From Tridacna crocea (lineage: Eukaryota > Mollusca > Bivalvia > Cardiida > Cardiidae): a stretch of DNA of 64,000 bases. Every line of letters starts with the position of its first letter. Position 1 is the stretch's first letter. This document shows, one piece after another, positions 1 through 64,000 of the stretch. A program made the position numbers and the translations under genes. The stretch lies in assembly GCA_943736015.1 (NCBI GenBank), contig OX031070.1:41874173-41938172 (forward strand), given 5' to 3'. The notes beneath the pieces were generated by a model. That model was not told the origin of the DNA. It worked only from the letters and a program-made list of their open reading frames with translations, and ran no database searches.

Positions 1-217
1 CTTGAAGTTTCCATAAAGTCACATCTGTTTCCCATTCCGGAAATCACACCTGGTGCAGCGCTTGCTTCCTGAAGATATTTTTTTTTCTTTTCCAAACCCC
101 ACCCCTATTTCTTTTCTGTTCAGCAAGTTACATAAATGCTTCAAGCCCTAAAAAAAATCCTGGAAATAAAGACCGACATATGCGGCTGCTTTTGTCAAAA
201 GTGTTGGAACAAAGAGA

Positions 218-272
218 ACAATGTGGATCAAGATCAGACTGTACGTTTTGTGTAATTTGATCTTGACTTACT
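218..272. repeat. FB4 hairpin remnant
   Basis: Arms around GATCAAGATCAGACTGTACG and its diverged complement TTTGATCTTGA; same family as 19121-19179. Confidence 0.
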
Positions 273-308
273 TTGGTAACAAAGGCAATTAAAGTTGTGA
301 ACGATACT

Positions 309-522
309 TTAATCCTTCACCATACAGTCCCAAGTTTAACGACCCTGAGAAAAGTCTATTGAAACATTGTGGGAAAAGGAGAAAATGCTGGTGACCAGTA
401 CTTTTCTCCTTTTCCCACAATGTTGTCTATCCTATCACAGACAGAAATCATCTGTTAATGCTTCATTTAACAAAATTTCAATTTGTTCTAGGACAAAATG
501 TCCTCGTTTGGTGAAGAGTTGA
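309..522 (+). mobile_element. HP1 MITE, diverged
   Basis: TTAATCCTTCACCATACAGTCC head, central hairpin at about 361-427, tail ending GTTTGGTGAAGAGTTGA. The terminal TTAA has decayed to TTGA. Confidence 0.
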
Positions 523-583
523 GCTTTATTAACAATACTGTTGATGTTATTAAACAAAGAAGTGGTGTCTTCCCACTACATCT

Positions 584-809
584 TTAACCCACTACCAAAC
601 GACAAAATTTCATGCTGTTCCAAATTGAAAGCACTTGTGGACGACAGAACATAATTGAAAAATTTAAATTTGTTTCCAGCAGGGTAGAAAACATAGTAGG
701 AAAAGGAGAAAATGCTGGTTACCAGCATTTTCTCCTTTTCCCACATCGTTTTCAAAAGGCTTCTATCTCGGGGTCGTAAAAAATCAGGGATTGTTTGGTA
801 AAGGGTTAA
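584..809 (-). mobile_element. HP1 MITE, full length
   Basis: TTAA at both ends; tail CCCACTACCAAACGACAAAA, head GATTGTTTGGTAAAGGG. Full central palindrome. The 80-residue reading frame on the minus strand here is only its translation. Confidence 0.
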
Positions 810-854
810 CGCTACCACCTAATTCTGAGTTTTAACGATCAAAAGCAATGGGGG

Positions 855-975
855 CATTTGCTCCTTTTCCCAAATTTATTTTCAAATACTAGTTTCACTC
901 TGAGTCACATTTACACTGTTGTCTACAAATGCTTTCAATTTGGACAAGTCTACAAATTTGTTAAAAAAGGCTAAG
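855..975 (+). mobile_element. HP1 3' fragment
   Basis: Half a hairpin (GCTCCTTTTCCCAAAT) followed by GTCTACAAATGCTTTCAATT and a decayed tail. Confidence 0.
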
Positions 976-1270
976 AATTTTGTTGTCTGGTGCAGAGAAC
1001 ATTTTCCATGCCAGTATGACATATGAACTAATGAGACATCTTTTAAAACAATGTGGAAAAATGAGCTATTGTACCTGTGATAATGGTATAAAGAGAAACA
1101 TCTGTCAAAAAAGAAACTGTCTTTTTGCTGCGAGTTATGCTACTGTTTGCAAAAGTAGTCTAAAGCAGGGTTTCACATTTTCCTCATAAATAAATTAAAG
1201 CAAACTTTCCAGCCGATATTAAAACCCCAGATTATGTTGATTCAGTTTATATTTTTGGGTGAGAAAAAAA

Positions 1271-1328
1271 AGTGTAGATCCAAGATCAGACTGTACATTC
1301 TGTGCAGTCTGATCTTGATCTACACTGT
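1271..1328. repeat. FB4 hairpin
   Basis: AGTGTAGATCCAAGATCAGA pairs with TCTGATCTTGATCTACACT around ACTGTACATTCTGTGCAG. Confidence 0.
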
Positions 1329-1571
1329 CCACAAAAGGTCAGTGAGTTGCACTTAATAGCATAAGGGTTTAAAAAAAACCAGTTCACCAGAGGTGATGTG
1401 TGCAAGACTATGCGGGAGGGAAGATTGGTGCCTTCAGCCATGACTGACAAAATGTCAATCATTGGAAATAAACAGGTTCCCTGACTATGACACTAATCAA
1501 TCCTGACACTTCTCTCCTATAGAAAGCTTAAACCATTAAAGAACTGGAACCACCTTAAATTGCATTGATTA

Positions 1572-1625
1572 ACAGTGCAGATTAAGATCAGACTGCACAG
1601 AATGCTGCCTGATACTTTGATATTT
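1572..1625. repeat. FB4 hairpin remnant
   Basis: AGTGCAGATTAAGATCAGAC with a strongly decayed second arm. Confidence 0.
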
Positions 1626-1645
1626 ATTCTGGACTCAAAGAACCT

Positions 1646-1814
1646 TTAACTCATTACCTGAAACGACATAATTTTAGACTGGTCCAAATTGAAAGCATCT
1701 GCAGATTACAAAATCACTATGACTGAAAAATGGATATTTGTTTTTGGAAGGGTAGAAAACATTCTGGGAAAAGGAGAAAATGCTGTATACCAGCATTGTA
1801 TGGCAATGAGTTAA
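1646..1814 (-). mobile_element. HP1 MITE with deleted distal part
   Basis: Tail and first hairpin arm present (GGAGAAAATGCTGTATACCAGCATT); ends at TTAA shortly after the loop. A decayed + tail follows to about 1853. Confidence 0.
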
Positions 1815-1854
1815 CCCAATTTCTGTAATTTTATCGTTAGGTAAAGAATTTAAG

Positions 1855-2245
1855 AGCAATATTGTTTGCTGTTTTTCATATGGTCCAATCCTTGTACTTG
1901 GAGCTTTTAGGCTTAATTAATTATCAAATAGAATGTCGGGGAATCATCTGTGCCTAAATTATAAGAGATACTTTTAGATTTGCCTAATTTGAGGACGTTT
2001 GCAGACACAGAATAGTTTAGTTGAAACATATTTATTTTACGTTGATTGACAAACAAGTTCTTACAACTTAAATAAATTGTGCTTCCTTGGAACTACACCA
2101 GTACTTGCCCCGAAAGTGTCGGCCTTTGAAAAACCCGAAAATTGGCACTCGCTGTCTGGTATCGAATTCGGGGCCTTTTGGTTATGAAGCTGATACTCAC
2201 GACAACAGACAACCACTGCAGACAAATAAAAAGTGGTTCAAACGA
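1855..2245. other. Gap: decayed sequence
   Basis: A faint HP tail (TTTGCAGACACAGAATAG near 2005) and a possible SINE head; otherwise nothing recognised. Confidence 0.
2095..2230 (-). mobile_element. Possible tRNA-derived SINE head
   Basis: On the minus strand GAATTCGATACC resembles a pol III B box (GGTTCGANNCC), preceded by GTTGTCGTGAGTATCAGC. Weak; not the same as the main SINE family. Confidence 0.
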
Positions 2246-2385
2246 TGAGGTATATTTTACGAAAAAGTAATATGGGAAAGAAGAAAAGGCTGGTTACCAG
2301 TATTATCTCCTTTTCCCATGATGTTTTCAAAGCTTTCCATGTCAGAGACTTAAAAACACAAGGTTGTTTTGTAACAAAAGATTTA
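2246..2385 (-). mobile_element. HP1 fragment, diverged
   Basis: Hairpin GGGAAAGAAGAAAAGGCTGG / CCAGTATTATCTCCTTTTCCC, then TTTTCAAAGCTT head side. Confidence 0.
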
Positions 2386-2447
2386 TGATGGTTGAAATAA
2401 AACTCCAAACTCAGGGCTTGATCTTTACTGCATTTTATCAGCTATAG

Positions 2448-2677
2448 TTAACTCTTTACCACACACAAAAAAAATTTTAGACTGGTCCAGATTGAAAGCA
2501 CTTGCAGACGACAAAATAAACGTAACTCAAATTGTAATTTGTTTCCAGCAGGGTAGAAAACATTGTGGGAAAAGGAGAAAATGCTGGTTACCAGCATTTT
2601 CTCCTTTTTTCACAATGTTTTCAAATGCTTTACTTCTCAGGGTCGTCAAAAGTAGGGATTGTGTGGTAATTGGTTAA
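2448..2677 (-). mobile_element. HP1 MITE, full length
   Basis: TTAACTCTTTACC tail and GTAGGGATTGTGTGGTAATTGG head between TTAA sites; hairpin intact. Confidence 0.
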
Positions 2678-3062
2678 TTTATGTTGTCTCTGCAAGTTCT
2701 ATCAATTTCAACGAGTTTCACGAATTATTTGTGGTCAGTTTAGCGTTTCACCTAAAATGGGAAAGACAGGAAAACTTTACTACCCACATTACAGAACATC
2801 AGTCTAAAACTAATGTTCTCCCCCACACAAATTAGGATGAGAAAATTTTAACAGTCAGCACTGTTCAAAATCGATGGAAATTTGCATACATCTTTCTAAT
2901 TAGAACTGCAAATCCCAATTCAATTCTAGGAGACAAGTTTGTATTTTATCGGGCTGCATTTGAAAATATCAGATCTGTTTATGTAGTGTTTTTACACAAG
3001 TTGAATTATACAAATAGATTTTTTACTAGAAAATTTTTGTATGTCCATGTCTAACTCTATGC
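2678..3062. other. Gap: unique-looking AT-rich sequence
   Basis: No repeat or gene recognised. Confidence 0.
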
Positions 3063-3356
3063 CGAGCCCTGGTAGCTCAGTCGGTAGCATACAGGACTTA
3101 GAACAGGGGGTGCTGAGTCTGATCCCAGGCTCGTCCAATTTCTTTCCGAGGATTGATGATAGTCCTTGCGACAGAATTCATTCCTCTCTCACCCCCGATG
3201 GTTATGTGGGAAAGCATGGTGGGCAGTGGCTTGGAAAGAACATTGTGCAGAGTACTGGTAACAGAAACTCTAGGAAAGCATGGACAGGTGTACTGGCCGC
3301 AATGATATAACTGAAATAATGCTGAAAACAGTGTTAAACACCATATAATCAACCAA
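3063..3356 (+). mobile_element. tRNA-derived SINE, full length
   Basis: tRNA-like head with A box TAGCTCAGTCGGTAG and B box-like GAGTCTGATCCC, a body with GGTTATGTGGGAAAGC and GGCTTGGAAAGAACATTGTG, and the tail CTGAAATAATGCTGAAAACA...TTAAACACCATATAATC. This copy helps define the SINE used for the other calls. No poly-A; it ends in ATCAACCAATCA. Not a tRNA gene, because the acceptor stem and the anticodon arm do not fold. Confidence 0.
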
Positions 3357-3383
3357 TCAGTCTAACTGTATTGCACTTAAGCG

Positions 3384-3524
3384 TTAACTCTTTACCAAAC
3401 AACAAAATTTTAGACTGGTCTAAACTGAAAACATTTGCAGACGACAAAATAAATGCGATTGAAAAATTGAAATTTGGTTTGAGAAGGGTAGAAAATATTT
3501 TGGGAAAATGAGAAAATGCAGGTA
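3384..3524 (-). mobile_element. HP1 5' half (tail to first arm)
   Basis: TTAACTCTTTACCAAACAAC ... GAGAAAATGCAGGTAAC, then joined directly to the next copy without a second arm. Confidence 0.
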
Positions 3525-3737
3525 ACTCGACTTTTAACGACCATGAGAAAGAAGCCTTTTGAAAACGTTGTTGGAAAAGGAGAAAATGCTGGTAAGCAGC
3601 ATTATCTCCTTTTCCCACAATGTTTTCTTCCCTTCCCAAAAGAAAGTTCAAATTTTCAGTTACACTTATTTGTCGTCTGCTTTCAATGCTTTCAATTTGG
3701 ACCAGTCTGAAATTTTTGTGGTTCGGGAAAGAGTTGA
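3525..3737 (+). mobile_element. HP1 MITE lacking its head terminus
   Basis: Begins inside the head (CTTTTAACGACCATGAG), full hairpin, tail ends GGTTCGGGAAAGAGTTGA. Confidence 0.
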
Positions 3738-3969
3738 AAACCTAATAATTCTTCAAGCATGGGAAAGTTTTCTCATTCCATAAATTAATAATCTCTAATT
3801 GATAAAGGAAAAAATAGCTCACCAATTATTATTGGAAGCTCAGGTAAATATTACCCCTCCCACAATACAGAATACAGTCCAACAGTCATTTCTGATCTCG
3901 AAGTAAGACCTAAATAAGTCAGCTTTTATGGGTTACCTTTGTCTGCAGTGTTTTAGCAAAGAAGCAATT

Positions 3970-4033
3970 TAAGATTGGAGATCAGACTTCAAATTTTGCG
4001 TGGTCTGATCTTGATGTACACTGTATGGAAAGT
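3970..4033. repeat. FB4 hairpin remnant
   Basis: GGAGATCAGACTTC and GTGGTCTGATCTTGATGTACAC arms, first arm shortened. Confidence 0.
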
Positions 4034-4063
4034 CAACTCTACTTGTTGAAAGGGCTTCAAGTG

Positions 4064-4294
4064 TTAACTCTATACCTAACGAGAAAACTTAAGACTTTTC
4101 TGGATTGAAAGTATTTGCAGGTAACAAAGTAGATGCGACTAAAGAATTGAAATCTGTATTAGGAAGGTTAAAAAAAACATTGTGGGAAAAGGAGAAAATG
4201 CTGGTTACCAGCATTTTCTCCTTTTCTCACAATGTTTTCAAAAGCCGTCTTCATCAGGGTTGTTAAAAGTTGGGATTTTGTAGTGAAGAGTTAA
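4064..4294 (-). mobile_element. HP1 MITE, full length
   Basis: TTAA both ends; tail diverged (CTCTATACCTAACGAGAAAA), hairpin near perfect. Confidence 0.
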
Positions 4295-4649
4295 TTCAAG
4301 AGAAAAAAAAACTTGAAATTGAGAGGAAAATTATTCATTGAGTACATGAAGTACCCATAATATGTTTCAACAGGATGCTTTACTTCTTTTTGTGGGACGA
4401 TTCTTTCACAAGAAAGCAGGCCATGCAGACAGCACGGCCTGTATGATGTGCAGGGCTTGCAAATCGTGTTCCAGTACAACCTTTATCATTGTAGGGTCCA
4501 AAAAATGTCAGAATTCTTACTTTTTCTCCTGCCATTTTGCACTCGTCCTACAGTTAGACAAAGAAGAATAATCCACTTGCCCTCACCAAGTCTTCACTAG
4601 TAAGCACCAGCGGACAAGTGGATTCTTTAGATCTTGTCATTGTACAGGA

Positions 4650-4864
4650 GTGTGAGTTTTAGTAACCCTGAGTTAAAGGTTATATTAAAGCATTTAGGGA
4701 AAAGGAGAAAATGCTGGTAACCAGCATTTTTCGCTCCTTTCTACACGATGCTATCTATCCTAAACTAGAGGTATTGTCCTAATCTCAGTAACAGTTAAAT
4801 CTTTAGACTCCAAAAGTTTTCAAATATGACCAGTTTGAATTTTTTTGTTCGGTAAACAGATAAA
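4650..4864 (+). mobile_element. HP1 MITE, old copy
   Basis: Head decayed (GTTTTAGTAACCCTGAG), second hairpin arm interrupted (TTTTTCGCTCC), tail TTTTTGTTCGGTAAACAG. Confidence 0.
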
Positions 4865-4907
4865 TGAGAGGCTCTGTTATTTGCGCAGCATTGTTCTTAG
4901 GTATCTG

Positions 4908-5055
4908 GGGTCCTGAGTGGCTCTGTGGTATAGTGAATGATTTGTGACCTTGGAAGGCTCGGGTTTGATCCTCTTTATAAGCACTGGAGTTTTCATTGAA
5001 GTGTCCCTGTGCAAGACACTTCAGAGCCCTAGCCTAGTTCTTGTAATACCCAAGA
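4908..5055 (+). mobile_element. tRNA-headed SINE fragment (second type)
   Basis: TGGCTCTGTGGTATAGTGAA (A box region), GGCTCGGGTTTGATCCTC (B box GGTTTGATCC) and GCAAGACACTTCAGAGCCCT, also found at 52079-52099. Its 3' part is lost at an HP1 copy. Confidence 0.
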
Positions 5056-5082
5056 CAAACATTATGTTTTCTACATATGTAA

Positions 5083-5286
5083 ACAAATTTTATCCTTGTC
5101 CAAATACAAAGCATTTGCAGATGACAAATTCAAAGTGGCTCCAATGGTGCATTCTTTCTTTCTTTTATAGGGTAGAAAACATTGTGGGAAAAGTAGAAAA
5201 TGCTGGTTACCAGCATTTTCTCCTTTTCCCACAATGTCTTTAAAATGCTTCTTTTCCAGCGTCCGCATTGTCCGGTAAAGGGTTAA
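5083..5286 (-). mobile_element. HP1 MITE, tail terminus lost
   Basis: TATCCTTGTCCAAATACAAAGC to GTCCGGTAAAGGGTTAA; strong hairpin at about 5177-5240. Confidence 0.
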
Positions 5287-5785
5287 ATGTTGACATCGGC
5301 TTCAAAACCCATTCAATGAATCATTATTTGTTGTCTGCAAGTGCTTTTGTTATGAAAAAGTCTTAAAAAAGTTGGGGCAATCGGTTTGGATGAAAGAAAT
5401 AAACAGAGCAGCCATGAAACAGAAGAGAGAAAAGGTCTGGAAACTCATTTCCTGTCCATAGTTACCAGTTTTAGGTGCGTGAAATCTGCTCATAGTCGGT
5501 AACAATTTCCTCAAAGGCAGTAACGGTGAATATTGGAATGCTTTCATTTTGTCGTCAATAGATTAAACTTTCGATTCCCGTCATTTCATCTCTATTTGGG
5601 CAGTCAGGCGTATTGTCAACTATTCAGGGGCAACCTAATGAGGTGTTGAATTGGAAGAATAAAATATATATACACACATAACTTTAATTTCAATACCAAC
5701 TTTTTTCATTGAAATTGGGATTTTTTTCCCTTTTTTATTTCGATTCAATGTGTTTTTCCCTTCCTTTTTGCGTTATAACACCTGA
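5287..5785. other. Gap: no recognised feature
   Basis: AT-rich; a homopolymer-rich stretch around 5700-5770. No gene-like frame with splice sites. Confidence 0.
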
Positions 5786-5826
5786 TTTGGTGATTAACCC
5801 TTTGCAGGACAAGAATGATAGGCAAA

Positions 5827-5970
5827 ACCTTTACCACAGAATCTGGTAGTTTTATCGACTCGGAGAACTTTTGAAAACATGATGGAAAAAGGAAGAAAAA
5901 AATGCTGATGACCAGAATTTTTTATTTTACTCTCAGAGTTTTCTACCCTTTCAGGCAAATGAAAAATCAT
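5827..5970 (+). mobile_element. HP1 MITE, old and 3'-truncated
   Basis: Head ACCTTTACCACAGAATCTGG; hairpin badly decayed; cut by the next copy. Confidence 0.
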
Positions 5971-5973
5971 AAT

Positions 5974-6183
5974 TTAACCCATTACCACACAATCCCTACT
6001 TCCCGGAAAAATAACCCTATAGAAAACATTGTAGGACTAGTAACTAGCATTTTCTCCTTTTCCCACAATGTTTACTACCCTTCCTAAACCAAATTTCAAT
6101 TTTTGACCCACATTTATTTCATCGCCTGCAAATGCGTTCAATTTGGACAGGTCTACAAAATTGCTGTTTGATAAAGAGTTTAA
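5974..6183 (+). mobile_element. HP1 MITE
   Basis: TTAA to TTAA; the first hairpin arm has a deletion (CATTGTAGGACTAGTAACTAGC), so only the loop-side stem remains. Confidence 0.
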
Positions 6184-6239
6184 ACTACATTGAATTTGTA
6201 GTTAGCAAAAAATAATGCAGTGAATTGGGACCTGTCAAA

Positions 6240-6378
6240 TTTATTACTAAAAGGGTAGTAACCAAGATGGGGAAAGGTAAAAAGAGTCATTTTCCAGCGT
6301 TTTCTTTTTTTCCAGCTATGTTTTAAAAAGCCCTTTTCCCATGGGTAAAGCTTGGGGTTTTGTGGTTAAGGAATTTTA
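6240..6378 (-). mobile_element. HP1 fragment, old
   Basis: GGGGAAAGGTAAAAAGAG / TTTCTTTTTTTCCAGC hairpin and a decayed head. Confidence 0.
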
Positions 6379-6613
6379 CGTGTCTTGATGATGTTTCCAT
6401 GGAGAATAAACCTATCAGAACAACAAAAACATCTTATAAACAGTGTGAGGAATGAATAAAAAATAAATCAGATCAAAAGTATAAGAAGCTATTGAAATAT
6501 TATGTGTTTTATTGCCAGTGTTTGGAGTCTAGAAACATTTCCCACACCATTAGGATTTCAGCCTGGATTCTCCCCATATGTTTTACCTGGGGTGGTATGG
6601 GAGGGGTACAGGA

Positions 6614-6862
6614 TTTAGTTCTTTACCACACAAACCTGGGCTTTAATGTAAAACCTCTAGTGACAAAGTGCTTGAAAACATTGTGGAGAAAAGGAGAAAA
6701 TGCTGTTAACCAGCATTTTTCTCCTCTTCCCCCCACAATGCTTTTTTCCCTGTCTGTGACAAGTCCAATCATTTGAACCACATATAATTTGTTGTCTGCA
6801 AAAGCTTTCAGTTTGGACAAGTCTTGAGTTCTGTTGAGTTTTGTCGTTCGGTAAAGATTTAA
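6614..6862 (+). mobile_element. HP1 MITE with a duplicated tail segment
   Basis: TTCTTTACCACACAAACCTGG head; the tail contains GAGTTCTGTTGAGTTTTGTCG, a small internal duplication, making it longer than usual. Confidence 0.
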
Positions 6863-6938
6863 TCGCTGGTAAATTTCAATGTGACACATTCCATTTTGAA
6901 TACTACATAGACTCATAGCAACAATTAATTGACAGGAT

Positions 6939-7160
6939 TTAACACTTTACCACACAATCCTGATTTTTAACAACCCTGAGACGGAAGCCTTTTGAAAACA
7001 TTGTAGGAAAAGGAGAAAATGCTGATAACCAATTTTCTCCTTTTCCTATTATGTGTCCTTCTTTTTAAAACACAATTTCTTATTTTAGAGACATGTTTGT
7101 CATCTGCAAATGCTCTTAGTTTGGGCAAGTTTAAATTTTTGTCGTTTGGTAAAGAGTTAA
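6939..7160 (+). mobile_element. HP1 MITE
   Basis: TTAA both ends. Shares its right TTAA (7157-7160) with the next element. Confidence 0.
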
Positions 7161-7312
7161 CTCTTTACCATATGACAAAAGTTTACGGTGATCCAAATTG
7201 AAAGTATTTTCGACATCATAATTTATTATAAGATCTGAATGTGACAGAAATGTTGACATCCCAATTTGATAAAGGGTAGAAAAAACATTGTCAGAAAAGG
7301 AGAAAATGAAGT
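7157..7312 (-). mobile_element. HP1 5' half
   Basis: TTAACTCTTTACCATATGAC tail through GGAGAAAATGAAG; second arm and head missing. Confidence 0.
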
Positions 7313-7362
7313 GAATCTGATGATGTCTATCTATGATTGCTGAATATTTTGAAAGATTACCT

Positions 7363-7597
7363 TTAAACTCTTTTACCAAAGCACAAAATTTTAGACTGGT
7401 CCAAATTGAAAGCATTTGCAGACGACAAAATAAACATGACTCAAAAACCAAAATGTGTGTCTTGCAGGGAGGGAAACATTGTGGGAAATGGATAAAGTGC
7501 TGGTTACCAGCATTTTCTCCTTTTCCGACAATGTTTCAATGTTTTCATAATTCATCTTGATTAGGGTCATTTAACCGTCGGGATGATGTGATATTAA
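7363..7597 (-). mobile_element. HP1 MITE
   Basis: TTAAACTCTTTTACCAAAGC to GATGATGTGATATTAA; hairpin intact. Confidence 0.
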
Positions 7598-8170
7598 AGC
7601 TTAAAGCCAAATAAATTCATGTCGCATGTGAAAAAGTAAAATTTAATGCTCGTATTACATAATTTATCTGTTTGCCACAAAGTTACTCATTGCCTGTTTA
7701 GCAAAAAGTCCACGACAAAAATTGTTGACATGACGGAATTTCTCTGTCAAGACATTGGCATGTTGTCTCGGTTTCCAAATATATCTTACATACCGGCGGT
7801 GACTTAAATCAAGCCACAGTAAATCAATAGAAGTACCACCACTCAGTGCTTTATGAATAATTCATAACATGCAAAAGTGTCAACGTAGTAATCTTGAGTC
7901 AGTAATGAAGTGAGATGCTTTAATGATTGACAGATAGGTTGCTGGAGGAACTTTTTTCTATCCACTGCAGGCACGCTCCCTCTTGATGCTAGGTTGATGA
8001 TTTTGAGAATAGAAATATTAGAATGATTTTGAAAATAGAAAAGTACAGGGTCAGTATAATTGCCAACCATTCTTCAACCAAAATGGTTGTTTGGTCAATC
8101 AGAAGTTGTACTGCTTTCGAATGTAGAATATTCTGAAGATTAAGATAAAGAATCCTCATATGATTTCTTG
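7598..8170. other. Gap: no recognised repeat or gene
   Basis: Unique-looking AT-rich sequence. Confidence 0.
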
Positions 8171-8399
8171 TTAACCCATTACCACACATTCCCTACGTTT
8201 GACGCCCCTGAGAAAGAAGCCTTTTGAAAACACTGTGGGAAAAGGAGAAAATGCTGGTAACCAGCATTTTCTTCTTTTCCCACAGTGTTTTCTACCCTTC
8301 CCAGAACAAATTTAAATTTTTCAGTCACCTTTATTTTGTCGTCTGCAAATGCTTTCAGTTTGAACTAGTCTAAAATTTTGTCATGTGGTAAAGAGTTTA
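8171..8399 (+). mobile_element. HP1 MITE, young
   Basis: Very close to consensus (CCCATTACCACACATTCCC head). The hairpin carries the mirrored CACTGTGGG / CCCACAGTG variant. The right TTAA is now TTTA. Confidence 0.
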
Positions 8400-8439
8400 T
8401 ACAGACCCAGATGGTTTTGAGAATATTCTTGGAAAATAT

Positions 8440-8676
8440 TGATAGTAGCCATTTACGAATTGAGAAAATTTTAGAAGACTTGCCCAAATTGAAAGTTTTT
8501 GCAGATGACAAACTAAAAAGGACTTTGAACCTGAATTTGCCTTCGGAAGAGGAGAAAACATTGTGGGAAAGGGAGAAAGTGCTGGTTGCCAGCATTTTCT
8601 TTCTTTTTCAACTATATTTGCGAGAGACTGATTCATTAGACTCCTTAAAATCTGTGATGGTGTGGTGAAGAGTTAA
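8440..8676 (-). mobile_element. HP1 MITE, first of a five-copy chain
   Basis: Diverged copy; ends GGTGTGGTGAAGAGTTAA and shares TTAA 8673-8676 with the next. Confidence 0.
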
Positions 8677-8901
8677 CTCATTACCAAACGATAAAATTTT
8701 AGGCTTGTCCAAATCGAAAGCATTTGCAGATGATAAAATAAATGTGACTGAAAATTTGAAATTTGTTTTGTGAAGGGTAGAAAACATTGTGGGAAAAGGA
8801 GAAAATGCTGGTTATCAGCATTTTCTCTTTTTCCCACAATGTTTTCTAAAGGCTCCTTCCTCAGGGGCATCAAAAGCAGGGATTGTGTGGTAATGGGTTA
8901 A
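8673..8901 (-). mobile_element. HP1 MITE, chain member 2
   Basis: Full length, near consensus; shares TTAA at both ends. Confidence 0.
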
Positions 8902-9088
8902 CCCTTTACCACATGACAAAAATTTTGACAACTTAGATGTTACTCACTTAAGATTTCTGCTTGAAAGGAAATAAAACCTTGTGGGAAAGAGAAAAAGTAC
9001 TGTTTATCAGCATTTTCTCCCTGTTTCACATTGTTTTCAAAAGGCACATTTCTGTAGGATCATGAAAACTTGTTTGAAAAAGGATTAA
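8898..9088 (-). mobile_element. HP1 MITE, chain member 3
   Basis: Short and old; hairpin AGAAAAAGTACTG / CAGCATTTTCTCC. Confidence 0.
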
Positions 9089-9269
9089 GTCTTTACCACA
9101 CAATCGCAACTTTTTACAACCCCGAGATGGAGAGAAGACATTGTAGAAAAAGGAGAAAATGATATTGACCAGATATCATCAAGTTAACAATCAAAGTTTA
9201 ATTTTGTTGATTGCAAATACTTTGAATTTGGTGCTGTACATAAAAATGAATGTTTTGTAAAAGAGTTAA
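9085..9269 (+). mobile_element. HP1 MITE, chain member 4
   Basis: Opposite orientation. Second hairpin arm deleted; a new short palindrome GATATTGACCAGATATC sits at the loop. Confidence 0.
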
Positions 9270-9493
9270 CTTTACGAAACAACAATTTTTTGGACTGGAC
9301 CTAATTCAAAGGATCTGCAGACAACAAATTAAATCTTGGTAATATTATGATTTCTGACTTTCATTGGGTAGAAAATATTGTGGGAAAAGGAGAAAATGCT
9401 GGTTACCAGCATTTTCTCCTTTTCCCACAATGTTTTTTAAAAGTTTTCTATCTCCGGGCCGTAAAAACCGGGGATTGTTTGGTAAGGGGTTAA
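9266..9493 (-). mobile_element. HP1 MITE, chain member 5
   Basis: Full length with a perfect hairpin; TTAA at both ends. Confidence 0.
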
Positions 9494-9642
9494 TATATAG
9501 GTTATCCTCAGTCAGATTTGACAAGCTTTTTGCATGATGGTGAATAATCATTGTCCTAGAGGCTTTTACAAATTTCTGGTAAAAATAACAGATAATGGAA
9601 TCAATTTTCTTGGGGAAAAAGTCGCGGCTTTTATGCCTCTTC

Positions 9643-10200
9643 CCCCTTTACAACATAATGACCCTGAGGAAGAGGACTTTTCGAGAAACCATTGTGAGAA
9701 AAAGAGAAAATGTTTTTCCCCCACGGTTTTTGCTTACCCTATCACGGGCAAATTTGGTCATTTGGGGCTACCTTTTATATGTTATCTGCAAATACTTTAA
9801 ATTTTGAGCATTCTAACATTTCCTCTTTCCCCTTTACCACATAATACCCCAAGGAAGAAGACTTTTAGAGAAACCATTGTGGGAAAAAGAGAAAATGGTT
9901 TCCCCCCACAGTTTTTGCTACCCTATCAAGAGCAAATTTTGTCATTGGGGCTACCTTTTATATGTCATCTTCAAATACTTTCAATTTTGACTGCTCAAAC
10001 ATTTTCGCTTTCCCCTTTACCACATCATGACCCTGAGGAAGAACTTTTCAAGAAACCATTGTTGGAAAAGGGGAAAATGCTTTTGGTAACCAGCATTTTC
10101 TTCTTTTCCCACAATGCTTTCTACCCTTTCAAAGAAGATTTCCACCATTTAAGCTACACTTATATTGTCGTCTGCAAAATGCTTTCAGCTTGGACATTGA
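9643..10200 (+). repeat. Three-unit tandem array built from HP1 sequence
   Basis: Units begin CCCCTTTACMACATMATGACC at 9643, 9829 and 10012 (periods of about 186 and 183). Units 1 and 2 share GGGGCTACCTTTTATATGT and a reduced hairpin; unit 3 keeps the full one. There is no TTAA at the unit joins. The longest reading frame of the window (146 codons, 9804-10244) is a translation of it. Confidence 0.
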
Positions 10201-10257
10201 ATGAAAGACGCAAAGCAGGTTACAAGGCAGTCAGTAGCATGTAAGTGCTTTGGCCTC

Positions 10258-10342
10258 AGACAGCTACTTTTGCCACCATGTTTTCAAAAACTTTCTCACC
10301 GAGGTTGTGAAAAGGTCAACTGTATTGTTGTGAAAAGGTTAA
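10258..10342 (-). mobile_element. HP1 head-side fragment
   Basis: CCACCATGTTTTCAAAAACTTTCTC to TTGTGAAAAGGTTAA. Confidence 0.
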
Positions 10343-10567
10343 CCCTTTACCACACAAGGATGACTTTTAACACCCTTGAAAGAGATGGCTTTTGAAAACA
10401 TCGTGGGAAAAGGAGAAAATGCTAGTTACCAGCATTTACTCCTTTTCCCACAATGTTTTCTTCCCTTTGAAAGAAAAATCATTTCATATGAGCCACATCG
10501 AAACTGTCATTAGTAAATGCTTTCAATTTGGACAGGTCTGAAATCTTGTCATGTGGTAAAAGGTTAA
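10339..10567 (+). mobile_element. HP1 MITE, full length
   Basis: TTAA both ends; ACCACACAAGG head; left TTAA shared with the preceding fragment. Confidence 0.
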
Positions 10568-11278
10568 AGGAAAAATTGCCTTTTCTCATTTTAGCAACAT
10601 TAGGTAATTTGATAATGACAATTTTTAAATGATTCCCCATCAATGCTTTGTATTGATTTATATTTTTCCTGGTATCATCAAACCACACCACACATAATAA
10701 TCATCCACTGGGTTAATTTTTCCCTGCTTTATGATTTAATAACTGCATCTTGATATCCTAGGAATCAAAGAACTCTTGGTATCAGGGTAGCCTTGGGTAA
10801 CCATTTGGGCATATTCCTTCACCTGTTCTGGCACAATGTTCTGTGTTCTGGAATGTTGTTCTGGAACATGCGAAAGGAATATTTCTGGACACAATACACT
10901 GGTCCGAAAGTGTGTTCTGAAGGAAGCAAGTTCGGAACATTATTCTAAACCGTATCGAAATGAAAGTACATTGGCATGATGGCTGTTGCAAGAGCTACTG
11001 CCTTAGCTGTGTGAGTTGAGGATATGATTAGCTGCAGAGAGAGGGTAGAGACGAGTCTATAATGCCCCTATTTATGGCATTCATATCGTAGAAAAGGACA
11101 ATTGCAAATTTTGCCATGAAGAATTGTCCGTCTTTCAGCCATCTTGTATCACCTAGCAACTGTTCAGCAGGTGTGCTACACCTTGATTGGATTAGAATAG
11201 TCAGAACTTGTACTGAGGAACACAGCAAAGTGTTCCGAAATACTCCATTGACCTAGGGCATGAGCTTGGCCTTGATAA
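10568..11278. other. Gap with a GTTCTGG-rich stretch
   Basis: Around 10820-10945 the words GTTCTG and GGAACAT recur in both orientations, perhaps an old foldback. Nothing else recognised. Confidence 0.
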
Positions 11279-11515
11279 TTTAACTGATTACCACACAATT
11301 CCGATTTAACAACCCTGAGGAAAAAGCCTTTTGAAGACCTAGGAATGTGGGAAAAGGAGAAAATGCTGGTAACCAGCATTTTCTCCTTTTCCCAAAAGGT
11401 TTTCTACCCTATCAAAGGGAAATTGCGTCATGTATTTAGCCACTATGAAATTGATGTCTTCATTATGCTTTCAATTTGGATAGGTCTAAAATTTTGCCAT
11501 GTGGTAAAGAGTTGA
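11279..11515 (+). mobile_element. HP1 MITE
   Basis: TTAA left, TTGA right (shared with the next). An AGGAATG replacement sits at the first arm base. Confidence 0.
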
Positions 11516-11724
11516 CCCATTATCGCACGATCCCTACTTTTGATAACCCTGAGAAGGAGGCCTTTAGAAAACATTTTGAGAAAAGGAGAAAATGCTCCTT
11601 TTCCCAAAATGTTTTCTACCCTTCACAAAACAAATTTCAAATTTTCAATCACTTTTATTATGCTGTCTGCAAAATGCTTTCGATTTATACAAACCTAACA
11701 TTTTGTCGTTTGGTAATGAGTGAA
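11512..11724 (+). mobile_element. HP1 MITE with shortened hairpin
   Basis: The loop-proximal stem is deleted: GGAGAAAATGCTCCTTTTCCC folds directly. Mirrored arm variant CATTTTGAG / CCAAAATG. Confidence 0.
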
Positions 11725-11752
11725 CCCGTGAAATAATCCTGGGATTTAATGG

Positions 11753-11874
11753 TTAAATCCTTTCAAAAACACTTTGGGGAGAAGAAAATATGCTGGTAAA
11801 TAGCATTTTGTCCTTTTCTGCGAAGTTTTCAATGCTATCAAAGACCCAAATCATTATTTTAGCTTCACTTTTAA
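11753..11874 (+). mobile_element. HP1 central fragment
   Basis: Hairpin ATATGCTGGTAAATAGCATTTT with decayed flanks, cut by the next TTAA. Confidence 0.
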
Positions 11875-12098
11875 ACTCTTTACCACTTGATAAAATTTTA
11901 GACTGGTCCAATTTGAAAGCATTTGCAGTCAACAAAATAAAGGTGACTGAAGAATTGAAATTTGGTTTGGGAAGGGTAGAAAACACTATGGGAATAGGAA
12001 AAAATGCTGGTTACAAGCATTCTGCTTTTCCCACAGTGTTTTCGAAGGGCTTCTTTCTCGGGGTCGTAAAAAGTCGGGTTTGTGTGGTAAAGAGTAAA
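11871..12098 (-). mobile_element. HP1 MITE, full length
   Basis: TTAAACTCTTTACCACTTGA tail; the head reads GTTTGTGTGGTAAAGAGTAAA. Confidence 0.
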
Positions 12099-12165
12099 TT
12101 TAATTGTCTGCAAATGCTTGCAATTTGGTCCAAGTTCAGAGTTTCGTTGTTTGCTGTAGAGTTAA
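12099..12165 (+). mobile_element. HP1 tail fragment
   Basis: TTGTCTGCAAATGCTTGCAA to GTAGAGTTAA. Confidence 0.
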
Positions 12166-12183
12166 AATTTGAAGAAAGATAAT

Positions 12184-12412
12184 TTAACCCTTTACTCCAT
12201 AGATACTCATTTCTACACATTGGCTGTAGGAGTCTTTGGAAAACATTGTGACAAAAGGTGAAATTGCTCGTGACGAGCAATTTCACCTTTTGTCACAATG
12301 TTTCCTATGCTATCAAAAGGTGTCATATACACATAAGAAATGGCTTCATCCTTGGTGTTATTTAGAGTCAGTTAGAGATACCATAGAAATGCTTTATGGC
12401 GTAAAGGGTTAA
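12184..12412 (+). mobile_element. HP2 MITE, full length
   Basis: TTAACCCTTTACTCCATAGA to GGCGTAAAGGGTTAA. The hairpin has GTGAC / GTCAC where the other HP2 copies have GTGGC / GCCAC, a mirrored change. Body words CATCCTTGGTGTTATTTAG and GATACCATAGAAATG. Confidence 0.
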
Positions 12413-12732
12413 GAAAATTGCATTCTACTGCGATGGGTTTATTGAGATATTACTACTGGAAGATTCTATGATAAAATTCCAAGTTGATTGATTTTTTTTT
12501 TCGTGAATCCCTACATTTTTTGCTTCATTTCTACGTAAACGATAAGTTTGCCATTAGAGATTAACCATACATATCGACACAGGAAGTACACCATGCTGTG
12601 GGTTGTTTTTTCTACCTTTGTATTAACGTTTTGATTACTTTTTTTTTTCTATAATGATAATTAATTTTCCATGTGAGTCTCAGGAATCTATTTTGGTACT
12701 ATTTTACGTCCCCCATGACACAGGAACTGTTT
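12413..12732. other. Gap: AT-rich, nothing recognised
   Basis: Poly-T runs at about 12490 and 12640; no repeat or gene. Confidence 0.
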
Positions 12733-12960
12733 TTAACCCTTTCCCAAACGACAAATTTTGGACTCTTCCAAACCAAAAGAGTTTGCAGACGACAATTTTA
12801 GATTTGGAGAAAATGCTAGAAAGTTCTCAAAAAGGGTAGAAAACACGGTGGGAAAAGGAGAAATTGCTCGTTACGAGCAATTTCTCCTTTTGCCACAGTG
12901 TTTTCAAAAGACTTTTACTGCAGACACGTAAAAACCAGGGCTTGTTTGGGAAAGGGTTAA
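12733..12960 (-). mobile_element. HP3 MITE, full length
   Basis: TTAACCCTTTCCCAAACGAC to GCTTGTTTGGGAAAGGG, with CTGCAGACACGTAAAAACC near the head and loop CTCGTTACGAG. Confidence 0.
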
Positions 12961-13187
12961 TTCTTTACCACACAGTCCCTACTTCAGACGCCCCTTAGAA
13001 AGAAGCCTTGTGGTAAAACATTGTGGGAAAAGGAGAAAATGCTGGTAACCAGCATTTTCTTCTTTTCCCACAATGTTTTCTACCCTTCACAAAAGAAAGT
13101 CCAAGTTTTTAGTCACTTTTATTTTGTTGTCTGCAAGTGCTTTTGATTTGGACAAACCTAAAATTTTGTCATTTGGTAATGAGTTTA
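12957..13187 (+). mobile_element. HP1 MITE, full length
   Basis: Shares left TTAA with the HP3 copy; right end TTTA. Confidence 0.
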
Positions 13188-13327
13188 CTTTTCACCATGC
13201 AATCCTGAGTTTTAACAACCTTGATGAAAAGTTCTCTTGAAAACATTGTGGGAAAAGGATAAAATGCGGGTGACTCCTTTTGCCACAATGATGTGTAAGA
13301 CTCTGGGTTGGGTGGTAAAGGGTTATC
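13184..13327. mobile_element. HP1 derivative with two heads
   Basis: Left end TTCACCATGCAATCCTGAG and right end GACTCTGGGTTGGGTGGTAAAGGG are both head-type, so the element is inverted about its centre, and the loop is short. Confidence 0.
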
Positions 13328-13666
13328 ACATCAAAGAGTATTGGTTAATTGGAGTGATTAGCAGAAGCACCAAAGTTATGGCATGAGCAGCAGGTTCAAG
13401 ATAATCACTAATGAGATAATCATCCAGGGAGAAATATATACAAACATTTACTGTCATTTGGACTGGTCAGTCACAGCTGTCAATCAGATAGGGTGGTAAC
13501 TGTCAATCATTTTGAGTAAGGTGAAAGGTCAGAGGCTTGCCATGTTTAGGCTGAGCATTATATTTGACCTATCTGACAGTATTTCTGGTTTTCCTCAGGT
13601 CAGTTGGCATTCTGTGTATATGGTATCTGGGCTACTTCAGTATATCCAGTTGCAGAGGTCCTCTGA
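13328..13666. other. Gap: no recognised feature
   Basis: Unique-looking sequence. Confidence 0.
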
Positions 13667-13876
13667 TTAATCCATTACCACACAATCCCTTCTTTTTATG
13701 AATAAAACATTGTTGGAAAAGGAGAAAATGCTGGTAACCAGCATTTTCTCCTTTTCCAACAATGTTTTATACCCTTCACAAAACAAAATTCAAATTTTCA
13801 GTCACTTTTATTAGGTCGTCTGCAAATGTTTTAGATTTGGACAGACCAAAATTTTGTTGGTTTGGTAATGAGTTGA
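13667..13876 (+). mobile_element. HP1 MITE with mirrored hairpin changes
   Basis: Arms read ATAAAACATTGTTGG and CCAACAATGTTTTAT: both departures from consensus are mirrored. Head proximal part shortened. Confidence 0.
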
Positions 13877-14031
13877 TTCAAAATGATAAAATAGGGAAAT
13901 ATTACTTGTGAATTAAGAAATAATTTTCTTTCTATCATGGGTTATCATTCATTCTAACATGACACACGACTTTGGCTCTATAAACACAGTGCAAGGAAAA
14001 CGTGGTAAAATCTGCGACAATCCATGTAGAG

Positions 14032-14059
14032 TGACGTCATCCTATATCGAGTGACGTCA
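14032..14059. promoter_or_regulatory. Two CRE octamers 20 bp apart
   Basis: TGACGTCA at 14032-14039 and again at 14052-14059, each in the context GAGTGACGTCAT. This is the consensus CREB/ATF site; here it probably belongs to a repeat next to the foldback. Confidence 0.
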
Positions 14060-14161
14060 TTCAATGAGTGAGTTATTCAATGGAACATAATCTTCATCCG
14101 CGTTTTTACTCTTGGTTTGAACTTGTTTTCTTTTCATAAACAATTGGCCATGTTAGAATCG

Positions 14162-14328
14162 AAATTATCTTCTTTCTATCGTGGTGTATCGTTCAATAAA
14201 CCACGTTGTGAGTTATGAGGCGCAATGAATAACCCAATGAATATCGCCCTCGTGGATTATTTATTGCGCCGCATAACTCACAACTGTGGTTTATTGAACG
14301 ATATACCACGATAGAAAGAAGATTATTT
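14162..14328. mobile_element. Foldback element with about 72-bp arms (FB5)
   Basis: Left arm 14162-14233 (TTCTTTCTATCGTGGTGTAT...) pairs with 14257-14328 (...ATATACCACGATAGAAAGAA) across a 23-bp loop. Related words (TTTCTATCATGGGTTATCATTC) occur at 13930-13960, suggesting a larger nested element. Confidence 0.
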
Positions 14329-14376
14329 CTTAAATAAAACACAGTTGTGAGTAACATGAGACACAATAGACAATCC

Positions 14377-14434
14377 ATGATGTTTTCAAAAGGCTTTTCC
14401 AACAGGGTCCCTAAAACTCGTGATTGTGTGGTAA
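14377..14434 (-). mobile_element. HP1 head fragment
   Basis: GATGTTTTCAAAAGGC to GATTGTGTGGTAAAG. Confidence 0.
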
Positions 14435-14876
14435 AGTCAAAGATATTTCTTGTTACATTCTAATCTGATTTCTTAGAAAACTGAGATGGTATGCAAGTCC
14501 AAAAAAAAAACATTCAGAAGATAGATAATGTGTTAAAGATAATTTCTAACTTGAGTATGGAACTGAGGTAATGAGTTGCTAAAGGCCAATAGGTGGGAGT
14601 AATTTCTTTTTGGAACAGTTCCTTGCCCTTACTATTTGATTCATTAGGTGCCAAGCCATTCCTTGCAAGTATTTATTATTCTTTTGTTCCCATCAAATTG
14701 ATGGATTAGAAGTGTCATAAATATTCATACTGTTAATCAGAAATATGGAGGAATGCTGTATTTGGGTTGTGTTATGATATTTGCCTCCCATCCATTGTTA
14801 GCTGCTGTTATTTTCATTTGTAATGTTTATGAAAAATTTTGGGAAGGAATTTTCATCAGATGTAGGAAAAAAGCCC
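14435..14876. other. Gap: no recognised feature
   Basis: Unique-looking AT-rich sequence. Confidence 0.
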
Positions 14877-14945
14877 CATAGGACATAAATTCCATGGACA
14901 AGTCCCAAAGGACAAACACTCCCATGACAATTGCCCCCGTGAGAC
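14877..14945 (+). repeat. Degenerate 16-18 bp tandem repeat
   Basis: CCCATAGGACATAAATT, CCATGGACAAGT, CCCAAAGGACAAACACT, CCCATGACAATTGCC: variants of one short unit. Confidence 0.
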
Positions 14946-14953
14946 GAAAGTTA

Positions 14954-15183
14954 TTTAACCCATTACCACACAATCCCTACTTTTGACACCCCTGAGAAAG
15001 AAGCCTTTTGAAAACACTGTAGGAAAAGGAGAAAATGCTGGTAACCAGCATTTTCTCCTTTTCCCACAATGTTTTCTACCCTTCACAAAACAAATTTCAA
15101 ATTTTCAGTCACTTTTATTTTGTTGTCTGCAAATGCTCTCAATTTGAGCAAGCCTACAATACTGTCGTTTGGTAATGAGTTAA
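14954..15183 (+). mobile_element. HP1 MITE, full length
   Basis: TTAA both ends; asymmetric hairpin (CACTGTAGG / CCCACAATG). Confidence 0.
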
Positions 15184-15187
15184 TGTT

Positions 15188-15245
15188 ATGTCTTCAAATG
15201 CTTTCAATTTGGACAAACCTAAAATTTTGTTGCTGGTAAAAGGGG
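15188..15245 (+). mobile_element. HP1 tail fragment
   Basis: TGTCTTCAAATGCTTTCAAT to TGCTGGTAAAAGG. Confidence 0.
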
Positions 15246-15509
15246 AAAAAACAGAGATAGTTGTTGAGATTTTAGAAAGATTTCATCAGTTTAGATAAGC
15301 CAGCTTGTAGATCTGTCTATCTGGAGATTATCTGGGATGTCAGATTAGCCCTCAACATAACAGGCACTTACTACATAAACCATCCTTCCTAGCCCAAACC
15401 TGCTGCCTCATAGACCAGCCTTGAATAGCCCTCAACATAAACAGGCACCCGCTGCAAAAACTTTATGAAGCCAAACCTGGGGTGCTGCTTCTTAGGCCAG
15501 CCCTTGACG

Positions 15510-15570
15510 TAACCTCTTTATCCAAATGACAAAATTTTGTGACTCAAACACTGAAATTTGTTGGAAGGTG
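15510..15570 (-). mobile_element. HP1 tail fragment
   Basis: AACCTCTTTATCCAAATGAC with CTCAAACACTGAAATTTG. Confidence 0.
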
Positions 15571-15584
15571 TTAAAAAAGCTTCT

Positions 15585-15814
15585 TTAACCCATTACCGAA
15601 TGACAATATTTTAGACTGGTCCAAAATGAAAGCATTTGCAGATGACAAAATAAAAAGTGACTGAAAATTTGAAGTTTGTTTTGGGAAGGGTAGAAAACAT
15701 TGTGGGAAAAGGAGGAAATGCTGGTTACCAGCATTTTCTCCTTTTCCTACAGTGTTTTCAAAAGGCTTCTTTCTCAGGGGCGTCAAAAGTAGGGATTGTG
15801 TGGTAATGGGTTAA
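15585..15814 (-). mobile_element. HP1 MITE, young
   Basis: TTAACCCATTACCGAATGAC to GGGATTGTGTGGTAATGGGTTAA; near consensus. Confidence 0.
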
Positions 15815-16027
15815 AATAGATCAGCCCAGAATATAGCCCTAGACATAACAGGCACTCACCTTTGCCAAACCTGCTGGCTCTTAGACTAGGCACAAATAGC
15901 TCTCGTAGTATAAAGCATGGGACTTGTGGTCGTCATGTCTCAGGCAACTTGAGGATGTGAGCTTGAGCTCCACTGCTGGCTATCTGAAATCACTATGTAT
16001 TATTAGATTTGGCTGTGGACCAGTAGG

Positions 16028-16132
16028 AGACATCATGGGAAAAGGAGTTACCAGCATTTTCTCACAATTATTTAAAAAAGATTTCTGTCTCAGACCATTA
16101 AAATGCAGGACTGTTTGGTATTTAGGGATTAA
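16028..16132 (-). mobile_element. HP1 head-side fragment
   Basis: CATGGGAAAAGGAGTTACC, then TTTCTGTCTCAG; ends at the TTAA shared with the next. Confidence 0.
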
Positions 16133-16356
16133 CTCTTTACCAGGCGTCAAAATTTTAGACTGGGGAAATTGAAAGCACTTGCAGACGACAAAATAAACTT
16201 AACTCAAAAATTGAAATTTGTTTCCAGCAGGGTAGAAAACATTGTGGGAAAAGGAGAAAATGCTGGTAACCAGCATTTTCTCCTTTTCCCACAATGTTTT
16301 CAAAAGGCTTCTTTCTCAGGGTCGTCAAATGCAGGGATTATGTGGTAATGGGTTAA
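16129..16356 (-). mobile_element. HP1 MITE, full length
   Basis: Perfect hairpin; tail CTCTTTACCAGGCGTC. Confidence 0.
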
Positions 16357-16663
16357 TCCACAGATGTTTTGAGGCATGAAGAGTGTAAGAATTTGTCATT
16401 CCAGAAAGGTGTAACAGAAATAGTTTTGAAGTAAAAGTCATCAATAATTTGTTCTCTATGTTATTTTTCCAATGGCTAATAATAATCAATAGTTTCTAAT
16501 AAGCAATCAATAGTTTCTAATAAGCCATGCTAAAATTGTTAGATTGTTCAGTGGGTAATATAGCAATTGATAGAATTGATTGTTCATTCAACCTAGCGCC
16601 ATAACTGATATATACCCTGTTGAATGTTCCACTTCAACAGAGACACTGTGTCACTTTGGTTTA
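16357..16663. other. Gap: no recognised feature
   Basis: AT-rich, with a local direct repeat of CAATAGTTTCTAATAAG near 16490-16525. Confidence 0.
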
Positions 16664-16908
16664 TTAACCCATTACCACACAATCACTACTTTTGACGCCC
16701 CTGTGAAAGAAGCCTATAGAAAACATTGTGGGAAAAGGAGAAAATGCTGGTAACCAGAAAATCAGGTAACCAGCATTGTCTCCTTTTCCCACAATGTTTT
16801 CTACCCTTCACAAAACAAATTTCAAATTTTCAGTCACTTTTATTTTGTCGTCTGCAAATGCTTTCGATTTGGACAAGCCTAAAATATTGTTGTTTGGGAA
16901 AGGGTTAA
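16664..16908 (+). mobile_element. HP1 MITE with a loop duplication
   Basis: The loop is expanded: CTGGTAACCAGAAAATCAGGTAACCAGC (split by AAAATCA). TTAA both ends. Confidence 0.
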
Positions 16909-17139
16909 CTCTTTACTAAACGACAAAAATTTTAGACCGGTCCAAATTGAAGGCATAATTTATGTAGACAGCAAAATTGATGTTACTCAAAAATTGAAAC
17001 TTGTTCTGTGAGGGTAGAAAACATTGTGGGAAAAGGAGAAAATGCTGGTTTCCAGCATTTTCTCCTTTTCCCACAGTGTTTTCAACAGGCTCCTTTTTCA
17101 GAGTTATAAGAACCCCAGGCTTGTTTGGTGAAGAGATAA
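16905..17139 (-). mobile_element. HP1 MITE
   Basis: Shares left TTAA; strong hairpin with loop CTGGTTTCCAG; right end ATAA. Confidence 0.
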
Positions 17140-17142
17140 CCA

Positions 17143-17350
17143 AAGGTCTAGAGAAACCCTAAGGAAGAAGGCTTTTGAAAAAAAAATAAGGAAATGGAGA
17201 AAATGCTGGTTTTAATGACTTTCTCCTTGTCCCATAAATGTTTTCTATCAGTGAAAGACAAATTTCATATTTTGAGCAACATTCATTCTGTCATCTGCAA
17301 ATGCTTTGAATTTGGATCAGTCTAGATTTTGCTTTTTGATAAAGAGTTGA
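17143..17350 (+). mobile_element. HP1 MITE, old
   Basis: Hairpin decayed (GGTTTTAATGACTTTCTCC); tail ends GATAAAGAGTTGA. Confidence 0.
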
Positions 17351-17439
17351 TTAGCAAAGTTTTAACTCTGTCTGCTTCTATAATACTCTTGCTATGTTTT
17401 CGAACTGTCCCAGAAAAAGAAATTCCACATCAGGGTGCA

Positions 17440-17555
17440 TAACCCTGAACCATTTGACTAAATTTTATACCCACTCAATTTGAATGCCTTGCAGATGAAA
17501 CAAAACAATTTATGCCTCAAGAATAGAAACACAAGATTGTGTGGTAAAAGGTTAA
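17440..17555 (-). mobile_element. HP deletion derivative without hairpin
   Basis: Tail AACCATTTGACTAAATTTTA joins CTCAAGAATAGAAACACAAG and head TTGTGTGGTAAAAGG. A second copy of the same derivative is at 18090-18177. Confidence 0.
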
Positions 17556-17556
17556 G

Positions 17557-17785
17557 TAAACCCATTACCTCAAAATCCCTACTTTTGACGCCCCTGAGAA
17601 AGAAGCCTATAGAAAACATCGTGGGAAAAGGAGAAAATGCTGGTAACCAGCATTTTCTCCTTTTCCCACAATGTTTTCTACCCTTCACAAAACAAATCTC
17701 AAATTTTCAGACACTTTTGTTTTGTCGCCTGCAAATGCTTTCAATTTGGACAAGTCTAAAATATTGTCGTTTGGTAATGGGTTAA
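17557..17785 (+). mobile_element. HP1 MITE, young
   Basis: Near consensus; right TTAA shared with the next. Confidence 0.
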
Positions 17786-18010
17786 CCCATTACTACACAA
17801 TCCCTACTTTTGACGCCCCTGAGGAAGAAGCCTTTTGAAAACACTGTGGGAAAAGGAGAAAATGCTGGTAACCAGCATTTTCTCCTTTTCCCACAGTGTT
17901 TTCTACCCTTCCCAGAACAAATTTCAATTTTTCAGTCACCTTTATTTTGTCGTCTGCAAATGCTTTCAATTTGGACCAATCTAAAATTTTCTCGTGTGGT
18001 AAAGAGTTAA
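17782..18010 (+). mobile_element. HP1 MITE, young
   Basis: Near identical in translation to the copies at 59689 and 61248; mirrored CACTGTGGG / CCCACAGTG arms. Confidence 0.
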
Positions 18011-18089
18011 GGCAGGACTATGGTCCATAATTATTGCCTCATCACAGAAAGCTGACACCAAGACTGCAGCAACCATTTAGACAAGAGAA
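18007..18089 (+). repeat. 83-bp direct repeat, copy 1
   Basis: Starts TTAAGGCAGGACTATGGTCC; repeated at 18178-18260 with one visible difference. Confidence 0.
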
Positions 18090-18177
18090 AAGACTTACCC
18101 AATTTGAAAGCCTTGCAGATGAAACAAACATTATGTCTCAAGAATAGAAACACAAGATTGTATTGCAAAGGGTTAAG
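18090..18177 (-). mobile_element. HP deletion derivative without hairpin
   Basis: Same internal join as 17440-17555 (CTCAAGAATAGAAACACAAG); lies between the two 83-bp repeats. Confidence 0.
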
Positions 18178-18260
18178 TTAAGGCAGGACTATGGTCCATA
18201 ATTATTGCCTCATCACAGAAAGCTGACACCAAGACTGCAGCAACCGTTTAGACAAGAGAA
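18178..18260 (+). repeat. 83-bp direct repeat, copy 2
   Basis: Also begins at a TTAA (18178-18181). Confidence 0.
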
Positions 18261-18393
18261 GATAATGAGTTTCAATAGAGAGATCCTCACAGATAACCAT
18301 TCTTGGTGACAAGCTGTCACTGCAATCATCTAGAAATCTAATAAACCAATTAACTCCTAGAGCATTTTTCACAATTTTAGTTGCTTTTTTGGC

Positions 18394-18450
18394 CAGTGCC
18401 AGTCAATATCAGACTGCACTAAGCATACTGTGTGATCGTTGGTCTTTTGT
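18394..18450. repeat. FB4 remnant
   Basis: CAATATCAGACTGCACTAAG and GTGTGATCGTTGG; weak. Confidence 0.
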
Positions 18451-18469
18451 CTCCTCTTTGCTTAGTCTA

Positions 18470-18632
18470 GATGATGATTATGTGGGAAAGCAGCCTGTGG
18501 CTTGGAAAGGAAATTTTGCAGGGTACTAGTGAAAGAGACTCCAGGAAAGTATGGGTAGGTGGGCTGGCCATTGCAATATAACAGAAATAATGTTGAAAAC
18601 GGCATTAAACGCCATAAAATCAATAAAAAAAT
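18470..18632 (+). mobile_element. SINE 3' part
   Basis: GATTATGTGGGAAAGCAGCC to CAGAAATAATGTTGAAAACG and TTAAACGCCATAAAATCAAT; tRNA head missing. Confidence 0.
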
Positions 18633-19120
18633 CTCTTTGCTAAGACATTTTAGAGAAATTCAGCTCTAAAATTGGAGTTATGTGGGTGTTATTTTCAGAG
18701 TTACACTGCATATTGAGCACTACTTATTATACAAGAGGAAATTTTTGCGATTTGGGTTAAATTCGCAAACTTCTCTGTTTGCCTATTTTACTACAAGGAT
18801 ACAAGCAAAATAACAATTGTCTTGAATTCCTAAACATCTTAGTATGCAGTATGTCTGTAATTGGTAACTGGCAGATTTTTTGACATACATATAATTTATA
18901 TCCACTGTTACGTGAATGTTTGCGACTATTCTAGTAGTTTCGATGTTTTGTTTACAAACAAGATATACAAAGAATAGGCTAGAAAGAATATTAATTTTTC
19001 ATATGACAGTTTTTACTGTTAACCCAGCTAAACAACCGAAGTGAAATTTCATTTCCACAGTAGAAACTCAAGTATTACTAATTCAAAGTTATGTTATGGG
19101 GAATAATACCTCCTTATTGG
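18633..19120. other. Gap: no recognised feature
   Basis: AT-rich unique-looking sequence. Confidence 0.
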
Positions 19121-19179
19121 ACAATGTAGATCAAGATCAGACTGCACATTCTGTGCAGTCTGATCTTGATCTACATTGT
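19121..19179. repeat. FB4 hairpin, best copy
   Basis: ACAATGTAGATCAAGATCAG at 19121 pairs perfectly with its complement ending at 19179; 26-bp arms around a short loop. The flank ACAAAAGGTCTGTGGGTC also recurs beside other FB4 copies. Confidence 0.
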
Positions 19180-19293
19180 ACACAAAAGGTCTGTGGGTCA
19201 AGCTTAGCAGCGTAAAGGTTAAAACTACTGATGAAAGAAATGAACATACTAAAAGTTAAAAGGTGAAAAATTGACAAATACTTGTACAGCCTC

Positions 19294-19521
19294 TTAACTC
19301 TTTACTCCATTATACTCATTTCTAGGCATTGCTTGTAGGAGTCTTTAGAAAACATTGTGGCAAAAGGTGAAATTGCTCGTGACGAGCAATTTCACCTTTT
19401 GCCACAATGTTTTCTATGCTATCAAAAGGTATCATATACACATAAGAAACAGCTTCATCCTTGCTGTTATTTAGGGTCAATTAGAGATACCATAGAAATG
19501 CCTTATGGGATAAAGGGTTAA
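19294..19521 (+). mobile_element. HP2 MITE, full length
   Basis: TTAACTCTTTACTCCATTAT to GGGATAAAGGGTTAA; hairpin with GTGGC / GCCAC. Confidence 0.
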
Positions 19522-19539
19522 AGATCTACTTCATTTGGC

Positions 19540-19768
19540 CCATAACAAAACCATCCCAGGACTTTAAGACCTCAGGAAGTAAGCTACTGAAAACATTGTA
19601 AATAAAGGAGAAATTGCTGGTAACCAGCATTTTCTCCTTTATATACAATGTTTTCTTGATTTTTCAAAGATTCTGTCATTCCATCAACATTTTGCTCAAT
19701 GTAGACCTACATACAAATGCTTTCAATTTTGACTGGTCTAAAATTTTGTTCCCTGGGAAAGTGGTTAG
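19540..19768 (+). mobile_element. HP1 MITE, old
   Basis: Arms GTAAATAAAGGAG / CTCCTTTATATAC depart together from consensus; ends decayed. Confidence 0.
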
Positions 19769-20004
19769 CTGTGTATTTGATACCTACTTCACAGGGCAAC
19801 TGATAAGCAAAGTATATTTAATCAGGGTTGGATGAATGTGGTAGTTATTGGTTTCCTTGGCTCTATTTGTTTGTCGAGCAAACATTGGTCAGCTCTTGGT
19901 AATCTCCCATGGTCAATACATGTGGTCATATTTAGTACTGACCTGTCTTTGTACCGGGGCCTTGACAAGCTCTTGATTATGCAATGTTTTATGTACACTA
20001 TGGT

Positions 20005-20232
20005 TTAACCCTGTACCAAACGACAAAATTTTAGGTTTGTCCAAATCGAAGGCATTTGAAGACAACAAAATAAAAGTGACTTAAAAATTGAAATTTGTCT
20101 TGTGAAGGGTAGAAAACATTGTAGGAAAAGGAGAAAATGCTGGTTACCAGCATTTTCTCCTTTCCCACAATGTTTTATAAAGGCTTCTTTCCCAGGGGCG
20201 TCAAAAGTAGGGATTGTGTGGTGATGGGTTAA
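20005..20232 (-). mobile_element. HP1 MITE, full length
   Basis: TTAACCCTGTACCAAACGAC; right TTAA shared. Confidence 0.
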
Positions 20233-20396
20233 CCCTGTACCACACTACCCTGAGGTTTAGCAATCCTTAGAAATAAGCCTCTTGAAAACATTGTGGGACT
20301 TTGAGAAAATGCTGGTGACCAGCAAGAACTGACCAAAAGTTTGAGATTTGTCTAGGAAGGGTAGAAAAGAAGCAATGCTGGTTACCAAAGGTTTAA
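20229..20396 (+). mobile_element. Rearranged HP1 copy
   Basis: Head and first arm as usual, then tail-side sequence in inverted order (GAGATTTGTCTAGGAAGGGTAG) and a solitary loop. Confidence 0.
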
Positions 20397-20611
20397 CCAT
20401 TATACTACACAATCACCAGGTTTAATGACCCTTTTGAAAAAATGTGGGAAAAGGAGAAAATATTGGTAACCAGCATTTTCCACTTTTCCCACAATGTTTT
20501 TTACCTTATCACAGACAAATTCTATCATTGAGGCCAACCTTTGAATTGTTGTCTGCAAATGCATTGATTTTGAACGAGTTTAGATTTTTGCAGTGTGGGG
20601 AAGGTGTTCAA
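20393..20611 (+). mobile_element. HP1 MITE
   Basis: TTAACCATTATACTACACAATC head; tail TGCAGTGTGGGGAAGG decayed. Confidence 0.
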
Positions 20612-21034
20612 CAAATATCCTGCAAGGCAATAAAATGCATAATGATACAATAGCTTGGTGAAAAAAGAAACTTCAAGTCAACCTAAAAGGTCCGTTTTTT
20701 TTTCCTAACAGTCTATTTAATTGTGATTTAATACAAAAAATAATTTCTAGATAACAAGATCCAATAATCTGGCATAAAAAAAATGGGGGGGGGGGGGGGG
20801 GGGGGGGTGTCTGTTTTCACTTGGATGGAGACATTGAGATTGACAGCAACATGAGAATCACTTGTCTGTCAGAATCACACTGCCTTGGCAAAAATGGGTG
20901 TCCTGTTACTTTTACCCATTTCATTTTGAATACATGCTTTAGAGCTCTGCATGGTAGAAAACATTTCCATAGCTTTGAAAGAAATTTCTGGATTCTCTGG
21001 CACATAGTAAGAAAATGTTTTCCACTCATCTAGC
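20612..21034. other. Gap containing a poly-G tract
   Basis: Apart from the G run at 20785-20807, nothing recognised. Confidence 0.
20785..20807 (+). repeat. Poly-G run of 23
   Basis: Uninterrupted G homopolymer; may slip in sequencing. Confidence 0.
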
Positions 21035-21224
21035 AGAGCTCCAGATAAGAGGAAGTGATGGCATTCTAAATCCATTATTTATCTTCCAAACCCTATGTTG
21101 TAGGTACTCATTAGAATCGTCTCGATGAGACGATTCTAATGAATACCCATAACATAGAGTTTAGTAGAGAACAATAAATATTTTCAGTTTTGAAATAAAA
21201 ATCACTCCCTCTATCTGGAGCGCT
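21035..21224. mobile_element. FB2 foldback MITE
   Basis: Ends AGAGCTCCAGATAAGAGG and CTCTATCTGGAGCGCT are inverted, and the centre is a long stem with CATTAGAATCGTCTCGATGA at its tip. Other copies at 35388, 45078 (partial) and 54874. Confidence 0.
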
Positions 21225-21540
21225 GCACTTGGGATTTTCAGTGTATTACAGCTTGATTTCAGTGAGACAAAACCCAGCTAGCAAGGTGATGTATAAAGTC
21301 ATCCAAGTGTAATGGAGCAAAAACAACTTATTTTGTAATAATGTCTCAAAAAATGAAAAGTTAGAACTTTCTTTTGGTTATTTTATCCCAGTGTTAGCTA
21401 CCCTAGGCCATGTTTTAACAATCAGCTTAGTTGAAACCTGCGGGTATCCCTTACATGAACTTTGAACTTTGGCTTTTGTTCGTCAGTACTAGGATACGTG
21501 GAACCTTCCTGTTGAAAGCAGCAAAGTACACCAGTTGAAT
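21225..21540. other. Gap: no recognised feature
   Basis: Unique-looking sequence. Confidence 0.
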
Positions 21541-21771
21541 TTAACCCTTTACCAAACAAGCCCTACTTTTGACAACCCTTAGAAAGAAACTTTTAGAAAA
21601 CATTGTGGGAAAAAGGAGAAAATGCTGGTAACTAGCATTTTCTCCTTTTCCCACAATGTTTCGTACCCTTCAAAAAAACAAATTTCAAATTTTCTGTCAC
21701 TTATATTTTGTTGTCTGCAAATGCTTTCGATTTGGAAAAGCCTAATATATTGTGGTTTGGTAATGAGTAAA
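21541..21771 (+). mobile_element. HP1 MITE, full length
   Basis: TTAACCCTTTACCAAACAAG head; tail to TTTGGTAATGAGTAAA. Confidence 0.
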
Positions 21772-21900
21772 CAAAATTTTGGGCAGAATCAATTTGAAAG
21801 CATTAAATTTTACAGACGACAAATCAAAAGTAGCTCAGATGATTATTTTTGACTTTTTTGGGCAGAAAACATCGTTAGAGGAAGAGAAAATGCTGGTCAC
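21772..21900 (-). mobile_element. HP1 tail-side half
   Basis: CAAAATTTTGGGCAGAATCA to GAGAAAATGCTGGTCAC; no second arm. Confidence 0.
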
Positions 21901-22112
21901 ATTAATTAATGTCCGAACAAATTATGATCAACAGTCAAATTGATATTCTGCACGAATACAGTTTGTTTCTCATATAACAAGCACTTTGAAGTGAGTACTT
22001 TCTAAATCATGCACGGTTATTGTTACCCCTTTGAAAATTCTGTGTCGCTTTACCTCTGTTGTTCGGATGCGGCCCCCCACTTTCTGTAAAATGTAAATGT
22101 GCCATGAATGGT

Positions 22113-22322
22113 TTAACTCGTTACCAAACAACAAATTTTTAGAATTACTGAAAACAAAAGCACAAAATAAAGGTACATTATAATTGTCACTGATGATTTG
22201 AAATTTCTTTTTGGAAGGATAGAAAACAGTGTGGGAGAAGGAGAAAATGCTGGTTACCAGCATTTTCCCACAAATGTCTTCAAAAGGCTTCTTTCTCAGG
22301 GTCATTTAAAGTCGTGATTTAA
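22113..22322 (-). mobile_element. HP1 MITE with short second arm
   Basis: The second arm lacks TCTCCTTT (CCAGCATTTTCCCAC). Confidence 0.
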
Positions 22323-22557
22323 AGGAGACAGTGCAGGAAGAGATTCAAGTTTTTTCATTTAACTGGGCCGAAAAGTCCATCGAAACCGAACTAGTTCATG
22401 TTGGGGTTTAATCATCTTTTTGCGCAGTAATTTACTTTGAATTTATAACCAATATTGGTACTTAGAAAAATCAATAGAATTTAATTTTCTTTGGCCCAAA
22501 TATATTGAAGGTTATCTTTCACTTTCAGTTTATGTTTTGAATATTGTAAGTCAAAAT

Positions 22558-22787
22558 TTAATCCATTACTACACAATCCCTACTTTTGACGCCCCTGAGA
22601 AAGAAGCCTTTAGAAAACATTGTGGGAAAAAGAGAAAATGCTGGTAACCAGCATTTTCTCCTTTTCCCACAATGTTTTCTACCCTTTCCAAATCTATTTT
22701 ATAATTTTTGATTCACATTTATTTTGTCATCTGCAAATGCTTTCAAATTGGACAAGTCCAAAATTTTGTCAAATGGTAAAGAGTTAA
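22558..22787 (+). mobile_element. HP1 MITE, full length
   Basis: TTAATCCATTACTACACAAT to AAATGGTAAAGAGTTAA. Confidence 0.
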
Positions 22788-22811
22788 GTGAGCTTCATAA
22801 AACATAGTAGC

Positions 22812-23015
22812 AAGTGAACCCTTGACTGAGCACTCCCAAGTTTTTTAGCAACCTTGAGGAGATGGCATCTGAAAATGTTGTGGGAAAAGGAGAAAACACT
22901 GATAAAACAGTGTTTTCTTCTTTTCACACAACTTTTTAGAGACACATCCCATCCTTTTGGTCATTTTGATCTGATGTCTGCAAAAGCTTCCAATATGGAT
23001 GGGTCTAAAATTAAG
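22812..23015 (+). mobile_element. HP1 MITE, old, with altered stem tip
   Basis: AAAACACTGATAAAACAGTGTTTT replaces the usual AAAATGCTGG/CCAGCATTTT: both arms changed alike. Confidence 0.
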
Positions 23016-23047
23016 GGCTAGGAATTGTCTTGCCCAAAATACTTAGT

Positions 23048-23277
23048 TTAACCATTTACCAAGTGACAAAAGTTTGAGCCTTGTCCGAATTGAGAGCGTT
23101 TACAGATGACAATTACAATAGGGCTCAATTCATGCAATTTTTCTTTGATACAGTAGAAAACATTGTTGGCAAAGGAGAAAATTCTGGTCACCAGCATTTT
23201 CTCCTTTTCCCAGATTGTTTTCAAAAGACTTCTTTCCCTGAGTTGTTTAAAGTCGGTATTGTGTAGTAAAGGGTTTA
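23048..23277 (-). mobile_element. HP1 MITE
   Basis: TTAACCATTTACCAAGTGAC; right end TTTA. Confidence 0.
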
Positions 23278-23516
23278 CTCTGTAACAAAAAGGACCGAAA
23301 AACACTAGCCTGAAAGAAAAAAAGGCGCCTGATGCAAACTATATGACACACTTATGTACCACTTTAGCATCTGAATTGGCTTATAAGTAGTTGAGGAAGT
23401 AAGCTATTAAGTAACAGCTAATTAATGCAAACATGCTTCTGGTCCCAACTGTACTGAAACAAGACCTAGTGTGGTTAAATGGTACAGTGAGTCGTCAAGG
23501 ACAACTTAACTCCTTG

Positions 23517-23746
23517 TTAACTCTTTGCCAAACGACAAGATTTTAGTCGTGTCCTACTTGGAAACAATTGCAGTCGACAAGATAGTCATAACTCAAAAAT
23601 TGAAATTTGTTTCCAGCATGGTAGAAAACATTGTGGGAAAAGGAGAAAATGCTGGTTACCAGCATTTTCTCCTTTTCCCACAATGTTTTTCGAAAGGCTT
23701 TTATCTCAGGGTTGTAAAAACCAGAGATTGTTTGGTAAAGGGTTAA
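23517..23746 (-). mobile_element. HP1 MITE, full length
   Basis: TTAACTCTTTGCCAAACGAC to GATTGTTTGGTAAAGGGTTAA; perfect hairpin. Confidence 0.
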
Positions 23747-23802
23747 CAAAAGAAGCACTTTAGACCCCTCTGGCTTTTTACCTAGCAACAAGGTTGAACT
23801 CC

Positions 23803-23999
23803 TGTGTTATTACACAATTCCACCTTTTAATGACTCTTAGAAAGAAGCCTTTAGAAATAGCCAGCATTTTCTCCTTTTCCAACATTATTTTCTATCTTAA
23901 TAAAATCAGAGATCACCACATCAACAAGATTTAATTTGTTGTCTGCAGATGCTTTGAATTTGGTGTAGTCCAAAAATTTGTCATTTGGTGAAGAGTTAA
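23803..23999 (+). mobile_element. HP1 MITE lacking the first arm
   Basis: TTTAGAAATAGCCAGCATTT joins the head to the second arm directly. Confidence 0.
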
Positions 24000-24101
24000 G
24001 AAATGTGCAAATCTAAAGTCTGAGCATACGAAAAGGCTAAATGAGACAAGGCAGGCACTAGTTCAAGTCCACAGCTTGGCCTGTTTGTATCTATAGACTG
24101 A

Positions 24102-24331
24102 TTCAGTCTTTACCACACAATCCCAAGTTTTAACAACCCTGGATACAAAGCCTTTTGAAAACCTTGAGGGAAAAGGAGAAAATGCTGGTGACCAGCATTT
24201 TCTCCTTTTCCCACAATGTTTTCTAACCTTCCAAAACCTAATTTCATTTCTTGAGCCATGTTCATTTTGTCGTCTGCAAATGCTTTGAATTTGGACCAGT
24301 CTTAGAGTTTGTCCTTTGGGTAAAGAGTTAA
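24102..24331 (+). mobile_element. HP1 MITE
   Basis: TCTTTACCACACAATCCC head; CCTTTGGGTAAAGAGTTAA tail. Confidence 0.
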
Positions 24332-24364
24332 CCTTCTTGTCACAGATTTGTGCCTTTCGAGCAT

Positions 24365-24522
24365 TGATTGATGTTGGAAAATAGCCAGTGGATTATTAAG
24401 AATATCATTTACATTACTGGTAACAGAAATCCCTGGAAAGTGTATAGACTAAGGTGGGTACAATGGCGGCTGCAATATGACAGAAATAATGTTGAAAACA
24501 ACTTTAAACACCAAATAAAGAA
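24365..24522 (+). mobile_element. SINE 3' part, diverged
   Basis: TTACTGGTAACAGAAATCCC, CAGAAATAATGTTGAAAACA, TTAAACACCAAATAAAG. Confidence 0.
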
Positions 24523-24753
24523 ACAAGTAAACAAACATCCTATAAACCTGGCAAATTCTGCCAACATCCAAATACTGTAACACAGCATTGGTTGCAGTCA
24601 TTTGCATACTTTGAATCATTCATAAAGGGAGGTAAATGTTCGAATGACAAGAAACACCCCGCATGTTATTTCATATTTTGTAAGCTTTTGTCTTGTGCAG
24701 ACATCAAGTCATGCAAACCAGAAACAAAGGAAAAATGCACAAATGAATGTTGG

Positions 24754-24984
24754 TTAACCCTTTCCCAAACAATTCCTGGTTTTTACGGGTCAGCAATAGA
24801 AGCCTTTTGAAAACATAATGTGGGAAAAGGAGAAAATGCTGGTATCCAGCATTTTCTCCTTTTCCCACAATGTTTTCCACCCCATCATATAGAAAATTCA
24901 TCTCTATAGGAACTGTTGATTTGTCATATGCAAAATGCATTCAATTTGGTCAGGTCCAAAATTTGCCATTTGGGAAAGGGTTAA
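24754..24984 (+). mobile_element. HP1 MITE with HP3-like ends
   Basis: CCCTTTCCCAAACAATTCC and CATTTGGGAAAGGG ends, but HP1 hairpin with loop GGTATCC. Confidence 0.
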
Positions 24985-25208
24985 CTCTTTACAAAATAAT
25001 GCCATGTTTTAACAAATATGTTGAAGAAGAGTTTTAAAAACATTGTGGGGAGAAGAGAAAATGCTGGTTATCAGCATTTTCTCCATTTCCCACAGTGTTT
25101 TCTATTCTCTAAACAATAAATTCCATCACTTGAGTAGCATTTAATTTGTTGTCTTCACATGCACTCAACACAGACAAGTCCTGAATGTTTGTTGTTTGGT
25201 AAAGCGTC
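24981..25208 (+). mobile_element. HP1 MITE, old
   Basis: Shares left TTAA; hairpin GAGAAAATGCTGGTTATCAG. Confidence 0.
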
Positions 25209-25438
25209 AGAAATTTGCTGTTTCATAAATCACTACTGAGAGTTTCATTTGCCATTTGCTGTGTAAAACAATGTAATCAGTGTTTGAAGCTTGATTCAAT
25301 TATGAGGACCTGGTCTTTGAAAAATATATATTTTATGATTGATAATTAGAATAATTTTCCAATCCATCATTTTAACTTGATCCAACTGTCCCACGTCACT
25401 GTCCTGAAAATTGACAAAAACAAGTTATGCAAGTTGCG

Positions 25439-25664
25439 TTTAACCCTTTCCCAAGCAACCCTGGTTTTTACTACCCTGCGATACTAGGCTTTTGAAAACA
25501 TTGTGGGAAAAGGAGAAAATGCTGGTATCCAATATTTTCTCCTATTCCCACAATGTTTTCTACTCTTCTGAAAACAAATTTCATTTTATGAGTTCCGTTT
25601 ATTTTGTTGTCTGTAAGTGCTTTCAATTTGGACCTGTCTAAAATTTTGTTTGTTAAAGTGTTCA
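25439..25664 (+). mobile_element. HP1 MITE
   Basis: TTAACCCTTTCCCAAGCAAC; loop side altered to CTGGTATCCAATATT. Confidence 0.
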
Positions 25665-25879
25665 CCCTGTAACTCACAACAAAATTACAGACCTTTGTCC
25701 AAAATCAAACATATATAGATGTCAGTTAAATGTGGTGGAAGTTGTGGGAGTTTTCAAGGGTAGAAAACATTGTTGGGAAAGGAGAAAATGCTGATAGCAT
25801 TTTCTGCTTTTCCCACAATGTTTTCAAAAGCCTTCTTTCTCAAGGTCCATAAAACTCAGGATCATGCTGTAAAGGTTAA
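25664..25879 (-). mobile_element. HP1 MITE, old
   Basis: CCCTGTAACTCACAACAAAA to CTGTAAAGGTTAA; shortened tip AAAATGCTGATAGCATTTT. Confidence 0.
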
Positions 25880-25888
25880 TATATTCTA

Positions 25889-26322
25889 TAGCCCTTTACC
25901 TTTTAACAGTCCAGAGTTTTGAGGTCGAGTCATAGGGTTTTTGAAAACATTGAGGGAAAAGGAGAATGTGCTGGTAACTACTAGTTTCTCCTTTTCCAGC
26001 CATATTTTTTCTACCCTTTTAATGACAAATTTTATAGTTTGCAAAACATTTAGTTTCAGTTTCTTTCAGTTTGGACCAGTTTAACCCATTACCACACAAT
26101 CCCTACTTTTGACGCCCCTGAGAAAGAAGCCTTTTGAAAACACTGTGGGAAAAGGAGAAAATGCTGGTAACCAGCATTTTCTCCTTTTCCCACAGCGTTT
26201 TCTACCCTTCCCAGAACAGATTTCACTTTTTCAGTCACCTTTATTTTGTAGTCTGCAAATGCTTTCAATTTGGACCAGTCTAAATTTTCTCGTGTGGTAA
26301 TAGGTTAAAATTTCTCTATAAA
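25889..26322 (+). mobile_element. HP1 MITE (outer), split by a younger copy
   Basis: Runs from AGCCCTTTACC to TTGGACCAGT, is interrupted at TTAA 26081, and resumes after 26307 as AATTTCTCTATAAAATTTTG. Confidence 0.
26081..26307 (+). mobile_element. HP1 MITE (inner), young
   Basis: TTAA at each end flanks it inside the outer copy, an exact TTAA duplication. Confidence 0.
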
Positions 26323-26687
26323 ATTTTGTTATATCTTGCAAGAATTTTTTGAAATTGTCTATTGCAAATTTGTCTTTGGAGGTCAACTAAATCATTAAGC
26401 TTCCAATATTTAGACTGTCAGCCATTAAGGCAGAGTTGATCATTAAAAATGAAATAAAAAGCTAATTGAAAAAAAAAAAGCAGGCGTTTTTTTCTGGTGT
26501 AAACTTGTACACTCTGACATAGTCTAATGGCCAAATGATCGCTTGATTGTTCCACGTACAAGGTATTTTAATTGAACATGGCCTAAGCCCTGTGCTTGAA
26601 ATCGATACAACAATGTAACAAATTTATGACGTGAAATATAATGTATGAAATGAACTTTGAAAAAAACAGTTATATTGTTTTGAACTA
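26323..26687. other. Gap: no recognised feature
   Basis: AT-rich unique-looking sequence. Confidence 0.
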
Positions 26688-26855
26688 TACTCAAGAACAA
26701 AAGTTTTAGACTTGTCAAAATTGAAATCATTTGCAGATGCCAACATAAACTTGGCTCAAAAATTGAAACTTGATTTTAGAAGAGTAGAAAACATTGTGTG
26801 AAAAGGTGCAAATGCTTTCAGTTTGGACAAATTTCATTGTGTGGGAAAGAGTTCA
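26688..26855. mobile_element. HP1 derivative with two tails
   Basis: Left GAACAAAAGTTTTAGACTTG and right TTTCAGTTTGGACAAATTTC are both tail-type; hairpin lost. Confidence 0.
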
Positions 26856-26946
26856 TCCTGTACGCCAGTTTTGACTAATGTCACAAAATTATGTGACATT
26901 CTGTACAAAACAGGAATATCTAGAAACAGAAATATCAAGGATAAAT

Positions 26947-27175
26947 TTAACCCTTTACTCCATAGATACTCATTTCTACGCATTGCTTGTAGGAGCCTTT
27001 GGAAAACATTGTGGCAAAAGGTGAAATTGCTCGTGATGAGCAATTTCACCTTTTGCCACAATGTTTTCTACATTATCAAAAGGTGTCATAAACACATAAG
27101 AAACGGCTTCATCCTTGCTGTTATTTAGGGTCAATTAGAGATACCATAGAAATGCCTTTTGGGGTAAAGGGTTAA
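26947..27175 (+). mobile_element. HP2 MITE, full length
   Basis: TTAACCCTTTACTCCATAGA to GGGGTAAAGGGTTAA; loop CTCGTGATGAG. Confidence 0.
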
Positions 27176-27465
27176 GAAAACATAAATACCTGCAAAGATA
27201 TGGATAATTTGATGATTATGATGATTGTGTGGTGTTTAACGCTGTTTTCAACATTATTTCTGTTATATCGCCACAGTCAGTGCACATATCCATGCTGTCC
27301 TGGAGTCTCACCAGTACTCCACACAATTTTCTTTTCAAGCCACTGGCTGCTTTCCCACATAGCCATTGTTTGAAACAGTGGTCCACAGTGGGAGAGAAAT
27401 GAATCCTGGTGCAATGACTAACATCAATCCTCAGAAAGAAGTTGGCCAAGCCAGGGATCAAACCC

Positions 27466-27824
27466 ATCCTCGGATACCCCAGGGTCTCCCTATATGCTAC
27501 GCTACATCGACCCTGGGACAATTGACTAATAAAACTTTGAATCAGCCGCCGAAAATCGATACTAAACGTCATACCGTACAGTACACTCGCCCATCACAAA
27601 ATGATGATAGAACCAATGAAAAGCCAGCATTTGGCCAGCGGTAAAGCGAGCCGCCGAAAATCGATACGAAACGTCATAGCGTACAGTACACTCGCCCATC
27701 ACAAAATGATGATGGAACCAATGAAAAGCCAGCATTCGGCCAGCGGTAAAGCGAAGGAAATTCAACTAATTGTCCCAGGGGTCGATGTAGCGTAGCAAAT
27801 AGGGAACCCGGGGTATCCGAGGAT
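27466..27824. mobile_element. Mutator-like MITE (359 bp)
   Basis: Terminal inverted repeats of about 57 bp begin ATCCTCGGATACCCC and end GGGGTATCCGAGGAT. An exact 11-bp target duplication, GGATCAAACCC, flanks it (27455-27465, 27825-27835). The long repeats and 9-11 bp duplication fit the Mutator superfamily. No transposase. Confidence 0.
27545..27754 (+). repeat. Two 105-bp tandem units inside the MITE
   Basis: Units start GCCGCCGAAAATCGATAC at 27545 and 27650 and differ at only a few bases. Confidence 0.
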
Positions 27825-27896
27825 GGATCAAACCCAAAACCCCCCATTTTTCAAGTCCTACACACTGCAGACTGAGCTATCAGGGCTCGGCTACAT

Positions 27897-28090
27897 TTGG
27901 GTGAAGGTTACAAGATCAAGGGGTTAGTGGAAGACTATTGTAAGTGCATATACAATGTATATGCACTTACAATAGTCTTGCACTTGCCCCTGGATATGTC
28001 TCTCCCAAATATCAAGTTGTTTATAAACTTCAAGCATTTTCCTCCTGCAGGTGTGACAGCCTGCAAGCCTGTAAGGTAAGGGGTTAAGAT
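27897..28090. mobile_element. Foldback with a 24-bp perfect stem
   Basis: 27931-27954 pairs exactly with 27956-27979 around one base. Outer parts GATCAAGGGGTTAG and GGTAAGGGGTTAAG suggest TTAACCCCTTACC-type ends. Confidence 0.
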
Positions 28091-28267
28091 TTATTGCCTT
28101 ATTAGACAAGGAGAGAGGTAATAATTACTTGATTATCTACCCAATTACCCCTCCTTGCATGTCTTGTAAAGTTCCAACGTTAATAATTGATGTGACAAAT
28201 TGGTGTATGAGCAATCGCACCCTCATAAAACTCATAAAAGTACATTGTTTTTTTCCTGTGGAAAGCT

Positions 28268-28527
28268 TCGACTCTTCACCAAACGACATAATTTTAGACT
28301 GTGTAATTCTGTCCTCCAAAAAAATGAAAAGTTAGAACTTGGAAGCATTTGCAGACAAGAAAATTAATTTCACTGAAAAATTGAAATTTTTTTTGGAAAG
28401 GGAAGGAAGCATGGTGCGTTAAGGAGAAAATGCTGGTTTCCAGCATTTTCTCCTTTTCCTACAATGTTTTCAAAAGGCTTCTTTCTCAGGGTCGTGAAAA
28501 CCAGGGACTGTTTACCAAGGCTTTTAA
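28268..28527 (-). mobile_element. HP1 MITE with a 30-bp insertion
   Basis: GACTCTTCACCAAACGACAT tail, then TTCTGTCCTCCAAAAAAATG inserted before GGAAGCATTTGCAGAC. Shares right TTAA. Confidence 0.
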
Positions 28528-28752
28528 CTCTTTACCAAACAACATAATGGTAGACTTGTCCAAATCGAAAGCATTTGCCGACGACGAAATAAATGTGACT
28601 CAAAAATTGCGATTTGTTCTGGGAAGGGTTGAAAACATTGTGGGTAAAGGAGAAAATGCTGGTTTCCAGCATTTTCTCCTTTTCCTACAATGTTTTCAAG
28701 AGGCTTCTTTCTCAGGATCGGGAAAACCTGGGATTGTTTGGTGGAAGGTTAT
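28524..28752 (-). mobile_element. HP1 MITE
   Basis: TTAACTCTTTACCAAACAAC; head GATTGTTTGGTGGAAGG. Confidence 0.
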
Positions 28753-28785
28753 GGTATGTTTTCTGAGGGGGCATAACTGTAACTA

Positions 28786-29015
28786 TTAACCCATTACCAC
28801 ACAATCCCTACTTTTGACGCCTCTGAGAAAGAAACCTTTTGAAAATACTGTGGGAAAAGGAGAAAATGCTGGTAACCAGCATTTTCTCCTTTTTCCCACA
28901 GTGTTTTCCACCCTTCCCAGAACAAATTTCAAATTTTCAGCCACCTTTATTTTGTCGTCTGCAAATCCTTGCAATTTGAACCAGTCTAAAATTTTGTCGT
29001 GTGGTAATGAGTTAA
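28786..29015 (+). mobile_element. HP1 MITE, young
   Basis: TTAACCCATTACCACACAAT to GTGTGGTAATGAGTTAA. Confidence 0.
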
Positions 29016-29150
29016 GGGGAAAAAAGATGTTAATTTTAGGATTGTGAGGTTGAACCTCAATTTAGAAAAAAAAAAATTTTTTTTTTCGATAATTACTTCA
29101 CCCACCCAACATGCACAACTTAAGCATAAAACTTGCATTGTCCTAATCCT

Positions 29151-29587
29151 TTAACTCTTTACTGAATGACAAAATTTTTTACTTGTCCTAGCTGAAAGCA
29201 GTTTACCCATAAGCACACAATTCCTACTGATGACCCTGAGAAAGAAGCTTTCAGAAAACATTGTGGCAAAAGGAGAAAATGCTGTTAACCAGCCTTTTCT
29301 CCTTTTCCAACAATGTTTTCTGCCCATCACAAAACAAATTTTAAATTTTCAGTCACTATCATTTTGTCGACTGCATATGCTTTCCATTTGGACAAACCTA
29401 AAATTTTGTCGTTTGGTAATGTGTTAAAGGCAACAAATTTACTGTAGCTGAAGTAATGGTATTGTCTTTGAAAGAGAAGAAAATCTTGTAAGAAAAGGAG
29501 AAAATGCTGGTTACCTGAGTATCTTCTCTTTTTCCCCACAAGGTTTTCAAAAGGATCAATAGATCACAGGAATGTATGGCAATTTAA
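29151..29587 (-). mobile_element. HP1 MITE (outer), split by another copy
   Basis: TTAACTCTTTACTGAATGAC ... AGCTGAAAGCAG | AGGCAACAAATTTACTG ...; the interruption is 29202-29427. Right TTAA shared. Confidence 0.
29202..29427 (+). mobile_element. HP1 MITE (inner)
   Basis: TTTA left and TTAA right; head CCCATAAGCACACAATTCC. Confidence 0.
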
Positions 29588-29812
29588 CCCATTACCAAAC
29601 GACAATATTTTAGACTGGTCCAAATTGAAAGCATTTGCAGACGACAAAATAAAAGTGACGGAAAATTTGAAATTTGTTTAGTGAAGGGTAGAAAACATTG
29701 TGGGAAAAGGAGAAAATGCTGGTTACCAGCATTTTCTCCTTTTCCCACAATGTTTTCTAAAGGCTTCTTTCTCAGGGTCGTCAAAAGTAGGGATTGTGTG
29801 GTAATGGGTTAA
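29584..29812 (-). mobile_element. HP1 MITE, young
   Basis: TTAACCCATTACCAAACGAC to GTGTGGTAATGGGTTAA; perfect hairpin. Confidence 0.
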
Positions 29813-29817
29813 ACAGT

Positions 29818-30034
29818 TTAACCTATTACCACACAATCCTGACTTTGAATGATCTTTATAGAAAGAAGCCTTTTGAAATCATTGATTGATAAGGAGAGAA
29901 TGTTGGTAACCAGCATTTTCTCCTTTTCTCACATTGTTTTCTACCCTATCAAAGAAAAATTTTACAATGTGGGTCACACGGAAATTGTCGTCTGCAAATT
30001 CTTTCAATTTGGACAAGGCTAATAATTATTTTGT
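29818..30034 (+). mobile_element. HP1 MITE, tail terminus lost
   Basis: TTAACCTATTACCACACAAT; cut by the HP3 copy. Confidence 0.
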
Positions 30035-30207
30035 CTTTTGAAAACACTGTGGGAAAAGGAGAAATTACTCGAGCAATTTCTCCTTTTCCCACAGTGTTTT
30101 CTACCCTTTTTGAGAACTTTCTGCCATTTTCTCAAAATCTACAATTGTAGTCTGCAAACTCTGTCAGTTTTGAAGAGTCCAAAATTTGTCGTCTGATAAA
30201 GTGTTAA
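30035..30207 (+). mobile_element. HP3 MITE, head lost
   Basis: CTTTTGAAAACACTGTGGG; shortened tip GAAATTACTCGAGCAATTTC; tail to AAGTGTTAA. Confidence 0.
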
Positions 30208-30277
30208 AAGACCACATCCAGGATTGGAGCCTTAATAGTATGTCTCATTTGAAAATAGTCTTGAAAATTATCTCGAT

Positions 30278-30517
30278 GCCAAATGACAAAAATTTTATAC
30301 TGAATTTGGAAATGACAAATTAAATGTTACTGAAATGATGATTTTTGTTTTGGATGGGGAAGAAAACATTGTGGGAAAAGGAAAAAATGCCAGTAACTTG
30401 CGTTTTCTCCTTTTCCCAGGTTTTCAAAAGCCTTCTCCCACAGGGTCGTTACTGCTCGGGATTGTGTGGTAATGGGTTGAACAAGTCAAAATTACATGTT
30501 GTGTGGTGAAGGGTTAA
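30278..30517 (-). mobile_element. HP1 MITE plus a second head fragment
   Basis: CCAAATGACAAAAATTTTAT to GTGGTAATGGGTTGA (30480), followed by a lone TTGTGTGGTGAAGGGTTAA. Confidence 0.
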
Positions 30518-30734
30518 GCAGAAATGGAAATGATTGGTGGAAGGCCTTCTATGTAGGATGTACTAAAATGGGAAAGATTTTTTTATTGCCTGCGTTGGAA
30601 GCTAATCATCTCGACTCCTGATGAAAATTGGTGAAGAAACCGCAATTTCATTACTATTTTGTGACCCAAGGTGATTGATGAAGAGTTGTTTCTTCCAAGC
30701 CTTATTGACTCCCAACCCTTGTCTTGTAGTTTTC

Positions 30735-30957
30735 TTAACCCATTACCACACAATCCCGACCTTTTACGACCTTGAAAAAGAAGCATTTGAAAACATTGTG
30801 GGAAAAGGAGAAAATGCTGGTAACCAGCATTTTCTCCTTTTCCAACAATGTTTTCTACCCTTCACAAAACAAATTTCAAATTTTCAGTCACTTTTATTTT
30901 AGCTTCTGCAAATGGTTTCGATTTGGGCAAACCTAAAATTTTGTCGTTTGCTAATGA
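30735..30957 (+). mobile_element. HP1 MITE
   Basis: TTAACCCATTACCACACAAT; the tail ends GTCGTTTGCTAATGA without TTAA. Confidence 0.
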
Positions 30958-30977
30958 AGGCAGCAAAGCATGATTTA

Positions 30978-31168
30978 GCTTTTGACACACAATCCTGAGT
31001 TTTAACAATCCTGAAGAAGAAGGGTTTTGAAAACAGTACAGAAAAAGGAGAAAATGCTGATAATGCTGATAATCAGCATTTTCTCCTCAGCCCACAATGT
31101 TTCTTACCATTTCAGAGATACTAAGAGATCACCATTTTGGCTGCTGTTAATTTGTTGTTTGAAAAATT
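30978..31168 (+). mobile_element. HP1 MITE, 3'-truncated
   Basis: CACACAATCCTGAGTTTTAA; loop duplication AATGCTGATAATGCTGATAA. Confidence 0.
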
Positions 31169-31286
31169 TTAACGATTTCAATTCTCAGGTCTTGAATTTT
31201 AATCTCTCCGTAAAGATTGGAAATCTCTATAATCACTGGCAGCGAAAGTTGAGTACCGTCAATATTAGCCCTTATCCTGCTGTCCT

Positions 31287-31515
31287 TTAACTCATTACCA
31301 AACGACAATATTTTAGACTGGTCCAAATCGAAAGCATTTGCAGACGACAAAATAAAAGTGACTGAAAATTTGAAATTTGTTTTGTGAAGGGTAGAAAACA
31401 TTGTGGAAAAAGGAGAAAATGCTGGTTACCAGCATTTTCTCCTTTTCCCACAATGTTTTCTAAAAGCTTCTTTCTCGGGGGCGTCAAAAGTAGGGATCGT
31501 GTGGTGATGGGTTAA
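31287..31515 (-). mobile_element. HP1 MITE, young
   Basis: TTAACTCATTACCAAACGAC to CGTGTGGTGATGGGTTAA; first of three abutting copies. Confidence 0.
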
Positions 31516-31742
31516 AACCCATTACCACACCATCCCAAATTTTTACACCTCTGTGAAAGAAGCCTTTTGAAAACATTTGTGGGAAAAGGAGAAAATGCTA
31601 GTAACCAGCATTTTCTCCTTTCCCACAATGTTTACTCCCCTGTCAAAGAAAAAGTTCACGATTTGAGCCACACTGAAATTGTCGTCTGCATTTGCTTTCA
31701 ATTTGGATAGTTCTAAAATTTTGTCGTCTGGTAAAGAGTTAA
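31515..31742 (+). mobile_element. HP1 MITE
   Basis: AACCCATTACCACACCATCC; right TTAA shared with the next. Confidence 0.
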
Positions 31743-31968
31743 CTCATTACACCACAATCCCTACTTTTGACGCCCCTAAGAAAGAAGCCTTTGGAAAACA
31801 TTGTTGGAAAAGGAGAAAATGCTGGTAACCAGCATTTTCTCCTTTTCCCACAATGTTTTCTACCCTACCCAAAACAAATTTCAAATTTTTTAGTCACTTT
31901 TATTTTGTCGTCTGCAAACGCTTTCAATTTGGACCAGTCTAAAATATTGTCGTTTGGTAATGGGTTAA
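31739..31968 (+). mobile_element. HP1 MITE, young
   Basis: TTAACTCATTACACCACAAT to GTTTGGTAATGGGTTAA. Confidence 0.
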
Positions 31969-32327
31969 TTAAAGTCATCCAAGTGGTATACTTGGAATAT
32001 AATGAGAAGGACATTTGTACATGATGCGTTCAGAAAAGCAATTGACACAGAGTTCTGTGAAACATGATGGTCAATTCCGTCCAGATACATCAAGGACGTT
32101 CATGTAATAGATGGAAATTACGTGGACCCAAAGAAAGTCACAGTTAATGATCGTCATTCTTCAAATCTTCGTAACTTTCCATCAGCAAATAAATGGAATC
32201 GGTAGCTCATTAGGCTACAGTATTTGATCACTTCCTCGCACATAGGTCTCCGTGATTTGCTAAAAAAATAGATTTCCCTAATCTGAACTGTGAGATTTGG
32301 ATCAACGAAAAAGGGATTTGTGAACAT
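31969..32327. other. Gap: no recognised feature
   Basis: Unique-looking sequence. Confidence 0.
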
Positions 32328-32446
32328 TTAACTCATTACCAAACAACAAAATTGTAGGTTTATCCAAATTGAAAGCATTTTGCAGACTACAAAGTAAGAG
32401 AAACTGAAAATTTGAAATTTGTTTTCTAAGTTTGGTAATGCCTTAA
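32328..32446 (-). mobile_element. HP1 tail part, hairpin deleted
   Basis: TTAACTCATTACCAAACAAC to TTTGGTAATGCCTTAA. Confidence 0.
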
Positions 32447-32644
32447 CTGTAATGAAAAGGCTTTTCGTAAACAGTATGGAAATAGGAGAAAATGCTGTTA
32501 AACAGCATTCACTTCTTTTCCCACAATGCTTTTTATAAATTCAAAGATAAATTCCTTCATTTGGGCCTCACTTTATTTCTTGTATGCAGTTGCTTGCCTT
32601 TTGCCTTTTAGAAAACAGAAAAATCTTGCCTGGTAAAGAAGTAA
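32443..32644 (+). mobile_element. HP1 MITE, old
   Basis: Loop TGCTGTTAAACAGCATT; tail TTGCCTGGTAAAGAAGTAA. Confidence 0.
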
Positions 32645-32647
32645 CCC

Positions 32648-32765
32648 CGTTTTCAAAATTATTTTTGTGATATGGCAGCAGTCAGTGCAGTCATCCATGT
32701 TTCCCTAGATTTTTCTGTACAGATACTTTGCAAATCATTCTTTCCAAGCTACTGGCAGCTTTTCC
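32648..32765 (-). mobile_element. SINE 3' fragment
   Basis: CCGTTTTCAAAATTATTTTTG, CCATGTTTCCCTAGA, CCAAGCTACTGGCAGC. Confidence 0.
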
Positions 32766-32999
32766 AGTTGCAATACAAAGAATTAAATTTGCAGGCAGTA
32801 ATGATATAGAAGGACAGAAGAATCCAAAAACTGGTGGTGAAGTTACGGGTGAAATGAATTGATTGTGTAGTTTTATCAGTAAAATGCTTCCACAAAATTC
32901 TATCGGTACAATCAGATGTGGGAGGAAATGATACATTACCTTGTATGGGCAATTTATATCGGATCCCTGTGAGCAATACAGAGAAATCAAAAGTGTCAG

Positions 33000-33231
33000 T
33001 TAACCCTCTACGAAACAATAAAATTTTTGAATCGTCCAAATTCAAAATTGCTGCGGACAATAATTGAGCTCTGCAAAAAAAAGATGTAACTCATATTACG
33101 ATTGAAAACATGGTGGAAAAGGAGGAAATACTGGTACAGTAATACCAGCACTTTCTCCTTTTCCAACAATGTTTCAACAGCTTTTCAATTCAGGGTCTTT
33201 CAATACTGAATTTTTTGTGATAAAGAGTTTA
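33000..33231 (-). mobile_element. HP1 MITE, old
   Basis: TTAACCCTCTACGAAACAAT; loop expanded (ACTGGTACAGTAATACCAG) yet still symmetrical. Confidence 0.
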
Positions 33232-33359
33232 GCGTTTACCAAAGTATCCAGAGTTTTAGTGATTTTAAGAAACTGAAAATTAGCGTTTTCTCCTTGATGT
33301 TTTCAAAATTCTAATCTCCCAGGGTAGTTTAAACTTTGGATTGTGTTGAAAGTAGTTAA
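33229..33359. mobile_element. HP1 derivative with two heads
   Basis: GTTTACCAAAGTATCCAGAG and GGATTGTGTTGAAAGTAGTT are both head-type; only one hairpin arm left. Confidence 0.
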
Positions 33360-33525
33360 ACAACCTGTATGAAAGAGGTACTCGAAAACCGTATGGAGAA
33401 AGGAGAAAATGCTGGTAACCATCACTTTCTCTTTTTCCCACAATATTTTCTACCTTCTCACACTCAATTTGCATAATTTCGGCCACATTTAATTTGTTGT
33501 CTGCAACTGTTTTGAATTTGTCTTT
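33356..33525 (+). mobile_element. HP1 fragment
   Basis: GGAGAAAATGCTGGTAACCA hairpin, tail side to TTTGAATTTGTC. Confidence 0.
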
Positions 33526-33537
33526 AAGTCTTCACCA

Positions 33538-33757
33538 TAACTCTTTACCAAACAACAAAATTTCAGACTGGTCCAAACTGAAAGCATTTGCAGACGAAAA
33601 AATAAATATGATTATAGAATTGAAATTTGTTTAAAGAAGGGTGGAAAACATTGTAGGAAAAGGAGAAAATGCTGTTACCAGCATTTTCTCCTTTTCCTGC
33701 AATGTTTTCTGAAGGCTTCTTTCTCAGTGCCGTAGGGATTGTGTGGTAATGGGTTAA
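33538..33757 (-). mobile_element. HP1 MITE
   Basis: ATAACTCTTTACCAAACAAC to GTGTGGTAATGGGTTAA. Confidence 0.
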
Positions 33758-33964
33758 AGGGTAGTTAAAAATTATGGACAGAGATGATTTGGTTCTCTTT
33801 GATGGTTATGGTAAAAATTTATGTTCTATTGCAGTAGGGACGAGGACATGATAACTTCAACACCCACTTATTGCCATCCATCTGTTTTTAATGTTCAAAT
33901 AAAAATGAGAAAAGATCTAAAATATTAATTTTGGACTCTTTTCATCAATTATCAAACAGTGACA

Positions 33965-34107
33965 GCAACCAGCATTTTCTCCTTTTCCCACAGTATTTTC
34001 TACTCCTCAGAAAACAAATTTCAAATTTTCATTCACTTTTTTTTTGTCGTCAGCAAATGCTTCTGATTTGGACGAATCTAAAATTTTGTCGTTTGGTAAT
34101 GAGTTAA
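33965..34107 (+). mobile_element. HP1 3' half
   Basis: Starts in the loop (CAACCAGCATTTTC), tail GTTTGGTAATGAGTTAA. Confidence 0.
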
Positions 34108-34144
34108 ACCCCCTATCATGGTAAATAAGTAAAATTAGACTTCT

Positions 34145-34269
34145 AACCCTTTACCACACTGCAAAATTTTAGACCTATCCAAATTGAAAACATTTGCAGA
34201 CGACAATGCAGACAACCAGCTCCTTTTCCACAATGTTTTCAGAATGCCTCTTTCTTCAGGGTTCTTTAA
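34145..34269 (-). mobile_element. HP1 MITE with internal deletion
   Basis: CCCTTTACCACACTGCAAAA; hairpin reduced to CAACCAGCTCCTTTTCCACA. Confidence 0.
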
Positions 34270-34494
34270 CCCATTACCAAACAACAATATTTTAGACTGG
34301 TCCAAATTGAAAGCATTTGCAGACGACAAAATAAAAGTGACTGGAAATTTTAAATTTATTTTGTGAAGGGTAGAAAACATTGTGGGAAAAGGAGAAAATG
34401 CTGGTTACCAGCATTTTCTCGTTTTCCCACAATGTTTTCTAAAGGCTTCTTTCTCAGAGGCGTCAAAAGTAGGGATTGAGTGGTAAAGGGTTAA
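34266..34494 (-). mobile_element. HP1 MITE, young
   Basis: TTAACCCATTACCAAACAAC to GAGTGGTAAAGGGTTAA. A short double tail remnant follows to 34548. Confidence 0.
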
Positions 34495-34544
34495 ATATGG
34501 AATTAGTGTTGTAAAGGGTTACAAATTTGTCATCTGGTAAAGAG

Positions 34545-34773
34545 TTAACTCTTTATCAAACTACAAAATTGTAGACTGGTCCAAATTGAAGGCACTTGCA
34601 GACCACAAAATAAATGTGACTCAGAAATTTAAATTCGGTTTGAGAGGAGTAGAAAACATTGTGGGAAAAGGAGAAAATGCTGGTTACCAGCATTTTCTCC
34701 TTTTCCCACAATTTTTTCAAAAGGCTTCCTTCTCAGAGTTGTCAAAAGTCGGGATTATCTGGTAAAGAGTTAA
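34545..34773 (-). mobile_element. HP1 MITE, full length
   Basis: TTAACTCTTTATCAAACTAC to TATCTGGTAAAGAGTTAA. Confidence 0.
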
Positions 34774-34898
34774 TGTACCATGTTGCATGTTCACAATGAT
34801 GTAAGTTCAAATGTACAAGGAAAGGTCCATGTCATGTCAGTAGAAAAATAGCTTCCGAAACATGTCCCGTGTATGATGATCATGCATTGTCCCTGCTT

Positions 34899-35126
34899 TT
34901 TGATCCTTTATGACATAATCCTGAGTTTAAATGACCTTGAGAAAGAAGCCTTTTGAAGAGATTGTGGGAAAAGAAAATGCTGGTGACAAGAATTTTCTTT
35001 ATTCCAACATCTTTTCTCCCCTGCCTAAGACTGAAATTTAAGTTCTTGAGCTAAAGCTGTCATAATTATGCAATTATGCTTTTAGTTTGGTTTGACTCGG
35101 AAGTTTTGTCATTTGGTAAAAGAGAC
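34899..35126 (+). mobile_element. HP1 MITE, old
   Basis: TCCTTTATGACATAATCCTG; hairpin shortened; tail CATTTGGTAAAAGAG. Confidence 0.
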
Positions 35127-35212
35127 TGAAGGCAACCAGTTTGAACTGTATCTCTTTGTTTTCCGGGAGCAATATACAAGTGCTGTTGGAGACAGTGTGT
35201 AGGTCAAGATCA

Positions 35213-35385
35213 GGGCCTGTATTCACCAACCATTCTTGAGAACATTCTCAGTCCTATTCTTCAGAATTTCACCAATGTGAAAGTAACAGAACTTCTGATT
35301 GGCTAAACCATTTGGTTTAGCCAATCAGAAGTTCTGTTACTTTCAGTCAGAAACTCTTGCAGAAGAATATGATAAGTGCAATAAA
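35213..35385. mobile_element. FB3 foldback MITE
   Basis: Starts GGGCCTGTATTCACCAACC; 32-bp perfect stem 35279-35310 / 35313-35343 (CTGATTGGCTAAACCA tip). The right end is decayed. Second copy at 54245-54442. Confidence 0.
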
Positions 35386-35387
35386 TG

Positions 35388-35579
35388 CAGCTCCAGGTAA
35401 AAGGGAGCGATTGTATTCTAAATCCATTATTTCTCTTTAGAACCCTGTGTTATGGATACTCACCAGAATTGTCTCGATGAGACGATTCTAATGAGTACCC
35501 ACAACATAGGGTTTAATCGAGAATAATGAATATTTTCAATTTTGAAATCAAAATCACTCCCTCTGTCTTGAGCTCTGAT
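35388..35579. mobile_element. FB2 foldback MITE
   Basis: GCAGCTCCAGGTAAAAGGGA to CTCCCTCTGTCTTGAGCTC; stem tip TTGTCTCGATGAGACGATTC. Confidence 0.
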
Positions 35580-35887
35580 AAATGTTTTTGTTTCTCAAAA
35601 TTTGGACAGATTTCCTCTAAGTACAGCCTTTTCAATAACATACTGGTGTGCATTAGATATTTCTCAAGCTTGTTTTATGACAGAAAAGATTAGCAATAGA
35701 CTGAAAATAGTTTTCAGGAGTCATTTTGCCAAAACGATTTAAAAAAGTCAAGTTTTTTTGCTGTTGTGTCTGCAGACTGTAACAAAAAAAGTTATCTGCT
35801 ATGAATTGTTGATAAAGGCGATGAAAGCTTGAATGCAGGTGAACTGTATGCTTTGGAATAAGCAAACCCTGGTAAGATCAGTGTGAT
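35580..35887. other. Gap: no recognised feature
   Basis: Unique-looking AT-rich sequence. Confidence 0.
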
Positions 35888-36212
35888 AAGTCTTTATAAA
35901 ACAAAATTTTAAACTGGTCCAAATAGAAAGCATTTACAGAAGGGACATTTTAGACTGGCCCAAATTGAAAGCATTTGCAGAAGGGGCACTTGTACTAAAT
36001 TTAGCTGACATGATGGTAACTTTTGGTGATTGTGTAGAAAACATTGTGGGAAACAGGAGAAAATGCTGGTTACCAGCATTTTCTCCTGTTTCCCACAATG
36101 TTTTCTACCCTTCTCAAATCAAATTTTGATTCTCTGGTCACGTTTACTTTGTCATCTGCAAATGCTTTGAGTTTGGACAAGTCCAAAATTTTGTAGTTTG
36201 ATAAAGAGTTAA
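35888..36212. mobile_element. HP1 derivative with two tails and a duplicated end
   Basis: Left TCTTTATAAAACAAAATTTT and right ATTTTGTAGTTTGATAAAGAG are both tail-type. About 45 bp of the left arm is duplicated (35899-35943, 35944-35986). The hairpin has mirrored extra bases, GGGAAACAGG / CCTGTTTCCC. Confidence 0.
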
Positions 36213-36442
36213 GTAATCCTGTTGCAACTTTTTGCAGAGAATGTATGCCAAGTCAGTTCCATATTGTCATAGAACTAAACACTTCACCTATCAAAGGATA
36301 GAGACTGTTTTTGTTCAGTTTGATGCCAACATTTATTGTTGAGGTGACTGATTCCTGGGCTGGTGGTATTCACCTGAAACCATTTCAAAGAGCATACAGT
36401 ATTTATATTTGGCTGCTTAGTGCCACTAGCTGACCTTTTGCA

Positions 36443-36490
36443 GACAATGTAGATCAAGACCTGTGCTGTCTGATCTTGATCTACACTGTC
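36443..36490. repeat. FB4 hairpin
   Basis: ACAATGTAGATCAAGA and TCTGATCTTGATCTACACTG. Confidence 0.
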
Positions 36491-36592
36491 CAAGATGGTG
36501 CAGGCTTACCTGGGTCGATAAATTTTCGCAGAAGCATTTAGCTCCCTTTTCACAGGGCATGGCGCATTTGGTTAAGCGGACCATTTCTGGTT

Positions 36593-36642
36593 AACAGCAT
36601 TTTCTCTGTTTACCATGGTGTTTTCAAAAGGTTTCTTCTTAA
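36593..36642 (-). mobile_element. HP1 fragment
   Basis: Second arm only: AACAGCATTTTCTCTGTTTA, GTTTTCAAAAGG. Confidence 0.
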
Positions 36643-36867
36643 CTCTTTACCACACAATCCCAACTTTTAACGACCCTGAGGACAGAGCCTTTTGAAAACA
36701 TTGTGAGAAAAGGAGAAAATGCTGGGGACCAGCATTTTCTCCTTTTCCCACAATGTTTTCTACCCTCCCCAAAACAAATTTCTAAATTTAAGTCACATTC
36801 ATAATGTCGTCTGTAAGTGCTTTCAATTTGGACCAGTCTAAAATTTGATTGTGTGGTAATGGGTTAA
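36639..36867 (+). mobile_element. HP1 MITE, full length
   Basis: TTAACTCTTTACCACACAAT to GTGTGGTAATGGGTTAA. Confidence 0.
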
Positions 36868-37487
36868 GGGTCATTGAAATCCAGGATTGTGTTGTCAATG
36901 GTGAAAGAGCATTGTGGACATCATTTAAACATGAAGCTGAAATGCTGAAATTTGTACCTGAAAGAGTAGAAAAAAACGGAGTGAGAAAAAGAGAAAAAGA
37001 AGCTTTCTTCCTCATCTTTGTTACAACATGAGAGTTGTATGGGAAAAAGTTAATAGATGGAAGCTTGAAGAAGCGAAGACCATAAAACATGATTTATGCA
37101 AGAAAAATTCTTCAAATTCTTTTATGATTACAAATTACGTAAAATTGTCTTTGTTTGCAGGGTTAAGTAATCAAACAACAATGATGGAATCAAGTTGCTT
37201 TGAAGTCAATACATCTTGTAAAGTTGCCGGTAAAAAAAAATGTCATCCATTTATCTTGTCCCCAGTAATAAAAATGAGGATTTTATCGCTTGAGATATTC
37301 GAATTACAATTTATGACGCACTATTACTGTCATCGCAGTGATATTTCAATCAGGATGAAATATTACATCTTTCAATCTCTAATAATTTAAATCGTTATAA
37401 GCCTTGCTTAAATCCTACGAGTGCCAAAAAAAAAACCCATCGGACATTTACAGACAAAAAATAAGACCCAAATCAAAGCAGTAGTAA
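36868..37487. other. Faint HP1 remnant, then gap
   Basis: GAAAGAGTAGAAAAAAACGG near 36960 is HP-like. A 120-codon frame at 37028-37390 shows no domain I recognise and is probably chance. Confidence 0.
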
Positions 37488-37717
37488 TACCCATATAACC
37501 ACACAATCCCGAGTTTTAACAACCCTAAGAAAGAAGCCTAGTGAAAACATTGTAGGTAAAGGAGAAAATGCTGGTAACCCCAGCATTTTCTCCTTTTCCC
37601 ACAATGTTTTATTGCTAGTTCAAGGAGAGATATACCGTAATCATTTTAGCTACTTTTGTCATTGGAAATGCCTTTATTTAAATGGAGTACGAAATTTTGT
37701 CACCTGTGAAAGAGTTG
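37488..37717 (+). mobile_element. HP1 MITE
   Basis: ACCCATATAACCACACAATC; loop TGGTAACCCCAGC; tail GTCACCTGTGAAAGAGTTGA. Confidence 0.
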
Positions 37718-37835
37718 AGAATATTGTCTATGTCTGTTACATAATGTCTCGGCAAAGCAGACAGTCGAGATGAAAGATCCACGCAGAACAGGAATTTAAC
37801 CATGAGTTTTACCTTTGAGTTTGACCTTTTGCGGA

Positions 37836-37895
37836 GAGTGTAGATTAAGATCAGACTGCACAGAACGTGCAGTTTGATCTTTGATCTGCACTGTC
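37836..37895. repeat. FB4 hairpin
   Basis: AGTGTAGATTAAGATCAGAC and TTTGATCTTTGATCTGCACT around GCACAGAACGTGC. Confidence 0.
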
Positions 37896-38007
37896 CGATA
37901 AGGAGATAGATATTATTCCCTAAAACATAACTATGTAACAACAATATTTGGGTTATTGACATGGTATTGAAAATTTGATTTTAGTTAATATTGCAGAATA
38001 AGGGTTA

Positions 38008-38105
38008 AAAAAAAAGTATAAACCATTGTGGGAAGAAGGGGAAGTGATGGCTACCAGTATTTTCTCCTTGTTGAACAAGGTTTCCAAAAGCCCTCCTCAA
38101 CTGGG
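38008..38105 (-). mobile_element. HP1 fragment
   Basis: CATTGTGGGAAGAAGGGGAA to CAAAAGCCCTCCTCAACTGG. Confidence 0.
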
Positions 38106-38445
38106 TGGAAAAAACACGGCAAGATTGTTTGGAAAATAGAAAGATGCGACCTTGACTGTGCAGAATAACCCCTGTTTTTTGCACAGGCATAAAAAATAAA
38201 CCTGTACGCTATTATCAGCTGAGTTGATTGGGGCAGTGTTCCTGTCCAGTGATTTTCTAAAGACCCCTCACCGCCTGATGAGGTCAAGTAGATTACACTG
38301 TCAGAATGTCGTATTGTCAGGTTTTTTTGAAGGTGTATTGTAGTTTTGTGAAGGCGTCTTTGTCAACAGCAGTTCAAACCTGACAAGCTTCTCATTCAGC
38401 CATGTTGATAACACATTATCTAAAATGCAGTTATGTTAAAAGATA

Positions 38446-38740
38446 ATTGACCCTTTACCAAGCAAGCATGTGTTTCACCATTCACAGAGGTCCTGTGTGG
38501 CCAAGTAGAAAAGTGTAGGACTCATAACCTGGTGGCCCCGAGTTTGAGTCTCACTGGCGTCACTGGGCTTTTCACAGGAAAAGGAGAAACTGCTTGTAAC
38601 CAGCATTTTCTTTATTTCCCACAATGTTTTCTACCCTATCAAAGAGAGAAGTAATCATTCTGGCCATGCCATTAAGTTGTTGTCTCCAAATGCTTTCAAT
38701 TTGTATGTGTCTATGTTTTTGTCATGTGGTTAAGAGTTAA
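38446..38740 (+). mobile_element. HP1 MITE interrupted by a SINE head
   Basis: CCCTTTACCAAGCAAGCATG head, SINE piece 38485-38578, then GGAAAAGGAGAAACTGC and tail to GTGGTTAAGAGTTAA. Confidence 0.
38485..38578 (+). mobile_element. tRNA-like SINE head
   Basis: GGTCCTGTGTGGCCAAGTAG, GTAGGACTCATAACCTGG, CCCCGAGTTTGAGTCTCACT (B box GAGTTTGAGTC). Same type as 51978. Confidence 0.
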
Positions 38741-38745
38741 AGATG

Positions 38746-38830
38746 TTGGAAAAGCAAGAAAATGCTGGGAATCAGTCTTCTCTCAGCCACATGCAGTTTG
38801 TGGTCTGCAAACACTTTTGATGCGGTAAAG
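38746..38830 (+). mobile_element. HP1 remnant
   Basis: GTTGGAAAAGCAAGAAAATG and TTTGTGGTCTGCAAACAC. Confidence 0.
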
Positions 38831-38974
38831 TCAGTAATTAGCTTGACTCGGGTCTCGAAGAAATCAAGGTATTGTAAAAGCCCTGGTGTCATACAAAAGC
38901 TTTGTTTCTGTTATTACCAAAGATAATGACTTCAAATGGAGACTTAACTATCAGAAGGGGAAATTATACGACTG

Positions 38975-39140
38975 AGGCAGTGGTTATGTGGGAAAGCAGC
39001 CAGTGGCTTGAAAAGAATACAGCCTGGTGTCACAACTGGTGACAGGAAAGCAATCAGATAACTGAAATGATGTTGAAAACAGCGTTAAACACAATCAATC
39101 AATCAAACAAATCAAACAAATCAATCAATCAATCAATCAC
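38975..39140 (+). mobile_element. SINE 3' part with an AATC tail
   Basis: GGTTATGTGGGAAAGCAGCC, CTGAAATGATGTTGAAAACA, TTAAACACAATC; then AATC repeats to 39138. Confidence 0.
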
Positions 39141-39499
39141 TTGGCGAGATAACCACCTTTGATATTTGTAAAATCTCTGTCATTACTTCAAATTTGGAGT
39201 AGTTGTGAACTGTCAGTTGTTGTGCCTTTTTCAACTAAAAATTTTCACTGAAAGTACCTGCATAACAGTTGGGGCTGCATATTTGCACCTGCAATTGGTT
39301 GCCTTGTTTAGTATTCTGGTTAAGTTATGAGGCCCATTACAAAGAGGTGTAGATATTCAACTGACATAAGACTGATGTCTATCTTTAGTTTGTAAGACAG
39401 AAGTTGTCACCTTGAAGTGTGAGCTTTTGTTAAAGTTAAATGGGATCATCTTTAGAAGTCTACATAGATGTCAAAATCTCCAATTAATCCTTTTCTGTG
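39141..39499. other. Gap: no recognised feature
   Basis: Unique-looking sequence. Confidence 0.
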
Positions 39500-39628
39500 T
39501 TAATTTTTAAGTTTGAATAATCCTGAAAAAGAAGGCTTATGAAAACGTTGTGGAAAAAGGAAGAAATGCTTGTAACAAGCATTTTTGCTTTGTTACAATA
39601 TTTTCTGCTCATCCCACAGCTTAATCTA
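39500..39628 (+). mobile_element. HP1 MITE, 3'-truncated
   Basis: AATAATCCTGAAAAAGAAGG; hairpin GGAAGAAATGCTTGTAACAAGC. Confidence 0.
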
Positions 39629-39644
39629 TTAAAAATTCCAGAAG

Positions 39645-40101
39645 TTTAACTGTTTACCAAACAATCCCTGGCTTTTTTTACCCAGAGGAAGAAGCCTTCT
39701 GAAAACATGGTTGGAAAAGGAGAAAATGCTGCTTACCAGCATTTTCTCCTTTTCCCACAATGTTTTCTACCCAGCTTGGAAAAAATATCAATTTTTGAGT
39801 TACATATATTTTTGTCGTCTGCAAATGGTTTCAATTTGGACCAGTCTTAACCCATTACCACACAATCCCTACTTTTGACGCCCCTGAGAAAGAAGCCTTT
39901 AGAAAAACATTGTGAGAAGGGGAGAAAATGCTGGTAACCAGCATTTTCTCCTTTTCCCACAATGTTTTCTACCCTTCACATAACAAATTTGAAATTTTCA
40001 GTCAGTTTTATTTTGCTGTCTGCAAATGCTTTCAATTCAGACCAGTCTAAAGTATTGTCGTTTGGTAATGGGTTAACTTTTGTCTTGTGGTGAAGAGTTT
40101 A
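39645..40101 (+). mobile_element. HP1 MITE (outer), split by a younger copy
   Basis: TTAACTGTTTACCAAACAAT to TTTGGACCAGTC, interruption at 39847-40076, then CTTTTGTCTTGTGGTGAAGAGTTTA. It ends 90 bp before the exon. Confidence 0.
39847..40076 (+). mobile_element. HP1 MITE (inner), young
   Basis: Exact TTAA duplication inside the outer copy; near consensus. Confidence 0.
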
Positions 40102-40190
40102 CATCTGTTTGTCTAGTAGATACACAGCCTTGAGAGAGCCTTAATTTATTTAACAGCTGATTTTAATTGCATCTTTTTTTCTATTTACAG

Positions 40191-40239
40191 ATAGAAGATG
40201 CTATGCTGATGTTTGATAAAACTACGAACAGACATCGAG
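40191..40239 (+). CDS. msi: Internal exon of a Musashi-family RNA-binding protein (RRM2 part)
   Basis: Forty-nine bases read ATA GAA GAT ... CAT CGA G, giving [16 protein letters not shown] and the first base of a Gly codon. This matches, from memory of the family, the RRM2 segment [25 protein letters not shown] of vertebrate and insect Musashi proteins; here Ile replaces the usual Val. It starts in phase 0 directly after a pyrimidine tract ending TTTACAG and ends at a consensus donor GTGAGT, one base into a codon, so the next exon should begin by completing Gly and continue FGFVTF, the RNP1 motif. Musashi proteins bind UAG-containing mRNA 3' UTRs and control translation in stem and neural cells. 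No neighbouring exon was found, so the flanking introns probably run beyond most of this window. HP repeats lie 90 bp upstream and about 208 bp downstream. An AG four bases further in is a weaker alternative acceptor. Confidence 0.
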
Positions 40240-40247
40240 GTGAGTAC

Positions 40248-40307
40248 AGTTAACCTGTATATGTATCCAATATGTATAGTTAACCTGTTTATGTATCCAA
40301 TATATAG
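40248..40307 (+). repeat. Two-unit 30-bp direct repeat after the exon donor
   Basis: AGTTAACCTGTATATGTATC and about ten more bases are repeated once with one or two changes immediately after the donor site. Confidence 0.
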
Positions 40308-40446
40308 CTAAGTCTGCAGATAATTCATCTTAAGTTTTTTGAGAAAAGTTCGACATTGTCTGTATTGTTTAGCTTGAAAACATCGTGACAATTTCTCTAT
40401 ATGCTACCATTTTTTCACTAGTATGGTATCCATGAATTGAATCTCT

Positions 40447-40661
40447 AACCCATTACCACACAATCCCTACTTTTGACGCCCCTGAAAAAGAAGCCTTTAG
40501 AAAACATTGTGGGAAAAGGAGAAAATGCTGGTAACCAGCATTTTCTCCTTTTCCCACAAAGTTTTCTACCCTTCACTAAACAAATTTCAAATTTTCAGTA
40601 ATTTTTATTTTGTCATCTGCAAATGCTTTCAATTTGGACCAGTCTAAAATATTGTTGTTTG
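40447..40661 (+). mobile_element. HP1 MITE, tail terminus lost
   Basis: CTAACCCATTACCACACAAT; near consensus up to AAAATATTGTTGTTTG, then joins another copy. Confidence 0.
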
Positions 40662-40822
40662 AACATACTGAAGAAGCTTTTTGAATACATTGAGGTAATA
40701 GGAGAAAACGCTAGTAACCAGCATTTTCTCCTTTTCTTGAAATGGTCTCAACCCTCCACAAACAAATTTACATTCTTGAGTCACATTCCTGCTATTGTCT
40801 CCAAATACCTCACTCCGCTTTA
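40662..40822 (+). mobile_element. HP1 MITE, both ends lost
   Basis: Hairpin GGAGAAAACGCTAGTAACCAGC; tail side to CAAATACC. Confidence 0.
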
Positions 40823-40937
40823 ATGATGCTGAGAGGAAAGGCTGATGAACTCTGGAAATAGAAGAAAATACTGATGACCTGCATTTTTTCCCTTTCCCAC
40901 AATGGTTTTAGAAGCTGTTTTCCTCAAGGGCAATTAA
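40821..40937 (+). mobile_element. HP1 fragment
   Basis: GATGCTGAGAGGAAAGGC; hairpin GAAAATACTGATGACCTGC. Confidence 0.
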
Positions 40938-41162
40938 CCCATTACCACACAATCCCTACTTTTGACAATCCTGAGAAAGAAGCCTTTTGAAAACACTGTA
41001 GGAAAAGAAGAAAATGCTGGTAACCAGCATTTTCTCTTTTTCCCACAGTGTTTTCTACCCTTCCCAAAACAAATTTCAATTTTTCAGTCACATTTATTGA
41101 GTCGTCTGCAAATGCTTTCAATTTAGACCAGTCTAAAATTTTCTCATGTGGTAAAGAGTTAA
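40934..41162 (+). mobile_element. HP1 MITE, young
   Basis: TTAACCCATTACCACACAAT to CATGTGGTAAAGAGTTAA. Confidence 0.
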
Positions 41163-41664
41163 AATGCAAGATTATTTGTTTCCTTGATAGTAATAGTCTA
41201 ATGAAAGAATGGTATCATCTTTGACAGGCGCCCTTTTGGATTAGTAGGGAAAAAAGTTGAGACTTTTTTGTGTTTAATACAGAGTTTTTGTGTTTTTAGA
41301 GAAATTGGTTTTCACAGGAGTTTCAACTTGTTCATCATCGTTAATGTCCCATTTCGTTTTAGTTTTGTTTTCCTCGTCAGTTGATGAGATTGGATTCTAA
41401 GGATAAATTTTGAAATTGTGTAATCTAAACGTTCAAGAAAGCAATTTTTCAAGCAGTTTTTATGGCACCCACTGTCCTACAGCAATACTTTCAAATTTGT
41501 CATGATGCTATTGTTTTTTTTACTTGATTTATCAAAATCAAAGTTTTTTTTGAAGCTTTGAAGTATCGTCATAGCCAAGTTTCCTGTTGTGGTGTCCTCA
41601 TGCCATTAATTTGGTATGTACTTCAAACTTGGGCCAGTTGGTAAACTATCAGATGGGGGAATCT
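41163..41664. other. Gap: no recognised feature
   Basis: T-rich unique-looking sequence. Confidence 0.
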
Positions 41665-41893
41665 TTAACCCTTTGCCCCATAAGACACTTCTATGGTATC
41701 TCTAATTGACCCTAAATAACAGCAAGGATGAAGCTGTTTCTTATATGTATATTTTACCTTTTGATAACATAGGAAACATTGTGGCAAAAAGTGAAATTGC
41801 TCGTAACGAGCAATTTCACCTTTTGCCACAATGTTTTCCAAAGGCTCCTACAAGCAATGCGTAGAAATGAATATCTGTGGAGTAGAGGGTTAA
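41665..41893 (-). mobile_element. HP2 MITE, full length
   Basis: TTAACCCTTTGCCCCATAAG to GTGGAGTAGAGGGTTAA; loop CTCGTAACGAG. Confidence 0.
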
Positions 41894-42086
41894 ATTGTTA
41901 CCAAACGTCAAAAATTTAGATTCGTCTAAATAGGACGCGTGCACAGAATGCAATTTTGGTGTTGCCCAAATAAAGCAACTCATCTTTTTAAAAGGTAGAA
42001 AACATTTTGGGAAAAGGAGAAAATGCTGACTTCCAGCATTTTCTGCTTTTCCCAAAATGTTTCCAAAAGTCTGTTTTCTTACACCA
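41890..42086 (-). mobile_element. HP1 MITE, head lost
   Basis: TTAAATTGTTACCAAACGTC; hairpin with mirrored ATTTTGGG / CCCAAAAT. Confidence 0.
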
Positions 42087-42317
42087 ATGGAACAGGTAAC
42101 TTTCAACAATTCTTTCTACCCTTTTCAACTGAAAATTTTCTACAAAAAGAGCACTTGTACCTGAACATTGGTAACCAGCGTTTGTTTCTCTTTGTACAGT
42201 GTTTTATATACGGCCTTTACAATACAAGGCCCCAGAATTGAGCCCAATTTAGTTTGCTGTCTGCAAATGCTTTAACCATGGACAAATTTTAAACTGTGTC
42301 ATTCAGTAAAGAATTAA
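42087..42317 (+). mobile_element. HP1 3' part, old
   Basis: GGTAACCAGCGTTTGTTTCTC, GTCTGCAAATGCTTTAACC, tail CATTCAGTAAAGAATTAA. Confidence 0.
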
Positions 42318-42337
42318 AACATAACATGGGTCATCTC

Positions 42338-42565
42338 TTAACTCTTTACCACACAATCCCGACTTTTAACAACCCTGAGAAAGAAGCCTTTTGAAAACAT
42401 TGTAGGAAAAGGAGAAAATGCTGGTTACCAGCATTTTCTCCTTTTCCCACATGTTTTCTACCCTTCACAAAACAAAATTCCAATTTTCAGTCACTTTAAT
42501 TCCGTCGTCCGGAAATGCTTTCCATTTGGACCAACCTGAAATTTAGTCATTTGGTAATGAGTTAA
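42338..42565 (+). mobile_element. HP1 MITE, full length
   Basis: TTAACTCTTTACCACACAAT to CATTTGGTAATGAGTTAA. Confidence 0.
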
Positions 42566-42784
42566 ATGCCTCTTGATCCCGAGTGCTGAAGACCATGAGG
42601 AAAAGTGCTTATTCCATATCGTGAGAGAAGAGAAAGTACTGGTAACCAGCATTCTTTCCTTTTGTCACAAGGGTTTTTCTTTTCCTAAGAAAATTGAATA
42701 TTGTCTTTTTGGTAATATTTTCCTTGTCTGTAAATGCTTTCAGTTTTTACAAGTCTAAAATTTTGTCCTGTGGGAATGAGTTGA
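42562..42784 (+). mobile_element. HP1 MITE, old
   Basis: Shares TTAA; GACCATGAGGAAAAGTGC; tail TTGTCCTGTGGGAATGAGTTGA. Confidence 0.
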
Positions 42785-42978
42785 AGATACCATTAATTGC
42801 AATACCATGTAACAGGAATATTGGTTGGTGTTTTATCATATTGGCATTTTCACATTTCCCTCCCTTGCTTTGTCCTGATAAATACCTACAAGGTTTTTAA
42901 CCTTTTGAAAGAAAGGAATGGGTAGGAAAATAAGGGGGTGGGGGATGCAATGTTGGATCTTAATTAAAACAGATATCA

Positions 42979-43208
42979 TTTAACTCTTTACCACACGACA
43001 ACATTTTAGACTGGTTCAAAATGAAAGCATTTGCAGATGACAATATAAAGGTGACTGAAAAATTGAAATTGGTTCTGGGAAGGGTAGAAAACACTGTGGG
43101 AAAAGGAGAAAATGCTGGTTACCAGCATTTTCTCCTTTTCCTACACTGTTTTCAAAAGGCTTCTTTCTCAGGGGCGTCAAAAGTAGGGATTGTGTGGTAA
43201 TGGGTTAA
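42979..43208 (-). mobile_element. HP1 MITE, young
   Basis: TTAACTCTTTACCACACGAC to GTGTGGTAATGGGTTAA. Confidence 0.
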
Positions 43209-43472
43209 CACTTGGAAAGATTGTACTTGTCGTGCAATGAGAGAAAATGTTGCTTTAGGAGACCTTGCATGTTTTAACTTATTCCTTCTTTTATCAAGTT
43301 TATTCATAATGTGAAACAGTTAATAAACTTGTTTATGATCTAGATCCACCAGAGGTTCATTAATATTTCAGTGCCAGTGCAAGCATTTAGGTACCAAGAG
43401 CATATATCCAGATCACAGAATTCTTGCATGGGCAATCAAATACATAAAACACCTGAATGATCATGACAACAG

Positions 43473-43674
43473 TTAACACACCATTTACCACACAAGACCA
43501 TGGCAGTAAGGTGGACAGCTTTTGAACACATTATGGGTAAAGAAGAAAAAGCTGCTTGTTAGAGGATGCTTTTACTTTTTCAAAAACAGATTTTGGTATT
43601 TTAGCATCATTTGTCATCTGCAAATGCTATCAACTTTGGTGTGTCTAAAATTTCATTGTATGGTGAAAAGTTTG
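43473..43674 (+). mobile_element. HP1 MITE, old
   Basis: TTAACACACCATTTACCACA; hairpin mostly lost; tail TGTATGGTGAAAAGTTTG. Confidence 0.
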
Positions 43675-44111
43675 AATGATGGTGACTTTTCCAACATTAC
43701 AAACTTGTTGTGGCCGTTACAGAGTTATATATCAAGACAAGATAACACATGATAAAATGTTATCAGCAGTTTCTTAATTTTCCAAAATGTTTTCATGTTG
43801 ACAGTCACAGCAGACATGTCAAAAGATTATTAAAAGAGGGAAAAGGATAATGCATTTGCCTTTGAAACTGTAAAAATGTGAGAAAACACTCAGTTACCGA
43901 TAGCAACATTCCACTGTAAGCAGTTTTCTGCCAATATTAGAATTGATTTGTAATTTTCGTCATCGGTTCTGTCAGGATGAAACCCTATTGGAAAAATTGA
44001 TTGCATTCATGTCAGAATGGTTTACTTAGAGGGGAAAATTGTAGTTTGGGATACAGGTTGGCTTAGGGCATACATCCACAATTCAGATAGACCCTTCACC
44101 ATAATAGGGTT
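43675..44111. other. Gap: no recognised feature
   Basis: Unique-looking sequence. Confidence 0.
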
Positions 44112-44339
44112 TTAACCCTTTCCCAAATGGCAAATTTTAGACTCTTCCAAATTCAAAGAGTTTGCAGACAACAATTTCAAATTTGATGAAAATGGTAGAA
44201 AATTCTCCAAATGGGTAGAAAACACTGTGGGAAAAGGAGAAATTGCTCGGTACGAGCAATTTCTCCTTTTCCCACAGTGTTTTCAAAGACTTTGTACTGC
44301 AGACACGTAAAAACAAGGGCTTGTTTAGGAAAGGGTTAA
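44112..44339 (-). mobile_element. HP3 MITE, full length
   Basis: TTAACCCTTTCCCAAATGGC to GTTTAGGAAAGGGTTAA; loop CTCGGTACGAG. First of a long chain ending at 46015. Confidence 0.
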
Positions 44340-44422
44340 CAACCCTGAAACAGAAAGCTTTTTGAAAAAAAAAAAACATGACAAAGAGAAAATGCTAGTT
44401 GCCAGGGTTTTTCTTTCCTTTA
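44336..44422 (+). mobile_element. HP1 5' part
   Basis: TTAACAACCCTGAAACAG to GCTAGTTGCCAGGG; both joins at TTAA. Confidence 0.
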
Positions 44423-44649
44423 ACCCATTACCAAACAACAAAATTGTAAACCAGTCCAAATTGAAAGCCTTTGCAGACGACAACCTAAGTATGGCTCATA
44501 AATTGAAATTTGTCTTGAGAAGCGTAGAAAACATTGTGGGAAAAGGAGAAAATGCTGGTGACCAGCATTTTCTCCTTTTCCTACAAATGTTTTCAAAAGG
44601 CTTCGTTCTCAGGGTCGTTAAAAGTCAGGATTGTGTGGTAATGGGTTAA
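44419..44649 (-). mobile_element. HP1 MITE, full length
   Basis: TTAACCCATTACCAAACAAC to GTGTGGTAATGGGTTAA. Confidence 0.
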
Positions 44650-44877
44650 GTAAGTTTCCCAAACAAGCCCTGGTTTTTAAGTGTCTGCAGTACAAGTCTT
44701 TAGAAAAACACTGCGGGAAAAGGAGAAATCGCTTGTAATGAGCAATTTCTCTTTTTCCCACAGTGTTTTCTAGCCTATTAGAAAACTTTCTGCCATTCTC
44801 ATTAAATTCAAAATTGTCATCTGCAAACACTTTTGAGTTTGGGACAGTATAAAATTTGTCATTTGGGAAAGGGTTAA
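44646..44877 (+). mobile_element. HP3 MITE
   Basis: TTTCCCAAACAAGCCCTGG head, GTGTCTGCAGTACAAG; loop GCTTGTAATGAGC. Confidence 0.
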
Positions 44878-44977
44878 ATCTTTACCAAAAAATCCCTGGT
44901 TTTCACTACTCTATGCAATAAGCATTTTGAAAAATTTGTTGGAAAAGGAGAATATGCTGGTTATTAGCATTTTCTCT
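44874..44977 (+). mobile_element. HP1 5' half
   Basis: TTAAATCTTTACCAAAAAAT to GGTTATTAGCATTTTCTC. Confidence 0.
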
Positions 44978-45077
44978 TTACCAAACGATAAAATTTTGGA
45001 CCAGTTGAAATTGAAAGCGTCTGCAGACAAGATAAATGTGAATCAAAAATTGAAATCTGATTTGGGAAGGGTAGAAA
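44978..45077 (-). mobile_element. HP1 tail part
   Basis: TTTACCAAACGATAAAATTT to GGGAAGGGTAGAA, then fused to FB2. Confidence 0.
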
Positions 45078-45200
45078 TCCATTATTTCTCTTCAAAACCC
45101 TATGCTGTGGGTACTCACTAGAATCGTGTTGATGAGAGGATTCTTCAGAGTATCCACAACTGTACAGGGTTTAGTATAGAATCATTAATATTTACTATCT
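45078..45200. mobile_element. FB2 foldback, partial
   Basis: ATCCATTATTTCTCTTCAAA; tip GAATCGTGTTGATGAGAGGA; outer ends missing. Confidence 0.
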
Positions 45201-45212
45201 GGGGCTTTATAA

Positions 45213-45419
45213 TTAAACCCCATTTTCACAAACAATTTCTGGTTTTTACAGGTCAGGAATAGAAGCCTTAATTTGAAAACATTGTGGGAAAAGGAGAAAA
45301 TGCTGGTAACCAACATTTTATCCTTTTCCCAAATTGTTTTTTACCCTGTCTATATTTGTCATCTGCAAAATGCTTTCAATTTGGTCTGATCCAAAATTTG
45401 CCGTTTGGGAAAGGGTTAA
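45213..45419 (+). mobile_element. HP1 MITE with HP3-like ends
   Basis: TTAAACCCCATTTTCACAAA to GTTTGGGAAAGGGTTAA. Confidence 0.
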
Positions 45420-45625
45420 CCCATTACCACACGAGAAAAATTTAGTCTGGTCCAAATTGAAAGCAATTGCAGACATAAAATAAATGTGACTAAAAAATAG
45501 AAATTTGTTCTTGGAAGGATAGAAAACACTATGGGAAAAGGAGAAAATGCTGGTTACCCATAGTGTTTTCAAAAGGCTTCTTTCTCAGGGGCGTCAAAAG
45601 TAGGGATTGTGTGTTAATGGGTTAA
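45416..45625 (-). mobile_element. HP1 MITE, second arm shortened
   Basis: GCTGGTTACCCATAGTGTTTTC shows the join; TTAA both ends. Confidence 0.
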
Positions 45626-45792
45626 ACCCCATTTTCAGAAACAATCCCTGGTAACCAGCATTTTCTCCTTTTCCCACAATGTTTTCTACCCTGTCATATA
45701 GAAAAATCATCTTTTCAGCAATTGTTAATTTGTCATCTGCAAAATGCTTTCAATTTGGTCTGGTCCAACATTTGCCGTTTGGGATGGCTTAA
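45622..45792 (+). mobile_element. HP1 MITE, first arm deleted
   Basis: CCCTGGTAACCAGCATTTTC joins the head straight to the second arm. Confidence 0.
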
Positions 45793-46015
45793 CTCTTTAC
45801 CAAATGACAAAATTTTAGATGGGTGCAAATCGAAAGCATTTGCAGATGACAAAAAAAACGTAACTCAAAAATTAAAAGTTGTTTCCAGCAGGTTAGAAAA
45901 CATTGTGGGAAAAGGAGAAAATGCTGGTTACCAGCATTTTCTCCTTTTCCCACAATGTTTTCAAAAGGCTTCTATCTCAGGGTTGTTAAAAGTCGGGATT
46001 GTGTGGTAGAGTTAA
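45789..46015 (-). mobile_element. HP1 MITE, full length
   Basis: TTAACTCTTTACCAAATGAC to GTGTGGTAGAGTTAA; perfect hairpin. Last of the chain. Confidence 0.
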
Positions 46016-46302
46016 ACCCCAAATTTTTCACAAAGCATGACTAATACAGTTTGTTGATAATGTTTATTCGGAAGGAGAGAGGTTTGATAGACTTCTGACA
46101 GACTTGATATATGTCGGCAAAGAAGTTTGATGCCATCTTCTAGGATATCGGTGCATCTAATTACTGGGGATTCGGTTGAACACAGCACGTTCCTAAGCCT
46201 TGGCTAATCTTGCTTTCTGGGTTTGAAATCCTCCTACATGGGAAAAACATGTGCACTAATTACAAAACATGTTTGTGAAACAAAGATTAGTTCTTTTACC
46301 TC

Positions 46303-46535
46303 AGTGAACCCTTTTCAACATAATCCTTAGTTTTAACAGCCCTGGGAAAGAAGCCTTTTGAAAGCATTGTGGGAAAAGGAGAAAGTGCTGGTAATACCAT
46401 TTTCTTCTCTTCCCAATAATAGTTTCTTGTCATTTGCAGACAAACCCCTCACTTTTGCCACATTTACTACATCCTTTGAAAATGCTTTCAATGTGGATCC
46501 GACTAAAATTTTGTCATAATTATGGCAAGGGCTTC
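46303..46535 (+). mobile_element. HP1 MITE, old
   Basis: GTGAACCCTTTTCAACATAATC; hairpin AGTGCTGGTAATACCATTTT. Confidence 0.
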
Positions 46536-46571
46536 AATGTTTGAGATAGCAGCAGTTTGTGTATATGGTCA

Positions 46572-46801
46572 TTAACTCATTGCCAAATGACAAAATTTTA
46601 AGCTTGTCTAAATCGAAAGCATATGCAGATGACAAAATAAAAGTGATTGAAAATTTGAAATTTGTTCTGTGAATGGTAGAAAACATTGTGGGAAAAGGAG
46701 AAAAATGCTGGTTACCAGCATTTTCTCCTTTTCCCTCAATGTTTTAAGAAGGCTTCTTTCTTAGGGTTGATAAAAATCGGGATTGTGTGGTAAAGAGTTA
46801 A
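46572..46801 (-). mobile_element. HP1 MITE, full length
   Basis: TTAACTCATTGCCAAATGAC to GTGTGGTAAAGAGTTAA. Confidence 0.
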
Positions 46802-47165
46802 CACAGTTTTTAATATCTTTTCATGCACTTGTATCGCAGCAGCCGTTGCACCTTACCATGCTTTCCTGAAGTTTCTTTAACCCTTTACCAAACAATACCA
46901 GGTTTTTATGGCCTTGAGATAGAAACCTTTTGAAAACATAGTGGGAAAAGGAGAAAATGCTGGTAACCAGCATTTTCTCCTTTTCCGACAATGTTTTCTA
47001 CCTGCTGGAAACAAATTTCAATTTTTGAGTTGGGTTTATTTTGTCCTCTGCAAGTGCTTTCAATTTGGACCAGTCTAAAATTTTGTTGTTTGGTAAAGAG
47101 TTACTGTTGCTTTGCACAATGCTCTTCCCAGATCACTGGCTGCTTTCTCACAATACCATTGTAGA
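46802..47165 (-). mobile_element. SINE fragment split by an HP1 copy
   Basis: CAGTTTTTAATATC and CATGCTTTCCTGAAGTTTCT before the insertion; TTGCACAATGCTCTTCCCAG and ATCACTGGCTGCTTTCTCAC after it. Confidence 0.
46877..47104 (+). mobile_element. HP1 MITE inserted in a SINE
   Basis: TTAACCCTTTACCAAACAAT to GTTTGGTAAAGAGTTAC; the right target site now reads TTAC. Confidence 0.
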
Positions 47166-47427
47166 AACAGGTATTACCAGTCCTTGACCCTCTTGTGTTG
47201 GTTACAGTAACTATGTTCTTTTGAATTTAAAAATGGAGTTTTAGTTGGAATTCAGGTCATGTCTGGTCAAAAAGTAGGCCCCTTGGACAAATCTTCAAAA
47301 AAAAATTGTCTGCACTTTAGATGCCACATTTTGATGAAAGTTGTTCAGAATGTCTGTTTTGGTAGTTATCGTGGGCAATTTAAAAATTAGGTCATATTGG
47401 TTTGAAAAAGTAGGTCACAAGACTAAT

Positions 47428-47514
47428 GCAATTATTTGAACCACATTTAAACTGTTGTTAGCAAATGCTTTCAATGTAGACAAGTCTACATTTTTTCATT
47501 TGGTGATTTGTTAA
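47428..47514 (+). mobile_element. HP1 tail fragment
   Basis: GAACCACATTTAAACTGTTG to GGTGATTTGTTAA. Confidence 0.
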
Positions 47515-48060
47515 TGTGGAAAAAAGAGCTATGGAAACTATTGCTTGTTGATTTGTTTCCAACAATGTTTTCCATGTCATTCTTAAAAGGCAAGTGTAAA
47601 CCTCACTTAATAAATGGTTTGGTCTATCCCCTCCAAAAAAGATTAGGTAGATCTAGTAAATGGATGCGAAATAAAAACTAATTTCTTATGACAATTTCAG
47701 TGAAATATGGCGTGCATAGTCCCATCTTAGGAATTAGGCATTCTGGGATTGGAAACTGCGCTGGAATCATGTTTGCCACTTTATAGAGCTTTCAATCAGG
47801 CCAAGTGTCTAATATTATCGGACAGAAAATCAATCAAGGCTTGATACATTGTTAGGAGATTCCCCAATCTGGCCGCCAAATAGATGGTATGGATTATATA
47901 CCGTAATATTTGGGTAACCATAGAAACTTGAAAATTTTAGAAGGGGGGAAAAAGCATTTGATGTTTTTGAAGTTTTATGATGCAGACTGCAAAAGAAGTA
48001 ATAATTAAAATATGAACTGATGTTCTGAACAGGCAAGTCAGACATGTATTATACTAGTAT
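47515..48060. other. Gap: no recognised feature
   Basis: A lone CCAACAATGTTTTCCATG at about 47560 is HP-like. Otherwise unique-looking. Confidence 0.
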
Positions 48061-48270
48061 TTAATTCATTACTAAAAGACAAAATTTTAGACTGGTCCAA
48101 ATTAAAAGCATTAAATTGCAGACAGCAAAATTAATGTGACTCAAAAATTGAAATTTGTTTAAGGAAGGGAGGAATACATTGTGGGAAAAAGAGAAGTATT
48201 TATAATCAGCATTTTCTCCTCTTTCCTACTAAGAATACAAAAGTCCTTTGGTACTTTGGGGTCGCTTTAA
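48061..48270 (-). mobile_element. HP1 MITE, old
   Basis: TTAATTCATTACTAAAAGAC; hairpin decayed; ends at shared TTAA. Confidence 0.
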
Positions 48271-48397
48271 CTCTGCATTATGTCAACTCTTGACTGGAAG
48301 GTTATCAGCATTTTCTCCTTTTCCGACAATGTTTTCCGAAAGCTTCGACTTTCTCTGGGTTGTAAAAAAAACCAGGAATTATTTGGTAAAGGGTCAA
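48267..48397 (-). mobile_element. HP1 with internal deletion
   Basis: Second arm TTATCAGCATTTTCTCC and head ATTATTTGGTAAAGGGTCAA. Confidence 0.
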
Positions 48398-48477
48398 GAC
48401 CTAATGCTCCAAGGTCAAGATCACAGCTTATGGATGACGAAATTTTTCTTTGACTAGGTACCAGTTATCTCCTTTTT

Positions 48478-48960
48478 AGCTCCACTGGCCGAAGGCCAGC
48501 GGGCTATTGTCATGGCGTTGTGTCCGTCGTGCGTCCGTCCGTCCGTCCGTCCGTTCGTCCGTTCGTCCGTGCGTGCGTCCGTAAACTTTTTCTTTAAAAA
48601 ACTTCTCCTCAGAAACTATTGACTGGATTTTTACCAAATTTCACAGGAATGTTCCTTAGGTGGTCCTCTTTCAAATTCCTTCAAATAATTGTGTTCCATG
48701 AATAATTCTGGTTGCCATGGCAACCAAAGTAAAAAACCTTTAAAAATCTTCTCCTCCCAAACCGCTAATTGGATAGCATTATTTTTTTGCAGGAATGTTC
48801 CTTAGATATAGGTCTACAGAATTCCTTAAAAAAAAAAGATCCGTCAAAAAACATGGCTTTTATGGGAGACTCATTTTCCTTTTATGGTATAAAGTAAAAT
48901 CTTTGAAAAATTTCTTCTCTCAAACTACTTGTTTTGATTTCATTGTTGTATTGAAGGTTA
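48478..48960 (+). mobile_element. GTCC-rich dispersed repeat of a mollusc-like type
   Basis: Opens AGCTCCACTGGCCGAAGGCCAGCGGG (a small hairpin, here split by the 20-base rule: CTGGCC/GGCCAG), then GTCC repeats 48521-48591, then two diverged units each with AAATCTTCTCCTCNNAAAC and AGGAATGTTCCTTAG. Similar units occur widely in lophotrochozoan genomes (from memory). No coding capacity seen. Confidence 0.
48710..48725. promoter_or_regulatory. Palindromic RFX X-box (within the repeat)
   Basis: GGTTGCCATGGCAACC is a perfect 16-bp palindrome equal to the strong RFX-factor site GTTGCCATGGCAAC. Function here is unknown. Confidence 0.
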
Positions 48961-48973
48961 GTTCCAATGGTGG

Positions 48974-49201
48974 TAAGTCTTTACCATACAATCCTGACTT
49001 TTAAGGACCCTAAAGAAGAAGTCTTTGGAAAACACTCTTGGAAAAGGAGAAAATGCTGGTAATCAGCATTTTCTCCTTTTACCTCAGTGTTTTCTACTCT
49101 ATGAAAGAGAGAAATCATCATTTCATCAATGTTTAATTTGTTGTCTGCAAATGCTCTCAGTTTGGTCACATCCCAAGTTTTGTCGTTTGGTAAAGAGTTA
49201 A
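48974..49201 (+). mobile_element. HP1 MITE
   Basis: TAAGTCTTTACCATACAATC to GTTTGGTAAAGAGTTAA. Confidence 0.
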
Positions 49202-49369
49202 AGATGGTTGCTTTACATAATCTGTAATCCTTTTCATATAAAGCAAGGGAAACTCTGCACTTTGATTAGTTCTGGTAAAGGTTTGTTGACCTCCTGGTGA
49301 CCTGGTAGAAGGAGGGACAGGGCTTTACTGTTGTGATAAGGCATTTTGTTCTCCAATCAAACTGATCAC

Positions 49370-49548
49370 TGACAAAGAAGAGTTTAGAAAACATTGTGGG
49401 AAAAAGAGAAAATGCTGGTAACCTTTTCCCACAATGTTATCTACCCTTCACAAAACAACTGTCAAATTTTCAGTCACTTCTATTTTTTCATCTACAAATG
49501 CTTTCCATTTGGACAACCATAGAATGTTGTGATTTGGTAATGAGTTAA
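49370..49548 (+). mobile_element. HP1 MITE with collapsed stem tip
   Basis: GAAAATGCTGGTAACCTTTTCC: second arm tip deleted; tail to GGTAATGAGTTAA. Confidence 0.
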
Positions 49549-49764
49549 CTAAACTAGAAGACAAAATTTTTATAACTGGCCATAATTGAAAGATGTTGCA
49601 GACAACATAATAAATCTTCAAATTAGTAAAACTTGTATCAAAAAGGGTAGAAATTATTGTGTCAAACTAAGAAAATGCAGGTAACTTTTATTTTCTTCTT
49701 TTCTCACAATGATTTTCATAGCCTTTTTTCTTTAGTGACCTAAAATGCAGGAATGAATGGTAAT
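49545..49764 (-). mobile_element. HP1 MITE, old
   Basis: TTAACTAAACTAGAAGACAA to GAATGAATGGTAATTG. Confidence 0.
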
Positions 49765-49837
49765 TGTAAAAAGACTTCTCTTCACCGGTACAGAAAAATC
49801 AGGCCTGTGGAGCGATACAGGCGCTCAAGCGCCTCTA

Positions 49838-49925
49838 GTCCCACAATGTTTTCAAAGTCCATCCATCTCAAGGTCAGAAAGCATATGCACAGTTTGAACC
49901 TGAGGTAAGTTTTGGTTCGGTAAAG
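49838..49925 (-). mobile_element. HP1 head remnant
   Basis: TCCCACAATGTTTTCAAAGT to TTTTGGTTCGGTAAAG; preceded by palindrome AGGCGCTCAAGCGCCT. Confidence 0.
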
Positions 49926-50029
49926 CAAGCATTTTATGGACATCATTACAGACATTCTGATGAATGGAAGGTTAATGGAACCATACTGCAAAACTGCACT
50001 GGACCAAATTCAAAGCAAATAGATGTAGC

Positions 50030-50255
50030 TTAACCCAATACCACACAATTTCTACTTTTGAAGACCCTGAGAAAGAAGCCTTTAGAAAAACATTGTGGGT
50101 AAAGGAGAAAATGCTGGTAACCAGCATTTTCTCCTTTTTCCACAATGTTTTCTACCCTTTACAAGTAAAAATTTAAAATATTCAGTCACTTTTGTCGCCT
50201 GCAAATGCTTTCAATTGGGACAGTCCAAACATTTTTTCAATTGGTAAAGGGTTAA
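50030..50255 (+). mobile_element. HP1 MITE
   Basis: TTAACCCAATACCACACAAT to CAATTGGTAAAGGGTTAA. Confidence 0.
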
Positions 50256-50335
50256 ATGCTGGTTTTTGTGTTTCATCGGTAGAAACCATTGTTGCCAGCA
50301 TTTTCTCCTTTTTCCACATTGTTTTGAGGTTCATA
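50252..50335. mobile_element. HP1 fragment
   Basis: GTAGAAACCATTGTTGCCAGC then second arm; first arm lost. Confidence 0.
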
Positions 50336-50816
50336 GTCTTTCTAGTATGAATGAGCGCAATTAGTATCTGTTTGGTTTTATGAAACAACAGTTATTTACA
50401 AGGAGAATCTTCAGGAAGTGAGGATAGGAGGTAAAAAGAGTACAAGTGCCAGAGGGAGGGAAAAAGAGTTGTTTCACTTCTGCTTCAGATAGGAAGTTGT
50501 TAGGGAGAAAAACTATTGTATAGGACAGAAAGCAATGTTCTTAGATGGGAGAAAAAAATCGATGGGTTGTAAAGACATTGCTATTCTGCTGTAAGCATTG
50601 TCTAGTCCCAGTTTTGTTTGACATAATGACAAATTACCTTGTACAATACCAGTAGGGTTTACAAGAGTTCTTCACCAAAATGCTAACCAATCCTAAATGC
50701 CATAAATAAATATGTTATAGATTGCAATTAATCTGCACTTTGAAAGCTTTTCCCAAGAATTTATCTGTTGGCATGTGAACCTTTAGAATACCTTTCAGAA
50801 CTTCAGTTGCCTTTTT
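50336..50816. other. Gap: no recognised feature
   Basis: Purine-rich around 50400-50560; no gene. Confidence 0.
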
Positions 50817-50880
50817 AGCCAGTGTAGATTTATATCGGTCTGCACAAAGCTTGCAGTCTTACCTTTTAATACTACACTGT
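50817..50880. repeat. FB4 remnant
   Basis: CCAGTGTAGATTTATATCGG and decayed second arm ending ACTACACTGTC. Confidence 0.
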
Positions 50881-51033
50881 CGGCTTAATTTCAAAACTAG
50901 GTCAAAACCAGCCAGGTCACTCTATCTTTTGTTTAAACTCATTGACTGATCTGAAATTCATTTTCTGCCAGTGTTTAACACTCTGATTGCACAATAAGAT
51001 TTCCGCTAATTTTGACCACAGTATGATTTAAAT

Positions 51034-51231
51034 TTAACTCAAACATCAAAATTTTGGACTGGTCCAAATTGAATGTGACTCAATGATTAAACATTGTTCT
51101 AGGAAGGTAGAAAACATTGTTGGAAAAGGAGAAAATGCTGGTTACCAACATTTTCTCCTTTTCCCACAATGATTTCTAAAGATTGGTTTTCCAGGGTCAT
51201 GAAAACCAGGAATTGTTTGGAAAAGGGTTAA
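51034..51231 (-). mobile_element. HP1 MITE with short internal deletion
   Basis: TTAACTCAAACATCAAAATT; lacks the GCAGACGACAAA block; head TTGTTTGGAAAAGGGTTAA. Confidence 0.
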
Positions 51232-51238
51232 ATGCATT

Positions 51239-51466
51239 TTAACTCTGTACCACACAAGAAAATTTTAGACTGGTCCAAATTGAAAGCATTTGCAGACGAC
51301 AAAATAAAGGTAACTGAAAAATTAAAATTTAGTTTGGGAAGGGTAGAAACACTGCGGGAAAAGGAGAAAATGCTGGTTACCAGCATTTTCTCCTTTTTCC
51401 ACAGTGTTTTCAAAAGGCTTCTTTCTCAGGGTCGTTAAAAGTCGGGATTGTGCGGTAAACAGTTAA
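51239..51466 (-). mobile_element. HP1 MITE, young
   Basis: TTAACTCTGTACCACACAAG to GTGCGGTAAACAGTTAA. Confidence 0.
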
Positions 51467-51561
51467 CACATGTTTCGGTTTTTGCGGTTTTGGTGCTGCT
51501 TTGTGGCTTTTAAAAAACATTTTGTACCAAGATAGAGCTTAGTTTATGAAGAGAAAGAGTG

Positions 51562-51772
51562 TTAACCTTTCACCCAACAATCTTGTGTTTTCACAACCCT
51601 AAAGAAGTCTTATGAAAAAAAAATGTGGTAAAAAGGCGAAAACTGCTTTTGCCATAATGTAATCTCTGCCTTTGACATACAAATCTCGGAATATGAGTCC
51701 TATTTAATGTTTTGTCCCGCATGTTGTCATTTTGGACGAGTCTGGAACATATTCGTCTTTTGTAAAAAGTTC
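51562..51772 (+). mobile_element. HP1 MITE, old
   Basis: TTAACCTTTCACCCAACAAT; tip lost (GAAAACTGCTTTTGCC); tail CGTCTTTTGTAAAAAGTTCA. Confidence 0.
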
Positions 51773-51977
51773 ATTTTCTATCAATACATCATGACATATA
51801 TACTTTCCTGAAAAGAAGCTATTCTTCAAAATTCCTTGAATGGCTTCACTATTATTCGTAGGAGACTTGTCTGTAAGATTGGGAAACTTCCGGATCAATA
51901 AAAACACATTTACTTCTTTTGATTGTTAGACTTAAAATGTCTTGCTTATTCTTAACTCTTTGTCCTTACAGTGAATG

Positions 51978-52205
51978 GGGTTTAGTGGGGCTTGGTGGTA
52001 GAGTGTAGGAGTCGTGACCTGGAGGCCCCGGGTTCCAGCCTCACTGGTTCTACTGTTTTTTGGGCGAGTGACCTTGGGCAAGACACTTCAGAGCCCTAGT
52101 GTAGTTCTGCTGGGAGCCAGGAAATACATGAATATGACTGTCAGCTGTGGCTGTGATGTGACTGAAATAATGTTTAAAGCAGTGTAAAACACCATTCAAA
52201 CAATA
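51978..52205 (+). mobile_element. tRNA-derived SINE (second type), nearly whole
   Basis: A box region TTGGTGGTAGAGTGTAGG, B box GGGTTCCAGCC, then GTGACCTTGGGCAAGACACT and TTCAGAGCCCTAGTGTAG; tail GTGACTGAAATAATG and GTAAAACACCATTCAAAC. The tail resembles the main SINE, so both may use the same LINE (inference). Confidence 0.
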
Positions 52206-52329
52206 ATTATTGTTTTGTGAGTGGCTGAAATTAGAAGGTTGCTTGTTCAAATCCCAAGCTGGGCAAACTGCTTTTGATCATGATGACGGTAATGATTTTT
52301 GGTAGTAATGATATTCATTACCACATGGT

Positions 52330-52632
52330 CATGTTATGATGATGGTTTTGTGGAAAAGCAGCCAGATATTTGGTAAGAACATTGTGGGGAGCACTTATAA
52401 AAGAAACAGCAGGAAAGCATGGATAGGTGCTGAGCTGCCATAGTAATGTCTGAAACAAGCAATTTTGTTGAAATGAAACCCCCACACCTTTCCAAAAATT
52501 TTTGTGACTGTGAAACTCTAAAATGCTCCAAGTCAGACAGAAGGACAAACAGACAGATGGACAGGCAACTCTAAAACTATATCTGCCTTTGGTAGGGGAT
52601 AATAATGTTGAAACTGAGTTAAACATCTTATG
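52330..52632 (+). mobile_element. SINE 3' part interrupted by a CAGA-rich insert
   Basis: GATGGTTTTGTGGAAAAGCAG to GTAATGTCTGAAAC, insert of about 150 bp (52456-52603) carrying CAGACAGAAGGACAAACAGAC, then AATAATGTTGAAACTGAG and TTAAACATC. Confidence 0.
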
Positions 52633-52726
52633 GAAGAAAAAAGTTCTTTTGTGAAAATAGCTGGTCCTTGTTTTCTTGACTCAACTAGTTTAGATGAAAT
52701 TTTTGGTAGCTCTACTGGAAGCAGCT

Positions 52727-52954
52727 TTAACCCTTTCCCAAATGACAAATTTTAGACTGTCGCAAATTCAAGGTGTTTGCAGATGACAATTTTGAATTTG
52801 ATGAGAATGGCAGAAAGTTTTCAGATAGGCTAGAAAAGACTGGGGGGAAAGGAGAAATTGCTTGTTACAAACAATTTCTCCTTTTCCCACAGTGTTTCCT
52901 AAAGACTTGTACTGCAGACATGTAAAAAACAGGGCTTGTTTGGGAAAGGGTTAG
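52727..52954 (-). mobile_element. HP3 MITE, full length
   Basis: TTAACCCTTTCCCAAATGAC to GTTTGGGAAAGGGTTAG; loop TTGTTACAAACAA. Confidence 0.
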
Positions 52955-53187
52955 CAAGCATCATATCCTTTCTGCCACAATGTTTTCATGTATTTTCAGT
53001 CTTGTATCAAACCAAATATCAGACTGATAATATATTTTTTTCAAAATTATTGTGTAAGATTTTTCTCTTCAAAACTCTCTCACCATTCTAACACAATCAT
53101 ATAGAACGGAAAATAATTATGAACATAACTTTTTTTCTGATTATTATGATGTTTTTTCTCTGTTTTCTTTGGCTAATTCCTTGCTTC

Positions 53188-53505
53188 TACCCTTTACCAA
53201 ATAACCTTATGTTTAACGACCCTGAGGAAGAAACTCTTCTCTGCACAATCCTGACTTTTAACACCCCTGGGAAAGAAGTCTTTTGAAAACATTGTTGGGA
53301 GAAAGGAGAAAAGCTGGTAACCAGCATTTTCTCCTTTTCCCACAATGTTTTCTACAATTTTATAGTTAAGAGGCATTATTCCACAATGTTTTCTACTATT
53401 TTATAGCTAAGAGGCATAATTCCAGGAACATCTAGATTATAGTCTGCAATTTTATGCTTCCAATTTTGACGAATTTAGAATTTTGTTTTGACATTTACCA
53501 CACAA
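53188..53505 (+). mobile_element. HP1 MITE with head and tail duplications
   Basis: Two diverged heads (CCCTTTACCAAATAACC; CTGCACAATCCTGAC) and a 42-bp tandem duplication at about 53339-53422 (CACAATGTTTTCTAC...AAGAGGCAT). Confidence 0.
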
Positions 53506-53708
53506 TCCCTGGTTTTTACGACCCTGAGATGGAAGCTTTTTGAAAACATTGCTGGATAACGAGAAAATGCTGGAAACCAGCATTTTCTCCTTTTCCCACA
53601 ATGTTTTCTACCCTGCTGGAAACAGTTTTTGAGTTGCATTTATTTTATTGTCTGCAAATGCTTTCAATTTGGACCAGTCCAAAATGTTGTCGTTTGGTAA
53701 AGAGTTGA
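53490..53708 (+). mobile_element. HP1 MITE
   Basis: CATTTACCACACAATCCCTGG to GTTTGGTAAAGAGTTGA. Confidence 0.
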
Positions 53709-53909
53709 GGTAAAGGAATAAACTTGGTACATTTGCTGTATAAATACTCCTGTTTCTGCATGCATTCAAACATGGAGCCCAAAATCCAAACACAATTTAG
53801 TTCCTACAACATGCTAAAAGACAGCAGACGGGAACTTGAGAGCATTTTCCCAGATGTTCTGGCTATTTATCTCGTACTAATGGAAACTAACCCTTCCTTC
53901 CTAGGAAAA

Positions 53910-54075
53910 GATTGATTGATTGTATGGTTCTTAATGCGGTTTTCAACATCATTACACCCCCCATCCCCTCCCACAACCAGGTGGAGGGGTGTATACCGGA
54001 CCCATGTCTGTCTGTCTGTTCGTCTGTCTATCCGTCTGCGGACACAAATTTTTTCGGAGCAATACTTCAACATTT
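53910..54075 (-). repeat. SINE tail joined to a CTGT-rich repeat
   Basis: GTTCTTAATGCGGTTTTCAAC is the complement of a SINE tail; GTGTATACCGGACCCATG and CTGTCTGTCTGTTCGTC follow. Compare the CAGA insert at 52456. Confidence 0.
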
Positions 54076-54244
54076 TTTCACGTAGTGAACTCAGTTACAC
54101 ACAGGGTTCCTACATATAATTATGAAGTTGTGCATGTGCAATTTTCATGACCCTGCTGCGATTTATGGTGCAGAGTTAACTCCCCTTTACCTTTTTTTCC
54201 AACTCTTTTCTACTGAACCATTCTGCATTCTGTGACAAAGACCT

Positions 54245-54442
54245 GGGTCTGTATTCACCAACCATTCTTAAGAACGTTCTTGGTCTTATTCTTCAAGATT
54301 TCCTGACTGTGAAAGTAACAGAACTTCTGATTGGCTAAACCATTTGGTTTAGCCAATCAGATGTTATGTTACTTTCACAATGACAAAATTCTGAAGAATA
54401 GGACTAAGAAGGTTCTTAAGAATGGATGGTGAATACGGGCCC
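54245..54442. mobile_element. FB3 foldback MITE, whole
   Basis: GGGTCTGTATTCACCAACCA to GGTGAATACGGGCCC; stem tip CTGATTGGCTAAACCA and its complement. Confidence 0.
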
Positions 54443-54467
54443 TGTTCTCTTGATCAGGAGCTTGTTT

Positions 54468-54480
54468 GGGGGGGGGGGGG
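54468..54480 (+). repeat. Poly-G run of 13
   Basis: Homopolymer after CTTGTTT. Confidence 0.
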
Positions 54481-54554
54481 TAATCATGGTTAGTGATAGC
54501 CCTAGTTTCATCATGTTTAGCGATAGCTCTAGTTTCATTTGCCATGGCAGTCAT

Positions 54555-54695
54555 ATCTTCATATCTTACGCCTTCCTGAAGTTTCTGTTACCAGTACTTC
54601 GTACGATATTCATTCTATGCTGCTTGCTGCTGCTTTCCCACATAACCATCGCTGAAGCAATGGTCGGCAGCTAGAGCGGAATGAATCCTGTCCAT
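54555..54695 (-). mobile_element. SINE fragment
   Basis: CTTCCTGAAGTTTCTGTTAC, GCTGCTTTCCCACATAACCA, GGAATGAATCCTGTCC. Confidence 0.
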
Positions 54696-54698
54696 CAG

Positions 54699-54768
54699 TT
54701 TAACCCTTTCCCAAACAATACCTGGTTTTCACGTCCCTGAAAAAGAAGCCTTTTGAAAGCATTGTGAC
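54699..54768 (+). mobile_element. HP1 head fragment
   Basis: TTAACCCTTTCCCAAACAAT to AAAGCATTGTGAC. Confidence 0.
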
Positions 54769-54873
54769 TTTGCAATTATTTGGCCTTATTTCTGGACTGA
54801 AAGTGTTAAGTTGATTCAGCATCTGATTCAGCACTGTTTAGCTTTAACATTAATCTATCTCTATGGGAATATC

Positions 54874-55064
54874 AGAGTTCCAGATAGAGGGAGTGAATTT
54901 GATATTATAACTGAAAATATTAGTTGTTATCCACTAAATCCTATGTTATGGGTACCCATTAGAATCGTCTCGTCGAGACGATTCTAATGAGTACACACAA
55001 CATAGGGTTTGAAAGAGAAATAACAGATTTAGAATGCCATCACTCCCTCTTTTCTGTAGCTCTG
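54874..55064. mobile_element. FB2 foldback MITE, whole
   Basis: AGAGTTCCAGATAGAGGGAG to CTCCCTCTTTTCTGTAGCTCT; tip GAATCGTCTCGTCGAGACGA. Confidence 0.
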
Positions 55065-55296
55065 AATTATCTGACCTTGCTATTCATATGTTTCTGGGGA
55101 AGTTTACATTTTCAGGAACAAGGGTTAAAGCAGATGCAAGGTTTAAAATCTGTGAAATGGGTCCTTGAGGGCTTTTTTCTCCCCTTATGTTCTGCTATAA
55201 TAATCTATAAAGATAGAGATGGCATGTGGATAAACAGAAGGATGGGACCAGAAATTGTTGGTTCTAAGGATATCAAGCCTGTTTTAATTCTTAAAT

Positions 55297-55775
55297 CTTT
55301 AGCTCTTGACAAAATTTTAGACCTGTCCAAATTTAACTCTTTTCCAAACAAACCCGGTTTTTATGACCCTAAAATAGAAGCCTTTTGAAAACGTTAGAGA
55401 AAAAAGGAGAAAATGCTGGTTGCTCTTTTTCCCACAATGCTTTCTACCCTGCTGGAATCAAACTTCAATTTTTATGATAAGTTTATTTTGTTGTCTGCAA
55501 GTGCTTTCAATTTGAACAAGTCTAGATTTTGTCATTTAGTAAAGAGTTAAAGCATTTGAAGTTGACATTTATGACTCAAAAACTGAAATTCCTCTTTGGA
55601 AGTGTAGAAAACATTGCGGAAAAAGGAGAAAATGCTGGTCACCAGCATTTTCTCCTTTTCCCACAATGTTTTCTGCCTTCTCTTAGAGGCTAGTTCTAGC
55701 ATTTTGGCTTCATTTATTTGTTGCCTACAAAATGCTGTTAGTTTGTAGGGATCGAAAATGTTTATGTCTGGAAGA
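55297..55775. mobile_element. HP1 derivative (outer), split by another copy
   Basis: GCTCTTGACAAAATTTTAGA ... CCAAAT | AGCATTTGAAGTTGAC ..., hairpin at 55605-55672, then a second tail-type end (GTTTATGTCTGGAAGAGG). Confidence 0.
55333..55550 (+). mobile_element. HP1 MITE (inner)
   Basis: TTAACTCTTTTCCAAACAAA to CATTTAGTAAAGAGTTAA; second arm tip deleted. Confidence 0.
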
Positions 55776-55847
55776 GGGAATACTTGGAAGTGCTAGATAA
55801 ATCCATTGGATACCTTCAGTCTAGATATAATTACCCTTGAAAATCTG

Positions 55848-56030
55848 TACCAGACAAAACTTAAAGACATTGAAAACATCGGCAGAACAGGATTGAAATC
55901 AGCCTGAAGTCTTGGAATTGGTCATGGGTAACAGTAGCAAACATGGTTTGAAAAGTAGAAAGTGCTGGTTGCTAACATTTTCTTCTTTTCTCACATGTTT
56001 TCAAAATCCACGACCCACAAGTTCGCTTAA
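55848..56030 (-). mobile_element. HP1 MITE, old
   Basis: CAGACAAAACTTAAAGAC; hairpin AAGTGCTGGTTGCTAACATTTTC. Confidence 0.
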
Positions 56031-56255
56031 CCCATTACCTCACAATCCCTACTTTTGACGCCCCTGAGAAAGAATCCTTTAGAAAACATTGTGGGAAAAG
56101 GAGAAAATGCTGGTTACTAGCATTTTCCCCTTTTCCCACAGTGTTTTCTACCCTTCACAAAGCAAATTTCAAATTTTCAGTCACTTTTATGTTGTCGTCT
56201 GCAAATGCTTTTGATTTGGACAAACCTAAAATATTGTTGTTTGGTAATGAGTTAA
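56027..56255 (+). mobile_element. HP1 MITE, young
   Basis: TTAACCCATTACCTCACAAT to GTTTGGTAATGAGTTAA. Confidence 0.
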
Positions 56256-56479
56256 CCCTTTCCCAAACGACAAATTTTGGACTCTTCCAAACCGAAAGAG
56301 TTCGCAGACGACAATTTTAGATTGTGAGAAAATGGCAGAAAGTTCTCAAAAAGGGTAGAAAACAGGGTGGGAAAAGGAGAAATTGCTCATTACGAGCAAT
56401 TTCTCCTTTTCCCACTGTGTTTTCAAAAGACTTTTACTGCAGACACGTAAAATCCAGGGTTTGTTTGGGAAAGGGTTAA
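56252..56479 (-). mobile_element. HP3 MITE, full length
   Basis: Shares TTAA with the preceding HP1; loop CTCATTACGAG; close relative of 12733-12960. Confidence 0.
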
Positions 56480-56862
56480 ATATTCAAATTTCAAGGGCAT
56501 TTTAGAGAGTAGAGATCCGAGATTAGTCAGCAAAGGGTCGCTTTAGCACCCTAAGGGTAAATTTAAGAAGGTTACAGATAAAAAATGACATAAAGCACAT
56601 TTTTTCCAGCCTTGTGTTGCACAACATGTTCTGCGATAGAGAAGTAATAAACTTTCTTATCTAGGAAGCCTAAAAATGCTTATCAGGTCATTAGCTTCTA
56701 TAGAGAACACAGGAAGGGCACAAGCTCTGCTCCCTTTACTACAATCCTGAATTTTCAACAACCCTGGCGGAATTAATTAACAGGAAACTTCCAAGCTGAT
56801 TGTTAAATTGCAAATGTTGCTGTTTTAAAAGTTTTTTTTTGGGGGGGGGGGATAATTTTATC
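56480..56862. other. Gap with a short dispersed word
   Basis: GGAAGCCTAAAAATGCTTATCAGGTCA (56665-56691, split: GGAAGCCTAA + GCTTATCAGGTCA) recurs near 63497. Otherwise nothing. Confidence 0.
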
Positions 56863-56865
56863 AAG

Positions 56866-56895
56866 CACTGTAGATCAAGATTAAATTGCACATTC
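56866..56895. repeat. FB4 arm
   Basis: CACTGTAGATCAAGATTAAA followed by GCACATTC. Confidence 0.
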
Positions 56896-56896
56896 G

Positions 56897-57012
56897 CAAT
56901 GTTTTCTACCCTTCACATAACAAATTTCAAAATTTCAGCCACTTTCATTTTGTCATCTGCAATGCTTTCGATTTGGACAAACCTAAAATTTTGTCGTTTG
57001 GTAATGAGTTAA
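56897..57012 (+). mobile_element. HP1 3' half
   Basis: GCAATGTTTTCTACCCTTCAC to GTTTGGTAATGAGTTAA. Confidence 0.
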
Positions 57013-57374
57013 AGTTCCGGATTGTGTGGTAGGGAATCCCTGTGGTAAAGGATTTAGTTGGCGTAAGTACTCAGAACCATCCTCCCTGTCAGAGAAATAC
57101 ATCACTTTCAGGAAGAATGGTAAACAGGCAATATTACTCTCTACTTTTATTTCACGATAATTACAGACAATTACCCAAAAATCCCAGAATGCACACACAA
57201 GCCATCCCCATAAATACCCTTCCACACTTCAAAGGTAGCTCGCTACACAGGAACTTCAGGGAAAGTCAGGGCATTATGGGAAATTTTGGGAATAGGCATG
57301 ATGTAATCTAAGTGCTACTGGTATTGAAGCAGATACCATTTTGACTGCTAAGCGAGGCTCACTGACCTTTTGCG
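57013..57374. other. Gap: no recognised repeat
   Basis: Begins with a head-like GGATTGTGTGGTAGGG. Otherwise unique-looking. Confidence 0.
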
Positions 57375-57435
57375 CACAGTGCAGATCAAGATCAGACTGC
57401 ACAGAATGTGCAGTCTGATCTTTGATCTACACTGT
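57375..57435. repeat. FB4 hairpin
   Basis: ACAGTGCAGATCAAGATCAG and CTGATCTTTGATCTACACTGT; loop ACTGCACAGAATGTGCAGT is itself palindromic. Confidence 0.
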
Positions 57436-57498
57436 CCTATAAGGAGGTATTATTCCCTAATATATAACTTTGAAATAACAATTTTAAAATTTTTTCGT

Positions 57499-57727
57499 TT
57501 TATCCCTTTCCCAAACAATCCCTGGTTTTTACGTGTCTGCAGTAAAAGTCTTTTGAAAACACTGTGGGAAAAGGAGAAATTGCTCGTAACGAGCAATTTC
57601 TCCTTTTCCCACTGTGTTTTCTACCCTTTTTGAGAACTTTCTGCCATTTTCTCAAAATCTAAAATTGTCGTCTGCAAACTCTTTCAGTTTGGAAGAGTCC
57701 AAAACGTGTCGTTTGGGAAAGGGTTGA
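57499..57727 (+). mobile_element. HP3 MITE
   Basis: ATCCCTTTCCCAAACAATCC to GTTTGGGAAAGGGTTGA; loop CTCGTAACGAG. Confidence 0.
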
Positions 57728-57772
57728 AAATCGACATGAAAATTTTATTTTAGTTATTTAGTAGGTTATGGG

Positions 57773-58055
57773 TTAACTCTTTACCTAACATTGTCAGTTT
57801 TTAGCAACCCTAATCAAGGAGACTTTCTGAAAACATTGTGGAAAAATGAGAAAATTTTAGTAACTAAAACTTTTTACCCTTTTCCCGCAGTGATTTCAAA
57901 AGCCCTGGTAACCAGCATTTTTTCCTTTTCCCACAATGTTTTCTATCCTTCACAAAACAAATTCCAAATTTTCAGTCACATTTATTTTGTTGTCTGTAAA
58001 ATTAATGCTTTTGATTTTGACCAGTCTAAGATTTTGTCGTTTAGTAAAGAGTTAA
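57773..58055 (+). mobile_element. Fusion of two HP1 copies
   Basis: TTAACTCTTTACCTAACATT with a decayed hairpin, then a second hairpin half from CTGGTAACCAGC and a tail to TTAGTAAAGAGTTAA. Confidence 0.
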
Positions 58056-58231
58056 TACAAGAGAGCCCTGTTTGGTTGATCTGCTAGGTATTATGTCTTG
58101 ATGATTGACAGTTTAATCTACAAACACTTTGATTCAATGCATTTCTAATTAACTAGTGTTTCCATACTGTTCCTTACTTACTCAAGATTACATTAATAAT
58201 TCATAAAACCAATGATAACACAATTGTTCCT

Positions 58232-58435
58232 TACTCTTTACTGCACAATTACAACTTTGAAGGAGAAGCCTGTAGAAAACATTGTGGGAAAAAGAGAAAA
58301 TGCTGGTTACCAGCATTTTCTCCTTTTCCCACAATGGTTTCTACACTTCTCAAAATCAATTTGAATATTTCAGTCATGATTATTTTGTTATTTGCAAAAC
58401 AAATGCTTTCAAATTGGACTGGTCAAAAATTTTAA
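58232..58435 (+). mobile_element. HP1 MITE, tail terminus lost
   Basis: TACTCTTTACTGCACAATTA; perfect hairpin tip; cut at TTAA 58432. Confidence 0.
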
Positions 58436-58595
58436 CCCTTAACTGAACAATCCTAAGTTTTATTGTCCATGGAAATGACACCTTTCAGAAACTATAGAAA
58501 CAGGAGAAAAAGCAGAACCAGCATTTTCTCCTTTTTGCACATTGTTTTCTTGCAAGTCCTCATCCTAAATCGATGGATTTTGTGGTAAAGAAATG
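58432..58595. mobile_element. HP1 derivative, probably with two heads
   Basis: TTAACCCTTAACTGAACAAT and ATCGATGGATTTTGTGGTAAAG. Confidence 0.
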
Positions 58596-58697
58596 AATTT
58601 TTAAGCCAGGGGCTGGAAGTTCGAATCATCATGGCTCATCCAAAGATTTTAAAGGTTTGAGGCTATTCATTCATTTTGTTCCTACTGTTTCTTCTTT

Positions 58698-58935
58698 ACC
58701 TGGCTAGGTAACTCAGTGGAAAGCATATCAAACTGTCACCTTTTGGTTGCAAGTTTGATACCTAGTGAAGGCAAACTTTCTTAGGAGTGATTTTTCGCCA
58801 CTCACCTCTGATACATGTGAGAAAGTAGTCGGTGAATTGAAAAGAAAGTTGTGTGAGAAAGCCAGGAAACAAATGGATAGGTTCCCTCACCGAGGTGATG
58901 TGACCTAAGCTGTTAAAACTGGGTTATAACTCCAA
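58698..58935 (+). mobile_element. tRNA-derived SINE, third variant
   Basis: CTGGCTAGGTAACTCAGTGG (A box), CAAGTTTGATACC (B box-like), body CATGTGAGAAAGTAGTCGGT and CCTCACCGAGGTGATGTGAC. Confidence 0.
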
Positions 58936-59073
58936 TTCAGTGATTCAACTCGTTCTTAATACCCTTAGAGTGCTTTGTATAAAACCAACAGACTTTTTCA
59001 GTCTACGCATCAATTATGGCCCAAATAATTCCAATTTCAGATTGCTACCAAGAATGTCTCAGCAAAGTGAGAT

Positions 59074-59302
59074 TTAACTCTTTACCAAACAACAAAGTTT
59101 TAGACTTGTCCAAATTGAAAGCATTTGCAGAGGACAATATAAACATAACTCAAAAATGGAAATTTATTTCCAGCAGGGTTGAAAACATTGTCGGAAAACA
59201 AGAAAATGCTGGTTACCAGCATTTTCTCCTTTTCCCACAATGTTTTCAAAAAGCTTCTGTCTCAGGGTCGTAAAAACCAGGGATTGTTCGGAAAAGGGTT
59301 AA
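59074..59302 (-). mobile_element. HP1 MITE, full length
   Basis: TTAACTCTTTACCAAACAAC to GTTCGGAAAAGGGTTAA. Confidence 0.
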
Positions 59303-59465
59303 AACAATGTGGAAATGGAAGAAAATGCAGGTTTTCTTGTACCTGAATGTTTTGTGCCTTTTGAGGAAACATCGATTGCTTCAGCTATATTTGATTTGTA
59401 ATGATGAACTACCTTCAGACTAGAGACTGGTCCAAACCTACAGATATGTCTCTCTGGTAAAGAGA
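59303..59465 (+). mobile_element. HP1 remnant
   Basis: ACAATGTGGAAATGGAAG; tail CTCTCTGGTAAAGAG. Confidence 0.
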
Positions 59466-59557
59466 AAATTCAATTCTTCAAACTGATAAACCTGATGAAG
59501 GTTGTGTTTTCAAACTCCATCTGACAGCAAAACAGATAAAACTTTTTTTCAGATTTG

Positions 59558-59692
59558 TTGACTCTTTACCAACTGACAAAATTTTAGATGTGTCTGAATT
59601 CAAAGCATTTGCCGCTGAAAATTGAGATTTGCTCAAATGGTGGAAATAGTGATAGGGTAGAAAACAAAATCTTATTTTCTAGGGTTATTTAA
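59558..59692 (-). mobile_element. HP1 tail part
   Basis: TTGACTCTTTACCAACTGAC to GGGTAGAAAACAAAATC; hairpin lost; cut at shared TTAA. Confidence 0.
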
Positions 59693-59917
59693 CCCATTAC
59701 CACACAATCCCTACTTTTGACGCCCCTGAGAAAGAAGCCTTTTGAAAACACTGTGGGAAAAGGAGAAAATGCTGGTAACCAGCATTTTCTCCTTTTCCCA
59801 CAGTGTTTTCTACCCTTCCCAGAACAAATTTCAATTTTTCAGTCACCTTTATTTTGTCGTCCGCAAATGCTTTCAGTTTGGACTAGTCTAATTTTTTCTT
59901 GTGTGGTAAAGGGTTAA
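59689..59917 (+). mobile_element. HP1 MITE, young
   Basis: Near identical to 17782-18010; mirrored CACTGTGGG arms. Confidence 0.
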
Positions 59918-60028
59918 ACCTTAGGTATTGTTGTCTAGGGTTATATGGCACTGGGCTATTTTATATCTGCTCTCAGATGGTCTAAAATTCCATGTCAGAG
60001 TGTAACACATTAAACATGGCTTCATTTA

Positions 60029-60257
60029 TTAACCCTTTCCCAAACGGCAAATTTTGGACCAGACCAAATTGAAAGCATTTTGCCGATGACAAATTAACAG
60101 TTGCTAAAAAGATGATTTTTCTATATGATAGGGTAGAAAACATTGTGGGAAAAGGAGAAAATGCTGGTTACCAGCATTTTCTCCTTTTCCCACAATGTTT
60201 TCAAAAGGCATCTATTCCTGACCCGTAAAAACCAGGGATTGTTTGGGAAAGGGTTAA
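60029..60257 (-). mobile_element. HP1 MITE with HP3-like ends
   Basis: TTAACCCTTTCCCAAACGGC to GTTTGGGAAAGGGTTAA; perfect HP1 hairpin. Confidence 0.
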
Positions 60258-60655
60258 ATGGCATAGTGCTATTTAATAGATGTTCTCAGATAGTCTAATC
60301 AATGATATGGAATACTTTGACTGGTTGATTACCCAATTATTTTTCATAATTGATAAATTGAAAAGCCATGTTCATAGATAAACTTCATTTCCGGACTTAC
60401 CCAAGGGATGTGATTGTAATTGAAGATTTAAAAAAAAAGGAAGAGGCCAACAGCAAAAAAACTAAGAAATCGAGAAATATCCTTCCAGTAGCCAACACTT
60501 TTCTGCGTCCATCCCTCTCTTTCTTTCAAACATAAAAGTAGTGTAAGTGATGATTTAATTGTTTTTTCAAAGACGAAATATTTAGTCTTTTCATAATTGA
60601 CAGCATTTAAATTAGATGCCATTTATGCCAGAAAGAGTGCTCACCACCATGGCTC
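60258..60655. other. Gap: no recognised feature
   Basis: Unique-looking sequence. Confidence 0.
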
Positions 60656-60728
60656 CTATTCCCACAGTGTTTTCAAAAGCTTTTTCTTGAGGATTGTTAA
60701 CACTCAGGATTGTTAAATAAAGGATTAA
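60656..60728 (-). mobile_element. HP1 head fragment
   Basis: TATTCCCACAGTGTTTTCAA to AAATAAAGGATTAA. Confidence 0.
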
Positions 60729-60735
60729 ATTGCTT

Positions 60736-60995
60736 TAAAAGACAACAAAATGTTGCACATATCAAAATTGAAACATAATCCTGATAAATAATTTTGGCAA
60801 AATTGATGTTGGATGTCTTTTTCAAAATAGGAATTATTGTTGGGAAAGGAGGAAATGCTGATTACCAGTATTTCTACTGTTTTCAGATATCTTTCTCCTC
60901 TTTTTCTTCTATGTTTGCAAGTATCTTCTTCCTCCTCTTATACTATGTTTGCAGATACTTTCTAACTCCTGCTGAGACATGAGATTGTTTGGTCA
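60736..60995 (-). mobile_element. HP1 copy, old and internally duplicated
   Basis: GGGAAAGGAGGAAATGCTG; CTATGTTTGCAAGTATCTT repeated with changes near 60910 and 60945. Confidence 0.
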
Positions 60996-61247
60996 TATGG
61001 TGCAAGTTTATTCCACCTTTTTCAGCAACTTTTTAAGTTTATAAAAGGAACAAATTTGAAATCAATGTTGCACTAATCTTCTGATGTCTATTGGTTCTCT
61101 GACATACAGAGGTGGGAGATGTGAGAAGGGAAATGTAACTCAAGAAACTGAATGAAAAGTAAATGATTAATGGCAGTATAACAAAGTAATTTAACTGTGA
61201 AATTTTCTTCAAATATTGCTTTGTCTTTGTACTCACAATATTCTCTG

Positions 61248-61476
61248 TTAACTCTTTACCACACGAGAAAATTTTAGACTGGTCCAAATTGAAAGCATTT
61301 GCAGACGACATAATAAAGGTGACTGAAAAATTGAAATTTGTTCTGGGAAGGGTAGAAAACACTGTGGGAAAAGGAGAAAATGCTGGTTACCAGCATTTTC
61401 TCCTTTTCCCACAGTGTTTTCAAAAGGCTTCTTTCTCAGGGGCGTCAAAAGTAGGGATTGTGTGGTAATGAGTTAA
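61248..61476 (-). mobile_element. HP1 MITE, young
   Basis: TTAACTCTTTACCACACGAG to GTGTGGTAATGAGTTAA; its translation differs from that of 17782-18010 at only two of 66 residues. Confidence 0.
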
Positions 61477-61671
61477 TGACCTGCAAGTGGTGTAAGGCAT
61501 GACAGGAAGTTGGATGGCTGCAAATTTCAAGTATTTGGTACCATGCACATGCCTGGCATTTCCATTATGGTCCCATGGCTGGTTCCAGGCATGGTAACCT
61601 AAGACCCAAAAAAGCACTAAGTCACCTAGTCTGACTCTTTGACTGTTAGTCAACCTTTTACATGTCAATCA

Positions 61672-61845
61672 ATTTTAATTTTTCCTAACTGAAAGCATTT
61701 CAGACTTCAAGTTAAATGAGACTAATTGCCTTTGAAACAGTTTTAAACAGTTTTGGAAAAGGAGAAAATGTTTGGGGACTAGTATCTTTTTCTTTTCCCA
61801 AAAGGTTTTTAAAATACCTCTGCCTCGGGGTAGAGGGTGTTAAAA
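61672..61845 (-). mobile_element. HP1 MITE, old
   Basis: CTAACTGAAAGCATTTCAGA; hairpin GGAGAAAATGTTTGGGGAC. Confidence 0.
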
Positions 61846-61939
61846 TAAAAATAAAATTAAAACAAAAGATGAAAGAAGAAGTGAAAATAATTTCATTGTG
61901 TAGACATTTTACTTTCACAGAATATCTCTGAAAGTATTA

Positions 61940-62002
61940 TACAGTGTATATTAATTATCAGATTGCCCATTCAGTGCAGTCTGATCATGATCAAGGCTGT
62001 CC
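61940..62002. repeat. FB4 remnant
   Basis: ACAGTGTATATTAATTATCA and CAGTCTGATCATGATCAAGG. Confidence 0.
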
Positions 62003-62127
62003 TCAAAACTGTCTCAAAAGTTGCCAAAGCTAAAATCTGAGAAAATAATCATTAAGTGCATGTTCTCAATGAACTTTGTGTTCCGGTAAAATGTGGCTAC
62101 CCTTCCTTCTGCATGGTTGTAAGGCCT

Positions 62128-62343
62128 ATTACTCTATTAGGTGACAAAACTTGAAGACTTTTTAAAACTAAAGGCATTTATGAACAACATTTTAAATGCT
62201 GCTCAAATGATTAAATGTCTTTGTCTTTGATAGGAAAGAAAACAGTGTGGAAAAATTAAAAATGCTTGGTACCAGTTTTTTTTTTTCCCTAAAATGTTTT
62301 CAAAAGGCTTTTTCCTCAGGGTCAGTGTGTGGTAAAGGGATAA
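62128..62343 (-). mobile_element. HP1 MITE, old
   Basis: ACTCTATTAGGTGACAAAAC to GTGTGTGGTAAAGGGATAA. Confidence 0.
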
Positions 62344-62448
62344 TTTTATGCCATGTAGATGCTATCGCTGAAAAATTTTAAGTACAGAAGCACTTACACC
62401 TGTTGGTATTGTGGGGTTTTCAGCAACAAAGATGGATAATCACAAAAC

Positions 62449-63024
62449 CAGTGTTGTGCCTAGGCCGCGGGATTGCGGGATTCCCGCATTTTTTTTAACA
62501 ATGTCCCTTAAAATTTAAGCCATTGCGGGATGTCGGGCGCGCTCACGAAAATCCGACGAATTTTCCTTATCTGGAGTCCATTTCGGTATTTACATACATT
62601 GCGTTATTTACAATGGGCACCTGCACAACATAGACTGTGACCGCGGAATTTACTGAGATAAAGTCACTTAGGGATATCCGATATTTAAACCAGTCTTACT
62701 GTTGTCAATAAAACAATATGGCGAAACGCCGGATGCGGTTCACCGACTTTATGTCGGGAAAGGTTAAAAATAGAAAAGTTGCAGACGAAATTGAGATGCA
62801 GAGGACTGTGAAAACCCCGAATCGATCGCGGCTTCTTTGACCTCCGGGACAAGTAAGAAAAAGGACAGAAAATTTCAGAAAAAAATCGGCTCATAAAATT
62901 TCCGTGGTTACAAGAGTCGGATGGAAGAATGAAATGTGTCCCCTAGATTTTTCTAATGTCCCCTTGAAATTAAGGTAGGAGGACACCTGTGTCCCCCAAA
63001 AATTTTGGCCTAGGCACAACACTG
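62449..63024. mobile_element. hAT-like MITE (576 bp)
   Basis: Inverted ends CAGTGTTGTGCCTAGGCC and GGCCTAGGCACAACACTG, flanked by ACAAAAC(C) on both sides (62442-62448; 63025-63031), i.e. 7 bp plus an ambiguous eighth. CAGTG-type ends and an 8-bp duplication fit the hAT superfamily. More GC- and CpG-rich than the rest of the window. Confidence 0.
62718..62840 (+). other. Short frame inside the hAT-like element
   Basis: ATG at 62718 opens 40 codons beginning MAKRRMRFTDFMSGKV, basic and without a match I recognise. CAAGTAAG follows shortly after the stop. It may be a leftover first exon of the parent transposon, or chance. Confidence 0.
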
Positions 63025-63098
63025 ACAAAACCCTTGTTCCATCCTGGCTAACAGGGCTAGAGTGACCTTAGACAGGGCATGGAAGAGCCCAGCACCAG

Positions 63099-63139
63099 TC
63101 CAGTCCAGTCCAAAAGACTGTCGTTTTGTAAAGAGTTAA
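63099..63139 (+). mobile_element. HP1 tail fragment
   Basis: GTCCAAAAGACTGTCGTTTTG to AAAGAGTTAA. Confidence 0.
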
Positions 63140-63298
63140 ATAAAGCTCAGAGGATGGAATTTGTCAGATAGGATGGAAAACATGGTGGGAAATGGAGAAA
63201 ATGCTGGTTACCAGCATTTTCTTCTTTTCCCACAATGTTTTCAAAAGTATAAACCTTTTGTAAGGTCTTAAAACCTTGTCATTGTGGTAAAGATTTAA
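63136..63298 (-). mobile_element. HP1 MITE, tail side deleted
   Basis: TTAAATAAAGCTCAGAGGAT; perfect hairpin tip; head CATTGTGGTAAAGATTTAA. Confidence 0.
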
Positions 63299-63333
63299 GC
63301 AGCAGATGCACAGGATTTCAACCTGTTGGTCAC

Positions 63334-63411
63334 AGATGCCGTAAGAAAATAAGAAAACATTGCAGCAGGTGAAGATGCCGTAAGAAAATAAGAAAACATT
63401 GTGGCAGGTGT
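63334..63411 (+). repeat. Two 39-bp tandem units
   Basis: AGATGCCGTAAGAAAATAAG begins at 63334 and 63373; the units differ at three bases. Confidence 0.
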
Positions 63412-63794
63412 AGTTGCAAAAAAAATTGTTCAACAGGCAGTATACTACTTTCTTTTTAACTTTTATTTCCTCTTCTACAGATGTTATTGATATGGAAGAA
63501 GCCTAAGAGGGCTTATCAGGTCACTGAATGTAAGATAAGAATTATCCATCTTTCTAATCTAGCTAGCAGGTTCCAAGATTTGGTTATCATAAACTTTGCC
63601 CTAATTGCTCATCAGTTTAGACAAGCAGTGATAAAAAGGAAGGTTCCTCGGGTTTAGAGGCCATATACCAAGTTAATTATAAGTTTTTGGGTACTTAAGG
63701 CTTTTCCAAAAGATTTTAAACATTCAGATCTTTTTCGTGATTGGTACAGATCCAGATTTAGGACATAAAGCCTGTATAGAAATGATCCCTTGTG
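63412..63794. other. Gap: no supported exon
   Basis: A splice-acceptor-like tract ends CTTCTACAG at 63480, but the following sequence matches the dispersed word at 56665 and has no known protein. Confidence 0.
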
Positions 63795-63965
63795 CTGATG
63801 AGTCTGAGGAAAGGACCCTCTGAAAATGTTTTGTGGGAAAAGTTGAAAATGGTTGTAGCCAGCACTTTCTTTTTATCTGCAAATCTATTCAGTTTGGGTT
63901 CATTTAAAATTTTGGTTACCATCATTTTCCCCTTTTTCTCACAATGTTTCCTTTAATTCTTCTAA
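63795..63965 (+). mobile_element. HP1 remnants at window end
   Basis: CTGAGGAAAGGACCCTCTG with a decayed hairpin, TTATCTGCAAATCTATTCAG, then a second arm TTACCATCATTTTCCCC. Confidence 0.
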
Positions 63966-64000
63966 AAGTAATTTAGTTTCAATTTTTGAAATTTTTTATT

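Follow-up and report, generated by a model that had tools for sequence, protein, structure and literature searches.

Mirrored arm changes beyond independence in the hairpin of an abundant TTAA-flanked MITE of Tridacna crocea

The hairpin carried inside an abundant TTAA-flanked MITE of Tridacna crocea shows mirrored changes, in which both arms carry complementary replacements, beyond what independence predicts and in copies with differing bodies. Copies of this hairpin decay mainly by changes in a single arm, and other mirrored states are inherited by subfamilies. The results were obtained from the window, i.e., the whole stretch of 64,000 nucleotides analyzed here (C15:41,874,173–41,938,172), from copies sampled elsewhere, and from genome-wide pattern counts over 1,048,827,098 bases on 31 contigs. 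The account leaned towards here is rare templated correction from arm to arm after single-arm mutation, with active copies also propagating hairpins that are mostly paired.

The repeat unit is about 225 bp long, starting with TTAA-CCCTTTACCACA and ending with TGGTAAAGAG-TTAA. Among 240 full copies the TTAA columns at both ends are conserved at 82–91%, as a TTAA target-site duplication. Of the two ends, the left one, TTAA-CCCTTTACCA, agrees with CC[C/T]T, the terminal motif given for such inverted repeats in PMC2872659; the consensus right end, TTAA-CTCTTTACCA, does not strictly fit it, and single copies vary. On these sequence features the repeat is called a piggyBac-type TTAA-flanked MITE with a right end that is not strictly motif-conform. 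It is short and non-coding, its length leaving no room for a transposase, and the whole window holds seven open reading frames of at least 110 aa, the longest of 146 aa. Searches gave no Rfam match at the gathering threshold and no tRNA. The MITE accounts for 176 matches in the window covering 30,458 of the 64,000 bases, or nearly half, and for 199 matches over about 33 kb (about 17%) in 20 stretches of 10 kb each. One of these adjoins the window and the other nineteen lie at round positions; the share is 15% when the adjoining stretch is subtracted. Scaled up, the 1.05-Gb genome would hold roughly one million copies or fragments of the repeat. The family moved recently, since two copies on contigs C1 and C18 (L035 and L052) hold an identical 225-bp element with clean TTAA ends at different TTAA sites and with different flanks. 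Two full copies sharing a common TTAA lie head to tail at 17555–18010 on the forward strand, the first unit of which served as the first search query, and a second head-to-tail pair with the same period of about 225 bp is present at 31516–31968. The window also contains a separate inverted repeat at 14161–14329 with 44-nt arms that are 95% complementary, 81 nt between them and no MITE match, and a 105-bp unit in two tandem copies with 96% match at 27544–27754.

The consensus hairpin is a 67-bp internal palindrome made of a 33-bp arm, a centre base A and a second 33-bp arm, with pairs numbered d1–d33 outwards from the centre. Each pair was scored as changed on the left only (L), on the right only (R), on both sides in complementary form (M, mirrored) or on both sides in non-complementary form (O). 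The headline copy (13667–13876, forward strand) runs from TTAA at 13667–13670 to TTGA, a decayed TTAA, at 13873–13876, with nhmmer matches at 13669–13870 and 13665–13875. By sequence, fold and comparison with the consensus, its left arm (13702–13735, forward strand) carries G-to-T at d22 and at d33, and its right arm (13737–13770, forward strand) carries the complementary changes. The arms are perfectly complementary over 34 bp around a 1-nt centre A at 13736, and the DNA fold of the hairpin has an energy of −38.1 kcal/mol (z −13.2). The initial annotation had described TTGG/CCAA (d22) and ATAAAACA/TGTTTTAT (d33) as replacing the family consensus in this copy and had listed further mirrored examples; the description is correct, and so are the examples at 12239–12305, 22892–22917, 36034–36108 and 41995–42065 (d24) as well as the CACTG variant (d26). 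Among seven relatives of the headline copy the d22 change is mirrored in two, right-only in two and left-only in three, and when the eight were compared mirrored d33 was found in the window copy alone.

The further examples are of several kinds. The hairpin at 12239–12305 (forward strand) belongs to a subfamily with many changes, d3C, d8T, d13T, d20C and d21A all being mirrored around a centre G. The inner hairpin at 22892–22917 (forward strand) has mirrored d6 G-to-A and d7 T-to-C and is the sole copy with mirrored d7C among 377 sampled copies. At 36034–36108 (forward strand) a mirrored inserted C (AAACAGG/CCTGTTT) gives perfect arms of 37 bp in the sole such copy among 334 sampled; its exact 45-nt core is also found at three other places, and the two of these that were fetched have other bodies in which the core was apparently reached by substitutions. 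The hairpin at 41995–42065 (reverse strand) carries mirrored d24 G-to-T (ATTTTGGG/CCCAAAAT), a state present in six copies of the tree described below with six origins. The centre base in 334 copies was A in 252, T in 40, G in 26 and C in 4, and 12 copies had none.

The sample gave 502 matches, 377 of them spanning the hairpin. It is non-random: besides the window it comprised 23 stretches of 10 kb, namely three neighbouring ones and 20 set at round positions (one adjoining the window), and seven loci found through their similarity to the headline hairpin. Scored pair by pair, the 377 copies held 748 left, 794 right, 214 mirrored and 103 non-complementary changes. After 43 copies with an arm shorter than 24 nt were left out, the left arms of the remaining 334 carried 1101 changes and the right arms 1129, with 207 common to both arms in mirrored form. 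Single-arm changes are far commoner than mirrored ones, and copies decay mainly by unpaired changes. Five variants (d26C, d8T, d3C, d13T and d20C) make up 116 of the 207 mirrored changes, with d3C, d8T, d13T and d20C mirrored in 22, 30, 12 and 12 of the 334 copies, respectively. Among changes seen in no more than five copies per arm, 374 occurrences were confined to a single arm and six were mirrored, vs. 1.0 expected. These six comprised an insertion, a substitution and four deletions, and two of the deletions start at the centre, so that each may be a single deletion across it.

The covariation between paired positions that the initial annotation had suggested computing is in clear excess for the subfamily variants (mirrored d26C in 40 copies vs. 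9 expected, d8T in 30 vs. 3.6) and marginal otherwise. When six variants (d26C, d8T, d3C, d13T, d20C and d10C) were left out, 94 of the 197 remaining doubly changed pairs were complementary, against 85 expected from single-arm spectra and 84 from within-site shuffles, and 94 was reached in 235 of 5000 base shuffles. Co-change at true pairs was 1.76 times that expected under independence, compared with 1.43–1.68 times for pairs slid by one to three positions. Both results are close to what independent mutation alone would give, with both members of a pair struck in old copies. The sample alone carries the claim of mirrored change only as far as the subfamily variants, and because its covariation is weak outside them, counts were made across the genome.

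Inheritance was examined with a FastTree tree of 400 copies built on body columns only (162 columns), after 86 of 486 rows with fewer than 100 body columns had been dropped, including one each of d12A, d12T, d12C and d10C. The minimum number of origins was 11 for mirrored d26C (45 tree copies; 43 with shuffled labels), 2 for d8T (17 copies; 17 shuffled), 5 for d3C (13 copies; 13 shuffled) and 9 for d10C (19 copies; 19 shuffled). For these four mirrored variants inheritance is the main source. The hairpin at 12240 belongs to the multi-change subfamily, and CACTG, a common variant, corresponds to d26C and likewise marks a subfamily. The initial annotation had named descent of all mirrored changes from a few source subfamilies as the finding that would speak against its claim, and such descent was found for the 116 of 207 changes in the five variants and not for the rest. 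Clustering on the tree was seen for 3 of 5 mirrored variants vs. 2 of 84 single-arm variants, at a threshold of six copies that mirrored variants reach mainly if inherited; the figure for body variants, 76 of 297, is partly circular since the same columns built the tree. Among 20 fetched copies with mirrored d10C, 17 lay closer in body to the d10C type than to the consensus of the family, and three (L095, L103 and L113) had another body type. The inheritance of d10C was picked up both in these bodies and on the tree, so the test can detect inheritance. Recurrent d10 A-to-C change was accordingly rejected as a candidate, the variant being mostly one subfamily.

The genome-wide counts used exact patterns with the rest of the core perfect, which reduces the problem of copy age. 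Perfect 43-nt cores numbered 114,471. Among cores perfect but for the change in question, mirrored d17 A-to-C was found 19 times vs. at most 1.07 expected by independence and mirrored d10 A-to-G six times vs. at most 0.41, together 25 vs. at most 1.5. Control doubles, with the d17 change on one side and the d10 change on the other, were found twice in each arrangement, four in all, vs. at most 1.31 expected, and the comparison of mirrored with control doubles gave a binomial probability of 0.0002. Mirrored changes amount to about 1.4% of the single-arm changes for d10 A-to-G and 2.7% for d17 A-to-C, or roughly 1–3%. A mirrored one-base deletion at d14/15 showed no clear excess, with two copies genome-wide vs. 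about 0.6 expected; the first 30 Mb of C1 have 16 single-arm deletions listed, which extrapolates to about 550.

Doubly changed single pairs were counted in the same manner. With 33 bases held perfect and both sides of d17 free, 248 copies were found, and in the first 100 listed 69 were complementary (GC 37, TA 21, CG 11). For d12, 76 were complementary in the first 100 listed of 407. When partner bases were shuffled at d17 and d12, about 37 complementary pairs were expected, with a maximum of 56 in 20,000 shuffles. For d10, 93 were complementary in the first 100 listed of 273 (88 C-G, 2 G-C, 3 T-A), and each of the seven non-complementary ones shares one of its two bases with the C-G type; the C-G doubles are mostly one subfamily. 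The lists are ordered by contig, these first hundreds reaching from C1 to C6 for d17, C1 to C4 for d12 and C1 to C6 for d10. Left-only d17 changes number 2637, and scaling by the sample counts (79 vs. 60) gives about 150,000 perfect 35-nt cores; on these figures about 46 d17 doubles would be expected if the right rate equalled the left. Complementary doubles exceed expectation about 10-fold and non-complementary ones, about 77 of the 248 by extrapolation, about 2.6-fold, so that differences in age inflate doubles of all kinds.

The initial annotation had stated that independent mutation would not produce such mirrored changes, which the subfamily variants and the genome-wide counts at d17, d12 and d10G bear out and the sample remainder supports only marginally. 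Independent mutation as the sole cause is contradicted, unless these sites are exceptional, by the age-controlled doubles at d17 and d12 and by the 25 mirrored copies set against four cross-site controls, and it is considered very improbable. Palindromes are difficult to sequence and to assemble. An artefact of assembly or polishing, by which reads or corrections of one arm were applied to the other, could draw on that difficulty, but single-arm mismatches are kept in the assembly by the hundred to thousand and mirrored states are common to subfamilies of many copies, and this explanation is the one given the least credence of all.

All 19 mirrored d17C and all six mirrored d10G copies with otherwise perfect 43-nt cores were fetched with their bodies, along with 12 of 37 listed d17G, 8 of 21 d17T, 20 of 88 d10C, 7 of 38 d12A, 7 of 22 d12T and 6 of 16 d12C copies. 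The set without d10C comprises 65 mirrored copies. A further 24 served as controls: eight singles had the d17C change and six the d10G change in one arm, and 10 copies were taken from the 31 non-complementary ones listed for d17. Mean pairwise body distance within a mirrored type, d10C excepted, was 0.28–0.41, compared with 0.27–0.33 for singles and non-complementary copies, 0.21–0.24 for sample copies with perfect cores and 0.23 for d10C. The minimum number of origins equalled or nearly equalled the number of copies on the tree (d17C 18 for 19, d17G 12 for 12, d17T 8 for 8, d10G 6 for 6, d12A 6 for 6, d12T 6 for 6, d12C 5 for 5), and fetched copies of all these types scattered over the tree as in shuffled labels. 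Among the 65, one pair of bodies with the same change was identical (L035 and L052), the next, L048 against these two, was 7.8% apart, and the next after that 12%. One young body type, with copies 6.5–10% apart, carries four mirrored changes: d17C in L035, L052 and L048, d10G in L054, d17G in L084 and d12T in L137. This speaks for an origin of the changes after the type had spread. At one locus (G000:C5:16680058-16680450) three mirrored d17G hairpins lie 179 bp apart, probably through local tandem duplication.

In the remaining arm pairs of the 65 mirrored copies, 25 further changes were mirrored, 2 were non-complementary and 97 affected a single arm, compared with 1, 1 and 40 in the 24 controls (Fisher 0.006). 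One copy, L076, has three mirrored changes at d17, d19 and d21, and two others, L078 and L108, have adjacent mirrored changes. The extra mirrored changes would follow simply if a stretch of one arm were copied onto the other; inherited lineages with several changes would fit as well.

Such lineages are at the centre of a rather unlikely alternative, in which every mirrored change is inherited. The sources would be numerous, some large and some small, each being selected for a paired hairpin, and individual copies would undergo no templated correction. This alternative agrees with the inheritance of the largest mirrored classes, with the finding that single-arm variants hardly ever mark lineages, with the co-occurrence of several mirrored changes as in the 12240 subfamily, and with the greater distance of mirrored-group bodies from the consensus (0.17–0.27) than of perfect-core sample copies (0.147). 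Because mirrored copies mostly have diverged bodies, their sister copies may have decayed past the reach of an exact-core search, and small source lineages with decayed sisters could thus mimic recurrence. The alternative has to accommodate a single identical pair among the 65 copies, a tree test that does detect the inherited d10C type, and origins as numerous as copies for most types, which would call for very many lineages with about one recognizable copy each.

The initial annotation had also claimed that the arms outlast the flanks in old copies. In 468 close pairs of 84 copies this was true of the inner 43 nt (divergence 0.029 vs. 0.082 in base-matched body) and untrue of the outer arms (0.089 vs. 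0.081); between close relatives, divergence in the core d1–d21 (consensus columns 74–116) is lower than in base-matched body by a factor of 2.8. Arm-to-arm correction as the cause of the slow core was rejected by reasoning, because unbiased correction leaves divergence from the source unlowered. Exchange between copies would fit a slow core, and so would a lower mutability. Exchange has been considered as a reading of the mirrored changes themselves: mirrored cores that originated on a few occasions would have been carried into many bodies when ectopic conversion or recombination acted around the hairpin, which would also have homogenized the core. The restriction of slow divergence to the core and the three of 20 d10C copies found in another body type are in its favour, yet the linkage of hairpin and body is kept in the other 17 and also in d8T and d26C. 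Donors of mirrored d17C number about 1 in 6,000 cores (19 vs. 114,471 plus), so that near-complete decoupling of core and body would be needed, and, by eye, the mirrored d17C copies share no common outer-arm variants apart from the identical pair. Spread by exchange is therefore held to be improbable.

Under the favoured reading of rare arm-to-arm correction, a single-arm mutation would leave a mismatch in the palindrome, and occasional fold-back of DNA synthesis or template switching would copy one arm onto the other. Such copying would either make the change mirrored or erase it, erasure being invisible, and would take neighbouring differences along as a tract. Amplification would then pass on mostly paired hairpins, whether through selection of hairpins during transposition or through correction in active copies, and some mirrored states would thereby become subfamily markers. 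The identical element of L035 and L052 carries mirrored d17C and one unpaired d24 mismatch. Its presence at two TTAA sites means that mirrored alleles of this kind do transpose, and the common mismatch means that a mismatched hairpin can transpose as well, pairing being no absolute need. Taken together the data suggest that the MITE needs, or keeps, a paired hairpin for amplification. The initial annotation had proposed arm-to-arm templated correction or selection on folding, and a coupling of the arms is supported by d17C and d10G above independence and controls in scattered bodies; the events are rare per copy and prove neither cause. A bolder form of the reading, in which mismatches are regularly resolved by arm-on-arm copying in individual copies and new lineages start from hairpins that are mostly re-paired, is plausible but somewhat doubtful. 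If it is true, template-switch mutation and a filter on hairpin pairing would jointly drive the evolution of subfamilies, and the rate and tract length of template switching could be measured on the copies, which would provide about 100,000 natural replicates.

It has long been asked how paired stems come to change on both sides while avoiding a long unpaired stage. Template-switch correction in RNA hairpins, with compensatory changes of the stem, has been proposed by Monttinen and Loytynoja (2022; PMC8794818). As in that work, copying of one arm onto the other would restore pairing in one event and might carry several neighbouring changes; unlike the RNA genes and reconstructed ancestries used there, the present case is a MITE hairpin of about a million copies in which events are countable. 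Single-arm, mirrored and mismatched states can be counted directly in some 114,000 otherwise perfect copies, whereas alignments of RNA genes hardly allow such an estimate of rate. Non-identical inverted repeats of yeast, as presented in the accessible part of PMC8604942, likewise have arms made more alike by template switching, there in the evolution of yeast genes and here in a transposon family. Among titles and the beginnings of abstracts in open-access PMC text, no account of a MITE whose arms change in mirrored form was recognized. Palindromic motifs at the ends of piggyBac and piggyBat, members of the same TTAA-inserting superfamily, are bound by cysteine-rich domains of the transposase according to the available portion of PMC11707139; the piggyBac palindrome is 19 bp and that at the left end of piggyBat about 14 bp, compared with 67 bp lying well inside the 225-bp element here. 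The CMITEs of Acropora resemble the present family by description in having TTAA target sites, piggyBac-type ends and tandem arrays, and also have about 75 internal bases that are better conserved than the ends, but they are about 100 bp long with about 1600 copies in A. millepora, and no word beginning with hairpin or palindrom is found in the available text of that report (PMC2872659). Overall, the process is a known one, and its setting in a million-copy MITE with countable events appears to be new within the open-access literature searched.
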